A stretch of 64,000 bases of DNA from Fragilariopsis cylindrus CCMP1102. Its lineage: Eukaryota; Bacillariophyta; Bacillariophyceae; Bacillariales; Bacillariaceae. The stretch is taken from NCBI GenBank assembly GCA_900095095.1, contig FMBT01000435.1, positions 47,085 to 111,084 of the forward strand. The letters run 5' to 3'. The notes below the pieces were generated by a model. That model saw only the letters and a list, made by a program, of their open reading frames with translations, had not been told where the DNA came from and made no database searches. The translations under genes and the position numbers were made by a program. The first letter of the stretch is position 1, and each line of letters opens with the position of its first letter. This document shows positions 1-64,000 of this stretch, in pieces.

Positions 1-628
1 GTATAGTTGTTTCCTTAATAGAGGATTTACTATATGGTTTCATTGGATATCTATATTACATCTTGTGACACAATTTCAATCGAAATTTATTGAGAAATTT
101 TTAATCTTATCGGGAACATCTATATCATTAGGTTGGTATTCAACTTTATTATGGGAATGTATATATCATGGCCGATACTTTGATGCACTGTATAATAATG
201 TGGATGTATTATATGATTACATACCATCATCTATTATGTCATCACATCCGTTTACACCAATAATAATAATTCACATATTTGATTTACTAGGTCATCCTTT
301 TTGACATATTACTTTTGGCGAAGGTATAACAATAACAAAAACAACAACAGCAGCAACAATTCTATTGCTACCACTCCTCCTCCTGATAATAGAGACAAAA
401 ATAATAATAAAAGTATTCATATTGTTGATGAAATATGTACATGGCCGGTACTTATATCAGCATATATATTTTCAAGAGTATGGAGTATACCATAATTTTG
501 GTTACTTTGGTTTATTTTATGTTGGATTTGATGTATATATTATTGATTCATTAGATATGTGGTATCCAGCATATACTACTGAAACTATTGTTTACAGTTC
601 ATTAATACTACGAAAATTTATTAATTAA
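1..628 (+). CDS. 3' part of a multi-span membrane protein gene, frame broken
   Basis: The reading frame is already open at the window edge, so the start lies upstream. The product is hydrophobic and aromatic-rich, with segments such as SGTSISLGWYSTLLWE and a later segment containing GYFGLFYVGFD that look like membrane spans; a short N-rich linker lies between. The frame breaks in a run of five T at 298-302, after which the next frame continues sensibly (TYYFWRR), and it changes again near 490, after which the original frame runs to a stop at 626-628. The first break is explained by one missing base; the second would need one extra or two missing bases. I do not recognise the family. A TLC-type or related integral membrane protein is possible but unproven. 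It could be intact with sequence errors or a decaying gene. Confidence 0.5.
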
Positions 629-724
629 TTAATAACTAAGTCTTTAAAAAGCAGAGCAATGTATAGTAATAGAAACAAAACCTAATAAAAAGTTAACCCA
701 TTCTAAAAATATTATTCTATCTTA

Positions 725-3700
725 TCAAACCAGTAATAACATATCCAATAAACTTTTTGCTTCGGCGCATAATTGACTTTGAGTTCTATCATTTCAGGAG
801 AAGTTCCGTATTTGTTTCGTAAATCACTTTCTTTTGCACGACAACGATTGTATCGTTTTTGAGCTAAATCAATAGGTGTTCCAACTAATCTTTAATGCCC
901 CGTTCACTTCTTCTGTTTGGATCAGCACCCAACCGTAATATTCTATGCAACAAAGATGTAGGAGCCATAAGTTCAATAGCAGCATACAATAATGAAGTAC
1001 CATTTAAACCTCGAACATTTGATGTTAGCTTTAATGATGACGATACGGATGATGATGACGATTGTTCCTGATTGAACCTTTCAATAGTTTCAATCTGAGT
1101 TTTCAATGAATCGATAATCTCTTTTTTCTTGATAGTGATATAGTCTCTCTCTGCACTACGATGCTTTGCAACAATACATATCACACCAACTGATTCGACA
1201 CGTTTTGTTATATCAACCGAAAATGAACCATCCTTTGGACATTTCTGTTCAATTTCGTTTAATGTAAATACAAACGATCCAAGCTTATTGGAGGAAAATT
1301 ATCGTCCAGACTACCCTCGGCAATGTCAATCACCAGCCGTCGATTATCCAACGTAATATTGTGGTTGTTATTTACTCTACGATGAAATAACTCCTCGTCG
1401 TCGTCAATTTTGTCAGAGTATGATATATAGTCAGACATTTTGCGAACGGGTAGATTACCCAACTCCGAGACCGGAAATTGAGTTCGTACTGATCCACTGA
1501 TGACATTACTTCTCCCAGAAACTACACTAGATTCGAATTCCAACTCAAGATGTTTTAACTCAAAGGAGATGACAGTCCAGGATCTCAAAGATAAAGCCTT
1601 CTCGATCAAGTGGGTACTGTTAATGTATAACTTCAACACTTTCTTTTTAGCCTCAAGATCATTCTCCGTATGAATCGCACTAAACTGAGTGGAAAGTTTG
1701 ATTTTCTCGATCTCCCTTCCAACGTAATTATACTGTTCACGTAGAACGGAATCAAATGACGCCTTGTTAAGAGCAGGCCCATTTTCGAGCACATATATTA
1801 AATCCCTGCATGACTTATTCTGGACAGCATCCAGTAGAGTATCTTTAATAGGTGCCGCATGATGAGTTATACTAGGCATTTGTACTTGATTCTCTGTTTG
1901 GGTGGTTGGGTGTTGCTGGGTGGAGTGTTGCCATCCCCTTGATGATGAGCCCAGCGATTGCTTTGATTCGGATTTCCTTCTATTGTGATAACTCGACCCA
2001 TTCATGTTCGAATTAGATATACTTCTATTCGGACCTGACCTACTTTGATCCATTCTTCGATCCACACCAATACAATTCGCACCTCCGGCCCATCCGTGAT
2101 AATTATTGCCAGTCCAGCTCCCCTTAGTGTTCCAATTGCTATCAGATACAGATTTGGATTCTGTATTTGATGATGAAGGATGATTATTTTCTAAAATGAC
2201 ACGCAACATCTGTCTCTTTTTGCTTGCATGAAGGTAGAAAGATTGAAGATCAGTGTGGCTTGACACCGTCTTGCGACGTTCTGCCACCATTACAGCCATC
2301 ACTTGCGTTCCGACTTTAATCCTGACATCCATAGATAATTGGCCATCGGCAAATTTTGAGAAAAGAACGCATTTCGATCGTAAATTCTGCCCATATTCTG
2401 TTCTAAAATATCCCCCGAGAGGTCGTGTTGCATCGAAAGCAACTTCGAACGTTGAATTAACCGTGGGGTCAATGAACGATGGACGGGCCGTGGGATGAAT
2501 AAACGAGGGGCGTCGTATATCATTGTTGCTTACCGAGTGCGGGAATATAACCTGTCCTAGATCGACGTTCTTCGTCACATCAATTGATCCGTGTGAAGTC
2601 TTTCTTTCAGGTAAACTATTCTGCGACCCTTTCGAAGAAGCCTTGTATGGCGGTCTCTTACTGGAAGAAGCTTGGACACTTCTGTCTCCTTGCTTCGCAC
2701 CCCTACAAAAAATATCATCCCATTCTCCTTCGCATCCACAACCTTCACTACATCGAACACCAAACATGCCATTATACATGCGATGCTTCTGATGTAACGA
2801 CCACATATCAATCAATCTATTGGTCAACTCTGCGTATGTTCCTGTTGGATATTCCTTCTTCAATAGAGGAACAAATCTTGGTACAAAATATTGAAAGATT
2901 CCGCAAATTCTTCCTTCTAACTCTTGTTCCGTCTCGACATTCTTCTTGCCCTTTATCTCTTGCTTTGAAATATAGTCTTTCACTACATTAGCAACCAGTT
3001 CGGGTAGTTGTGAGATACAATTACAACTGTCACCACAAGTTTCTCCAAATAATAGTTTGTGCTGCACCCACATGCTGGACAATATAGATCTTTCGTGTAT
3101 TTCCGTATCTTTGTAGTCAAGATGGACAAGAGGTCTTAATTTCTTTTCAAATTCACCAAATCGTTGCAAAGGATTTTTTACTCTTGTTTCATTATGACTA
3201 CTACCACTTTCTTGTTCATTATCATCGAAGTTGCCTGAATCTACATCTGCTAGAGGAAACTCAGCGTCGTCGTTTGTTGGGGTTACGGCGTGCGATTCGT
3301 TATCGTGAAGGTCATCTACAGAAGATTCACCTTGCACATCCCACCTCCGCTTTTTGACATTGACTGTCGCTACAGATTTCCCTTTCTTATCATCACCTCG
3401 ATTTTCCTTGCAATCATCGGATTGATTTGTCAACAATTCAGAGGGAAGAGGAGGAGGTGATGGTAGTAGTGGTGGTGCATTCAATGTCTGGTAAAAGTTT
3501 GGATCGTACGGCTTACCATCACGTCTTCGAAGATTTTGTATCAATCGATTTGGTACACGTTCTAAGTTGGCATACCTTGAAAGACAAATAGTCATTATGA
3601 CCAATTCCTTAGATTTATCTTTCATAGCTTCAGTTACAATTCTTTTCAATTCTGATGCATCCGATATTTTTAGTCCATCAATTGATAGTATAGCACATCC

Positions 3701-5428
3701 ATTTTCACATGCTTCATGTCCACCTAAGGCTTGAGCTAACCCTTTGTCCGGTACAACCCGGTTCATCCAAAGTCCACCCGTGGATTGTAGTTGCTGCTGC
3801 TGCTGTTGTTCCCCACCAACTATAGAAAATTGTGAAAATTTTATACCAATCACATCTTTATGTATATCTAATTCAACGTCAAGTTCCAACGAATAATCGT
3901 CATCTAGTATTCTTTTAAGATTAACAAATGCAATCCGTTTTCGTACATAAGCTTGTGTATGATCTTTCAACATGTCCAAATATTTTTCTCTTCCTTTATC
4001 ATTATCATCGATGACGATACAAGAGACACTGCGAGCTTCCAGTAAATACGAACTACCATGAGGATCATTCGGATCATGATCAGAGATATTCACCATCCAG
4101 GTAGAACTATTATTTCGGATATTAGTAGGTATCTTGTTTGATACAGGTTTGATGACATTGTAGCAAAACTCATCACGGGTAAATAGTAGCTCATTGTCAT
4201 GGTAACCACCAGAATTTGTTGGAATATATTTTGGAAGAGTTTGTCGAATACTTTTGAATTTGATTTCATCTACTGTCCCGCTAACCTTCGACGACGATAC
4301 CAACACTCCATTCGTGCTAGATCCTTCATGGAGCGCTCTCGTGAAGTGAACCATCGGACTATCATCCCCATCAGGACCTGAACTACTAATAGTTTTTCCT
4401 TCAGTATCTTTGGTGTGACTACAAGCAATAGCCACGCCATCGTTGTTACCGCAAGATTCTGAGGAAGAGGATGCTTTCGTTGTCGTTTTTTCCTGTATTG
4501 TAGGATGATGATTTCTTTTTCGTTTACGAATATTCTTCCATCCTAAATTATTTGATGTTTTATTCTCCGTTGTTTCATTTTCATTTATATTTCCATCCAT
4601 ACGACGAATAGGATAAGATTTCACAAACTCTAGATCTTCCGCTGCTGTTATGTTTTCTAATAAAGTTTGCATAATATCATTTTCTTCAGATATGGATATT
4701 TTTTTATCAAGTAAATCCATTATGTATTGTTCCTCCTCCTTTTCTTCGGCACACGTAACTAATTCATCGAGTCGATTCATTACCCAATCTTCCACTAACT
4801 GTTGTTGTTCGTCATTCATCCACCATGGTTGTTCCTTCTTTTTTTCCTTCATTTTAGCATGGACGACTACATCATTGGGATTTCTTGGTCTTGGTCGTCG
4901 TCGCAAAATCGTATTAGTAAATTCATCGTCAGAAGAGTCCAAAACATAATCATCACACTCACCGCTGTCACAAGCAGACGACGATGATTGCTGTTGTTGT
5001 TGTTTTATTTCTTTGTCTTTGTTATTGCTACTGATATTATCTTTTTCTGGATTATTATTCTTTTCTCGTGAAACATCACTCGTCATCGTCATTGTTGGTT
5101 CTAGTTTGGTCGATTCTGGTAATGTAATTAAATTAGTAGTGTTGTGATCACTATCAGGAGTCTTAGCAGAGGAAGCTGCTGCTGCTACTGCTGCTTGTAC
5201 TAGTATTTGTATTTGAGCTTCGAATGGTGATGCTTGGGGTACTGGGCCTGCTGAATGTGTTTGTGTTTGTATCTGTATTTGAGCTTCGGGTGGTGCTACA
5301 GCTGTAATTCCATCCAGATTAAATACTGCTCGAGGCCTCGAACCCCCCGGTCTGGGTCGACGTTGTGGCCGTGGTCGTCGAGCATGACGACCACCTTGTG
5401 CACCTTGTGGAGGTGGTATGTCTGCCAT
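725..5428 (-). CDS. Paralogue A of a large PDZ-like / Cys-rich / ankyrin protein
   Basis: Function unknown. The product would be about 1,568 residues, starting at the ATG at 5428. In order it has a basic Arg/Pro N-terminus (RPRPQRRPRP), a long low-complexity acidic and Q-rich region, a first PDZ-like fold (about 3590-3840, with ENGCAILSIDG), a cysteine cluster (about 2680-3080, CGDSCNC to CSEGCGCEGEWDDIF), a second PDZ-like segment (about 2190-2450, LGGYFRTE) and ankyrin-like pieces (about 1730-1830 and 900-1020). It aligns along its length with the gene at 16274-22798. The frame breaks at three short runs (1295-1298, 891-893, 778-780); each is restored by one extra base and each restored stretch matches the paralogue. 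It has no intron where the paralogue has one, and it stops just before the region that in the paralogue carries a CCCH-like finger. A protein-protein scaffold is a reasonable inference. Confidence 0.8.
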
Positions 5429-5884
5429 GATATTTGATTATGGTTTTCGATTGTTATTATTTTATGTGAGCTATAGAAGCGAATAACATCGTCGGTGTTG
5501 TGCACACGGGGTAACGTTACGGTACTGTGTATGTGATTTGAGAATGTTCAGGAGAAATTAAATTTCCTCCACAAGAAACAACGCCACAAGCCGTATTACT
5601 TTCACCGTAGTATGGAGATGTCACGCTAAAAAGAGCCTAAGGTAGTCTTTAAAATGTCAGTCGTGTACATTTGTAGCCTCGCGCAATTTTTTAAATTCAT
5701 TATTTTTAATAAATCATTTTTATCTACTGTAATTCACAAGAACAAGAATGACTCATAAACAAAACAGCAACAAGCAAACAGGAACATCGACGCCAATCGG
5801 AAGGATTGAGATAAAGACTTACGATATACTAGTAGCATCAATCGTTATTACAGTTTCGTTTCATTGATTCTTTTTTGCTTCATC
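5429..5884. promoter_or_regulatory. Shared head-to-head promoter region
   Basis: About 456 bases between two divergently transcribed starts. It is AT-rich and carries no convincing coding sequence or RNA gene. Presumed to hold both promoters; I see no clear TATA box or repeated element. Confidence 0.4.
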
Positions 5885-6415
5885 ATGATATCACATTACC
5901 ATCAGATGTTCCTTCGGTACGCCCAAACTCATCCGAAATCGTTAGGTCTTTCATTACTAGGTGGTACGACGTTGATGAGTATCATTCTTTTTAAGATTAT
6001 TGATGATGGACATGAAGATTATAACTACGCCAAAAAACGTAGCAATGATCCGAATAATCAAACAAAAATGACCATGGATGGAGCACGATTAATTGCCATG
6101 TTAGAGAATGCGAAAGAAAGTTCATCAACAGAAAATGTAGAGAATGCTGTCAATGCACAAGAACAATTTATGTTACCGGGACGACATCGGAATGTACCAA
6201 AATTTATGGATAAAATTGATCGACGAAGTTTAGAAATACTGGAAAAACAACATCACAAAATTGATAATGAGGATGATGATGAGTATGAAGAGGACTATGA
6301 TTATGAAGATGATGATGATGATGATGTTGATGATGAATGGAATAGCAGAAGAAAATTAAAAGAAGAAGGATCAGGATCAGCAGGAGAAGAAACTGCTATA
6401 GATTTTTGGAAATGA
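5885..6415 (+). CDS. Small single-span protein with an acidic tail
   Basis: A 176-residue protein. The first ATG in the open frame is at 5885; an earlier TTG codon is not a likely eukaryotic start. A hydrophobic stretch near residues 18-37 (SLGLSLLGGTTLMSIILF) would make one membrane span, so the remainder probably faces one compartment as a soluble tail. The middle is charged and helical, and the C-terminal third is a run of Asp and Glu (EDDDEYEEDYDYEDDDDDD) followed by a basic patch. There is no intron or frame break. I do not recognise a family. A mitochondrial or ER membrane anchor is possible, but nothing in the sequence decides between them. Confidence 0.65.
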   Translation: MISHYHQMFLRYAQTHPKSLGLSLLGGTTLMSIILFKIIDDGHEDYNYAKKRSNDPNNQTKMTMDGARLIAMLENAKESSSTENVENAVNAQEQFMLPGRHRNVPKFMDKIDRRSLEILEKQHHKIDNEDDDEYEEDYDYEDDDDDDVDDEWNSRRKLKEEGSGSAGEETAIDFWK

Positions 6416-7127
6416 TCATTATATTTGATTTGTTCGTTGTCGTTCTGAGTGAGCCACGTTATGTAAGGCATAATAAATAATACACTTCACTTTCTCAGTC
6501 AGTGTCCAAAAACATACATTATGTTTGTTTATTTGTTTCGGTTTTTGCATTGTCTCGGAAATTAAAGTTTTGCAAACGAATAAGAAATAGCAAGAAAAAT
6601 CTGATATGCACAACGTCGTCGATGCGTCTATCTTGATTCCTATGTGGGTTGTCAAATAATTCCGGGCATGTGTGTGTGAGTGTGTGTAACTTACATCAAG
6701 GATCATTCAATGCTACTACTTTTTATTTATATTGTTGTGCCGCCATCGCTAGTTTACACTGCAATAATGCTGGCCATAACTACAGGTATTGTAGCGCCAA
6801 CGTTGGCCTACTAGTTTGGTACACTGAAAACATTTCTCTCATTACAAGATTAGGATGGGGTATAAAATTATTATTATCCCCGTTCCCAGTCCCATCTACA
6901 GTATCGTAACGCTCTAATAACGAAAACAAATATAACACTAGTTGATACAATAATAACAGATAAAAAATGTATTGTTACTTTAGTTATTATACATGTGATC
7001 TATTCGATCATTGTTGCTTCCCTATTGCGCACCCACCTTAGCGTGTCGCGTCATAATTTTATTATGTACTCGTATATGTTCTTAGTGTTTTGTAATCGTT
7101 TCTCGTGTAAATAGATGTAAATTTGAA
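6416..7127. other. Tail-to-tail spacer without a gene
   Basis: This lies between the 3' ends of a plus-strand and a minus-strand gene. It holds short GT-rich stretches (TGTGTGTGAGTGTGTGT near 6667) and no credible open frame. It presumably contains both 3' untranslated regions. Confidence 0.5.
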
Positions 7128-10100
7128 TTATTTCGTGGTCGTGATTGTCAATGTTTTAGGTGGATGCTCCTTCTTTTCACTATGATGAGAAGAATGACGG
7201 CATTTATTCCAACTTTTTGAATATTCAAATGAGAACCGGCTGCCATAACCGACCATATGACGAAGTACCTCTCGTATACTGTCTAAGCTGCATGGCTTTG
7301 GTAGATACCCAGCCGCACCATTGTCAATACAATATTGTCGGAATGAATCCGAAACATGAGCAGTGACAAAAATAACTTTTGGGATGGGGTGTCCACCATC
7401 ACGTTTGTTGAGCGCACGACAAGCTTCAACGCCATCCATTTTTGGCATTTGCATGTCCATCAGGACAAGATCAAAAGGTTGCTTGGCTTCCATCTCGACG
7501 GCTTCCAAGCCATTATTGGCAATGGTAACCATCGTGACACCACATCGATTCAGAAGTCTCTTCATGACCTTTTGGTTCACAAGATTGTCTTCGGCAATTA
7601 ATATTCTTAGCCCAGAAATCAGTTCATCCCCTTCATCGCCAAGAGCTCTCGAACATGCCTTGGCTGGATTTCCTAATAGTTCTTGGCCAAAGTCTCCCAG
7701 ATACTGGATCAGGACAGAGGGGAAAACCTCCATTAGAGAGCGCCAATGCTTCTTTGTCTTTTCTATTCCATATTTAGGACCAAATGTTACCAAACACGAC
7801 CTAGAATTTTCCTTTAAGAGTTCGAATGATTTTGCATCGTAAAGATCTTCCTGTACTAAACAAATATACGTCATTTCTGGCACTAGCGCCCCTTCCGAAC
7901 TGATTAGTGTAACGAGATCGTCCATATTATGGAAATGAGTACAGTTAACCTTGAACGCAGCAAAGATATTTTGAACCAACGTAGTTTGCGGGTCAGTTTC
8001 ATCCGCCACAAAAAGTATCGACGTCGAACCAAGCCTGTCGGAGAACTCTTTAATGTTAATAGGACGATCAACGAACGGAATTTCCACTTTAAAATCCGTC
8101 CAGCTTCCAACATCACTGTCTACAGAAATCTTACCATCCATGGCTTCGACAAGCTTTTTTGTGATCGAAAGCCCTAGACCGGTGCCCCCAACTGTGTTAG
8201 TTAAACCAGTTTCGGACTGACGAAAGGGCTCAAAGATCTTATCAAAGTCCTCCGATCCAATTCCTTTGCCATAATCTTTGACGGAAAGGACCAGCATTTT
8301 TTTGTCATCGGCAATAGTAACATTGAAATCGATTCTACTTTCTTCGTTACTAAACTTGATGGCGTTACCCAGCAAGTTGTATAGAATTTGTTGGACCCGT
8401 CGACTATCCGTAGCAATGCATTCTGGGAGGAGAGGATCAAACGTAGCAATAATGTTCAAACTTTTGTCAACAGCTATCTGGCTTGTCTTCACTAAATGAA
8501 TTACTGCACCAAGAGTTTCCTGAAAATTTACTTCTTTAACAAGAATTTCGACTTTCCCGCTCTCTAATTTCGAATCTATATGTGAGAAGAAAACAAAAAT
8601 GGTTAGCAACAGCAAGCGATGGTAAGCTGGTGTTACAAAATACTATTAGGCTGATTCTACATATCGTAGTAATAACTTACAATCGAGAACATCATCTACA
8701 ATCTGTCGTAGAAGTTTTCCACTAGATACGATCATTCCCATGCTCTCCTTTTGCATTTCATCAAGTTCCGTATCTTCAATCAAGCTCGACAAGCCGATGA
8801 TACAATTCAATGGCGTCCGAATCTCATGAGACATGGATGCAAAGTGTTGAAGTTGCATTGCAGACGAAGACGCAATCTTGTTATTGGCTATCGCTAAATC
8901 CGCATTTAATGCCTCAAGACGAGATGTTCGTTCCTTGACCTTCATCTCGACTTTAAGAGTCATGTCGACGTATTCAGCTGAAGGACGCTCTAATGGGTCA
9001 CGTGCGAAGCATTCGTTCATAAGTTTCGCCACCTTTGATGGACAATGTAATGGAACAGGTGGGCGTTTATTAATTTTTGGATTACAAACTTGTTTTACAA
9101 CATCGCTATACCTTTCTCCCTCATATGGTGGCCGACCAGAATAAATTTCATAAATAACGATACCAAGCGCATAAATATCTGATTCGGGGCTATTCACACA
9201 GTTCCCCTGTAGTAACTCTGGGCTCATCCAAAACGGTGTACCAACAGCTCCAATATGTGTTTTGCCGCCTGTGATACAAAACCAGATCAATATACAAGTT
9301 GGGTGAGCCAATTAGTGAGAAATATGAAGAATGCTGTGCTGTGCTGTGATGTGTTGTGCGAGACAAAATGAAACAAGAGAGCGACTAAGACTTACTCAAA
9401 CCAAAATCAGTGACCTTAGCACAAAGATTTTCATCAACTAATACATTCTGACTCTTCAAATCGCCGTGTATAACTGGTGGATTGGCACTATGCAGGAATC
9501 GTAATCCTTGTGCGACGTCTTTGAGTATATCTAAGATCTGTTCTGGTTTTAATACAATCGAATCATCTTGTAATACATCAAACAAACTTCCGTATCGCAT
9601 GTATTCCATAATTAGCATCGGATCATCTTTCCGTGACGGCATGACCGCTCCCATAACGGTTGTAATACAAGGATGTCGAAGGCGTGCCAACTGACGGATC
9701 TCTGCTACAAACTCCGACTTTAGATATAATTGAGTGTTATCGTCTCCTTTGTTGTCAAAGCAAAATCCTAACACACCACGTTTTTGATTGTATTGGCCAC
9801 TCATCATTACTTTGGATTGCATCATGCTGTTCATGATTGTATTTGGAGCACGGCTTTTCATACCACGATTCATCGGACCAGTTATTGCATTACCTAGAGA
9901 GAGAGAGAGAGATGAATGTGAGTGAATGTCGTCGGTTAAAACTTGAATATGCAAATAATGAATTGTGTTACAATGATTATATACTCACCGTTTTCAACAT
10001 CTTCGAGGATGCTACCACCACCACCCCACGAATCATTAGATGCGGACCATTTACTACTAGATTTACGAGGATCAAACAATGAATCACGTTCAGTTCCAGG

Positions 10101-11915
10101 AGGGATCACACGCTTGACAGCAACTTGTGTACCTCTATATTCTGCTAATAGAACCAGTCCGAAGGTACCCTGACCGATAATCGTAGCAGATCCATCACCG
10201 AAGTCTAATTCATCAATTTTAACAATCCATACCGAATCGGATTGTTTACGTTTATATTCAACGTAGTAATGAACAATGATGCCGACCAAAAGAAGTATTG
10301 GTAGAATAATACTCGGTATAAAGATGTACAATTGAACGCATGAATCACCGATCGGTACTGAATCAATACATTGGAGTTCATTGGGGATTTCACATGGTCG
10401 GCATAAACATTGGAATCCTTCACCACAATCCAATCCAATAACAGCACATGCAGTGTCAACTACCTCTTTCGATTTAAGGAAGGACCCCTCCGGACATGAA
10501 ATTGCATCATACAATTCAGCCGAACGGATACATCTCCATGTTAATGATTCTGGGTCCTTCTTGATAAAACCAACAGCTTCTTGCATACTACGTAATTGCA
10601 TATATGAAAGTGACGTTGTCCATTCAGCGTATTTGCCATTCGTTTGTGCCTTCAGAGCCTTCACAGCAATATCATGTGTAACACCACAGGGAATTGGTCC
10701 AGATGTATATAATTCTGATAGTGGTATTTGATTACAAGCAACTGTTGTTGAATTGATATTAGATTGATAACATTGATCAACAGATATACCGATATCAGCA
10801 TACGCTGCAACATTCAGCATAGCCTGTTGTACTTCTCTTGATACATCCTGACTAACATGCGTCAATGCTGCTATATTCCATTCAGCATATAATTCTGTTG
10901 AACTTTGAAATGGGAATGGCACACCATTAATTTCTAAACCTGGTTGTGGATTAATAATCTTAAATTTATCTAAATCAACAGGATTACCATCAGCATCCTT
11001 ACTTCGTTCAAGTTGATCAGTTCTAATAAAGCCCACATCAAAATCACCTGCCAATAATCCTTTCACAACTAATCCTTGATTACTTGTAAATACAAGTTGC
11101 TTTGGATCATCTAAATAATTCATACCGTTGTCAATCATTGCCTTAAATTGCATCTGACCTGATCCTAATCCAGAAATAGATGCAGCAGCAACCCTTTGAT
11201 CTTTTAAATCTAATACAGAATTAATATCATCTCGATTAGACAATGTTGCAATCACACCACCAAATTTTTCTAAATCATATATCTGACCAGATACTTTCCT
11301 TCGTGATACCTGACTTGCTAATGAATATGATTTATATTCACTTTCAATACAGGAATATGCGGATGGATTCACATAGATGAAATCAACTTTTCGTGATTCG
11401 GCATCGGAAAATAATGTTAAAAAATTTAATGGCTTTAATTCAAATTCAATGGGTGGATCAAATTTTTGTCCAGCAGTGGCTGTTAAATATTCATTAAATG
11501 TGGCATTAAATTCAGCATAGGCTGCATCAAAGCCACGTATCGCTAACACACCCACTGTATACTTTGGTTTGATCGCAATCGCACCTCCCCCGCCCACTGC
11601 CTCGTCTGGATCCCAATTGGTTGGTATATGACATACTTTATTATTATTATTATCGTCTTCGAGGAGGTTCATGACCTCATTATCATTCACAGTTACTGTT
11701 ACAGTTTCTGTCTCATTCACACCAGAATCCTCCTGTAAGTAACGGTGAGATTGTTCCGCCCAGTTGCTGTTGTTGTTTTGATAGTAGTTATTTGTTTTAG
11801 CCTTTATAGAAGACGTTACTACGCCTGCTACTAAAGGTGGTGAAGATAAGCATAACGTCACCACAACAACGAAAGCTAACGAATACAAAAGTAAAAAAGT
11901 TTCACCACCGAACAT
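7128..11915 (-). CDS. Receptor-like hybrid kinase: phosphonate-binding-type domain, Ser/Thr kinase, histidine kinase, receiver
   Basis: Four exons (11915-9989, 9893-9396, 9268-8681, 8575-7128) joined at clean GT-AG sites give 1,486 residues with no frame break. Residues 1-31 are a signal peptide. About 119-385 resemble periplasmic phosphonate-binding proteins of the PhnD type. A Cys-rich stalk follows, then one membrane span near 528-550. The kinase domain runs from about 570, with the Lys of VAVKRV near 600, HGDLKSQN instead of the usual HRD, a DFG and GTPFWMSPE, which suggests the TKL group. A histidine kinase follows with the phospho-acceptor His in MSHEIRTPLN (about 956), an N box (LLGNAIKFS), and glycine boxes (DYGKGI, GGTGLGL). 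The receiver has its Asp in LMDMQMP (about 1378) and its Lys in LPKP. It probably sits in the plasma membrane and senses a small external ligand. The ligand is inferred only from the fold; phosphonate itself is not shown. Confidence 0.9.
8576..8680 (-). other. Intron 3 of the hybrid kinase gene
   Basis: 105 bases, donor T/GTAAGT, acceptor TATAG, phase 1. Joining restores the conserved DVLDYSKLESG segment of the histidine kinase dimerisation domain, which confirms both splice sites. Confidence 0.9.
9269..9395 (-). other. Intron 2 of the hybrid kinase gene
   Basis: 127 bases, donor A/GTAAGT, acceptor CACAG, phase 1. It interrupts the activation segment just after DFGLS. Confidence 0.85.
9894..9988 (-). 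other. Intron 1 of the hybrid kinase gene
   Basis: 95 bases, donor G/GTGAGT, acceptor TAG, phase 1. A (CT)n tract of about 14 bases sits directly before the acceptor. Joining gives a continuous glycine-asparagine-alanine peptide between two parts of the kinase N-lobe. Confidence 0.85.
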
Positions 11916-12264
11916 AATTATTCTTGTGCGTGACGTGATTGTTGTGTTGTGTTTGTTTTGTGATATGAAACTAACTGTTGGGCGTATTCCACCTTATTCT
12001 TGCTACTCGTTTGGGTATTCGTCTCGTTCCTTTTATTAGTTCGTCTTCCCCTTCTCCTTTTGAATTCTGATTCAGTCGATCGTATAGTAATACTAATTGT
12101 AGATTGTTGTGGGTACACAGATGATATTTCTCAGTCCTAATCTCTGTTTTCGCTTTGTTCTCTTCGTGTTCTAGTAAGGATGTCACCGTGTTTTGTTCGC
12201 GACATAATAAAATAATACATACATTTCGTTTAAAAATAACAAAAAAAATCTGCTTTTGTTATTA

Positions 12265-12293
12265 GCGGAAAAAGAATACAGACGTTTTTCCGC
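12265..12293. repeat. 9-base perfect inverted repeat
   Basis: The arms GCGGAAAAA and TTTTTCCGC surround an 11-base loop. It lies about 350 bases before the hybrid kinase start and about 470 bases before the divergent FKBP start, so it could be a protein-binding site or an RNA hairpin in a leader. Confidence 0.6.
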
Positions 12294-12320
12294 GGAGTAT
12301 ATAACCCCGTCACGTTAGCG

Positions 12321-12410
12321 AACCATCCAATTATTTTATGTACAGTACTGTATTATTAAGTAACTTCAACATCCATCCAATTAATTTATGTATTATTAAG
12401 TAACTTCAAC
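12321..12410. repeat. Imperfect direct repeat in the kinase/FKBP promoter region
   Basis: Two adjacent copies share CCATCCAATTA, TTTATG and TATTATTAAGTAACTTCAAC. The first copy (50 bases) has a 10-base block that the second (40 bases) lacks, and that block creates the palindrome ACAGTACTGT. Confidence 0.8.
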
Positions 12411-12766
12411 GGGAAGTGTGTCACTGACTCATAAAGTACGAATGAGGACAGTGCTCTTAATTAATTATGTTCTACGTATGAGTATATACACCGTAACATA
12501 CTCCTAACACGCCCCGAATAAACCCTTATTTCAGTCGTGGACATCATCTTATCATCACGTACGTCGGCTACCATGATACTGTAAAAGGTACCACCATAGC
12601 GGGCATCAAACAACAATCGTCAATCTTCCTACAAAAATATATACAGGATTGCTGATCGGACGAAGTTTCTTCACAGAAGGAGGTTCGGGTTATTAAGGTG
12701 TGTCGTGTGGTGAAAGCTCTCCTGTTTTTTTTCTCATCAATCGATTGACGCGCCCAGTTCGCGATC

Positions 12767-13522
12767 ATGAAGGTGACAAGCATCCTATTCGTTGGTGCTG
12801 CAGCCATCACGGCAGTGGCGGCGGAGCTCCAGATCAATATCTACGAGGGTCCAAGGGAGTGCGACGAGTCCAATAAAGTCAAGGTGGGTGATAAGGTTGG
12901 GATACACTACACCGGGGCGATCGATGAATCCTCAAAGAATGGAATACTCGGACAGCAATTCGATTCCTCCCGTGACCGCAATATTATTCTTGATGTAACG
13001 GTTGGTTTTGGTGATTTAATTGATGGATGGGACATTGGTCTCATTGGGATCTGCAAGGGTGCAAAAGCAATCCTCGTTATTCCTCCCGAGATGGGGTACG
13101 GGTCCAGTGGCGTCGGCGACGGCGATCTCATCCCTGGCGGCGCGACGCTCAAATTCGACGTGGAGGTTGTCTCTGTCACTGAGCCTCCGCCACAGCTGAA
13201 CCTCTTTAATGAACTTGACATTGACCAGGATGACGTACTCACGCCTGCAGAGATTCATGTGCACTTCCGAAAGGAGAATCCGAATGCCGAAATGCCACCA
13301 GATCTAATGGAAAAGGAGGACAAGAACAAGGATGGCGTCGTATCTAGGGAAGAGTTTGGTGGGCCGCGCATGCCATGGGATATATGCTTAGAGATGCTCC
13401 ATGGGAATTCAAAATCAACTGAAATAACTGTCCTTAAACTTACGGTACTTTGGCTGTGTCAGCGACCTCGTAACCTCGAACTCGAGGGGTACAATGATGA
13501 CAAGGGCAATGAAGAACTCTGA
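12767..13522 (+). CDS. Secretory FKBP-type peptidyl-prolyl isomerase with EF-hands
   Basis: A 251-residue protein that should catalyse cis-trans isomerisation of proline bonds in the ER, as animal FKBP7/FKBP14 do. Residues 1-19 are a signal peptide (AAAITAVAA). The FKBP domain follows (about 20-140), with VGDKVGIHYTG, the GFGDLIDGWDIGL core and IPPEMGYG. Two EF-hand loops follow, DIDQDDVLTPAE and DKNKDGVVSREE, both with the expected acidic positions. The last 50 residues do not resemble the family. They end in NEEL, which only loosely resembles an HDEL/KDEL retention signal. No intron. The coding sequence is visibly richer in G and C (for example GTCGGCGACGGCGATC) than its neighbours, which could reflect high expression or a different origin. 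Confidence 0.85.
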   Translation: MKVTSILFVGAAAITAVAAELQINIYEGPRECDESNKVKVGDKVGIHYTGAIDESSKNGILGQQFDSSRDRNIILDVTVGFGDLIDGWDIGLIGICKGAKAILVIPPEMGYGSSGVGDGDLIPGGATLKFDVEVVSVTEPPPQLNLFNELDIDQDDVLTPAEIHVHFRKENPNAEMPPDLMEKEDKNKDGVVSREEFGGPRMPWDICLEMLHGNSKSTEITVLKLTVLWLCQRPRNLELEGYNDDKGNEEL

Positions 13523-14790
13523 TGTGTTATATTGACGGTCTATCCGAAGAGGATTAATTTATTAACTAATATATGCTTCCATTGCCCCGAAACATTCTTT
13601 TTGGCGTTTTGTAAGAATAAGACTGTTGTCTATTTTTAAGTTGTCATTTGAATTACAAGTTCTTATCACTACATAATTTCTGCTTGTGCATGATATAGCC
13701 CACCACATGTTGGTGCTATTTTCCTTCGTTGTTCTTCGAAATTATACAAGGAGTTGCAGTTGAAAGTGTACTAAAGGAATTATCAATAGAGATTACATAA
13801 TTTAAAATAGGAAAATAAAGTCATGAAAAGATAAGATATGTAGTGAACAGTAAACAGTGAAATAAGGAGCTGGTGTCCTGCCATGGTGTATCAATTAGAT
13901 ATTGAATTGTGATAATATCTTTATCAGTTAACTAGATGGGTACTACTCGGGGATAACAGAGAGAATAGCATTGCCAATTTATTCCATCTCCATAACCATC
14001 ATGTGCTGTTGTCACCGTCGTCACCATCGTCACCATGTTTCTTGAAGGTATGCTAGGGCTTCAGAACGGAAATATCTGATATATTAATTGAAAACGATTT
14101 GTACTCAATTTTGATACTATACTATGGTGTCTGATATGACGGTATAGTTGAAGAAGGATATTCAAAAGAAATTATCAGCAGCAACATTGTAACAACAACA
14201 GCAAAAACAACTGTACACTACTACAGGCAAGTTAATATTTATCATTCGCAGTACTGTAAGGATTATTGATAAAATACTACAATGAAAAAAGGCAGGAAAG
14301 CTGCGACGATGAGAAAAATAAATAGATAATTAAGTATATTATAAAAATAAATAAATTTGAATATGTGGATGATTGTTGCTTTATCAATTTTATCATTAAG
14401 TGGTATTCATACTTGGCAACTGTAATGTTGTAGTTGTAGTTGTTGTTGTGTTATTTTTTCTTCGTTCCGTGAGTTTATCGTTTAAGATGAATTATAAAGA
14501 GATGATTTGGTGGTCCAGCCAGATACAGTGTAGGTTATATGTTGCATGATGTTTTTATTACTACGTTTAGTATTCGGAATCGACAAGAAAAGAAAAAAAA
14601 TAGATACGATCCTTCACCTTGCAATAGCTGACAGTTCACATCCAAACCAAAACTGTCCAAGCTAAAATTTGCAAATTTTAAATAATGTTCGTTCTCACTT
14701 CACTTCACTTCACTCCACTTCATTCCATTCCATTTCATTATATCATTTCGTTTTGTTTGTAAAGTAATACAAAAGACGGAGGAAACCTTC
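13523..14790. other. Tail-to-tail spacer between two FKBP genes
   Basis: About 1.27 kb, AT-rich, without a credible open frame or RNA gene. It includes a (CACTT)n tract near its right end, listed separately. The length is unusual for a spacer between convergent genes in this window. Confidence 0.5.
14696..14740. repeat. (CACTT)n / (CATTC)n microsatellite
   Basis: Four CACTT units pass into degenerate CACTC, CATTC and CATTT units. A similar CTTCA tract lies near 62632-62650. Confidence 0.8.
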
Positions 14791-15585
14791 TTAAAAGTAT
14801 CCTGATAGGCATTCGTTTAGTTCGATGTCGTAGGTGAGTGGTACACCTGGTGGAAGTTCGACTCCGGCTGGTGCAAGATTCGCGGGAATTTCAAGCACTC
14901 TTTTCCCTCCGACTTTCATCCCCTTGATACCCTCTTCAACACCCTCACAAATAACATTTTGGAATGGTCTTTGACCGTACTTGAAGGCTACTGGTTTTTC
15001 TCCATCTGCAGTTTGATATATCACGGAGTCACCAATCTTAACTGTAAGTTTAAGACCAATGATATATCCAGGTAGTGGTGTACCTCCAGCTTTACCGATG
15101 AGGATATCTGTAATTTTAAGCCCAGATGCTGTCGTAATAGTTTCACCGTTTCCTTGTAAGGGTGTTGCATCGCCAAAGCCCTTAATAATTTCACGACCCT
15201 CAACGAAGGCTAATCCAGCAAAAATTGAGAGACCACCAATGATACCAAACCGTCTTGATAGAAAACCTGTTGCAGATAGAACGGGATCAAACTGATTAAA
15301 TCCATCTTCATCTCCATCTCCCTGTCCACCTACAAGTTTGGAAACATCGTACTGCCCAGATTTAGTATTACTACTACTACTATCTTCTAACGGAGTGTCC
15401 TCGATATCTTCTTCTTCGTCGACCATCTTCAAACCGATATTTCTACTATTACTTGTAATGGGCTGTGATAACAAAAACGATTGCGGCTGCTGCTTAGACA
15501 ACATCGAAAATGCATCAGCTTGTTGGTCGCCGAATAAGCAAAATACAGCCGTGCCAATGAGACCGAAACTTAGGAAATCATTCAT
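14791..15585 (-). CDS. Plastid-targeted FKBP-type peptidyl-prolyl isomerase
   Basis: A 264-residue protein from the ATG at 15585; an upstream in-frame GTG is not a likely start. The N-terminus is a signal peptide (FGLIGTAVFCLFG) followed by ADAF, with Phe at the presumed cleavage point, the hallmark of import into the complex plastid of diatoms. After a Ser/acidic linker there is a hydrophobic stretch (FGIIGGLSIFAGLAFV), which may anchor it to a thylakoid or act as a lumen signal. The FKBP domain fills the C-terminal half (TTASGLKITDI, VGDSVIYQ-like KIGDSVIY, FQNVICEGVEEGIKGMKVGGKR, PLTYDIELNEC). Key aromatic residues of the classical active site are partly replaced, as in many plant lumenal FKBPs, so its activity may be low. 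No intron or frame break. Confidence 0.88.
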   Translation of the reverse strand: MNDFLSFGLIGTAVFCLFGDQQADAFSMLSKQQPQSFLLSQPITSNSRNIGLKMVDEEEDIEDTPLEDSSSSNTKSGQYDVSKLVGGQGDGDEDGFNQFDPVLSATGFLSRRFGIIGGLSIFAGLAFVEGREIIKGFGDATPLQGNGETITTASGLKITDILIGKAGGTPLPGYIIGLKLTVKIGDSVIYQTADGEKPVAFKYGQRPFQNVICEGVEEGIKGMKVGGKRVLEIPANLAPAGVELPPGVPLTYDIELNECLSGYF

Positions 15586-16273
15586 GTTTTTATTAAGATT
15601 TGTCAAGCGATGCACCTAGAACTAACTTATTGATACTGATTTTAAATATATGCGATGCGGTAGTTGTATGATTGTAACCGATGATGTCCAAATGTACTGT
15701 TGTCGAGATACGAGGTGTCAAGAGTGGCGATGGGCGATGATTATGAATAAAAGTTTAATGAGCAAATAAATTCGTGTAACTTACAAGTTCAAAAGTACGT
15801 ACTAATTTGCCATAAGACTCGACTCACTCGTGACTTACCAAGGTATGTATTGACGAGACAATAATAGGAAGGTAGGATATTCGAAGTCGCGTTTTATTGA
15901 TTTGGAACAGCCGCCGAAGAATTTTCTCTCATATCTCTCATCTTCACATAGATCCTAGTGCCATTTAATGCATTTCACTATTCAATACAGTACTGCATTA
16001 AAAGTTTCAAAAGAACAATTGTATATGCTCGGACAAAGAAGAAATTGCTTTCGATACGGCGTTAAAGATGAATTTGTTGATATTGTGAAAGAAAAACTAA
16101 GTGAACGATAGCGTGGGATCCGTACTTGATGAACTCAATTTTTAATACTCGTCTAAGTCTCTACTAGCGTAGCTTGTAAAGCAGTGACTAGTTAAGTAAG
16201 CCTCTAGAATCAAGTAAGGTCTATAAGCACAAACGTATTAAACCTACTCTAGCTGAATTGAATCTTCAGTAAT
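15586..16273. promoter_or_regulatory. Promoter of the plastid FKBP and 3' flank region
   Basis: About 690 bases. It contains GACTCGACTCACTCGTGACT at 15816-15835, an element that resembles sites in three other promoters of this window, and CAGTACTG near 15986. No coding sequence is seen. Confidence 0.4.
15816..15835. promoter_or_regulatory. CTCACTCG-type promoter element
   Basis: GACTCGACTCACTCGTGACT, about 230 bases before the plastid FKBP start. It shares the CTCACTCG core with elements at 26727, 34812 and 50018. Confidence 0.4.
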
Positions 16274-19200
16274 TTATTTTCGAGGACGGCCGTAGTGGTG
16301 ATTGTGATCGTGATGACGACGGTGGTCACAACGTTGCTCGTTCCGTTGATAGTGTTGCTCATTGCGTTGATGATGATGAGGAAATCGACCATTTTGCTGA
16401 CCCCCTCTTTGCTGTGAGATCGGCGGACGCCATTGACTGTGTCTGATAAAAACTGTGTATCGTAGATTATTCAGTGCTTCAACTTTCGAACGAAACCAGC
16501 TGGTACCATATTCGCTTACGTATCCAGATTTCAAAAGATTCTGTGCGTATACAATCGTTTTTGACGAGTGGTCAATATGTGCTGCTGTCCACCATAATTC
16601 AGATCCGAGAGGCATAGACTTGAAGTCCACTACATTTTTTTTAAGTACTGGTAACTGATTCCAAGGTGGTATCGTTGGTAACGATTCAGTCTTCAATGGT
16701 GAAAAATCATCATGCCAAAAACGGCAACTCCGAGTTTTGAAAAATCTACAGGAATTGCCATCCTTACAGCGTCGCATATTTCTGTTGTAAATGACCCAGG
16801 TTTGAGATTTGAGAAACGGTAAGATCGGGCGTGACAAGTTGTCGGATTGCTGAGATGCTGAATCATTGCCAGATGACGATTGCATGACTTCGCTTGTATC
16901 CGTATCCGACCTCTTAGGTATCACAACGCACGATCCTCCATTTTGCACGTTTGGAATGACCTTTATTGACTCATTACCGGATACTGAGTGTATGCCTTGC
17001 CTTGCATCTAAGCTCCTACTATGAATCACAGCGGATGATGCAGCGTGTGAATTCGTTGTGGACACATCAGGATGCTCTGTGACATTGTTCTGCAACATTA
17101 CTACTAACAGCTTAGCTTTATCAAATCGCTTTTGTTGTAATCCAATATCACCGGTGGGAATCTTCTGTATCTCTTCGCTCTTCTTGTTTTCTGTAGCATT
17201 GTCTATTTTCCTATTTTTCTCCTGAGCTCGAAGAAAATTATCTTTGGCCCGATGGAAATTCCTCTGGGCTAAGCTCAATGGAGTTCCGATCCCATTGTGG
17301 CTACTAATTCTTGGATTAGCTCCAAGCCTGAGCATTCTTTTTACAAGATCGGTATCATCCACAAGTTGGATAGCCGCATGTAGCATGGATTTGCCGTCTA
17401 TACCAATAATGTTTGCAGTTAATCTAGCGTCTGGAGGAGTGGTTGGATCTTTATTGAACCGTTCGATGAAATCGAGCTGGGTATTTAGTTTTCTCAATAC
17501 TTCTATCTTTTTACTCGTTATATATTCTTTATTAGCACCGCGCTTGTTTGCAGTAATGGTTGCGAAGCCACTTGATAGCTCACCAGAGCTGCTTGAAAGT
17601 GCTCGCGTGTATTCTATCGAATTTCCATCAGATAAACATTGTTTTTCAATATCATTAAGAATGAAATTGAAAGAGCCGAGCTTTCCTGTTGGGACAAGAT
17701 CTGGAGATGGACCCTTTTCGAGATCAATAACAAAATCACGCTGTTCAAGAACATAGTTACTATTATTATGTACTGTGTAGATAAGAGGGGTGTCAACATC
17801 ACTATCACTGTAGCTTATATGCTGAGAAAACTTTCGAAATGGTAGGGTACCCTATAACAGAAAATATGATGAGTTGAGCAGGTTAAACAAACTACGAGCT
17901 AGGCTCGTCAAGAACGAACGAACAAACAAACAAAAACAAAAGACTTACCAAATCTTCTTTGTTATCATTTGCATTTCTTAGCTTTACTGCTACGATCCCT
18001 CCGAGCATATCAATTGTGTTTTGAGTCCGTTCGAGATCTATATGTCTCAGTTCTATACGAATAGTATACCACTTCTTTAACGACATAGTCTTTTCAGTTA
18101 GGTTAATTGTGCTGAGGTATATAGACAGGACGATATACTTTGCATTCAAGTCATTCTTTTCTTTTGTTGCATTCGCACGTCCAGCTAATTTGCCAATTCT
18201 TTTGAGTTCATTCCCAACAAAGTCATACTGTACCTTCAAAACTGATTCATATCCATTTAAATCTCTTATGGCTCCATTTTCCAGAGCTTCTATCACGTCT
18301 TTACAAGATTTGTTTTGGATAGCATCAATTAACATTTCTTCGGTAGAAAGTTGTGGGGACATTTGATGTGTCTGAGTTTCGGTCGTAGTCTCGACTCTGC
18401 GTACATTCGATGCTTCGTCCTGAAGAAAGAAGAATTCTTCATTCTTGGGCATTGAAAATACAACTTTCTTCGATCGTTTTCGCTTTGTTTCGTTCGTTCG
18501 GATTAAAGGTTTGCTCGGTGCTCGTTTGGTATGTCCTGGTTCTGACGTACTAATAAAAGTCGTCCATTCAGGAAGATCAGGGTCGTGCGTACTTCTTGGT
18601 GAAGTAGACCTTGGTTTATTTTTGCCAGCTGAGACAGACGTATTATTTGACTCTGTAGTGTGTGTAAATCTAGGCATTGTTGTTGGATACTGGTCGGCCT
18701 TCGATGTGCCCCCTCCAGCCCATCCATCATTGATTGTATTAACCCATATGCCGAACTTATTCCAGCTGTCTATATCTATATTATTATGAGTACTAGCAGG
18801 CGAAACACCTTGGTTTTTCATTACGAGACATAATGTCTTTCTGGATCTTTTTGCATTATCATAAAACTGCTTGAGCTCAGTATGGTTTGAAATTTTATTT
18901 ACAGTATTACCAGTAATGACTGACACGATAGATGTGCCATTCGTTATTCGTAGATCCTTTGCCAATTGACCGGTTGCGTACTTTGAATAGATCCGACATC
19001 TACTTCCTCCGTTCGGTAGAGATTCAGTTCTGAAATACCCACCTAATTCGGTGGAGGTCTCAAAGGCAACTTCAAAGGGTTCTCTGCTAGGAGTGCTCAT
19101 ATTCGTAGTCATAGTTGCTAATCTTTTTGGTTTTTTGTTCCCATTTGTATCATGAGCATTTTCGCTAATAGGCGTGTTCCTCTTCTCTCCCCGTTCACTT

Positions 19201-22200
19201 TGAATCGAAGTTAGCGCGTGCGATGTAGCAGCTGGAGCCTTTTTCTTCTTTCTTGGAATTGCTACCCCACTTGTACTTGTTTTAGATTGCTTCTCCTGAT
19301 CAATCTGACTGGTGGGTCTTTTCTTGGACCGCTTCTTCATTGATGCTGTAAACTCCTTGGCCTTAGCCTTATCGCCCCTTCCAAAGATTTGATCCCATTC
19401 ACCTTCACATGCACACCCTTCGCTACATCGCACGCCATACATACGATTCGCCGTATGTGTGGGCCACATATCGACCAATCTATTGATCAGCTGATCTTGT
19501 GTTTCACCTGGATACTCTTTGTTCAATAGAGGGAAAAACCGTGGAGCAAAGTAGTGGAAGATTCCGCGCGTTCTCCCTTCCAACTCTTGTTCCGTCTCGA
19601 CGTTCTTCCCCTTCTTCTTTTGCTGGGCGACATGCTCTTTGATTACGTTCACACACAGTTCGGGAAGTCGCAAGAAACACTCGCAATCGTCACCACAAAC
19701 AGCATCCTCCCCAAACAATAATTTATGTGCTGAAAAAATACTAGAGCAACTCTTTTTTACGTTTATCTTGGTATCCTTATAATCCAAATCGATAAGAGGT
19801 TTAAACTTTTTCTCAAAATTCCAAAATCTTTTTATGCCGTCATTGGCTTTTCTTTGAACTTTTTCTGTCTCCCCATTTTTAACGGTAGTTTCGTCAATTT
19901 CATCGGTAGCTTCCTCATTCACGACGTCGAATGTATCAATTTTTTTATCGTGATCACTCTCCGATTCAACTTCTCTGCCTATCGTCTTTTTGCGCTTAGA
20001 TTTCCTCTCGTCTGATTCTTGTGCATGCAGGTCTTTCCGTTTCTGTTTTGTTTTTACGGGAACTTTCGGATGATCAGCTTCTTTCTCTTCTTCTTCGCCG
20101 TCGTCGCCATCGACATCGTAGTCCGGTTTGTTGTCTCTCGATTTTTGCAACTCTATGGCCCGATACATTCTATGATTTTTGTAGACGTCTACTTTGTACG
20201 GGCGACCATCCCTCCTTCGAATATTTAATTTCGAAAATTTGGGAGCGTCGCTCAAGTCTGCGTATTTCGATAAGCAAAGTGTCAATTTAGAACAGAAGCA
20301 CTCCGACTTCTATCACCGCATCGCATTTTCGCCTGCGATACAATCTCTTCCAACTCGATTGAATTGGCAATTTCTTTATCGTTGACAGCAATGATGGCAC
20401 AACCCATTTCGTACGCACCCTTACTACCAAGATCTCGTGCCAATGTACTAATCGGATATATAGCTTTGATGTACGCACCTAAACTGGCAACATGAATCGT
20501 AGAAAATCGAATTTCCATAGATTCCTTTGCTATATCCAATGACATGTCTACGACCAAAGATTCATCATCTTCAACTAACCGTTTCAGATTGACCCGTTCG
20601 ATTCCCGCTCTTACGAAGGATTGTGTCTTCTCTCGTAACAGATTCAAGGCTTCATGTGTACCTTCCGCCTCCAATATGTACGAATCATCACTAGGATCGT
20701 CATTTTTCGAAGATGAGAGTGTAACTTTCCACGTTTGGTCGTTTCGTAAACCATCGATTTGTTTCTCCACTTCAACGACTACGTTCAACATAAATTGTGA
20801 CCGAGTGAATAATAAGTCATGAGTCTCGTTACAGAGGTATTCACCGGATTCTTGAGGTATCCATTTTGGGATCGTTTGTCGGATACGACGGCGTTGAATT
20901 TCAATTATTTCCGTTACATTGGATTGCTTCATTTCGTCGTCTACATCATTTCCGCCATTAGTAGTAGTTACTGTAATATCTGTATTTTTAATGGATGTTA
21001 TACCCCAAGGCAGTCGCAAATGTTTTTGCTTTTGCTGTGGTATTCGAGTTTCATTCCAACTGGAAAGTATACCGACGTTATACGATTCTTCTAGTCCTTC
21101 CCCTGTTATAGCAGTAGCAGTAGCAGTAGCAGTAGCAGTATTATAAGTCACTAGTGACGGATGCATTTCTGTGAAGTAGTCTGTGTCTTCAGAGGCCTGC
21201 ACGTTTTGTAGGAGCCGTTGCATAACGTATCGTTCTTCAGAAATTGTTGCAATATCATCGAAGTCCTGTTCATCATCATCCTCGTCATCGTCATCCTCGT
21301 CTCCTTCTTGCTTACAGCCGCTATTATTTTGGGTTGTATCTACTTCTATCCAGTCATCTTGTTCAATACCATCTGCTTCTTGGTCGTTGTCCCCTATCTC
21401 TTCTTCGTTATCGTTATTTTTACCACTATGGGTAGCAGCTTCCCCTTCTATGTTGTCTTGTTCCCTGGCATCGTCGTCGCCATCGTCGTCGTCTGACGAG
21501 ACAGCGGGAGGAATTTTCTGTTTGTTCTGCTCACCTCGTTCGATCTGATTTCGTAGTTCTCGCATAATTTCTATTTCTTCTAATCGACTCTTAATTGATT
21601 CGTCGAGTTGGTTCTTGATCGAATCTCTTTCATCTTTGCTATTACTAGTACTATTACTACTAGCAATACTAATAGTAATACTACAATTGCTATTATCGCT
21701 CCTCTTTCCACCCGTTGTACCTGCATCGTCCGGTTGCGCCGCTGTATGTGTAGCTGTAGCTTTCAATGATGACGACGACGACGATTTCTTTATTGTAGAG
21801 TTAGGCAAAGATGCACATGCATAAGCAGCAGTAGCAGTAGCAGCGGCGGCACCACCACTAGTAGTGGTAGTAGCAGCAGAGCCATTCGAAGGATGGTGAC
21901 GATTGCTGCCGCCCTGCTGCGATTGTTGTTCGTAAATGATATGATCCAATGGAGGCTGTTGTATTTGCTGGTAGATTCGTTTATCTTCAGTCCGGGATCT
22001 ACGATATATTTTTCGCATGGTGATATGTTTTTTAGCTTCAGCATGATACTTTACAGGTAAAGTTGCTAATACTGGAAACAACACATCACCTTGAAAGTCT
22101 CTGATATTCTTCAGACCTAACGCATCTCGCTTCTTTACTTCTTGTAGGTACAATAGTACAGCTTGATGGATCACTTTTTTCTTAGGAAATTCAGCCATAT

Positions 22201-22798
22201 CTGTAGGGGAATCGCTCACGCAAATTCCATCGTTCGATGGGTGTATTTGTTTTTCTTGCTGGTGTTGGTGTTGGTGCTGCTGCTGCTGCTGTTTACGATT
22301 CGCAATAATTTCATCGAAGCGAGTTGCGGTCCTATGTCCTCCTCCGCCTTTTATCTTTTTATGTAAATGTAAATCTAAATCTAAATCATCCCCGACACCG
22401 CCGTTATAATTTATATTTGTCATCGTCCTCGTCATCGCTACTTTTGATGATGATTTATCCGTTGAGTTGTTCGATTGCAATTGCGATTGCGGCTGTGATG
22501 ATAACAAACGTACGTCGTCTGTTGTTGAGATTGGTTGTATTGCAACTTGCTGCTGATCCTGCTGGTGACGAAGTTCATTGCCGCCGATATTTGTATTGCT
22601 GTTGTGAGCGGCGGACAACAAGGTTGTCGTCGTTAGATCTTCAGGTGGAGCAGCGATATGAATATCATCGATGGCAAAGACTGTTGGAGGTCTTAATGTT
22701 TGAGGTCGAGGTCGACGACGTGGGCGAGGACGCTTTGTTCCTTGCGATGACGACGACGACGACGACGACGGTGGTGGTGGTTTTTGTTCAGCGTCCAT
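16274..22798 (-). CDS. Paralogue B of the large PDZ-like / Cys-rich / ankyrin family, with CCCH-like finger
   Basis: Function unknown. Starting at the ATG at 22798, it would encode about 2,142 residues. The order is: a basic Arg/Pro N-terminus like paralogue A, a long low-complexity region with acidic and Q-rich runs, a PDZ-like segment (about 20330-20530, EMGCAIIAVND), the family cysteine cluster (19388-19725, CGDDCEC and CSEGCACEGEWDQIF), a second PDZ-like segment (18800-19080, LGGYFRTE), ankyrin-like units (about 18200-18330 and 17300-17450), a CCCH-like finger (about 16710-16770, spacing C-x5-C-x7-C-x3-H) and a His/Arg-rich tail. One frame break lies between 20304 and 20312 and is restored by one extra base; downstream peptides then align with paralogue A. 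One 97-base intron is present. The finger suggests RNA binding, while the PDZ and ankyrin parts suggest a scaffold; both are inferences. Confidence 0.8.
17852..17948 (-). other. Intron of paralogue B
   Basis: 97 bases, donor TTG/GTAAGT, acceptor TTATAG, phase 0. Splicing joins a Leu codon to GTLPFRKFSQHISYSD, which matches NLPVRKMSDYISYSD in paralogue A, where no intron exists at this place. Confidence 0.85.
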
Positions 22799-23872
22799 TG
22801 TCAACAACCTTCTTTTGCCCTACAAGGTTCAGGTAGTTGATTATATTACGGCACTAAATTCCTACGTAGCTTCTTTCGAACCTACCGTAAAGAATAATGT
22901 CGTCGTTGTAACTACTTTTATTTTATTTTGTTAAAACTTATTACGGTCGAGGTTCCTCTTCCTCGATTACAAGTTGATGGATTACAGCAGTACTAGTTCT
23001 TTAATAAAAATTGAAAATGGAATCGAAAAGGCTGTTTTGAGTTGCCTCGGGAATTTGACGCATCACGAATAAAAGCATTTTTCTGTCGTCACGCAACGTA
23101 GTAACAGTTGCACGTATTGCTACTGATAAATAACGGCACTTAACACGTTAGAGACTGTACTAAGATGGCTTGCGTGAAGCTTTGGACGGGATTCGATTCT
23201 AGTAATATACATTACCACTCACTTGCTAAATGAGTACGGTATTGTACCGGGACTTGATGGATATAATATGTAGCTAAATATATGGCATGTTCTGAAGAAA
23301 TATGGCTCAGATGTCATGTAGTTAGTAGTGTGTTACATGAACCTTTGCCTTTTGATATGGTGTCTGTCTATATTGTATTGTATTGTTGCTAGTCACTGTC
23401 AATCTACAAGGTTATTGTTTTGCAATATTTTCCTGAAAGTCTTGTCCATGTAGAGACGCCAGATCAAGAGCACAAGCTTTTGAACAAGCAAGATAACAAA
23501 TGATGTGTTTCTGTTTGTTTGTCTAAATTGATTGGGAAAAATTAGATGATAGGAAGCAGGAAAGAATATTATGGAAGGGCAACCCATCTAAGGGGGTTTT
23601 CCAAGGAAGTATAGAAATGAGATCTATAAAATAACCATGAAATCTTTTTACCACATCAATGTTCTTACAACAGCGTATTGAAGCAGCATTTGGATGGATT
23701 TATTACTTGTATTGACGTCACAAATTAGGCATACAAGTCTAGTATGTTAACTTAGTTATCTCACTTTGAAATATATCAGAAAAAAAACATTTGTAATGGT
23801 AAATAAGTGGTTTCATATACTATGATTAATTGTATCAGGTAGGATCATCTATTAATTGTCGCAGCATACATT
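22799..23872. other. Spacer upstream of paralogue B
   Basis: About 1.07 kb between the start of paralogue B and the 3' end of the transporter gene. It is AT-rich and presumably contains the paralogue B promoter. I found no open frame worth calling and no RNA gene. Confidence 0.4.
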
Positions 23873-26311
23873 TCATTTTCTTCTCTCAACCAATAACGGT
23901 AAAAGTCCGAGAGAGACAACCATGTTGGTCAATGCACAAATGAGAATTAGATGATCTAAATTGAGAAATCCATTCTCACGAGAAATATTCAAAAATGCAA
24001 CTAATGGTGCTACTGTTAGTGAACCCAATTGATCACCAAAATCGATACAAGATATTAACGTCCCATATTCCATGGCAATCGTTTTGTTGTCATCCACAAT
24101 CGTATGCCCGTTATTGCTACTATTACTGATGATCGCATTGGGTTCGTTGTGTATTACTGTTGCTGGGTATGAATTTGCTTCGTGACGAGACAAGCTGCCG
24201 AGATCTTCGTTGTCGTCGATTATGTCATTATCATCATCATCATCGTTGTTGTTATCAGTGTTACTTGTTGTTGTTGTTGCATGTTTTACCGATGTTGTAG
24301 CTAGGATAACTTCTGGTAGAAAAGCCCATTCGCTAAAGAATGTAGTGACAAACTTGGAGAGTATAGCGATCATGATAACATTTGTATTTACACTACTGGT
24401 AGATGATTTTGAATCATCATTACCATTATGCTGATACTGTCGAAACACAGCGATGTTCAGTAACGATGCGATGGATGCCAATACAACCGTCCCACCCATT
24501 AAAAATAAAAGAGGACGTCCACTACTATACCTCGACCATAATTTGGTATACGACCAAGAAGACAAACTGATTACACCGGCACCGAAAAATGATAACAATT
24601 GTAATAACAATGGTTGGGATTGGAATAATGAATAAAAGAATGATGAAAGGATCATGCTATCACTTGGTATAGCATTGCGTAGTATCAAAAATAATCCAAC
24701 TCGGTGTGACATCTGCCATGAGTTATTACAGTATAGTGCAACTGCAGTAATCGTAATAGCAAAAATAAGCGTTGTTACTAGTACATTCCAAATAAAATGT
24801 GATGTCCATTCAATAATTGGTCCCTTCACAGCAATTGTAACGAGAATAAGTTGCAATAGGACAACCATAATCCAGTTGGATATAACACCGGCGGTATTGG
24901 TAGTAGTAGTGTGATTGCTCTCCGATGACGAACCACTCCTATTATTTCTACAACCAGAAATAGCAACAGAGTTGTTGCTACCATTATTACTGCTGGATGT
25001 TGTACTCAAACTATCTGTTTCATCGGCAATAGCGGCAAGATCTTCTAAGCTTGAATAAGATGGATGACTACTATTCTCCTCGTCATACAATGCGTTTAAT
25101 TCTGTGGCGGGAATAATCGTGCTACTATTTTGCGGTAGTATGATAATACCTGTTGATGATGTTGGAATTTCTGCATAATTGATGTTGTTGTTCTTTATTC
25201 CGTTCTTATTTTGGTAGTATAGATACACCATAATAGCACCCAGTACTTGAATGATAGCTGTAACGATAATAAGAGCATTCGCAACACCTCCACTGAGCTG
25301 TTGCTGTTTATTATTGTTCATTAGGTATCGTTCTAAAAATAACACACATGTAATAAAACTCGCCAAAAATGCACCGATATTACGAGCCGTTGCTGCCTGA
25401 GCTTGAAGTTTAGAAACGATTGCATCATATGTATGTTGATTGTTGTTGTTATTCTGCGCTGATGTTTGATGATTTTCTCGGCGATTGTGACTATTGCTGT
25501 TATTTAGTAGATCGTTATTGTCGTCAATAACGTCGTCGATGACACCACAATTTTCCATTGTGCGAGCATGATCAATTAATGTTAATCCCAAACAAAATTC
25601 AGCCCAAGAATCAGTAACACCACGGATAAATGATATGACAAAAATCCACAGAACTCCACCTTTTGGTATACATGCAAATAAAACAGTAAATACACTATTG
25701 CATGTCAATAGTACACTAAATAATTGTAAATATCTATTGTTGATGATATTGTTGTTATAATAATACGGCTGATGTTGTTGTTGTTGATCATGTCGTTGTC
25801 TTGATTGAGTCGTCGTCATACTTGTACTTGTAAATTTATTACATAGATATGCGTATATCGGTTTAAGTGAATACGGTAAAAATGCAATAGCACCATATGC
25901 AGGTAGATATGGCAATGGAACTTCTACACGTGTATTAACAATATACATTAATGGTAAAGTCAATAATGATAATGTAAGACCATTCAATCCAAAAAGAAAT
26001 TGTAACATAGATGGTAAGTCTGATACTGATGATGTCGTTGTTGTTGATTGTGATATTATTGTATCAGAAGAAGAGGTAACGTTGATTATTGAAGACGAGT
26101 TGTTGTATTGATGATCGTCTGGTTGTGGTGGTACTAAGTCATTATCGTCGTGTTGTTGTTGTTCTTGGATCTGAGACTTTTTGGAAAGCTGGATCTGAGG
26201 CGGAGGACGAGCACGACGACGACGGCTGCTGCTAGTCAACATTAATCCATCGGATTCCGTTTCATCGTCGTTGATAATACTACCGAAAGATCTGTCATGA
26301 TTGTTGTCCAT
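23873..26311 (-). CDS. BT1-type (folate-biopterin) membrane transporter
   Basis: An 812-residue polytopic protein in one exon. After a low-complexity cytosolic N-terminus, the first spans include LFGLNGLTLSLLTLPLMYIV and YGAIAFLPYSLKPIYAYLC; the SLKP motif after the second span is characteristic of the BT1 branch of the major facilitator superfamily. About ten to twelve spans follow, separated by an N/S-rich loop of more than 100 residues in the middle and a D/N-rich loop before the last spans, which end in ICALTNMVVSLGLLPLL. Family members move folates, pterins or related solutes across the plasma, plastid or other membranes; the substrate here cannot be told. No plastid-type presequence is visible. 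No frame break. Confidence 0.82.
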   Translation of the reverse strand: MDNNHDRSFGSIINDDETESDGLMLTSSSRRRRARPPPQIQLSKKSQIQEQQQHDDNDLVPPQPDDHQYNNSSSIINVTSSSDTIISQSTTTTSSVSDLPSMLQFLFGLNGLTLSLLTLPLMYIVNTRVEVPLPYLPAYGAIAFLPYSLKPIYAYLCNKFTSTSMTTTQSRQRHDQQQQHQPYYYNNNIINNRYLQLFSVLLTCNSVFTVLFACIPKGGVLWIFVISFIRGVTDSWAEFCLGLTLIDHARTMENCGVIDDVIDDNNDLLNNSNSHNRRENHQTSAQNNNNNQHTYDAIVSKLQAQAATARNIGAFLASFITCVLFLERYLMNNNKQQQLSGGVANALIIVTAIIQVLGAIMVYLYYQNKNGIKNNNINYAEIPTSSTGIIILPQNSSTIIPATELNALYDEENSSHPSYSSLEDLAAIADETDSLSTTSSSNNGSNNSVAISGCRNNRSGSSSESNHTTTTNTAGVISNWIMVVLLQLILVTIAVKGPIIEWTSHFIWNVLVTTLIFAITITAVALYCNNSWQMSHRVGLFLILRNAIPSDSMILSSFFYSLFQSQPLLLQLLSFFGAGVISLSSWSYTKLWSRYSSGRPLLFLMGGTVVLASIASLLNIAVFRQYQHNGNDDSKSSTSSVNTNVIMIAILSKFVTTFFSEWAFLPEVILATTSVKHATTTTSNTDNNNDDDDDNDIIDDNEDLGSLSRHEANSYPATVIHNEPNAIISNSSNNGHTIVDDNKTIAMEYGTLISCIDFGDQLGSLTVAPLVAFLNISRENGFLNLDHLILICALTNMVVSLGLLPLLVERRK

Positions 26312-26999
26312 AATCTAATACAATACGATACAATGTATTAGTAGATAGTTTCAAAAAGGGGGGTTTTACAGAGACGTTACGCTGTTTTGGAATTTTCTTC
26401 ACCTCTTCAAGACAAGCAATATATGTCGTTTTTTTCGACTGCGTGAAGCGTTCAAATTTCTGATCTAATCACTTTCTCTGACCTGCTCTCATTATAATGT
26501 TCATAGACAAACCCAGAAGAAATGGTTTCAGGGATTGTGTATGCCGTTGTCGTCATAGTCGACAAAAAAAATTAGAGCAAAAAGACGCAAAGATGGGAAA
26601 GATGAAAAGATAAAAAGATAAAAAAACGAAACACGTTCTTCGAGCACAAATTGTCTTCTCACAAATTTTTACGGTCAAACGTGCGTGCTTTGAAGTACGA
26701 ATGAATAAAAATCGTCATCAATCAATCGAGTCGAGTGAGACAAGATTTATTTTCAAGTCACGATCAAGTCGTCATCATTCAACATACCGCTTACTCATCT
26801 TACTTTTTTTTGCGTGAACTAAAAGCCACGTAAATTTGTGCGATGAATTTTTTACTCGCATACTAGCTGTTAGACACTTCATACGTGTATTAAAGACTAC
26901 CTACCATCGTCAAATCCCTTTAGTACAGTAACTGCTACAAACAATAATACTTCAAACCAAGTAAATTATTTCCGTCAACCAAAAAATAATACTAGTACC
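26312..26999. promoter_or_regulatory. Head-to-head promoter region of the transporter and eS6
   Basis: About 690 bases of AT-rich DNA without coding potential. It carries CGAGTCGAGTGAG at 26727-26739, the reverse complement of the CTCACTCGACTCG element seen near 50035. Confidence 0.45.
26727..26739. promoter_or_regulatory. CTCACTCG-type promoter element (reverse orientation)
   Basis: CGAGTCGAGTGAG lies about 260 bases before the eS6 start. Its reverse complement CTCACTCGACTCG is found exactly in the NCAPD2/TFIIH promoter region. Confidence 0.4.
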
Positions 27000-28086
27000 A
27001 TGAAGGTAAGGAATTTCTTATCGCTAGCTTAATGGGATCGTTGTGTTTGACTTAGTTGTGTAGTAGAGAGGACAACGTTGTTCGTAAAACGAATAGCGTC
27101 TGAGAACGTGTACAACAACAACAAATAGAAGTTGCGTGACCGACGTGATATCATCATCGCCTGTAGTAATGTGGTTTCTCATTAAGGCCTTTGTTAGAAG
27201 GACACAAACAAACGGGAATCTTGAGTCAAGACTCTGTCCCTATTCTGTAGTTGCTCTTAGGAGATGTCCAGATTATGTTTTCTCCCGTAGCGAAGTTCTC
27301 TTTTTCTCACTCCGAACACCTTTTATTTTATTTTTCTCCTCTTCAAAATAGATTAATATGGCCTGCCCTAGCACGGGGATGCAAAAAGTCATCGAAATTG
27401 ATGATGAAAAGCGTCTTCAATCATTATATGAACGTCGTATGGCACAAGAAATTGATGGAGCCATCATGGGTGAAGAATTTGATGGTTATATTTTCCGTAT
27501 TTCTGGTGGTAATGATAAACAAGGTTTTCCTATGCGTCAAGGTGTCTTAACTAATACTCGTGTACGACTTTTAATGTCAAAGGGTGCTAAGGCATACCGT
27601 CCACGTCGTGTTGGTGAACGTAAACGAAAATCTGTCCGAGGATGTATTGTTGGACAAGATATTGCTGTTTTGAACTTAGTTGTGACACAAGTTGGTGCCA
27701 ATACTGTTGAGGGATTAACAAATGATAGTGTACCACGTCGTTTAGGTCCAAAGCGTGCCAATAACATCCGTAAGTTATTTAACTTAACTAAGGATGATGA
27801 TGTTCGTAAGTATGTTATCCAACGTGCATTTACATCCAAGAAGGGAAAGTCCCGACGTAAGGCACCTAAAATCCAACGTTTAGTTACACCATTGACTTTA
27901 CAACGAAAGCGTGCACGTAAGGCAGAAAAGCTCAACAGTGTCTTAAGAAACAAGGAAGACGCTGCTGCATACAAGAAGTTGATTGCACAAAGAAATGTTG
28001 AAAAGAAAGAAACAAAGCGTTCTCTTATCTCCAAGCGAAGATCATCCAGAAAATCTGCCAAGATCACTGCTGAACAAACCAAATAA
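27000..28086 (+). CDS. RPS6: 40S ribosomal protein eS6
   Basis: A small-subunit ribosomal protein of 246 residues, close to the family's usual length of about 249. Exon 1 codes only for Met-Lys (27000-27005); exon 2 begins at 27352 with Ile-Asn and gives [17 protein letters not shown], as expected for eS6. Diagnostic segments are [58 protein letters not shown] and [10 protein letters not shown]. The C-terminus is Lys/Arg/Ser-rich ([14 protein letters not shown]), comparable to the phosphorylated tail of animal and plant eS6. The splice sites are AAG/GTAAGG and AAAATAG. The gene has no frame break, unlike several neighbours. A shorter start at 27358 would lose the conserved N-terminus. Confidence 0.97.
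27006..27351 (+). other. Intron of eS6, after only two codons
   Basis: 346 bases, phase 0, with a pyrimidine-rich 3' end (TTTTCTCCTCTTCAAAATAG). I looked for snoRNA C and D boxes in it and saw none. Confidence 0.9.
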
Positions 28087-28968
28087 ACAATAAACACCCC
28101 TATTAAATAAAGTTATAAAATCATACTGTTATATACGATCTCTTTATGTCTTTGCTATTCATTCCACTTAAAGAAGTGTCTTCAGAACTTATCGCCCATT
28201 ACCATATATGATAGAAAAGACGCTACGCAACATTTGCATTAAACTTCTTGAAATGGTTGTGTAGTGTTTGGATTGTGTTGGTAAGAAGGACGCTTAGTAG
28301 TATTATATATTATACACACCCGTCTAATACTACAATTAATTGTAGAAGCCACTCATCACCAATCGTAACTGTTCTTTCCTTGCAGTACGGAAAGATGCTG
28401 CATCGACTAGATTTTTCTTCCCTTCATGCCTTCCGCCCTATCTCCTTTTGGCCTTAACACAACTACCGTGGCGACGCATGTGGGTTATTGACTAACACCA
28501 AAAGAAAACAAAACAAGACAATTGTACCTTGACTTTATAACTCTTTGCTGTGGCGAGGTGAGTGAGTGATTCTCAAGTAAAAAGTTAGTCTAATTTCTCT
28601 GTATTCACAGAATGTGTGGTAAGATAAAGCGACCACTTGTTTCATACTACAACAATATAGTACATGCAAGTACATCTACTGTAATCTAATAAAATTATTC
28701 ATCTGTGACACAACGAGACCAACAATAACAAGAAGGATTGAAAATGATAACCTTCGACTATGGTATCCTATATATCATTAATTTTGTTTTTGCATTATTT
28801 CTTGGCAACGTACGTAATGAATATTCAGTTTTCTACATTAATGTCACCAAGACATCGTGTTGTCTGCCGATACGATACGTAGTGTCGATGACGAAACACG
28901 AAGACAAACAACAGCCTTCTTTATTATTTATTGACACCATGCCTTTCTTTCTTCTATCTTTTCTTCTT
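28087..28968. other. Tail-to-tail spacer between eS6 and SmD2
   Basis: About 880 bases, AT-rich, holding both 3' untranslated regions. The short open frames in it have no family resemblance and no codon bias that I can see. Confidence 0.5.
28106..28111 (+). terminator. AATAAA polyadenylation-type signal after eS6
   Basis: AATAAA lies 20 bases after the stop codon. Whether diatoms use this hexamer strictly is uncertain. Confidence 0.4.
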
Positions 28969-29662
28969 TTATTGAGCAGTCTCTCCCTCAGCTACAGCAG
29001 CGACAGCTTTTTGTTGTTGTTCTGCCAATGCTGCTGGATTACTGACAATAATAATAACAGAATCACCCCTTAAAAACATTTTACTAACATATCGATCTTT
29101 ATTAACAGCTGTACCACGATTGTTTTTCTTCCCACCTTTGGAATTTTCTGTCCACATCTCTTTTACATCTTCTAGTAGTCTATATAACATGTATACAAGT
29201 AAGTTTAGTAGATAATTGTGCGGATTGTATGTTTGAATTTTGCGAATATTCATTAGATCAGTTTCGATTTTTCGGTGCAGCGAAGAAGTAGATAGAGATA
29301 GAGAGCGAAAACAATTGTCCCACGAAGAAGAAGGCATTATTAGTAATCAAATTCTGAAAGCGATGGGAGCGATAACGACAATGAGCGGTTCAAAAAACAA
29401 AAGGCCACGTAAAACCACGAAGATTTCCCTTAAAAGTAAAACAAATATGAATGGTCGATGATTTATTTATTTTCTTGTTTCCTTCTTAATTTACTTACAG
29501 ATTCATGTGTCGATCGTATGCTTTCACTCGACCTAATAGTTTATGATTATTTCGTACATTAACTAATACTTGAGTATTTCCTTTTACAGCTTTCCATAAT
29601 ACACTAAATGGACCAGATTTAAGGTCGACATTAGTATTATTCTCAGGTTCTTCTCCGCTCAT
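28969..29662 (-). CDS. SNRPD2: Small nuclear ribonucleoprotein Sm D2
   Basis: A core component of the heptameric Sm ring on spliceosomal U snRNAs. Exon 1 (29662-29499) and exon 2 (29179-28969) join in phase 2 to give 124 residues. The Sm1 motif is present as [19 protein letters not shown] with [18 protein letters not shown], and the Sm2 motif as [20 protein letters not shown], separated by the D2-type KEMWTE segment. The match to human SmD2 is close at both exons, and the junction codon gives Leu in the expected place. The C-terminus is a short Q/A-rich tail. The upstream gene on the other strand shares its promoter. No frame break. Confidence 0.96.
29180..29498 (-). other. Intron of SmD2
   Basis: 319 bases, donor CT/GTAAGT, acceptor TATATAG, phase 2. 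It splits the conserved loop between the RHMNL and [10 protein letters not shown] segments. Confidence 0.9.
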
Positions 29663-30109
29663 TGTTATTGTTCTTATTTATTATTATTATCTGTTGAATA
29701 TATGATGATCGATGAATTCCCGGATGTATGTGCTGTTAGTGTTTTTCTTTCTTTATACGTATTATCGTTTCTGCGTTCGCTGTGCTTTGTTGTTTAGCAA
29801 TTAAAGAAGTTATCGTTACTTTGTGTTGTACAATTGTTATTACCCCCGTAGATGCTGATAATCCTGGTAGTCAAGTGTATTGTCTAACTCAAATATGTGT
29901 GAAAAGGAAAGCTTGTATCGTTGTTATTGTTGTTTTTGTTGTGGTTGTTGCTAGCGATACGAGATTTAGGGGAGGGGCAGGGGGAAGTTGATTTTAATTT
30001 TGGTGCGCGCAAAAAGTCAAAATCAAACATACCTCAAATTTTGGTCTCAAGTTTTATCTTGTTCCACAATCAACAAGTAGATCATGTATAGTCATTTTTT
30101 AAGATAACT
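29663..30109. promoter_or_regulatory. Head-to-head promoter region of SmD2 and the LRR gene
   Basis: About 450 bases without coding sequence, containing a GTT-rich tract (TTGTTATTGTTGTTTTTGTTG near 29920) and no motif that I can name. Confidence 0.4.
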
Positions 30110-31453
30110 ATGGCAACAATGATGAGCAAATCTGTGGCGGATGATGGTCAATTAAGAGATGTTTTGGAAGACACACCCGAATCCGATAGAGGAAAATTGT
30201 TATCCTTCTGTCTCAAATATATTCCAATTGAAATGAATTTCATCGAGGGAATCGTTTTTATATCCGCTTTAACGAAAATGAGATTACTGGAGATTGATAA
30301 TGTAGAGAGGAATCGCAGACATATAAGACATATCCCAAATCAAACCCAAGACTTGAAGGAACGACGCTGTGTTATTCGTATGGAGGTATATTCGTCATAT
30401 TGTTCATTTGATGATGATGGTCGGATTATTAGATTGGAATTGCGTAGTTATATTAATGCAATTAATGCAATTGATTTCCCTTTCCCAGAAAATATCGGAC
30501 GTATTGATGTCCCAGCGATTATTGGGCGTCTTGAAAGATTAACAGATCTTAAGGTATTTAAACCTCGATCACTTCCTGCCGATGAACTTTCCAAGTTATC
30601 CCAATTTCGTACTCTTGAATTGTTTGATTGCTCTTCTGTTATTTTTGAATATTTTCCCATTCAAATGAAGCTACGTCATCTCAAGAAACTTCGAGTTGCG
30701 AATTTTCAGATCGAATTCGTATCCGTATCATCACCATTCCTAACATGGATGACGAGTCAGTTACCAAGTTTAGAAGTACTTGATTTTGTAAGAATGAAAA
30801 AGAATGAAACCAATTTTATTGTCGATCATCTCGTCACCAACGACGTCATATGCTTTCAAGAAAGTCTAAAATATCTTGGGGTGCAAAATTGCCAAGTGGA
30901 TGAGAATATTTTCGAAACTATTATGTTTAAGATATGTCCAAAGTTTGAAAAGTTGTCCGAATTACGTTTTCACTACAATCAGATTAAAACCATCCAAAAT
31001 ATTGTGAATAAAATCGAGAACAATGATACTACGGAGTTTGTTCCTTTGAAGTCATTGCGCATTTTGAACCTCCGCTTAAATCCAATATTTGAAAAGATGA
31101 GGGAAGAAGATCCAAAGGAGAAGACGGCTATGCTGAAATTCCTTCAATCCTACGACAGTATTTGCAACATTGGTGGTTACATAAAACAACACTATGATTC
31201 CGACATCGAATATGCTTTGAATATCAATCATGCTGGACGTAAGCGCATCGTTGAAGCAAGTGCTCTTAGTGCCAATGGACGATCTCTTCATTTTCCCCTT
31301 TCAATGTGGCCTATAGTTTTAGAGCGTGCATACGAAAATTCTTTTCAAATCTACTGCATTGAATATCACACCGACGACATTAAAAATCAAAATAGGAGTG
31401 CAGATGGTGTATATGATGTATTCCGTTATGGATTTGCTGGTCGTCACGATTGA
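30110..31453 (+). CDS. Leucine-rich repeat protein of a diatom-type family
   Basis: A 447-residue soluble protein in one exon. The central part holds irregular leucine-rich repeats, for example LERLTDLKVFKPRSLP, LSQFRTLELFDCS, LRHLKKLRVANFQI, LPSLEVLDFVRM, LKYLGVQNCQV, LSELRFHYNQIKTI and LKSLRILNLRLNPI. No kinase, membrane span or signal peptide is seen. The C-terminus has LHFPLSMWPIVLERAY, which I associate from memory with a large family of diatom LRR proteins of unknown role. The fold implies a protein-binding surface. No frame break. The start is the first ATG after an upstream stop. Confidence 0.8.
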   Translation: MATMMSKSVADDGQLRDVLEDTPESDRGKLLSFCLKYIPIEMNFIEGIVFISALTKMRLLEIDNVERNRRHIRHIPNQTQDLKERRCVIRMEVYSSYCSFDDDGRIIRLELRSYINAINAIDFPFPENIGRIDVPAIIGRLERLTDLKVFKPRSLPADELSKLSQFRTLELFDCSSVIFEYFPIQMKLRHLKKLRVANFQIEFVSVSSPFLTWMTSQLPSLEVLDFVRMKKNETNFIVDHLVTNDVICFQESLKYLGVQNCQVDENIFETIMFKICPKFEKLSELRFHYNQIKTIQNIVNKIENNDTTEFVPLKSLRILNLRLNPIFEKMREEDPKEKTAMLKFLQSYDSICNIGGYIKQHYDSDIEYALNINHAGRKRIVEASALSANGRSLHFPLSMWPIVLERAYENSFQIYCIEYHTDDIKNQNRSADGVYDVFRYGFAGRHD

Positions 31454-31798
31454 TTGGAGGAGTTTTGGCTCATGATGGTAATAAGGCGGTGATGAGATTT
31501 CATGAGATGCGTATTACCTGTATGGAAAAATTCTACATTGCAAATACTATTCTGATATTTTGTAACATGGATATTTGAACCATATATATAACTATAACTA
31601 TATTGACCTACCATAATTTAGATTAGAAAGAATACGTATCTAAATGTTATTTTCTGGTGCTATAATTATTGTTGTTATCGTTGTTTGTTCGTCGTCTCAC
31701 GAAAAAACACACATCACTTCATGGATGTCCCCCGTCCTCTTTTGAAGAACTAACAAGGTCAAGTTACTGCTACGTATTGTACTCAAAGATCTTAAATT
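31454..31798. other. Tail-to-tail spacer
   Basis: About 345 bases between convergent stops, AT-rich. Nothing beyond presumed 3' untranslated regions is seen. Confidence 0.4.
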
Positions 31799-32895
31799 TT
31801 AGTCGGAATTATCCGATGACGACGAGGATCCATATCCACCTAACAAACTTGCTAGTCCATCCTCTTTACTAGCTGTTGTAGTTTTAGTTGCAGTAGTAGC
31901 GGTCGTCGTCGTCGAAGTAACATTATTGTCTTCTTTCTTTTGTTTTTTCTTATTAGTAGTAGTATTCTTTGCTGTTGTTGATATGATTTTTTTCCTTTTC
32001 AGTTTGATTTTTGGACGAATCATCGTAGCAACAGTCATATCATTCTTCTTTTTATTATTATTATTTTGTTGAATTGATTCTATATCCTTTTTTCTCTTTT
32101 CTTCTTCTCGTTTTTCATCGTCTTCATTTAAACGCATAATAGTAGTAGCAGTAGTATTAGTAGTAGATTTCTTTGCTACTATGTCACCATCACTATTATT
32201 ATAATTTTGTTGCTGCTGTTGTTGTATCTTTTTTCGACCAAATTGTATAGATTTGACTAAATTTTCTTCGTCTGTTGTTATACCATGTTCATTCAGTTCT
32301 ACTTCCTTATCCCCATCCAGTCTACTTGTAGTTTCTTCTTTATTCGCATGACGTGAATCTAATACTGCATTAATATCAGTTAATTGACCAATGTGCTTAC
32401 GATTCATTGCACGTATTTCTTCTAAATCATCTAATTCTTGCATTTCGCGTTGACTATCTAATACACGATTCTCTAATGCCTTCATTGGATCCTCTTTTTC
32501 ATCTTGTTCTTTTTCCTCGAGAGTTTCTTCTTCTTTTTTTTCTTTATCTTTATATACCTCGTAGTTCCGTGTACCACCATTTTCCATTTCATAGTCAGTA
32601 TTCTGGGGATCGGTTAAAAATGATATTGTTCGCGAACACAATGTACATTTAATATAAAATCGAAAACGTTGTATACCCAAATATCGACCATCCGGACCAC
32701 CCATTGGTTCCTTCTTGGAATTAAATTTTGTACCACGATAAAGGAATGTCATACATGTGCTACATTGGACACTAAATGGCAACATCATCCGAACTGGAAC
32801 AGTACCATCCTTCTTAGATAATTTTTTACCTCGTGGTATCAATGATGGATCAAAATCTGATGGAAAATACTTATTTAAACTTTACGTTCACCCAT
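31799..32895 (-). CDS. YJU2: Splicing factor YJU2 (CWC16/CCDC94 family), one frame break near the start
   Basis: A spliceosome factor that acts at the first catalytic step of pre-mRNA splicing. Allowing for one missing base it has 365 residues. The start MGERKV at 32895 is the conserved start of the family. The frame then breaks at a run of three A on the plus strand (32877-32879) and resumes as LNKYFPSDFDP, again the conserved sequence. The zinc-binding pairs CSTC and CTLC, the KFNSKKE segment, RFRFYIKC, TDPQNTDYEMENGGTRNY and DPMKALENR all match the family. The C-terminal half is charged low complexity, ending in a Ser/Asp tail. Because this gene is essential in yeast and animals and only one base is missing, a sequence error is more likely than inactivation. 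Confidence 0.93.
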
Positions 32896-33654
32896 TTTGA
32901 CTTATTGTTTGTAATTTTATGATTTTTTTGATTAATTCTTAGTTGCTGAAAGACTCAGATAAGAAGTACCTACGGCTAGTATTCTTGGTAATATTAATGC
33001 CAATGCACATATGCTTGTTTCGTATGGAGTTAGTTATGACTAGGATGATTGCTGATATTGCAAAGTAGTACAGTATCGTTTGTAATGAAATGGTTTGTTT
33101 GTTAGTTGTGTTTATGTTGTTGTGATGTTGTTTGTTGTTCTTGGGTTGTTTGTTGCTATGTTTCTGTTTACGGGACTGAATTCGATCACGGATCACATGG
33201 AATGTTTCAAAGTTCTACAAAAAGCGTATCGAAACCGTCAGGAGCAAAAAGAAAAATAAGAACATAGGAATGCATAGAGTTTGATTGACGTCTTAGAACA
33301 AACTAGCACATTTCTAGTTGGAATTGAAAACGCTGACGACCAAACAAGCGATACTACCACTTGGGAGGAAATTGGAGCAAAACAAACATTCTATACATTG
33401 ACTACATGGCTAGAATTGGAGAACCATGGTTTCCCGTGGAAATTATACCAGGATATTCATCCGATGATATCGGGAAAGCATATCATTGTCCATCATCTTC
33501 ATGAAGGAGACGCGGCCAAAAACTCTCTACCAACTGCAATGGTAAACTATATCTCATCTTTATCATCTTACTTCGTCTAGTATGGATCAAATTGTTTCTG
33601 CGTATTTATCATTATTTTCCCGGTGCGTGACGAGTACTATTACAGTACATTGCA
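32896..33654. other. Spacer with one doubtful open frame
   Basis: About 760 bases between the YJU2 start and the OsmC-like gene. At 33278-33580 on the plus strand a frame of about 100 codons has varied composition (TWLELENHGFPWKLYQDIHP) but no ATG near its beginning. It could be an exon, a gene remnant or chance. A potential donor (ATG/GTAAAC) lies at 33542. Confidence 0.25.
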
Positions 33655-34560
33655 TCATGCTCGTAATTGAATCCAATCAACATCAATAGTACATCCACTT
33701 GATAGAATCATATTTGCAATAGGACATCTTACTTCTGTTTGTTCCTTCAATAGTTCAAATTCATCTGTTGTTAGTAACAATTCTTGTTTTTCATCACCTG
33801 ATTCTGGTGATTTTGATTTTGATTTTATATACACTTGTATTGTTCCCGTAATAGATAATATTCGTGATGGAATTTCCGGTATTTCATTGATAGGTAATTG
33901 TAATGAACCACGTTCATTACGAATAGCAACAATGTTATGAAATCCTAATTTTTCAATAATAATTCTTTGTTTTCGTGTATTACTATTATTATTTACTATT
34001 TGTCGTCCAACATACATAATTGTTGCTTGAGTACATCCCATCCATGATGATAATAACATTTCAACAGGTTGTGGTGCTGTATCTTGTCCACCCATTGTTT
34101 TTGGTATATCAGTTTCTATATGATGACCTGTATTTGTTTTTATTTCAACTTTAGTACCATAACCAATACCATTAAGATTGTACGATTTTATATTATTATT
34201 GTCAGTAATACGCTCTACTTCATCGTCACGAGTGTCGTCAATAGCAGCAGCACTAAAAGTAGTAGTACTTGTAGCAAAACGTTGGTGGCAGCGACCGCGG
34301 AGTTGTTCTCCTCCAGTAGCCGTACTTGTCCTACTAATCCTCGAAGTCGCAGAGAGAAGTCGTCGCCCACAAGATCTCAACAAGCATGCTGTTGTTGGTG
34401 ACATCATGCCTGATTCTTGGGATGGTGAAAATGCACTGGTTGTTATTGTAGTCGATGAAGGTGCAAGTAATAATAATAGTAGTAGTAGTAGTAGCGCGAC
34501 AGCGACGGAATTATTATGATAGTATGTTATTGAAATGGAAGATGATGCTGACGCTTTCAT
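33655..34560 (-). CDS. Plastid-targeted OsmC-like protein
   Basis: A 301-residue member of the OsmC/Ohr superfamily, whose best-known members reduce organic hydroperoxides with two cysteines. The cysteines are visible in SSWMGCTQATIMY and in TEVRCPIANMI, at the usual spacing. The preceding GGQDTAPQPVEMLL is also typical. The N-terminus has a leucine-rich signal peptide followed by TTSAFSPS, matching the diatom plastid-import motif with Phe after cleavage, and then an Arg/Ser-rich transit peptide. It is thus probably a stromal protein. The OsmC branch has diverse substrates, so a peroxidase role is likely but not certain. One exon, no frame break. It shares a promoter region with the ABC transporter gene. 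Confidence 0.87.
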   Translation of the reverse strand: MKASASSSISITYYHNNSVAVALLLLLLLLLLAPSSTTITTSAFSPSQESGMMSPTTACLLRSCGRRLLSATSRISRTSTATGGEQLRGRCHQRFATSTTTFSAAAIDDTRDDEVERITDNNNIKSYNLNGIGYGTKVEIKTNTGHHIETDIPKTMGGQDTAPQPVEMLLSSWMGCTQATIMYVGRQIVNNNSNTRKQRIIIEKLGFHNIVAIRNERGSLQLPINEIPEIPSRILSITGTIQVYIKSKSKSPESGDEKQELLLTTDEFELLKEQTEVRCPIANMILSSGCTIDVDWIQLRA

Positions 34561-35050
34561 ATCTTCTTGGGCTTCGTCTTTCAGATTAGAGATGAGGGCG
34601 ACTCAACCTAAAAATGTGCAAGTATGATACTGTATGCCAATTAAATGGCACTATTACTGGCAAAGATTTTGGTACGCTGAACGCTGAACGCTATCTGAGA
34701 ATTTAGATCTTATCTTTGTTTGTATATCTTTGTTGTTGTTTTGATTGTTGATAGAAATTTGTATGCTGATTGATTCATTCGTGATTCTGTGTTCGAGTTG
34801 ATTGATTCAATCGACTCATTCGACTCACTCGACGATAGATCGGAGGATCAGAGAAAGTAGGATATTTTTGCCCAATTGTTTTGGTCGCGTGATGTGAGAT
34901 TTAAATTTAAAATTCCTATCTCATTTTTTTCTAGTTCAAATTCTTGTTTCTTGGATGAGATGAACATAAAAAGTTACACACATACTGCATCGGTGGCTCT
35001 AGCAAACGTCTAAACGCTTTCGAATAACTTATTGTAAGAAGTGTGTTGCA
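34561..35050. promoter_or_regulatory. Head-to-head promoter region of the OsmC-like gene and the ABC transporter
   Basis: About 490 bases, containing the element CGACTCATTCGACTCACTCG at 34812-34831 (extending to 34834). No coding sequence is credible here. Confidence 0.45.
34812..34834. promoter_or_regulatory. CTCACTCG-type promoter element
   Basis: Two tandem CGACTCA half-sites (CGACTCATT, CGACTCACTCGACG), about 220 bases before the ABC transporter start and 250 before the OsmC-like start. Confidence 0.4.
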
Positions 35051-37225
35051 ATGACTGTCAATGATCGGCAAGATGATGTAACCGATGAGAAAGGGAGCAG
35101 TAGCAGTAGTGCGTGGAATCACTATATCCCCTTTTTCGATGGCACTACGAATGATGATATTGAAAAACAACAGCAATCGCCAACAACTCAAAGACAAGAA
35201 CAATCATCGTCGTCGTCAGTTACGCCAAATATACAGCAACAATGGAAAACATTTTGGGCAATGTCGATACCATACTTTCGTGAAAATTCAGAAGGACGAT
35301 GTTTATTTATTGGTTTAATTATTTTAATGTTATTAGATAGTTTCGCAAGAATCTTTTTTTCATATTTGGCCCGTGATTTTTGGTCTGCATTGGGTGATAA
35401 GGATGCAGAAGAATTTTATTTTGTTATGAAAGAATTTTTAATTGCATTGTTGTGTTTAGCACCAATTAATGTATTTTATAGATTTCAACGACAACGATTA
35501 GCGATCAAATGGAGAAAATGGATGACAGATCGGATATTATACATGTACTTTTATAATCAACATCAAATATATTATCGACTAGAACGACAACAAGATACAA
35601 CGAATAATTTTTACGTTGATAATCCCGATCAACGATTAGCTGAAGATGTTCGATCATTTACTCAATATAGTTTGTCATTATTTTTGACGATTGCTATATC
35701 ATTAATTGACCTTACAGCATTTTCTATAGTTTTATATACAATTGAACCTATGTTATTTATTTCTATTTTGGGGTTTGCTACATTTGGTACAATGATGACA
35801 ATTATACTAGGAAAAGATCTTGTACGATTAAATTTTGAACGGCTGCAAAAAGAAGCTGATTTTAGATTTAGTTTAATACGGATACGTGAAAATGCTGAAT
35901 CGATAGCATTCTTTCGTGGTGAAGCTACCGAGGGTTATGAAGTAAAAAGACGATTTTCAAATGTTGTATCTGTTTTTTATGATTTAATTGGTACACAACG
36001 AAATTTAGAATTCTTTACAACGAATTATAACTACCTCACGTGGATTTTGCCGGTCGTTGTTATCGCTCCCCAATATATGGCAGGGAATGTTGAATTGGGT
36101 GTCGTCCAACAAGCGGCTGCAGCTTTTGGTCATATTTTGGATGATTTGTCGTTGATTATCAATCAATTTGAAGAATTATCAGAATTTTCTGCTAGTATCG
36201 GACGATTACATCAATTTGTTCGTGCCGTCCGTGATGCCGATCCTGGTCGAGATGAATACTCACCCCTAATGGGACCTCCTCCCGATGATGCTCATCATGG
36301 TTCATCTGAAAAAGATGGGATCTTTAAGAAGACAAGCGCTGCTGCCGCTGCTGATGGAGAAGAAATTATTCATAACAACGACGGCGGCATTTGCCTAAGA
36401 CAACTTGCACCACTAGTTTCTGCAGCCGCTGATCCAATAAGCTCCCCGAGTAGTGCCGTCCCCTCTACCGCCGCGGCACTTTCTATTCGAAATTTGTGTC
36501 TTTATACACCAGATCAAAATCGAACTTTGATTCATTCATTAGACTTAGAGTTGAAGTGGGGTCAACAGCTATTGATTGTTGGTCAAAGTGGGATTGGTAA
36601 ATCTTCACTGTTACGTGCAATTGCTGGACTGTGGACATCTGGTTCGGGGATCATTAAACGAGCCAATACGTCCGATGTTTACTTCTTACCACAAAAGCCA
36701 TACTGTCCCATTGGTACACTACGTGACCAACTTTTATATCCATTCCGCAAAACTGTAGAGATAGACGAAGGTGATGAAAAGGAATCAACGAGAATAACAG
36801 ATGAACGCTTGCTGCAGATTCTCGGTGATGTTGATTTGTCTAATTTGGCAACTCGATCGGGTGAAGGTGATCCTATTCGTGGTTTAGATACTATCGTTGA
36901 TTGGAGCAACGTGTTATCTTTAGGAGAGCAACAACGGTTAGCATTTGGTCGTGTATTAGTCAACCAACCTCGACTTGTCATTGTTGATGAAGCAACAAGT
37001 GCAATGGACGTTACAGCCGAAGAGAGAATGTACGGTCTAATACAAAATCTAACGTACGTTAGTGTTGGTCATCGACCAACATTACTTAAATATCACAACA
37101 AAAGATTGCATTTGCAAAAGTCCGATAATAATCCAGACTCGCATTGTAGTTTTACTTTTGATGACATCCGTTCCACGTCGGCAACAGGTGTTATCAACGA
37201 CGAAGTAAATCTATTCTTTCGGTAG
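35051..37225 (+). CDS. ABC half-transporter of the BacA/SbmA-like (ABCD) type
   Basis: A 724-residue half-transporter in one exon. After a Q/S-rich N-terminus there are about five to six membrane spans (for example CLFIGLIILMLLDSFARIFF, FLIALLCLAPINVFY, LFLTIAISLIDLTAFSIVLY). The helical domain with WRKWMTDRI, NPDQRLAEDV and FSLIRIRENAESIAFFRGE is characteristic of the SbmA/BacA and peroxisomal ABCD group. A low-complexity linker follows, then the ATPase domain with Walker A GQSGIGKSS (about residue 512), signature LSLGEQQR (about 622), Walker B LVIVDEATSAMD (about 641) and the switch His in VSVGHRP. Relatives carry peptides, cobalamin or fatty acyl compounds. No plastid or peroxisomal targeting signal is evident. 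No frame break. Confidence 0.9.
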   Translation: MTVNDRQDDVTDEKGSSSSSAWNHYIPFFDGTTNDDIEKQQQSPTTQRQEQSSSSSVTPNIQQQWKTFWAMSIPYFRENSEGRCLFIGLIILMLLDSFARIFFSYLARDFWSALGDKDAEEFYFVMKEFLIALLCLAPINVFYRFQRQRLAIKWRKWMTDRILYMYFYNQHQIYYRLERQQDTTNNFYVDNPDQRLAEDVRSFTQYSLSLFLTIAISLIDLTAFSIVLYTIEPMLFISILGFATFGTMMTIILGKDLVRLNFERLQKEADFRFSLIRIRENAESIAFFRGEATEGYEVKRRFSNVVSVFYDLIGTQRNLEFFTTNYNYLTWILPVVVIAPQYMAGNVELGVVQQAAAAFGHILDDLSLIINQFEELSEFSASIGRLHQFVRAVRDADPGRDEYSPLMGPPPDDAHHGSSEKDGIFKKTSAAAAADGEEIIHNNDGGICLRQLAPLVSAAADPISSPSSAVPSTAAALSIRNLCLYTPDQNRTLIHSLDLELKWGQQLLIVGQSGIGKSSLLRAIAGLWTSGSGIIKRANTSDVYFLPQKPYCPIGTLRDQLLYPFRKTVEIDEGDEKESTRITDERLLQILGDVDLSNLATRSGEGDPIRGLDTIVDWSNVLSLGEQQRLAFGRVLVNQPRLVIVDEATSAMDVTAEERMYGLIQNLTYVSVGHRPTLLKYHNKRLHLQKSDNNPDSHCSFTFDDIRSTSATGVINDEVNLFFR

Positions 37226-37496
37226 CAAAAACGGTACTGATAGTAGATTCTCTGTTAACCGTAGTCTAAATATAATGTTCAGTTTGTACAATTTTACTGA
37301 ATTGTCTATATATGTTTTACCGTGTATTTATTTTTATCAACCGTTCGAAATTAGTCCTCAATATTGTATGCGTTCACATAAGACAACTGCTGCATTATAA
37401 TATTGCGCCCTAGCGAGATATGTATTGAATTAGTTTATTCCTATGTGTATAGTACGTACGTACGTACGTACGTACATCTCCCATCGTATTATTTCT
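37226..37496. other. Tail-to-tail spacer with an ACGT tract
   Basis: About 270 bases between convergent stops. Near 37452-37475 it holds a self-complementary GTAC/ACGT tetranucleotide tract that could fold on itself. Confidence 0.5.
37452..37475. repeat. (ACGT)n microsatellite
   Basis: About six GTAC units in a row, flanked by GTGTATA and ATCTCCC. The unit is its own reverse complement. Confidence 0.8.
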
Positions 37497-40400
37497 CTAG
37501 AAATGCACTCTTCTTCGTTTTCCAGAAGTGAGACTAGCTCCCCTGGTACCGGCAGAAGCAACACCACCACCGGAAGAGCCATCATCGGATGATGTCGTCT
37601 TCTTACCCTTAGTAGCAGAAGCAGGCGACTCTTTTTCTTTGGAAGCGGTGCGCTTACTTGGAAGACTTCGACCACGACCTCCACCTTTTCCGCCAGAACC
37701 ACTGACATCCTTTGTCTGGTCCTGTTCCGTAAGCCAGATAGCAGCTGCATGAATCAGAGCATTCATATTGCCTCCTTTTCCTTCCTCGCCATTCTCGCTT
37801 CCAGAATCATTTTCTCCATCTTTCCCGTCAGCCTCTTCCATGTCCTCATCGACGTGATCATCGTCGCCGCTCGACACAGATGCTCCATCTTCTCCTTCGT
37901 CTTTAATCACTTCCACCCATGCCCTTTCTACGTGAAGGCGCTCCCAAATCTTCTTAAAGTAAGCCTTTTTCCAAGATCCGCTCAATTCAGTCTTTTGGTG
38001 TATCGCTCTATGACCCAAATACGCAATGGATGCCTTGATGGGTCCAGGGCACCGACTGCACGTTGCGACATGAGACAGCATCGAATTGGCAGTGTTGTCG
38101 GTAAGATTCTTCGCTGAGACGGGGAAATATCGTCCAATATTGTTCTTATTGGCACAATGCTTGCATGCAAGTCCAGGGAAATCTACGACGCGATCGCGAC
38201 CACGACCTCCGGGACCTCCCCGACGATCACTCTGTTGGAATTGACAAACTTTCAGTTGACGCATCATAAACAAGACCTGGTCCGTGCACTGTCCGCGATC
38301 CTCGGGTGTGCATAGATACATACTACTTAAAGTGGGTGCTGTTCCGCTGACGATCTCTCTATCAAGATCATCACAAGGACTTGGAACAAGCGGGTCTCTT
38401 CGGAAAGTAATTCCCCATCCATTATGAGGAGGAATGTCCGCCAGGCCAATATCCCGAGCGGAATCGACCCAATATTCTTGAGATTCATCAACCTTCGGAC
38501 CGAAATTTCGGAGACTCTTAAACGTATCTTTTTTATCATCAGGCATAGCAGGACATGATTTGAAATGCAACCGTAACAATTCTCCCACCTTGGTAGGAAT
38601 TGACTCCAGGTCATCAGGAAAGGCAATGCAACCTGACGGCTTATCAGAATCATCCAAGGTCTTGCAGAAAACGCACCGGATTCCAACTTGACCATTTGAT
38701 GGTTCCTTCCTTCCGGAATATCCTTCCAATTCATCCTTTTCGTTCCAAGAAAACACTTCAATTAGATCACTCCTTGAAAAACATTGTAATTCTGACAACC
38801 AATTCGAGTCATCATGTTTAGTGAGACGGACACACCCATCAAACCACGGGCTCTGTTTTTTCTTGCTACCATTTTTCTTACTCGCGGCTGGCTTTCCGTC
38901 TTCATCATCGCTCTCACCCTCAGATGATTCGGTCTCAGTCTCATCTCCAGATGAGGCAGCGGATGATTTCTTTGTCTTTTTGACATTTGAGATTCTTCCT
39001 CATCCTCTTCCTCCTCGTCAGAATCGCCATCTTCTTCTTCGTCTTCTTCTTCTTCTGACTTCATCTTTTTCTTAGGTTTTACTCCAGGCTTTCTGTAGCG
39101 CTTTTTCTTTCCCTTTCCCTCACTCGCCTCATCGATAGGAATACCTTGAATCCGACACCATAAACGACGGAAAAATACCTTACGTCCACCATGTTTGGGT
39201 TTGTCTAAGCGTTTTCCATCCGGGCCCATCCTTGCACGCTTCATTAATTCTAAATTCTCACGAATCTCCATCGGACAACGGCGACAATTACGGACGTGAT
39301 TCATAATCGTTTGTGATGTAGTGGTTTGTGAAAGAGAAGCCTCCGACGCGGGGAAATACCGTCCGCATCCCGCTTGACCAACACAGTGTTTACATGCCAA
39401 ACCAGGAAATCCGACCTTTCTTCCCTTGTAACAACCCACACGGTCGGCTTCCATTAAGACGCATGGACTCATTTGTTCTAACGTTAGATACAAATAGTCC
39501 GAAATTAGATCTTCGTCTTCTGCAAAAACAAGTGGTCGATCATCGACGGGAGGAGGAGGTACAAATTCCTCTTCTTCCGGTGGAGGTGCTGGAGGTTCCG
39601 CCTTCTTTTGAAGTTCCTTTTTCTTACGACCCTCCTTGGAATTGACCGATGGACCAGTTAAAGGAGGGAGAGGACCAAGCGGATCACGACCAAAGTGAAT
39701 ACCATGACGAGTATCGACTAATCCTAAACGTTTTGCGGAATCAATCCAATATTGTTTCCGTCCACCTCGACTAGAACTGGAAACCTTCAACGCCTCAATT
39801 TTCGTACGGATATCAAGTGGCATAGCCTGACAACAATCGAGATGTAAACGAAGCATCTGTTGAACACTGTTGTAGATACCACTAATTAGAGACGGGTAGC
39901 TTGTGGCCTGCTGTCCACGTTCGGCAGGATTTTCATCTGTAAAAAAAAAAATGAAAATCAATGTAAGTCGTAGAGTATTTGAAAGAAGGTTTTTAAAATA
40001 AATTACATCCAGCAAGAAGGGAAATATTTCCGAAATTTGCATTCATACTTACGTTTGCAATGCATGCAACGGATTCCAACCTGTCCAAGAGCGATAGGCT
40101 TATTTCGCCATGCATAGGAGCCGCAATATCTTCTTCCGTGGCACCAAAAGCTTCGGCTATTTTATTAGGAAAGGATATGAGGAATGAGTAAGTGAAATAA
40201 ATGGTTAGAAATTTGTGCACAGGTAGACGGGTCCGTCATTTGAAAATAGATATATTTTGTATTCAGTAATGTTCATTCATTCATTTCATTTAAATCATTT
40301 TGATTCTGATGTTGATTTTGATTGTCCAACAACTTACCGAAATTGGCTCTTAAATATACCTGTAATTCGGATAACCAATACTTATCATCATCTAATCCGA

Positions 40401-41407
40401 TTGAAACACTTCCTGAATACCATTTTTCAATTTTAAGATCATCCAGTTCAACAGTTTCGGTTGGTTCTTCTTTGGTTTTGCTTTAGTTGCTTTTTTGCCA
40501 TAGAATAAGCTGTACGAGGTGCAGCAGATGCTCCATTTCCACCACTATTAATACCCATCGATGATGATGTTGCAATGGGTGTCGTTGGGATCATAGGAGT
40601 TGCTCCGGATGAAGATGGTGGTGAAGGTTTTTGACTTGATCCCATCGCTGATGATGGTGCTGGCGATCCTTGTAGATCCGCAGTCATGAGAGGTGTTGAT
40701 CCGACGGACGGAATAGATGTTTGACCATCGGGTGGTGAACCACCGATCGATGATGGTGGTGGTTTCGTTGCAGATTGTGGAGGTGTTGGTTGCATATGTT
40801 GTTGCATATGTTGTTGCATATGTTGTTGATGTTGCTGCTGCTGTTGTTGTTGATGATGTTGATGTCCGTATGCGTTGTGATGACGTTGTTGTTCCATATT
40901 AGCCATCGCCATCTGTTGCGAATACAGATCTGCACCAGATCCTGGACCACCAGAAGGACCATGATGACCACCGTATCCACCATATCCTCCAGCTCCTCTT
41001 CCTGGTGCGTATCCATAAATTGCTGCCGTTGCTGCCTGTTGTGCTTGTTGTTGCTGATGTCTTGCGTACATGGTAGCAGCATCCATTCCATATGGTGCTT
41101 GGGGTTGTTGCTGTTGTTGTTGTTGCCCTCCTCCTCCTCCTCCTCCTCCATACGCTCGTTGGTGTGCGTAGTAGGCAGCGTTTGGATTATTTCCTTGTTC
41201 GGCCATTAATTTCATAAAGGCATGATGTTGTTCAGCCGCTGATGGTGGTGCACCTGATCCAGCGCCAGCTCCAGCAGAAGCAGAACCACCACCATTGCCA
41301 TTTGCGGCGGCATAGGCTTGACGAATGCGCATCTCTTCTTGAATCCGACGTTCAACATCTGAATCCGTCATATGATCGGGGAGTTTTCCTCCACCTGGAT
41401 ACGACAT
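37497..41407 (-). CDS. Large protein with two tandem copies of an unnamed Cys/His module
   Basis: About 1,205 residues in three exons (41407-40338, 40156-40053, 39936-37497; introns of 181 and 116 bases, both with GTAAGT donors). The N-terminal third is Gly/Gln/His-rich. Two homologous modules of roughly 300 residues follow. Each has WLSEL near its start, then GQVGIRCMHCK or GQVGIRCVFCK, a LRLHxxxC segment, YWIDSAKRLGL or YWVDSARDIGL, FPGLACKHC, GRYFP and a CxRCP motif with a preceding His. An acidic Lys-rich linker separates them. The conserved C and H pairs suggest zinc binding. Four frame breaks (40491-40496, 40476-40479, near 40107, 38986-38988) are each restored by one extra base, and restored peptides align between the modules. 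The first half resembles a transcriptional activator tail, so a nuclear role is plausible but inferred. Confidence 0.8.
39937..40052 (-). other. Intron 2 of the Cys/His module gene
   Basis: 116 bases with a T-rich tract before ACAG, phase 1. Joining yields CMHCKHENPAERGQQ. Confidence 0.8.
40157..40337 (-). other. Intron 1 of the Cys/His module gene
   Basis: 181 bases, phase 1, acceptor AAATAG. Joining yields RANFAEAFGATEED, which lines up with RSDLIEVFSWNEKD in the second module. Confidence 0.8.
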
Positions 41408-41974
41408 AATCGATTGTTGATTATGTTGATTTGTAACCTATATTGTTATGATTACAGTTACTGTTTAGTAAAGAGTCTTAACGTGGTAGTTAATAAATAT
41501 AATATTTGAGAGCGTGACAAAAAATTATGTGAATCAAGGAATTAAAATTAGTGAAGAAATAAGTTATTTTGTGAGCTAACACTATTGCGCGCAGTTTTTT
41601 GCCTACGGCGAAAAACACGTAGAACCAGTACTGAAACAAACAAAAACACCAGGCGAAGAATACTAGTAGAGGAAGGATCGTGTCGAAAGATGCTTTTATA
41701 CTTGCTTGTCGAAGCATACAGTGATTTAGAATCAACAAATCCAACCAAAAGCAGACACAACAAATAGGATTCTCACAATATTAACTATACGATTGAAGCA
41801 GAAGTCGACGTCTTCCCACAATCTAGTCCTTGTTGGGTTAATCTCGAGAACACACAGGCGGTGTTGCTTTTTCGGGATAATATGGGAAAATTAAAAAAGT
41901 GACGAAAAAAGTCGAAATCTTCTTCCCGTGGTTGTTTACACGCAAATCGACCGGATATTGCCTGCCCTCACATT
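41408..41974. promoter_or_regulatory. Upstream region of the Cys/His module gene
   Basis: About 570 AT-rich bases that presumably include the minus-strand promoter. No open frame here looks like a gene. Confidence 0.35.
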
Positions 41975-42190
41975 ATGGCGGGGTTGTGGTCGGATGGTGT
42001 GCATCAAGAATTATTTCGCAGTGTTTGCGCTGAACGAGTCCGACAGGTACGTAAAATCAGGGGCTTAGATGAAGCCAGATTATTTATTTTTACCCTTAAA
42101 TCAAAATCACTCGAGAGAGTCAGTGTAGCTTGGTTGCGAGAGCGAGAAAATTTCAACGCTGGGTTCAATGAACGAGAAGCACACTCATAA
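41975..42190 (+). CDS. Doubtful short open frame, possible first exon
   Basis: An ATG opens 71 codons. The first 24 codons (MAGLWSDGVHQELF and on) are less biased than the rest and end in CAG/GTACGT, a good splice donor at 42047, so the true exon may stop there. I found no acceptor and continuing exon in the following gene-poor stretch. No family is recognised. It may also be noncoding. Confidence 0.25.
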   Translation: MAGLWSDGVHQELFRSVCAERVRQVRKIRGLDEARLFIFTLKSKSLERVSVAWLRERENFNAGFNEREAHS

Positions 42191-42524
42191 AATAGAAAAT
42201 ATTTACACGTGTATTTGACATGCTTGTAGAATGTACAGTACAATACCTTCCAAGTTCTAAGGTTGCAGTTGTGCAGTAAATAGTACTGGTAAACTAGTAT
42301 TGCATTAGATATATCCATCTTCAATTCTACAACCCTGCTCAAAATGTAGTTCTTTGGGGTATTTCCATTCAAAACTTCTAAAAGCACACATTTTTGCGAG
42401 CATGATCTCTCTGTTATGATATTGATGCTGCTGTCTAAGATGCGTGCTTGCATGCGTATTTGTGTGCATACATGGGTGTATGTGTGTGTGGTGGGTGTGG
42501 TATGGTGGGTGTGTATGGTGATAT

Positions 42525-42545
42525 GGGTGCAGTGGGTGGGGTGGG
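42525..42545 (+). other. G-quadruplex-forming motif
   Basis: Four G runs, GGG-TGCAGT-GGG-T-GGGG-T-GGG, fit the usual quadruplex pattern of short loops. It lies at the end of a TG/GGTG-rich tract starting near 42474. Confidence 0.6.
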
Positions 42546-43072
42546 TGTGTAAAGCATGAAGCAGTAGGAGGTACACATACTGATTAGGATTATGTGAGGG
42601 GGTATGCTATGCCACTACGGTAGCTGAATTGATGCCCCACCCCAACTCTCCGCTTAGATAGCTATTGAATGAAATATTAGACTGATAATTTGACCATAGT
42701 ATAGTGTTGTGTGGAGCAATAGAGTGACCAGACAGGGAGGGACATAAATTAGTGATATCAGAATAATGCTATATGAGAGAAAAGACAAAAGATATGAAGA
42801 TACCCAGTCCAACACGCAGACTACATAGGTGTATGATGGGTCTTTGAGTGCTGTGGGATCAATATCTCTACAACACTACTCCCACAAAGATGGCATACTA
42901 TCATTCAAATACGATGATAGGCAAAAGGCAACAACAGAATACAAATCTCAACTGACTGATAATACTCACACAAACCAACTCTGATGAAGAAGAACAAGCG
43001 GATGGTAATGGTAAGCAATACTATAGCAGTAAGGTGGAGGGTAAGATATCAAGATAGTATTTTGAGAGATTG

Positions 43073-43574
43073 TGCCCAGTCTTCAGTGTCATCATAGAGA
43101 GGTGAGGTACTTTTTGTTTCTGTGGAATTCTAAGACATACACACCATATGATTTTGATATTATGAAGAACATGCAGACCAAACAAACCCCTTGATAATGA
43201 GATCCTCTTCTAACACTTTAAAACAGGAGGCACGTCACCATATGTCTTGTCTACAGTTATTTGTTTGATGATGTTAACCCAAACTTGAATTTTTGGATAC
43301 ATGAGGATGGTAGTGGTTTTTTATGCCCAGTCTTCAGTGTCATCATAGAGAGGTGAGGTACTTTTTGTTTCTGTGGAATTCTAAGACATACACACCATAT
43401 GATTTTGATATTATGAAGAACATGCAGACCAAACAAACCCCTTGATAATGAGATCCTCTTCTAACACTTTAAAACAGGAGGCACGTCACCATATGTCTTG
43501 TCTACAGTTATTTGTTTGATGATGTTAACCCAAACTTGAATTTTTGGATACATGAGGATGGTAGTGGTTTTTTA
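43073..43574. repeat. Perfect tandem duplication, two 251-base units
   Basis: The unit at 43073-43323 is followed at once by a second unit at 43324-43574, and by reading I found no difference between them. Unit borders are TGCCCAGTCTTCAG and GGTTTTTTA. It contains no open frame of note. Confidence 0.93.
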
Positions 43575-43697
43575 TAGACTTCTTCAGGGGGGGAAATGTA
43601 CAGGTTGAGTCATTATGTTCTGATCTTTTTGTGTAAAGTGATACCCATTTTACACAGTGTGAGACCCATTATTATCATTGGTTTGTATTATTTACTT

Positions 43698-43770
43698 CAA
43701 CCAGTAACTCAGTGGATTGATCATCAGCCTATCAACCTTGTTGTAGCGGTTACAACCAGCAGTGGCATAG
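43698..43770 (+). other. Degenerate tRNA-like box A/box B pair
   Basis: TAACTCAGTGG (43705-43715) resembles an internal A box and GGTTACAACC (43748-43757) a B box, at a tRNA-like distance of about 43 bases. The stems do not pair well, so it is not a functional tRNA; a tRNA-derived repeat or chance is likelier. Confidence 0.2.
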
Positions 43771-43873
43771 GTGTGAGATATTAATGCTTATGTGGAATCA
43801 TCAATGCTGCTACTGAACAAAGAAGGTAGTAGGTATGTCACCATAGTATCATCACCAATCAAACTAAAACAAC

Positions 43874-43907
43874 AACACAACACAACACAACACAACACAA
43901 CACAACA
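43874..43907. repeat. (CACAA)n microsatellite
   Basis: About six CACAA units in a row. Confidence 0.85.
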
Positions 43908-45265
43908 ATGGCATTGTATACGCTTTTTTAATCAACAGCATTTAAACACCAAGAAAGACACGTTTGTTTATGATGGGTGGTATTTCTTCTCATTTATACC
44001 CCTCCTGTGACACATCAAAATTTGATCCTGTATTCATTTGCGCCTCCACAGGCCCACCAATATTTCTGTTCTACTTATCAGAGCAGCAATAGTAATAGAG
44101 ATTAAAACCACTATTTTCCATCCTGATTTGACTTTTTTCTATCATAACATTCTATAATTATTTCAGATCCAAAGTTAAGATTTACTTTCCAGCAAGCTTG
44201 CTAATGCTTGGTCCCATTGTTTGGTTTGGTTTGTATACTCTTTGGCTCCATCAATCTCAATATGGTTCTTGCACCTGGTCTGGCTCACTGATAATTCTAC
44301 ACCACAATATACCCTAATTTCTACTGCATAATATGTTGTTGCACTTTATTATTACAGATTACAGTGTATCATGGATAGACTTCATTCAGCTTATCATCAG
44401 ACTATGCTCTGAGGGGCTTTTATCTCTCTAGTATGAATAACTAGCATTGATATGACAGTATAAAAAAGTGTATGGTATGTTGGGTTAAAAAAGTACAATC
44501 GTGAATGAAAATGCCAGTGAGGGAGCAATTTTGATTAGTCCAAACCGGCCAATACCTCAATCATTATGATGTGATAGTAGGTATGCAGGTTCCACAATAT
44601 TGGATTAACATATTAATATCACACCCACATATATCACCTGTCTCAATCAAACAATTGAACAAAGCCTCTGCTGCTGGACATAGAAATAAGACAACAGACT
44701 GTAGCTGGAGAGTTGCATAAAATTACCAGAGTAAGATTCTGTTTAGTTATTGCAATTCATTCATTTACTGATTAACCATGTGAGTGCCTGCTATAATTCA
44801 CAATGATTGTTGCTAAAAAATGATGGTTATAGATAAGATTACTACTATGCCATACTATACAATGGTTACAGTACTAGACTTGCATCAGCACGATATTGCT
44901 GCTGTTGTATCAAGATAGTAAAAGTTTACATAGTCCAAGTAACTAAGACTTAACTGTCACTGCCACTGCATTTGCTTTGGTAAGAGATGCATAACTTCTT
45001 ACTATGGGGTTTAGGTAGAAACATAGAAGGGATGTGTTTTCTAGTTGAGGATGATCTAGCTTTCTATGACAACGACGCTGGATATAATTGAAAGAATAGG
45101 TAAATTTTTATTAGAAACATTAATATGATCCACACGCATTAGTGTGCTATAGTTATAAATAATATGTATTGGTTCATCACAAAATAGCATACTGTCAACA
45201 CACAACAGTAAATTTATATGATGGGAGGTATTCAATACAGTATCATAATTCCCCTTTTAACCCAT

Positions 45266-48200
45266 TTACATAACGGCTTTCCCTCGTCTGCTACGTGGAG
45301 CCCTCGTACGTGTAGCTAGTTTCTTTTGGTTGACTGGAGAAGGCTGACTAACAAATGAATTCTCTGCATTCTCCTTATCGAATTCCCCCTCAAACTGCAT
45401 CTCAGACTCGTCATCAGACTCATCTTCTTCGTCTTCATCATCACTCTCAAGAATCATTTCTTCTTCCTCTTCCTCGATCGCTACTTTTGTCTTTCGTTGC
45501 GACCCGCTCTCTTAGATGCACGAGCTCTATTTTTTGTGGCGTTTTTGTCTGCGTTATTATTGTCGGAGGAGGTGATGCTTCTTCGTTCAATTTTCTTTCA
45601 AACTCTTCTAATGCTTGTTTCAGTTCGGGTTTCGCAAACTTCTTTGCCTTTGATAAGATGGAAAAAAGTTTCGTTTCACATCATCATCGTGAAGAGCATC
45701 CTTGTACAGCTTGAAATTGTCGACGAGACATTTCATAGAACGTTCGTTGACTTTCAATTGCGCCATACAGTAGGAAATATCCGCTTTCTGTCCAATAGTT
45801 TGACATTTAGGAAAACGTTGACACAACTTGTCAATAAGCATTTCGTTTTGCTTTTCCTTCTTGATATATCCCAATAAAAATCCTAGAATACTTCTGAAAT
45901 CATCTGTCGCCAATTCAGCTTGACTAAGCTGACTGATAATATCAGGAAGCAAATTGTAGACAGGGTTATTGCTCCTTTTACTAAGCTCGTGGAAGAGTAA
46001 TCTTGAAGTGTCACGGATTCGTTGATCAGGATCACGCAGACAGAGTGCAATTTCACAAACCTGTCCCTTCACCTTGACCATATCGTTCAAAATAAGATGT
46101 GTTAAGACCATCAGAGTGTGACGTCGTACCTTCGTTGAACTATCTCGAAGACATGCGTACATCCGATGAGTGTACGGCTCCACTTGATTAGGGAATCTGA
46201 ATGCCAAGTCTCCGAGTGCAATAACAGTATTTGCACGGAGTGTGACATCATCCTTTGGAGCATTAGCCAAGGCAGTGAATACTACGGGAAGATGTTGTTC
46301 GCAAAATGAGCTCGAGACACACATAAATTTGCATAGAGCAAGAGTCGATGTCTGTCTCAATATTTCAGAATTGAATTTATCTCCCTCATTCGCCACAACA
46401 CGAACCAAAAGTGGCCCGAAGACACCAAGAAGACCCCGTCCCACAATTTCTTTTTCAGCGATCTCTGCCATCTGTCGTTCATTTTCTGCTTCCAACTCTG
46501 CTGCCATACCCAGTTCAGCTTCGATGTCGTCCTCCTCATCATCAGAGCTAGAGTTCTGCGATGACCGTTTTTGTTTTGCCTTGTCGGCTTCCTCCTGCTT
46601 TTTCAGAGATTGCTTTGCAGCAGCACGCCGAACAGCTCCAGATAATGCCTCCGTATACACGAGTAGCTTTAAGGCAATGTGGCCAAGCACATGAAAAAAC
46701 CTCGCAAGACGGAGTGGATGACATTCTTCTACGCTAGATGGACCAGAACCGAGTGTTTGGTTATGCATACCATGGATGATATCTCTACATGAAACTTCGG
46801 GCTCTGGCGAGATGACAAATAATGCCCCGATTACTTGTTCGGCCGTTGTAAACCAATCTAGAGTATCTTTTTCGATAGTATCAACACACCAGTCCCCTCT
46901 GCCAATAGCACAGAGCTGCTCGATGATGCGTTCAAGAACCAGATATTTCGCACTATTGGGATCAACTTGAGCTCGTTCTACTCTTTGTAAAGCTAGTGCA
47001 CCCGAGTGAGCCATCTTCCAATCTCGATGTTCTTCAGTATAATCACCCAGAGCGGTATCTAGGATTGTTTTGAGTCGAGACTTGCTGTCAACAATACCCC
47101 TGTCAGCATTAGCTGCCATAGCGAGTATGTGTAATGCTGATGCTCTTGTATTGCCATCACCCGTTGCAGTTGCTGACCATAAACTGGAAAAGACCTCGAC
47201 GGGGATTCTTCCATCTTTGACTAGACAACTCATTGCTTCTTCGATGGATGCCAGCTCACTGACAGTCGCGTCGTTAGTGAGAAACAGCAGATTCCGAGCA
47301 ATTTGGTTACTGGAAAGGAATTCCTCGCCATTGGTACCTGGTTGTGCAATGAATACATCCACAAACGCTTTGAGAACTTCATCCTTAATGTTTTGTTCTG
47401 TTGACCACATAAGTGTCAATGCTTGTTTCATTCCAGTTACTGCACAAGGCAGGTTGAAATGACGTGCTTTCACAAAGAATCGAAGAGCTTCAGTGACGTC
47501 ACTACCATTGGCAGACAATAGCATACCATGAAGGTTGGCGCTTGCATTTTCAAACTGGGCAATGAAGTCTAAGGCCGATTGAGCGAATTTCAATGCATGT
47601 ACTTTCGACCGAAATTCGTTATCTTTTTCATTCAGTTCATCTACTCCATCCATTGCATCCGCTTCAGCAATAGCGGCAGCTAAAGCAGCTCGTTCCAATT
47701 GTAGAATAGCATCTTCGTCCTCTCCATTAGCTCTAGCATCAGCAAGGTTCGATTCGTGTGCCTCTTTGATACTCTCCGGTAAATTATTCTTGACAAAGGT
47801 ATACATTTCTGCAAGCTTATTCTTGTAGGGCGCAGGATCTAAGTCTCCCATGAATGGATTGTTCTCCAATAGTGTCGTCACGAGCTAATTTCAATGGAAG
47901 ATTTAATAGAATATAAGCATTGGTCAGTTTTGGTCATGGATGGATATCGTTCGGGGAAAAGTTTAGTCATTATTTCATTCAAAGTAGAAAGTCAAGTTTT
48001 AGAAAATGATATACCACACGTACCTGTAATGATTGTTTTCTAACCATAACGGTCTTATCCTGTAATCGGTCAATTGCCATGATTGTAACGGGAAGGATTC
48101 GTTCAACTGGAATACTTCCTGAATGAGCGAGTCGGATCCAAGATTTTAGAACAGCCGATCGAGTATACGAGCTTATATCGTGTGATCGTTCTTGAAGAAT

Positions 48201-49682
48201 ATCTAAAAGAGCAGCACGAGATTTCTCGAGAATGGCTGGAGATGATTCATTTTCCGTACCACAATTGTCGTCAGAATTAGGACTATTTGGTCTAAGGGCC
48301 TTACCAATATATTCAATGATATGTCCCAAAGCGGTCAAGATGGCCGACCTCAAATAATACGGCTCGTTTTCCAAATGCTGTAGTAAGTGTGAAATATTCG
48401 CTAGTACTAGTTGCGGACGTTTAATTGCCAGCTCCCAAACAAAGGGGGCAACAAACTTGATCCCACTGGCCTTATGAGCTGATTCTCCACCACTTCCACT
48501 TGTATCTAATCGACCGACCTCCCGGATCAACTCAACAGGTAATTGATTTGTTGATACGAGAGAGCAAAGTTCAGCACACAAGGATGCCAAATGTTCGTAC
48601 GAATGCATTAAATCCATCAATGCTGCTAGAATAGTACCTATCGAATTAGGACACGAGTCAACCGTCGCGGCAATCATGGCAAGTGCAGCATCTCCCGAGG
48701 CAGCCTTCCGGGCAATAATACCTGTTGCACTTTCAAGCATTTGATACGCAATACGACAGGGTAGAATCACAACAGTGTCATCTGCTACACCACGTTTCCA
48801 TAACGTAGATCGATTTTGGCCCATGCTTTTAGCTGCCATCAACATAGCATCGGCACAAGCTGCTCTCATTTGGACGGTGTCTTCTCCTTCCACACCAGAA
48901 TCTGTATTATTTCCCTTTCTCCTATTGCTACCAGCCCCACCTCGAGAAGATTTCGTTGTCATGGAATTTCCGACCTTAGCTTCAGACTCCATAAAGAACA
49001 TCATGGAAAATAACAGGTACAAATGACAAGCAAATGCATCACGAAATTCTTGACTAACAACATTACTTTGTCTTTGTGTAGTAGCTTGTTGGGATTCTTG
49101 TGTTTCTTCGTCGTTTTGATCGTCTCCTAAAATCGAAGAAAGAATCTTCACAGCTTGACACAACGCTTGGATCAAGGACCAACGAGTACCTGGTGCGAGT
49201 GACGTTGATTTTCTATGTTCACATACACACACACACATACGGATAAAGGAAAGAGAGAGAAGTAGAACTCGAAACATTAGTCTAGAGAAAGGAAAATTAA
49301 CATAGGATGGTTCTTTTTTCCAAACTGCTGTGGAGCAAAACAGCTTTTGAATAACAGAAATACACTTAAAGAAAAACATAACGTACCGAACAAGCGTGTA
49401 CATTGCTTGTACTCTCTCTCCGTCCATCCATGGATCGTATACTTCTTCTACGTTGGGATCATTATTTTGTTGCTGCTGCTGTTGTTGAAATAGGTAAAGA
49501 CCTCCAGTTAATAGACTTGAATTACCACGTTCAATCAACGTAACGAGTTGACAGAACGAATCAGCACGAGCAGCCTCATCATCGTCATCAAAAGCATGTG
49601 GATACGGTAAAAGATTATAAGGTTCTCTTTCCAAATCTTGGAGTGATGCTGGGATCGGAAATCTTGAAGTTTCGTCCGGCAT
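45266..49682 (-). CDS. NCAPD2: Condensin complex subunit 1 (NCAPD2/CND1)
   Basis: A HEAT-repeat regulatory subunit of condensin, which compacts mitotic chromosomes. Three exons (49682-49387, 49212-48024, 47884-45266) give about 1,368 residues, close to the family's usual 1,250-1,400. The diagnostic C-terminal block is clear: LALCKFMCVSSSFCEQHLP, LRANTVIALGDLAFRFPN, RHTLMVLTHLILNDMVKVKG and ICxCLRDPD-like IALCLRDPDQRIRD, followed by ISYCMAQLKVNERS. The tail after residue about 1,240 needs one extra base at each of three places (45662-45667, near 45565, 45503-45505); the corrected frame then reads KFAKPELKQALEEFERK and an acidic, then basic, tail, as in other NCAPD2 proteins. The gene is essential elsewhere, which argues that the breaks are sequence errors. 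It shares a promoter region with TFIIH p62. Confidence 0.93.
47885..48023 (-). other. Intron 2 of NCAPD2
   Basis: 139 bases, donor CAG/GTACGT, acceptor AATTAG, phase 0. Joining gives RKQSLQLVTTLLENNPF, a typical HEAT-repeat junction. Confidence 0.85.
49213..49386 (-). other. Intron 1 of NCAPD2
   Basis: 174 bases, donor CG/GTACGT, acceptor CATAG, phase 2. It contains a (GT)n-like tract near its 3' end. Confidence 0.8.
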
Positions 49683-50373
49683 GATATTTAATTTCTATGA
49701 TAATAGTGTATTGCGTGTTTCCAATTATTTGCGATAAAATTCAATTCGAATAAAAGTATTCCTACAGTAGTTGCTAAGGCAGTGATTGGTATTATAAGTT
49801 CTTTCCTTTTTTCACAACGAATATTCTACCGGTAACTAAGTATGTCGTTACTTTGCATTGACATTGTCGAGTTGAATATTGATGTTTTTGCCTTTTTGTT
49901 TCGAATTTCAATTTTGTCGATTGTTTGTCGCTAATGTGAGATTCAAATTTATTACAGTTATTTATAACGGTTGGTACAGGTACTTCTAACGGGTTTTGTG
50001 CGTGCTTTTTCTAAATTGACGACTCGGACTCACGACTCACTCGACTCGAGGAGCTGGGGGAAAATATGCATAATGTAAAGTTTTAATGTGCAGCCAACAA
50101 GATTCTTCCCCACCTCGAAAACAACATCGACCCATCACCATTACCATTATTTTTATCTCTTATCATCGTGTACTGTCTCACTGCCAGCAGCATCTAGATC
50201 GATCACCGTTCCCTTCACGCTAGTATTGATCACAGAATCCATTAATGCTGAGTAGCTGTTACCTCAGATTGACTGTCGCTTCCATTTTTCTAGAATAGCC
50301 ATCGCACTCGCTTGAACTACTACTCCACAGTGTTAGGAATATTGAATTCCAAAATCAACTATCAAAATATAAA
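49683..50373. promoter_or_regulatory. Head-to-head promoter region of NCAPD2 and TFIIH p62
   Basis: About 690 bases. The element GACTCGGACTCACGACTCAC and following TCGACTCGAG occupy 50021-50050. No coding sequence. Confidence 0.45.
50018..50050. promoter_or_regulatory. CTCACTCG-type promoter element, longest example
   Basis: Several ACTC half-sites in a row, ending in CGACTCACTCGACTCGAG. It contains CTCACTCGACTCG, identical to the reverse complement of 26727-26739. Confidence 0.45.
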
Positions 50374-52646
50374 ATGGTAGATGATATCTCCCAACAACAC
50401 CAGTCGCAAGATCAGCTAGATATGGCGTCGCGATATGACCCCGTTGTTCATAAAAAGACAGAAGGGAAACTTATTTTGGATGTAAATTCATTCCGGTTTC
50501 AAAAAGTAACAGCAACAACAGACGACAATAACGACAATAACAATAATACATTCGTTGTAGATCTTACATGGAATAAAATTTCGAAACATCAAGTGAGTCC
50601 AGTAAGTCATCCAAAATCATTATTGAAGATAGTGCTAATCGAAGGTGCGGGGAAACCATTAACATTCCTACTGACAGATCGGATAGAATTGGAAAGAATA
50701 CGAAAAGAAATAAGTGATCGATTGAAACAAGCAGAATCACAACATTCATCGTTATTACAATGTGTTGCTCCTCCTCCTCCTCCATCGACACCAACAGCTT
50801 CATTAAGTGGAAATAAACGTCATCATTCTTCAGCTTCATCATCACTTCCTTCCTCGAAGAAACAGGCATTACTTGCTACCGGTAAAACAACGAATGTATC
50901 ATTTGGTGAATTAGATCCAACATCATTGGCAGTAACACGATCAAGTTTACTTGCATCGAATCCAACATTACGTAGTCAACATAAATATTTAGTTGAAGAA
51001 TCACAAACAGTAACAGAAGAAGATTTTTGGATTACGCATCAGGGTTTACTGGAAGAAGAATATGCACGTATTGCTGGTATAGCACGTGCTGGAACATCTA
51101 GTTTATTACAATCCCATTTACAGGTATTAACTGGACGTGTTACGTTAGGTGTAGAAGAAATGCGACAGATATTTATATTGTATCCCGCCGTACATAAAGC
51201 ATATGAAGAAAAGGTACCATTAGAATTAAGTGATGAACAATTTTGGCGTAAATATTTAGAATCTGAATACTTTCATCGTGATCGTGGTCGGGTTGGTGCT
51301 TCAGCTCGTCGTCCAAACAATAATGGAAGTGGTAATGATGATCCCGATGGTGATGCGAAGAAGAAGAAGAATAGTAATGATTCCAACAATGGCGAAAAGA
51401 AAGATGGGAATAAAATAATAATAAACAATCTGGCAAAGAACAAGAAGCTCGTGCAGCTGCTGTTGGTACGGATGACCTATTTTCAAGATATGATCAAAAA
51501 TTACGTGCATCGGGAAAGTTAGATGATGGTGTTTTTTTTGAAGCAGGAACTTCGAATGGTGGCGCCGGTGGTGGTGATAGTAATCATCACACACATCATG
51601 GTGATAAAGTGAAACGTAAAAAATGGGGAACACATTTAGCAATTGGACAATTTGATTTAGCATCAACTTTTGAAACGGAACGTGGACAATTATTAGAAGG
51701 GCCTAAAGATAATCACCCAATTGATCGTGACGATACAGATAAGATTGGTCGCAAAGTTATACAAAAATATAATCGTCATTGGGCGATGGTACTAAATCCA
51801 GAAGAGGCTGTTGCTGGTAGTAACCTAATGGATGTTGCACGGAATAGTGTTCAAGATTCGATTCCGAACGATGAAGATGCTATGGCAGGCGGTGGATTAG
51901 ATGATGAAATGCAACGATTGGTTGGTTTCGCGGAAGCGAGTAGCGAAGATGCTAATCATGCATTGGGTGTTGGTGAATCAGATGAATATGAATTACTTAC
52001 ATTAAAAAACATTGAAGGTTACTATTCAGGATCATCACGATCTAAAAACAAAAATGGAGAAACAAATAATAACAACGAGACGGAAGAACAGACACGAAAA
52101 AAGAATGGCATCTTTGCTAACGCTATTGTTGGCAAAATGAATGCGTTAGTGACAGATTATTCGGGTGGTGCTCAACAAAAAACACAACTTGAGGATGCAT
52201 TTCCACCACCGGAACTTGGTAGACAATTTTTAATGGCATTAACAAAACGAATGGCAGCAGATTCGAAGACAGATGCAGATACGTTAGAGGTTGTGAATTC
52301 ATTACCGGTTGATTTCAAGAAACGATTGCATTCATACTTTCGACGTACCAGTGAACTATTACGTCATTTCTTTGGACTTCGACGGTTGGCAGATTCTTCA
52401 CCGGCAGGTACGAACAATAATAGTGCATACAATCAAAAATTGAAAAAAATTGTAAAGGGATTAGAAACATTATACAATGAGATAGGCGATATGCGTAAGG
52501 AACAAGAAGTTACCGGATTTCAAGGAAAAACTATGGGACGGATGTGTTTCCAAATTATGGAACAACTTGATTGGGCATTCAAATTATATAGAGAAGGAAC
52601 TGGATCTGGTGGTGGTGGTGGTTTTGTTACCATTGAAGACTTTTAG
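50374..52646 (+). CDS. GTF2H1: TFIIH core subunit p62 (GTF2H1/TFB1)
   Basis: A core subunit of the transcription and repair factor TFIIH in the nucleus. Allowing for one missing base the protein has 757 residues. The N-terminal PH domain has KTEGKLILDVNSFRFQ, DLTWNKISKHQVSP and KSLLKIVLIEG. Two BSD domains follow, marked by EEDFWITHQGLLEEEYARI and LSDEQFWRKYLESEYFHRD. The frame breaks at AAAA (51412-51415) inside a D/N/K-rich linker and resumes as TDDLFSRYDQKLR, a family hallmark, then WGTHLAIGQFDLAST and NRHWAMVLNPEE. The C-terminus is a helical region (FKKRLHSYFRRTSELLRHFFG). The protein is essential in yeast, so the break is probably an error. AATAAA at 52699-52704 could be its polyadenylation signal. 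Confidence 0.93.
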
Positions 52647-53939
52647 AGTGAGAGAGGAAGAGATCTACTACTAGACTTTTACGATGCTATACTGCTTTAA
52701 TAAAGTGGTCATTTAAAACTTCTTTTCTCTATAACTTTTACTAGGAATAAATTAGAATGAATCAACTTTGATTTTTTTAATGTTGTGATAAAATACTAAC
52801 TCAACACAACAGCATGAATATTAGTTTAGAAGAAGAAGAAAGAGAAAAGAGAGAGAAAAGAAAGAGAGAGGAAGAGATTCTGATCTTTCTACATAAAGAA
52901 AACTGCATGCAAATTACAGTCAGGAGGGTTGAATTGACAATGACCAGAAATATTTTTCACTAGTTTGGACAACAAATGCTGATATAAGTAAAGTGTAGGT
53001 TGGACTGCTTGTATGTTGATATCTTTAACTTCATTAATAACATAAAATACATAGGTGAAGACAGGCATCCTTTCTTCTGATGTTTATCCACAAGATTACT
53101 TTACTTTCTGTTTTCATCCAAAACCTACCCACAAAGACACACTTTCAACATAGTTGGGTTAAGGGTACCTTGTTTAGTATCAGAGTCTGGGATAGAGTAG
53201 TGCCGTGTTCAACTTAGCCAATTGTTGTTGGAGCAACTCATTAACAAACAAAAATAATATAATATATAAGTCAAGTTTTCCTAGGTAACAGATTTTGCTT
53301 ACTCGTTCTTGTCTTCTGCAGTTACATGAGACAGAATTAGCGCTGATTGAACTACACGTGTACTAGTAGTACCTTTTGTTACTTCATAGGTGCGCACACG
53401 ATTGGAAACTGCAGTAAAAGTAGACCTCGTAATGAGGTGTTTGAAGAAGCTCGCTCACACGCTTTTTTACCAGCCATTTAAAAACAAAGCAAAAACTGTT
53501 ACAAGATGTTGTTAGAAGAATTTTGTACTAGTCGGCTTTCAAATAATTCAAACACACCAGGAGCAGATTTATCTTTACTGGTATTATTTGTTGCGCGAGT
53601 TCTCCCGTGCATTTTTGCAGTGATAAACATTACATGCATAACCAGCCAATTTTTGTTTTCTTACTCATTGATATACAGTGTGAAAGTTTTTTTTAATCAT
53701 TCACAACACACACTCAACTGAACCATTAATGAAGTTGTGACTAACTTACCGAACCACTTACCGAACCCCATTGAAAAAGGGAACCCATAAAGCGAAGAGG
53801 CGAGGAGGAAAAGTAGCTTTTGATTTTTTTATCATCTTACATTCACACAAACTACAAACAAGTTACAGAGAACAAAACTTAAAAGGCGAAATAATAACAA
53901 CAACAACAATAGTATTTGATAATAATCAAGTAATAAATA
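52647..53939. other. Spacer with a polypurine tract
   Basis: About 1.3 kb. An A/G-only tract lies at about 52828-52877. The rest is AT-rich. The one ATG-started frame in it (53506-53721) is short, hydrophobic and unlike any family. The right end must hold the promoter of the CW-domain gene. Confidence 0.45.
52699..52704 (+). terminator. AATAAA polyadenylation-type signal after TFIIH p62
   Basis: AATAAA lies about 53 bases after the stop codon. Confidence 0.35.
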
Positions 53940-56900
53940 ATGAGTTCACTTCGTTTAGCATTGAAACAATCTTTACAAGAATCGGGTGGTGGAAGTTTCG
54001 GAGTGGGGGAAAATGGGGAGGGCAGTAGTAAAAAGAAACGAAAAAAGCACAAGAATAAAGAAAAGAAGAGCAGCAAGGAAAAGAAACAAAACAGTATACG
54101 TAAAAAAGAACGAGTAAGGCCCAGAGGAAGAAGACCGGGTGAACCTGGTGGTATAAAACGGAAACGTGGTCGACCGAGGAAGTATCCACCGGCAGATGAT
54201 GACGATGATGAGAATGATAATGAGAATGATACTGGCGAAAAGCAAGATAAAAATAAGAGTAGCGCAGTCAAACAAAAGCGCTCCCCAAAAGGAGATGACG
54301 ATGATGATAATGATAATGATGACGATTTTGACAGTGAAAACGAATTCTCATACACGGAAGATGATAGCGATGATGATAATGATAGCGATGATAGCGATGA
54401 TGACGACGACGATAACGATGAATCACAAGGCGACGACGATGATGATGATGATGATTCTCAGGCTGAGGACGACGACGATGATGAGGATGATGACGACGAA
54501 TCCAAAGAAGGTCATTATCGTCACCACAAAAAAGGAAGAAGCCGTACACGCGAAGAAGACAACGACGTCGATGGGGATGACGACGATGATACGATGGACG
54601 AGAGTACAACGATGCACAGTGACGATGATGGCGATGAGGAGGATGATGATGATGATGACGATGATGAGCATGAGCAAGAAATGGAAAAGAGAAGGAATCT
54701 TCATGTGAATTCGGCTGGTGCTCCTGCTTCATCGGAAATGGCAGTGTTAAAGTCCCATCTGAAGAATTACTTATTGGGGGAACCACAACAGGAGAGACTA
54801 TTCGATTTGAATGGAAATGTGAAACAAGAAAAGGATTATGAAAATCAACAAGAACCTTCTCAATATCAGAATACATCATCTGATAATAATAATAATAATA
54901 CGTTAAAAGGATCATCGAATCAACCGCAACAATCGAAGAGTGATGACAACGAAGACCATAATAATAATAATCATACTCGTGATATTCGAAAAAAGCAACG
55001 CAAGTTAATAAAATTGAAAAAAAAGAATTCTGCTGCGAATAAAATTCAAAATATGTTTAAAAGTATCATAAAAACGGCGAATGAGAATCAAAACGATAAA
55101 ACATCATCCTCATCAGAACAGCAACAGCAACAGCAACAGCAACGGCAGAATGATTATAGTAATGTTGCATTCGACTCAACCGGAAGAGGAGGAACCGTAG
55201 GGGGACAACAGCAAGAAGACGAACACAACAATGCTGCTACTAATACTTCTACTAGCATCGCAAATAATACATCATCATCTAATTACAGTAACAAAACACT
55301 TGATAATAATAGGAAGGACGATGACGATGGTGTACATAATGCATACTCATCATCATCAAACAACTTTAATCATCTTGCTGTTTCAACACCAGTTGCATCA
55401 AATACTTCTACTACTATCAGTACTAATGATCTTTCTCAGGGGAATAATGAGTCCGTAGGTACCGGCGGCGGTGGTGGTGGTGGTGGTGTATCGGGAGTTA
55501 TTATTTCGAACAACAATCCTGATACTGCTACTGATAGGGATAGTTCCACTACTATTGCTGGCCATGGGGGAAATATCGTTGATGCTGATGTTGGTGACGA
55601 TAGGAATGATGTACCAGTTGCTGCTGTTACAATAAAGAAGAAGAACAAGAAGAAGAAGAACAAGAAGAAAAATAATGGACAAGTTCCTGCGCCAACTTCA
55701 GACGTATTAGAATGGGTACGGAACTTATCGATCAACAAATGTCGTAAGAATATCGCTATGGGTATGCGGGTGAAAGTACGATTTGCAACGAAGGTAAAAC
55801 GTGAAGGGAAATTAATTAAACGAAAAATTTGGTACGGTGGTCGGGTTACTGCAGTATCAGAAAAAAGACAAAAAATTCGTATTAAATATGATGATGGTAC
55901 CTCCGAGGTATCAAAATTTCCAGACAAAGATGTTGTTATTGATGCTGATATGAATGGTGAACATGCTGTACCGGCTGATAAGTTTTGTCCACCACCAGAG
56001 ATGACTATGCTGACGGAACACGACGGCGGCGTCGAAGAAGAAGGGCAGTTAGCGGAAGATGATGATGAACGAAAACCTGAAGCTCGTCCTGGGAACAAAA
56101 ATACTGCCGAACCAACAAATAATAGTGATGATGTTGTAAAAGATAATCACGAGGCTGCTCAGTCGTTGTCCTCAACAACGCGTACAGATATTCCATCTCA
56201 CGATGATCATGATGAAAAGGTTCTTGGTGGTTTTGCTTTGGTATCATCATCATCATTGACTATCGAAAAACCTCCTATTACTCCGCCTCCAACTGCTTCC
56301 GATCCCGCACCGTCACCAGAAGAAGGTGAACTATCACCAGGGATTACTGTATGCAAGAGCACCGAAATGTCCGAAGAACTCGCGCAGGCGCAGGTGGGTG
56401 ACGAATCGACGCAATTTCCTTCTGGGACGAGTACTACTTTGTCAACAACAAATACGAATATCGCTAGTAGTAGTAGTATGACATCGACAGTAGCAGCAAT
56501 GGCATCAGTTTCTGAGGAACATCATCAATCGAAAGACGATAATAATAATATGGAAGTAGACGAACTAAAGAAACATCATCATCCGATTACAAGCACAAGC
56601 ACATGTGATTCGTCTTCTTCCGTTTCACCAAAGCCAACGAAGAAACTTTCAATTCGTATCCCTAGTAGTAGTCTCGCTTCAATCGAAGGGTTCATTCTCC
56701 GAGGAAGTCACCCTCTGTCGCAAAAACGATGCATAACGTGACGATTCAAGGTTCTTCTTCTTCGAATGTTGATGACATATTAACTGATACTCCGAAGCAG
56801 GTAGTGAAGCGGAAACGGACTTCTGAGAATTCCGACATTTCCGAAGGAGAAGGAGGAGAGCAGCACCCACCAAAGCGAAGAATCAAGGTATCAATTGGAA

Positions 56901-59374
56901 AAACAAACAGTTATGATGAAAACACCACGCAAGATGAGATGTCGACGTCACGGGAAACGACGATGACCATGATGAATTCTGATGAGACTGATATGGGGGA
57001 TCTTTCTTCTAAGCCCGAACCATTACAACAAACTGAGGGAGAAATTGAAGAGATGGAATTAGCTCCCGGTGTTGAAGCACCTGTCGAAAAGAAGAAAAAG
57101 AAGAAGAAAGGACATGGTGGTAAGAGTCCAAGACCAGTACCAATGCGTTCATCATCGCCCAAATTGGTGATTTCCAAAGAAATGATGGATGCAGCCAATC
57201 TATCAGAAAACCCACCATCTTCTGCGTTGTCAACGAAGCAACAGAAGGTCGGATCGAAGGGTAGTGCCTTTTCTACAGCAGCAAGTAATGATATTGATGG
57301 CACGGGGCCGAAACAAACCACATTAGAAAGTTCAGGTTCCTTAGATTCTAATAATTCTACTTCTCGTGTTTTTGGTCGAAAAGCTGCTCAAGAAGCGAAC
57401 GAAAAGCTGACTGTGAAGGAGAAACAGAAAGCAGAAAAGAATGCAGCCGGACCCTCAATCGAATCCGGAAAGAAAAAGAAAAAGCGACGCAGGAAAGATG
57501 GCCCAGATGCTGTGGACGGTGTTGGGGGCGGCGAAGAATCAGACGAAGGACCAAACGAAACAGAATGGCCATGGGTTCAGTGTGATTCGTGTGGAAAATG
57601 GCGTGTCCTCCCTGATGACGTGAAGGTCTCTTCATTGCCTAATCTTTGGTATTGTCACATGAATATGTACGATCCAAAACGTAGAAGCTGTGATGCACCC
57701 GAACAGACTGCCAAGCAGGCATTGAAAGATCGGAAGAGAGCAAGAAAAAGAGCCAAGCGAATGGAGCAACGAATCGAGGCAGAATCTCAACAAGAGCAGC
57801 AGCAACATCAACAACAAGAGCCACCGCTGTTGCCGCCGCCGACATCGACGAAGAAGAGTAAAAAAATTCAGGTTGGTGCTGCTGGTAATAATACTCCAAC
57901 CATTAGTCCACGACCACAGAAGGCAACCAAGTCCATTGGCAAGTTGAAGGAATTGAAGGTGAAGGACCTTAAGTCTAAAGATCAGAAGACGAAGGAAATC
58001 AAGTCTAAAGAACACAAGACGAAGGAACTGAAGCCTAAAGATCACAAGACGAAAGAACCTAAGTCTAACAAGGAACAGAAGGAAGCTGCTGGTGAAGCCA
58101 AAAAGAGCGAAATCAAGAAGAACGACGCCAAAAAGAAGGCTAATGTTAATCCTATTAGTTCCGCTTTAGTAGAGCAGCAACCGCTACCGCATCCATCTGA
58201 TTCAGGTTCTGACACTCAAAAAGAAGGGAAGAAGAAAGGAAAGAAAGGCAAAACTCAAGCAATTCAAGCAGCAGAGAATCCAGATACAGCAACAGAGGCT
58301 ACTGCTACTACTGCCGAGTCCAAGAAACCCGGTCGGAAGCGAGGTCGTCCGGCAAGGGGTGGTAACCAGACAAGTTCCGAATCCAAAAATGATTCAAAGG
58401 ACGAGGATAATGTTGAGTGGGTGCAGTGTGATAAGTGTGAGAAATGGCGGAAGCTTCCACCAGATATTAGTGCGGACGAATTGCCCGACATTTGGAATTG
58501 TTCGATGAATACTTGGAAACCAGCGTCTGCAAGTTGCGATGCCGACGAAGATAAGGCCGACTCTCAACATCACGAGGTGGGTACATCGGAATGGCAATTG
58601 CGCCAGAGCCATGCCGGGAAGTACTCGTATCGTCAGATGATATTTGGCTCTGGAGCTAGGAAGCACAACCGTCCCATGTCAGAACGTTCTCGTGCAGCCG
58701 AATCTCTCTTTACCCAACCTGGCACCGACGAGGAAAATCCTCATCCAACGACTCAATATAGCAAGTCAAGCGCTTTTCTGCCTCGCATGTCAAACTTTCA
58801 GAAAGCAAACGCAGTCGAAGAGAAAGCCGCACTTGGTATCTTTGACGTTCTTCAGTACTCACATCTGTGGGAAGAATTGCGTAGAATGGAACAGAATCCT
58901 GAAAAGGTTTTGTCGTCGTCGAGTCTTAATATTTCTGGTCAGTCCACCAACAACCAAAAATTGAAAACGTACGACAGTTTGTCGAACGATATCAAACATG
59001 CAATGCAGGATGTTGTTTTACAGACTCTTGATTTAAGCGCGATGACGGGGGAAGAAGTTATCGGCAAAGCACAGTGGTATCATTCGAGTACGTCGATGAA
59101 AAGTGTTCCTAGTATCCAAGGATATTGTAATACTGATATTATCATCAACACTTTATTGGATTTAGTTAGGGATGGGATTGTAGAAATGGCCACCATACGT
59201 GATCCGTTAACACCCATGTCGCAATGGGTACCAAAATATCGCAGAGTGAGAACTAAAAGAGCAATTGAAGCAGTTGAAGCTATTAAGGCATCTAGATGTA
59301 TGAAGATATCGAAACCGTGGAAGCAACGGAGTGAAAGTAAAACTACTGAGTGGATCACGGGTTCAAAGCATTAG
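53940..59374 (+). CDS. Chromatin protein with AT-hook, Tudor-like and two CW zinc-finger domains
   Basis: About 1,811 residues in one exon once one missing base in AAAAA (56722-56726) is allowed. The N-terminus is Lys-rich with an AT-hook (RKRGRPRKYPP), then a very long acidic Asp/Glu run and N/S/Q-rich sequence. A Tudor-like fold follows (about 55760-55930), with GMRVKVRFATKVKREGK, WYGGRVTAV and IKYDDGTSEV. After the break come two CW zinc fingers: WPWVQCDSCGKWRVLP with YCHMN and SCDAPE, and VEWVQCDKCEKWRKLPP with WNCSMN and SCDADED. A second AT-hook-like RKRGRPARGG lies before the second finger. The C-terminal 250 residues look helical and globular. CW domains read methylated histone H3 Lys4, and Tudor domains bind methylated Lys or Arg, so a histone-mark reader is likely. 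The enzyme it serves, if any, is unknown. Confidence 0.88.
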
Positions 59375-59604
59375 TTTATTCACCGGTATTCTCTATGTTA
59401 TCATCTTAAAGTATCGTTATTAGCATGCCATTAATTTCTTCTATTTTTCTATAAAATGCCATTTTTTGTTATTTCGATTTTAAATTATGTTACAGTTACG
59501 TTATTAATGTATTAGCGCTTGTATTATTTCTTGATGTTGATTGATGATGAAACTACCGTACGCATCATTCTCATTATATCATTCGCTTTTGTTCACAAAA
59601 GCGA
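59375..59604. other. Short tail-to-tail spacer
   Basis: About 230 AT-rich bases between convergent stops. Nothing else seen. Confidence 0.4.
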
Positions 59605-62454
59605 TTAGAACCAGGTAGAATGACGATCCATAATCCCAGATAGTCGTTGCATTGCTTTACCTCCTTTCGATTTCCCTCCTTTTTCATTTGTAGTAAGATT
59701 ATCAATTGTATCAACAATTTGTCGAAATGTTGGACGGGCATCAATATCGGCACTCCAACAGTCCCTAATAAGCTTATTCAATTCAGATGGCCACTTTTTA
59801 CTCAATCTTGGACGGCCTCCACCGTGAACGACTTGTTCATAGAATGTATCCCTACCCAATCCATTGAATGGTCTTTTTCCGGCATTCATTTCCCAAAGAA
59901 TTATACCGAAGGAATATACATCAGCTTTATGATTGTAAGGCAGTCCTTCCGCTACCTCTGGAGCCATGTACCGTAATGAACCAGTCTCACCACTCATTTC
60001 ATATTTTTCATTTGTAGTCGGATCGGCATTCTCTAACATCCGTGATAGACCGAAATCGATAAGTTTAACTTTCCCATCTAATGTGAACCCGATATTATCT
60101 GGTTTCAAATCGCGATGTAATACCATACTACCCGGAATTGCCTGTTCGTGACAATACTGTAGTGCACATGCTAATGATCGTGCACAACGTAGTACATCTA
60201 GATAGGGCAATGATTTCTTCCTCCAAAATCGTCGTCTTCTATCACGGATTCTGGTATCATATCCTAACATTTGTGTTAAGGTTCCACCATCCAATCTTTC
60301 TAGAACAATAAATCGTACTTTCTTACTTGTCCATCCAGCACCTATCACCGAAACAACATTCGGATGATTCAATCTTGCGTGGATAGCTGGCAAATCGAAT
60401 CGAAAAGAAACACAAAAAGAAGAAAGAAATCGTGTGGCGTGAGCAAAACAAATAATAGCAAAGACATAGGATTTAAAATAAATAAATAAATAGGAGAAGC
60501 AACCGATGCGATCCCCCGTCTCACTATATATACACTAAAAGTGAACGATAGAAAAGACTTACCAACTTCTGCTTCAATTTCATTTATTGCTAATGCAGTA
60601 TCTTGACATTCTGGACGTAATGTTTTCACAACAACAGGCTTGCCATCAAATATAGCAGTATGTATCCACGAATTACCACCATCTGTTAGATATTCGACAT
60701 TCAATAATTGACGCCATTGTAAGTCTAATCGTGCACCTGTGATGGATGTTTTATCAGCACGTTGATAACTAATAGCGGAATTATTCTGGGTTGGTCTATA
60801 TATACCAACAGCTGTACCTTTCGATCCGCGTACACCATGTTCAGATCGTGATGCACCATCATTACTACCATCTGTTGCAGTTGCAGTTGTTAATTGATTA
60901 TTATTACTATCAACCAGAATAGTTTTTTCATATGTACCATCCCCACCACTAATACCACTACGATTATTATCAATTAATCCATCCAATGCTAATGCATTCA
61001 CTGATGTCACAGCGGCACTTAATGACATATGAATCAAAAATTCTACAGCCGATGGTACTAAAATAATACGTCGGATTGAGAAATAAATTATTGTGATATT
61101 TGTATTGGATGCCTCGTGACAGACCGGTACCGCCACCGCTGTTCTAACATTACTAATACTCATCCGTAATGCTTCTGCACCATTCTGTGTATGTGCTGTG
61201 ACCCACACAACATCATTGGCATCCTTGGCACGTTTACATAAGGCCGGTGATAATCGATGTGTACGTTCATTCGATGTATCACCATAATATACTTCTACTA
61301 AATCTTGTCGTACCGAATCTTCTAATGCAGTGGGACGTAAATGTGAATTTGTTAATTGATGTGTTTTCGGACCAGTCCGTAACCACATTTCAGCAATATC
61401 AAATCCCATCACCTCACAACTTGCTGCTAAGACAGCCTCGACGGACGAGGACGATTGATGGAATAATTTATTATGATACAATGATCGACCCATTTGTATT
61501 AAACTAGCTGTATTAGTAATAGCAGCAGCCTCCGTTGCAATTGCTGCTTCACCTGATTGACCAATTGTTGCTCCACCAATGGCAGCTGTGACTGCAGCAA
61601 CTGTGGCCGCGTCAATATTATTATTATTATTATTATTATTGTTGTTGTTATTATCTATTCCCATTTCTGGTTTTGCAGCGATAGTTGGAGATAAGGCTAT
61701 TGCTGGATCGTCGTCGGTGGGTAGAGCTGCTGCTGCTGCTGTAGTAGCACCCAATTGTTGTTGTTGTTGTTGTGCAGCTGCTGTTGTCGTTCTTGTATTT
61801 CTTGTTTCCGTTGCATCAAATTTACTATTGCAAAAGAACCATCCGTACTTCCAATCGTCCATGGAAAGGAAGATGGATCAGCGGATTGTGGCGTTCGATT
61901 ATTACTATTATTATGATAAGGCGAGAAGCTATTGGATGATTGTAGTTGTTGTTGTTGTTGTTGTGGTGATGGCATTGCTGGTCCCAGTCCCATCATTGGC
62001 ATCGACATCGGAGGTCCGCTACCGCCACCGCCCCACTAATACTACCTAGTTGTTGTTGCTGTGTTGTTGCTGCTGTTGAGAATGAATTCGTGATTGACGT
62101 TGATGTTGCGGATGCTGTTGTTGTAAATACTCGGACGGTGCAGACTGTGGTGGTTGTGGTTGTTGTGGAAGAGTCGATGGAGGCGGCGTCAATGGATGCG
62201 ATATAGTATTCGGATTATCGCCTCTGATTTGTTGTTGATTATTATTATCATTATCATTTCAATATTCGACGACGACGAAGTAGAAGACACAGAGTAGTAG
62301 TAGCAGAGTTGATTGGTTGCACTGCGGGTATAGTATCACCATCACCTCCTCCCAGGCTTCCGTTTTCACTTCCATTATTCGGATGAAAAACAGCGGCGTC
62401 ACCGTCACCCATTTTATGTGAAAGTTGTGGTGAACCAGACATCACAATATTCAT
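59605..62454 (-). CDS. GAF-like sensor / TKL-type protein kinase
   Basis: About 892 residues in two exons, split by a 176-base intron (60387-60562). The N-terminal 300 residues are Q/N/S-rich low complexity and contain five single-base frame breaks (near 62292, 62257-62259, near 62060, 62031-62034, near 61760), each restored by one extra base. A GAF-like sensory region follows (SLIQMGRSLYHNKLF, GFDIAEMWLR, VRTAVAVPVCHE), then a Ser/Thr kinase: VVVKTLRP for the ATP Lys, HRDLKPDN, DFGLS, SLRYMAPE and DVYSFGIILWEM. The order of motifs is complete, so it should be active. HRDLKPDN and the MAPE segment are of the plant-Raf/TKL kind. It is likely cytosolic or nuclear and senses an unknown signal. 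The start MNIVMSGSPQ is the first ATG in frame. Confidence 0.87.
60387..60562 (-). other. Intron of the GAF-like/TKL kinase gene
   Basis: 176 bases, donor G/GTAAGT, acceptor CCAG, phase 1. Joining gives EAEVAIHARLNHPNVV, restoring the helix C and the following conserved HPN of the kinase N-lobe. Confidence 0.88.
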
Positions 62455-64000
62455 GGTTAGTTCAATATTAAACTTGCTTATTATCAGTACTGTACGGTAT
62501 GATATAATTGATAATAAACAGAACGACCCGCTGGCTTGACTTGACTTGATTGTTCGTTAGTGTTATTTTATTCGCGTCGGCTCTATTAATATGTTATTAT
62601 TATATTTATGGAACGATGTCATGTGTTTACTTCACTTCACTTCACTTCTCTCTCTCACTTTATCGAATGACTAATGAATCTACTCAGGACATAATAATGA
62701 TAAGGAAGAAACGATGGTGGTGTTCTTGATACTACTTAATGTACGTCTTGAAGTTGCTGTACAGTACTATGAAGTTTTTGAATTTGCTATTTATTTGCTC
62801 GGCTACGGTGCGTATGCTTTTGATTAGTGAGAATGAGACTGTGATCAACACATCAATCACGAAAATGATACTAGGGTGTCAAGGCACGAAAAGGCGAGCA
62901 GACAGACACAGGTTTCACAATGCATTCAAATAATAATTGGATGACGACAACACACACTAGTACAGCACACTTCACGACGTCACAACCGTGACACAGACAC
63001 CACTGGTACAAAAGTGCGTGCATAACTGAAAATGCACTTTCGTGTTTGACAGTTGTTAGTCAACAGTCACCATGACACACAAATCTCAACCAATCATTAT
63101 AATATATCGATTGGGAATGCGAAAGTGCATAAAACGACACGAAAGAAGAACGCGTCGTTCTTCTTTGAGTCATTCATTCGATTCAATCATAAGCCTTAAA
63201 TATTAAGCCTACTGTATGAATCCGGAACGTGATTCAGATTCATAACCCACGCCACAACTAAAATCCTCATCAGTATAAGCCTACTATACTACCGTAGTAT
63301 GAATCTGGAACATGTCATGTGATCAGTAGTATGTTGTAGTAATGAAGATAGATTCATTATACTATTGTATACTACTGTATATCACATTGACTTCACTGCG
63401 AGTTTGTGGTACATAATATACTAGATAACCACAGCAGCAGCAACAGCACACAGGTGTGAATGTCTTGCTTGTTGCTTGTTAGTTGGTATGGTGTGACTAA
63501 TAATGAATGCTTTTGCACTCTCTTCTCTCTCTCTTTTCTTCCACAAAATTGTCATACATGTCATCTAAAAATGATCACAAGTTTTTCCTGGAACCTTTAC
63601 TCATCTAGTCTATCTTAGAACACAATAGTAGAAGCTAGCTTGCCTGAGCTGCCTGCCTACCTACAGCCTAAAGACACATGTACTATTTAAGCAATTGGAC
63701 TACAAAATAAATGAAAGCAGCACCTACTACTATTGTGTAGCCAGATAGGTAAATCCAAGATAGGCACCATTGTCACTTTGAGATACCTTTCTTATCGCAG
63801 ATGCTAGCTACAGTAGGGCCCTTCCCACTTTTTATTTTGAGGCTAATTCAGTACGCACGACTGCAACAGCCATACTGTACTAATTGACTAATTTTGAGTA
63901 AGAAAAACAAAAATTAGGGATGTTAAAACTATATTATGATGATAAAAGAAGGAGTATGCTTGTTTTTGCCGATGTTAACAAAGAGTCAACGGCGGCAGAC
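62455..64000. other. Right end of the window without a recognised gene
   Basis: About 1.5 kb upstream of the TKL kinase. It holds CTTCA repeats (about 62632-62650), CAGTACTG near 62484 and AT-rich DNA. No open frame is credible. The kinase promoter must lie at its left end; the rest may be the flank of a gene beyond the window. Confidence 0.4.

Follow-up and report, generated by a model that had tools for sequence, protein, structure and literature searches.

A predicted diatom receptor combining a bacterial-receptor-type ectodomain, a TKL-type kinase and a hybrid histidine kinase in one chain

Gene structure and domain order

A four-exon gene lies on the minus strand (11915-7128) of the analysed window, a 64,000-nt stretch of contig FMBT01000435.1 from the diatom Fragilariopsis cylindrus CCMP1102. 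In the splice model, the gene runs from an ATG at 11915 to a stop codon ending at 7128 and encodes a protein of 1486 aa in one open frame (Table 1). The clean exon joins described in an earlier sequence-only reading are borne out, as three GT..AG introns of 95, 127 and 105 nt leave a single frame. The domain order is signal peptide, periplasmic-binding-type (PBP) ectodomain, Cys-rich stalk, membrane helix, TKL-type kinase, coiled coil, HisKA, HATPase and receiver. PF12974, protein kinase, HisKA, HATPase_c and Response_reg, the families proposed for a domain search, were all matched, and every Pfam domain match in the protein exceeds its curated cut-off. The splice model and these domains agree with the proposal that a receptor domain, a Ser/Thr-type kinase, a histidine kinase and a receiver share one chain. 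Hydropathy reveals a single stretch resembling a signal peptide and a single strong membrane helix (530-548), and the predicted topology accordingly matches the expectation of a ligand-binding domain outside the membrane. The ectodomain is thus part of a membrane receptor rather than a stand-alone exported protein working with an ABC transporter.

Table 1. Features of the receptor gene, in window coordinates.
Feature	Position	Strand	Basis
Exon 1: signal peptide, PBP ectodomain, Cys-rich stalk, membrane helix, start of kinase N-lobe	9989..11915	-	Splice model
Exon 2: kinase, from beta3-alphaC insert to DFG	9396..9893	-	Splice model; flanked by GT..AG introns
Exon 3: kinase C-lobe, coiled coil, start of HisKA	8681..9268	-	Splice model
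Exon 4: end of HisKA, HATPase, linker, receiver, stop	7128..8575	-	Splice model
PBP type II sensor domain, bacterial-receptor type (aa 116-455)	10551..11570	-	PF12974 (aa 139-370) and motif alignment
Cys-rich stalk (aa 462-526, 9 Cys)	10338..10532	-	No Pfam family
Single membrane helix (about aa 530-552)	10260..10328	-	Hydropathy
TKL-type protein kinase domain (about aa 575-910, introns included)	8964..10193	-	Pfam, motifs, PDB matches
HisKA dimerisation/phosphoacceptor domain (aa 947-1011; H956 in FASMSHEIRTPLN), intron included	8556..8855	-	Pfam, motif
HATPase_c (aa 1061-1172), N, G1, F and G2 boxes	8073..8408	-	Pfam, motif
Linker (aa 1176-1325), common to paralogous HNOBA histidine kinase	7614..8063	-	No Pfam family
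Receiver domain (aa 1329-1442; E1333/D1334, D1378, T1409, K1431 by motif)	7263..7604	-	Response_reg (Pfam), motif

Because the gene model is based on sequence alone, two or more adjacent genes, a receptor kinase and a hybrid histidine kinase, could in principle have been read as one. The exons end at residues 642, 808 and 1004, inside the kinase (575-910) and HisKA (947-1011), so that a split at any of these points leaves broken domains. Separate neighbouring genes were rejected on these junctions, and separate transcripts for the kinase parts, which had been named as an outcome that would refute the fusion, are unlikely for the same reason. The gene is also kept whole in a second haplotype contig (1489 aa, identical intron positions), and an annotation artefact is highly improbable. 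In the other haplotype intron 1 measures 147 nt and contains no frame break; if retained there, it would keep the frame. The haplotypes differ at 24 amino acids, two of them in the DHp-CA region and none in the receiver. With dS at 0.050 and dN at 0.0075 over 1487 codons (dN/dS 0.15), the receptor gene is under purifying selection between haplotypes.

Other origins of the locus were rejected. Three equal-scoring places for PF12974 in the genome do not indicate a recent gene duplication; one is the window locus, another lies on C385, presumably the other haplotype (92.9% over 8.7 kb), and the third, on C280, is the redundant end of a contig (99.98% over 10 kb). Bacterial contamination was rejected because of the introns, the existence of a second haplotype and the 27 matches to silicon transporters that the assembly contains; the host genome is that of the diatom. 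A giant-virus or phage origin was dismissed, as viral contigs, searched for close relatives only, held no confirmed relative of the ectodomain, and no PHROG was matched. The kinase-histidine kinase part matched 103 records of a phage collection, and the 20 listed all start at query residue 298 or later, beyond most of the kinase.

Class and probable ligand of the ectodomain

The ectodomain matches PF12974 with an E-value of 5.4e-17 (62.4 bits, cut-off 27), which upholds the label "phosphonate-binding-type" as a family assignment. The phosphonate in that label is only the Pfam family name. In a tblastn search, 16 of 72,556 plasmid records were matched. Thirteen of the matches are annotated: eight as sensor histidine kinases, one as ttrS and four as PhnD/SsuA-type proteins, and two of these four, when translated (597 and 605 aa), have histidine kinase motifs by eye. 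Among Pseudomonadota, 35 of 299 genomes were matched. Nearly all matches below E 1e-7 (28/29) lie in frames of at least 455 aa, and a weak tail (E 7e-6 to 9e-4) includes eight frames of 311-422 aa resembling plain binding proteins. The domain scan covered 20 of the 30 excised Pseudomonadota loci and found an output domain in 18 (10 histidine kinase, 5 GGDEF, 2 SpoIIE, 1 GerE); one of the other two has PAS only and one has no domain.

Homology to bacterial PBP receptors extends along the length of the ectodomain, including the terminal W..Y segment, with 22-41% identity depending on the method; an insert near aa 375-425 is absent from the bacterial rows of the alignment. GLGSGQMQ (aa 249-256) aligns to SLGGFQMQ of the bacterial receptors and SSTELYAEW to ST.LYPEW, each with some residues replaced. 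The strict signatures, [AS][FL]GG against GLGS in the diatom and S[ST]x[LP][YM]P[EDN]W against SSTELYAEW, are therefore unmatched but partly kept. Of the 30 loci recovered with the diatom query, 27 carry the second signature, against none of 20 binding proteins.

Two profiles were compared, one of transport binding proteins and one of bacterial transmembrane receptors, in which TtrS-type sensors are attached to a histidine kinase, GGDEF or SpoIIE, with the diatom sequence in neither. The ectodomain scores 150.9 bits on the receptor profile, below every in-sample receptor (minimum 236.3), and 16.8 bits on the binding-protein profile. In a tree from which eight rows had been left out beforehand, a clade with support of 100/99 holds the diatom ectodomain and 53 receptor rows but none of the 14 binding proteins. 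The receptor side of the first tree (support 96/99) includes one unrelated long-branch binding protein, while a 347-aa row found with the diatom query (L203) falls on the binding-protein side. By profile and tree, the ectodomain groups with bacterial PBP receptors of the TtrS type and not with transport binding proteins. Two TtrS-type rows, one annotated (L040) and one not (L043), fall in a 28-row clade (98/97) without the diatom ectodomain, the placement of which relative to this subclade is unsure because its branch is long (1.86 in the trees).

These results bear on the proposal that the receptor senses phosphorus status by binding phosphonate, phosphite or phosphate. The Pfam name and PF12974 score are consistent with such a role, as are the PtxB proteins, which are the best solved relatives of the family profile, and the ability of another diatom, P. 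tricornutum, to use 2-aminoethylphosphonate as a phosphorus source (PMC9765203); the part of that source drawn on here names no PhnD-type receptor. The ectodomain alone had no PDB match with phmmer, and PtxB appears there with profiles that include bacterial receptors. However, the STS-H residues by which PtxB and PhnD bind phosphite or phosphonate (PMC5700983) read G, L, G and Q in the diatom ectodomain, with none kept, against majorities of S (14/17), S (13/17) and H (15/17) in 17 binding proteins. Two bacterial receptors of the same class sense sulfur oxyanions instead: TtrS senses tetrathionate (PMC5408782) and ThsS thiosulfate (PMC11293645), with sensing assigned in both to the PhnD-like domain. 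With the STS-H pocket lost and both the profile scores and the tree on the receptor side, a phosphorus ligand is unsupported; phosphonate was discarded as the leading idea, and a phosphorus sensor is quite improbable. Since the ectodomain lies outside the TtrS subclade, its ligand is not fixed by this kinship; it is most likely a small anionic solute outside the cell and, on present evidence, not phosphonate. The gene neighbours of a close bacterial receptor (L128) gave no clue to the ligand.

Intracellular domains and proposed mechanism

The kinase is assigned to the TKL type by its match to PF07714 (PK_Tyr_Ser-Thr, aa 700-909; E 4.9e-47, 160.8 bits) and by its PDB matches, of which CTR1 is best, followed by TAK1 and Roco4, with tyrosine kinases lower. 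Pkinase is also matched (aa 698-907). The motifs comprise a G-loop (581-588), K601, HGDLKSQN (785-792), DFG (805-807) and SPE (824-826), and an insert of about 100 aa separates beta3 from alphaC. The catalytic motif is HGD (785-787) in place of HRD, as had been noticed before, which makes the kinase non-RD; in addition, the activation segment from DFG to SPE is 22 residues long, against 28 in CTR1.

Catalysis could be weak, since the kinase is missing the arginine of HRD and some 5-6 residues of the activation loop, yet HGD alone is no sign of a dead kinase, because the ATP-binding Lys, the catalytic Asp, Lys and Asn, and DFG are all kept. The TKL domain might have no catalytic activity in the cell and act as a structural relay, leaving a hybrid histidine kinase only. 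HGD and the short activation segment would fit such a role, as would the order of receptor, membrane helix, kinase, coiled coil and enzyme found also in receptor guanylyl cyclases, where the kinase homology domain relays the signal to the coiled coil and catalytic end. Against it stand the ATP-binding and catalytic residues, kept except for the HRD arginine, and the identity of the kinase outside the insert between haplotypes: the three differences within aa 591-910 all lie inside the beta3-alphaC insert. A purely structural role is possible but on the doubtful side.

The predicted hybrid histidine kinase has the HisKA H box, the N, G1, F and G2 boxes and the receiver Asp, Thr and Lys, in keeping with the diagnostic residues previously reported. 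A pseudo-receiver suspected by eye in the linker is unsupported, as a profile comparison with four receivers, made with thin profiles, gave a probability of 0.1%, and the linker is left unassigned. HPt matches occur in two contigs of the genome (C657 and C98), and the copy on C657, which carries an HxxKG motif (HVIKG), is a candidate phosphorelay partner.

The preferred explanation, with a probability of roughly 0.6, is a ligand-gated dimeric receptor that would drive a His-Asp phosphorelay, with the non-RD CTR1-like kinase as a second output or conformational relay. The protein would be a single-pass cell-surface receptor whose ectodomain, a Venus-flytrap (type II PBP) module as in TtrS/ThsS-type bacterial receptors, would for that reason most probably close around a small anionic solute. 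Closure would be transmitted through the Cys-rich stalk and the membrane helix to the dimer, in which the TKL kinase, directly behind the membrane, is probably coupled by the coiled coil to the HisKA dimer. The ligand-dependent rearrangement would switch autophosphorylation at H956, and the phosphoryl group would pass to D1378 of the receiver and on to a separate HPt and response regulators. Control of the short-loop kinase probably comes from this rearrangement and not from phosphorylation of the loop; the kinase may phosphorylate Ser/Thr targets or the histidine kinase region, or act as a conformational relay.

As for the proposed one-protein path to both phospho-Ser/Thr and phosphorelay signalling, the domains for it are present and a dual output is plausible from the sequence. 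A stronger reading, in which a bacterial oxyanion-type sensor was acquired by a diatom and coupled simultaneously to a His-Asp phosphorelay and to a CTR1-like Ser/Thr kinase that is active, is rather unlikely. If true, it would join in one polypeptide the ETR1-like histidine kinase and CTR1-like TKL kinase that are separate in plants, in a receptor guanylyl cyclase layout with a histidine kinase replacing the cyclase.

No other histidine kinase-kinase fusion was seen among the relatives of this kinase and 12 frames of other histidine kinase loci, in which Pfam found no kinase domain. The loci extended 1.5 kb past the match and only relatives of this kinase were sought, which means that the search could have overlooked a fusion to a distant kinase. 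Where relatives of the kinase share a contig with another HisKA place, the nearest is separated from it by about 100 kb. A guanylyl cyclase with a related kinase was also considered and rejected, as the two sets of matches, where they share a contig, are separated by about 10 kb or more.

Dissolved solutes have to be detected at the diatom cell surface, and the small-molecule receptors known from diatoms are few. Here a bacterial receptor module, more than a transporter relative, appears to serve as the outside of a eukaryotic two-kinase receptor, which would reduce the question of what eukaryotic histidine kinases sense to one binding experiment. The Pfam label "Phosphonate-bd" is no guide to a phosphonate ligand, and the STS-H residue test separates the two classes.

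Comparison with known systems

TtrS/ThsS-type sensor histidine kinases and other bacterial PBP receptors share the homologous ectodomain and the lost STS-H site with the diatom receptor, which lies outside the clade holding TtrS proper. The scanned bacterial receptors lack a TKL kinase, and bacterial PBP receptors lack the Cys-rich stalk; the diatom protein has both. In five annotated plasmid receptors the response regulator is separate, whereas the diatom receiver is in the same chain. Within the same genome, an HNOBA hybrid histidine kinase (C30/C80) shares 37% identity over 565 aligned positions across the histidine kinase, linker and receiver; its input is HNOBA, where the diatom receptor has the PBP domain, membrane helix and kinase instead.

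Ser/Thr-histidine kinase fusions already have precedent in fungal group X, which likewise combines a Ser/Thr-kinase-related domain, a histidine kinase and a receiver in one chain. Group X hybrid histidine kinases carry GAF and are not known to have an extracellular PBP domain. In the diatom protein, no GAF was found with Pfam at E 0.001, a PBP domain and membrane helix being present instead, and the kinase is CTR1-like and directly behind the membrane helix. Group X is listed for fungi, algae and amoebae (PMC6944256).

Two further systems resemble the diatom receptor in layout or components. The plant ethylene pathway pairs ETR1, a hybrid histidine kinase, with CTR1, a TKL kinase. Like the diatom receptor, it combines a membrane hybrid histidine kinase with a CTR1-like kinase, and CTR1 is the best solved relative of the diatom kinase; in plants these are two proteins and in the diatom one, and the sensor differs. 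Receptor guanylyl cyclases consist of a flytrap ectodomain, one membrane helix, a kinase domain, a coiled coil and an enzyme, and thus share the layout without being homologous end to end: theirs is a type I PBP with a cyclase, the diatom's a bacterial type II PBP with a histidine kinase and receiver. To our knowledge, a bacterial receptor ectodomain on a Ser/Thr-histidine kinase fusion is unreported.

Gene structure and domain order

The receptor gene lies where the sequence-only reading had placed it, on the minus strand at window positions 7128–11915, with three GT..AG introns that leave a single frame of 1486 aa and a stop at 7128. The same reading had proposed a bacterial-type ligand-binding domain (here called a periplasmic-binding-protein, PBP, domain), a kinase, a histidine kinase (HK) and a receiver in one protein, and Pfam-A recovered this layout with every domain above cut-off. 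The architecture is thus confirmed, and it is unusual. The N terminus is signal-peptide-like, and hydropathy gives a single strong membrane helix at aa 530–548. Exons end at residues 642 and 808, both inside the kinase, and at 1004, inside HisKA, so that no split of the gene yields whole domains; judged from its sequence, the gene is likely to be expressed as one transcript.

Exons and domains of the receptor gene, and frames joining a PF12974 domain to a monooxygenase
Feature	Position	Strand	Basis
Receptor exon 1	11915–9989	minus	splice model, GT..AG introns
Receptor exon 2	9893–9396	minus	splice model, GT..AG introns
Receptor exon 3	9268–8681	minus	splice model, GT..AG introns
Receptor exon 4	8575–7128	minus	splice model, GT..AG introns
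PF12974	aa 139–370		Pfam-A, above cut-off
Protein kinase	aa 698–909		Pfam-A, above cut-off
HisKA	aa 947–1011		Pfam-A, above cut-off
HATPase_c	aa 1061–1172		Pfam-A, above cut-off
Response_reg	aa 1329–1442		Pfam-A, above cut-off
PF12974–monooxygenase frame	L011:4234–7029		Pfam
PF12974–monooxygenase frame	L012:5099–7897		

The assembly (67.9 Mb, 818 contigs) contains 27 matches to the silicon-transporter family, and the genome is therefore that of a diatom; the receptor gene is real and eukaryotic. Contig C385, which is collinear with the window (92.9% over 8.7 kb), was taken as the other haplotype. Its copy encodes the same receptor (1489 aa) with identical intron positions, and the two differ by a dS of 0.050 and a dN of 0.0075 (ratio 0.15). 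Eleven of the 24 amino-acid differences are in the N-terminal 115 residues, three are in an ectodomain insert, three within aa 591–910 are all in the kinase insert, and none is in the receiver. Intron 1 of the other haplotype is 147 nt long and open in frame, and retaining it would lengthen that protein by 49 residues with no stop codon. Window 1754–11755 recurs, 99.98% identical, at the end of contig C280, which makes this a redundant piece of the assembly. Two long frames flank the receptor locus (window 1259–5437 and 17892–20309, minus strand); by eye they encode similar proteins rich in Asn and Ser, and over 474 bases of one frame the DNA is 69% identical to the other.

Bacterial relatives and ligand of the ectodomain

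Profile scores and trees agree in placing the ectodomain among receptors, and its predicted role is that of a receptor domain rather than of a transport protein. Against a profile built from 55 receptor domains of bacteria, from which the window was left out, it scores 150.9 bits (best binding protein 68.8, the profile's own receptors at least 236.3), and on a profile of 17 binding proteins it scores 16.8 bits (receptor median 69.2). The first tree, of 76 rows, split receptors from binding proteins with a support of 96/99; the exceptions were L173, an unrelated long-branch binding protein on the receptor side, and L203 (347 aa, found with the window as query) on the binding-protein side. From the second tree eight rows were left out (from the binding-protein set five with long branches; from the receptor set two with long branches and one near-duplicate). 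Here, the window fell in a clade of 54 (100/99) with none of the 14 binding proteins. The subclade of 28 rows (98/97) that includes the two TtrS-type rows does not contain the window. The window branch is long (1.86), so that its exact place among the receptors is tentative. Sampling calls for caution, as 80 loci (20 in the tree) came from patterns based on four bacterial sensors, and 30 Pseudomonadota loci were found using the window sequence itself as query.

A tblastn search with the ectodomain matched 16 of 72,556 plasmid records, annotated as sensor histidine kinases (eight), PhnD/SsuA-type proteins (four) or TtrS (one), with three unannotated. The seven that were translated are all 577–617 aa long and contain histidine-kinase motifs by eye; the five annotated ones among them all adjoin a response regulator, and their other flank holds a cytochrome gene in three cases and ttrABC in one. 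The search found matches in 35 of 299 Pseudomonadota genomes (41 listed in all). Below E 1e-7, 28 of 29 matches were within frames of at least 455 aa and the remaining one in 268 aa, while eight of the 12 weaker matches were in frames of 311–422 aa that resemble plain binding proteins. A domain scan of 20 of the 30 cut-out loci (L176–L193, L196 and L197) found an output domain in 18 (10 HK, 5 GGDEF, 2 SpoIIE, 1 GerE); of the other two, one had PAS alone and one (268 aa) nothing further.

In PtxB, PhnD and their relatives, an STS-H motif grips the oxygens of phosphite or phosphonate (PMC5700983). Of 17 binding proteins, 14 carry S at these columns, 13 carry S at the third position and 15 carry H. 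Across 117 receptor rows, the first is A (84) or S (20), the second F (93) or L (21), the third G (113) and the fourth mixed (H 18, Q 9); the residues in the window are G, L, G and Q. A pattern typical of the receptors, S[ST]x[LP][YM]P[EDN]W, occurs in 27/30 window-found Pseudomonadota loci versus 0/20 binding proteins, and the window reads SSTELYAEW, lacking the proline of the strict pattern. With the STS-H pocket lost and the ectodomain of receptor type by profile and tree, the phosphonate-binding, phosphorus-related role towards which the sequence-only reading leaned is not supported. Two bacterial receptors of this class are reported to sense tetrathionate (PMC5408782) and thiosulfate (PMC11293645), respectively. 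A small anion is our guess for the diatom ligand, made from the family and not a result.

Elsewhere in the assembly, contigs C608 and C29 join a PF12974-type domain to a flavin-binding monooxygenase in a single frame of ~930 aa. Contigs C356 and C470 encode a short PtxB-like binding protein (L010:4090–4746, L013) that retains an STNGHLMP stretch, so both pocket types seem to be present in this diatom. In L010, an 825-aa frame after the PtxB-like gene is transposase-like by eye.

Cytosolic modules and proposed mechanism

The kinase N-lobe lies ahead of the Pfam match, with a G-loop at 581 and the ATP-binding K601; beyond these, some 100 inserted residues separate beta3 from alphaC and shorten the match. 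Its closest solved structures are Arabidopsis CTR1, then TAK1 and Roco4. The G-loop, K601, the catalytic Asp, Lys, Asn and DFG are retained, HGD indeed replaces HRD as previously noticed, and the activation segment from DFG to SPE has 22 residues versus 28 in CTR1. Non-RD kinases are generally not controlled through activation-loop phosphorylation, and these features of the predicted kinase would fit control by receptor rearrangement. A coiled-coil-like stretch, KVEMKVKERTSRLEALNADLA (by eye), runs directly into HisKA. The window has one more kinase-related match (59716–60378, minus strand), 32% identical to this TKL kinase and next to an unassigned frame at 60369–61877.

The HK, linker and receiver share 37% identity over 565 aligned positions with a second gene of the genome, which has an HNOBA input. 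HNOBA is the domain beside H-NOX in soluble guanylyl cyclases. On both contigs C80 and C30, an HNOBA–HK–receiver gene (C80:470370 and C30:12186, plus strand; L021/L022) lies ~5 kb from a divergent H-NOX gene (C80:465160–465663 and C30:6975–7409, minus strand), and the two might work together in sensing nitric oxide or gas.

HPt matches in two contigs (HxxKG motif verified in one) and 32 receiver matches in the assembly would let a phosphorelay continue beyond the receptor. Most likely, a ligand outside the cell would shut the ectodomain flytrap; the stalk and membrane helix would carry the rearrangement to the receptor dimer, and the kinase module and coiled coil would convert it into a switch of histidine phosphorylation, passed to the receiver and HPt. 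The kinase may be either an extra Ser/Thr output or a relay.

Comparison with known systems

On sequence grounds, the receptor is predicted to be a hybrid histidine kinase of a eukaryote whose ectodomain is of the bacterial receptor type and into which a TKL kinase is inserted. Kinase–HK fusions as such are already known: fungal group X, listed for fungi, algae and amoebae, combines HK and receiver with a domain related to Ser/Thr kinases (PMC6944256). For Phytophthora, the kinome paper describes PAS-type hybrid kinases and lists a single protein kinase that has a receiver domain; it also mentions an HK of T. pseudonana with PAS and GAF (PMC3019232). A diatom GPCR survey reports seven candidate receptors of diatoms with other PBP-like ectodomains (PMC3727952), so that such modules have a precedent on receptors of this group. 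Among the matches listed, titles and abstract openings of the open full-text literature gave no description of the ectodomain, kinase and HK combination, though a eukaryotic-HK survey cited in PMC6944256 might mention it. Two parallels, which are analogies without whole-length homology, may be drawn. Receptor guanylyl cyclases have a parallel layout, with a cyclase where the histidine kinase stands here. Two kinds of kinase that are partners in plants, ETR1 and CTR1, have their analogues here in one chain.
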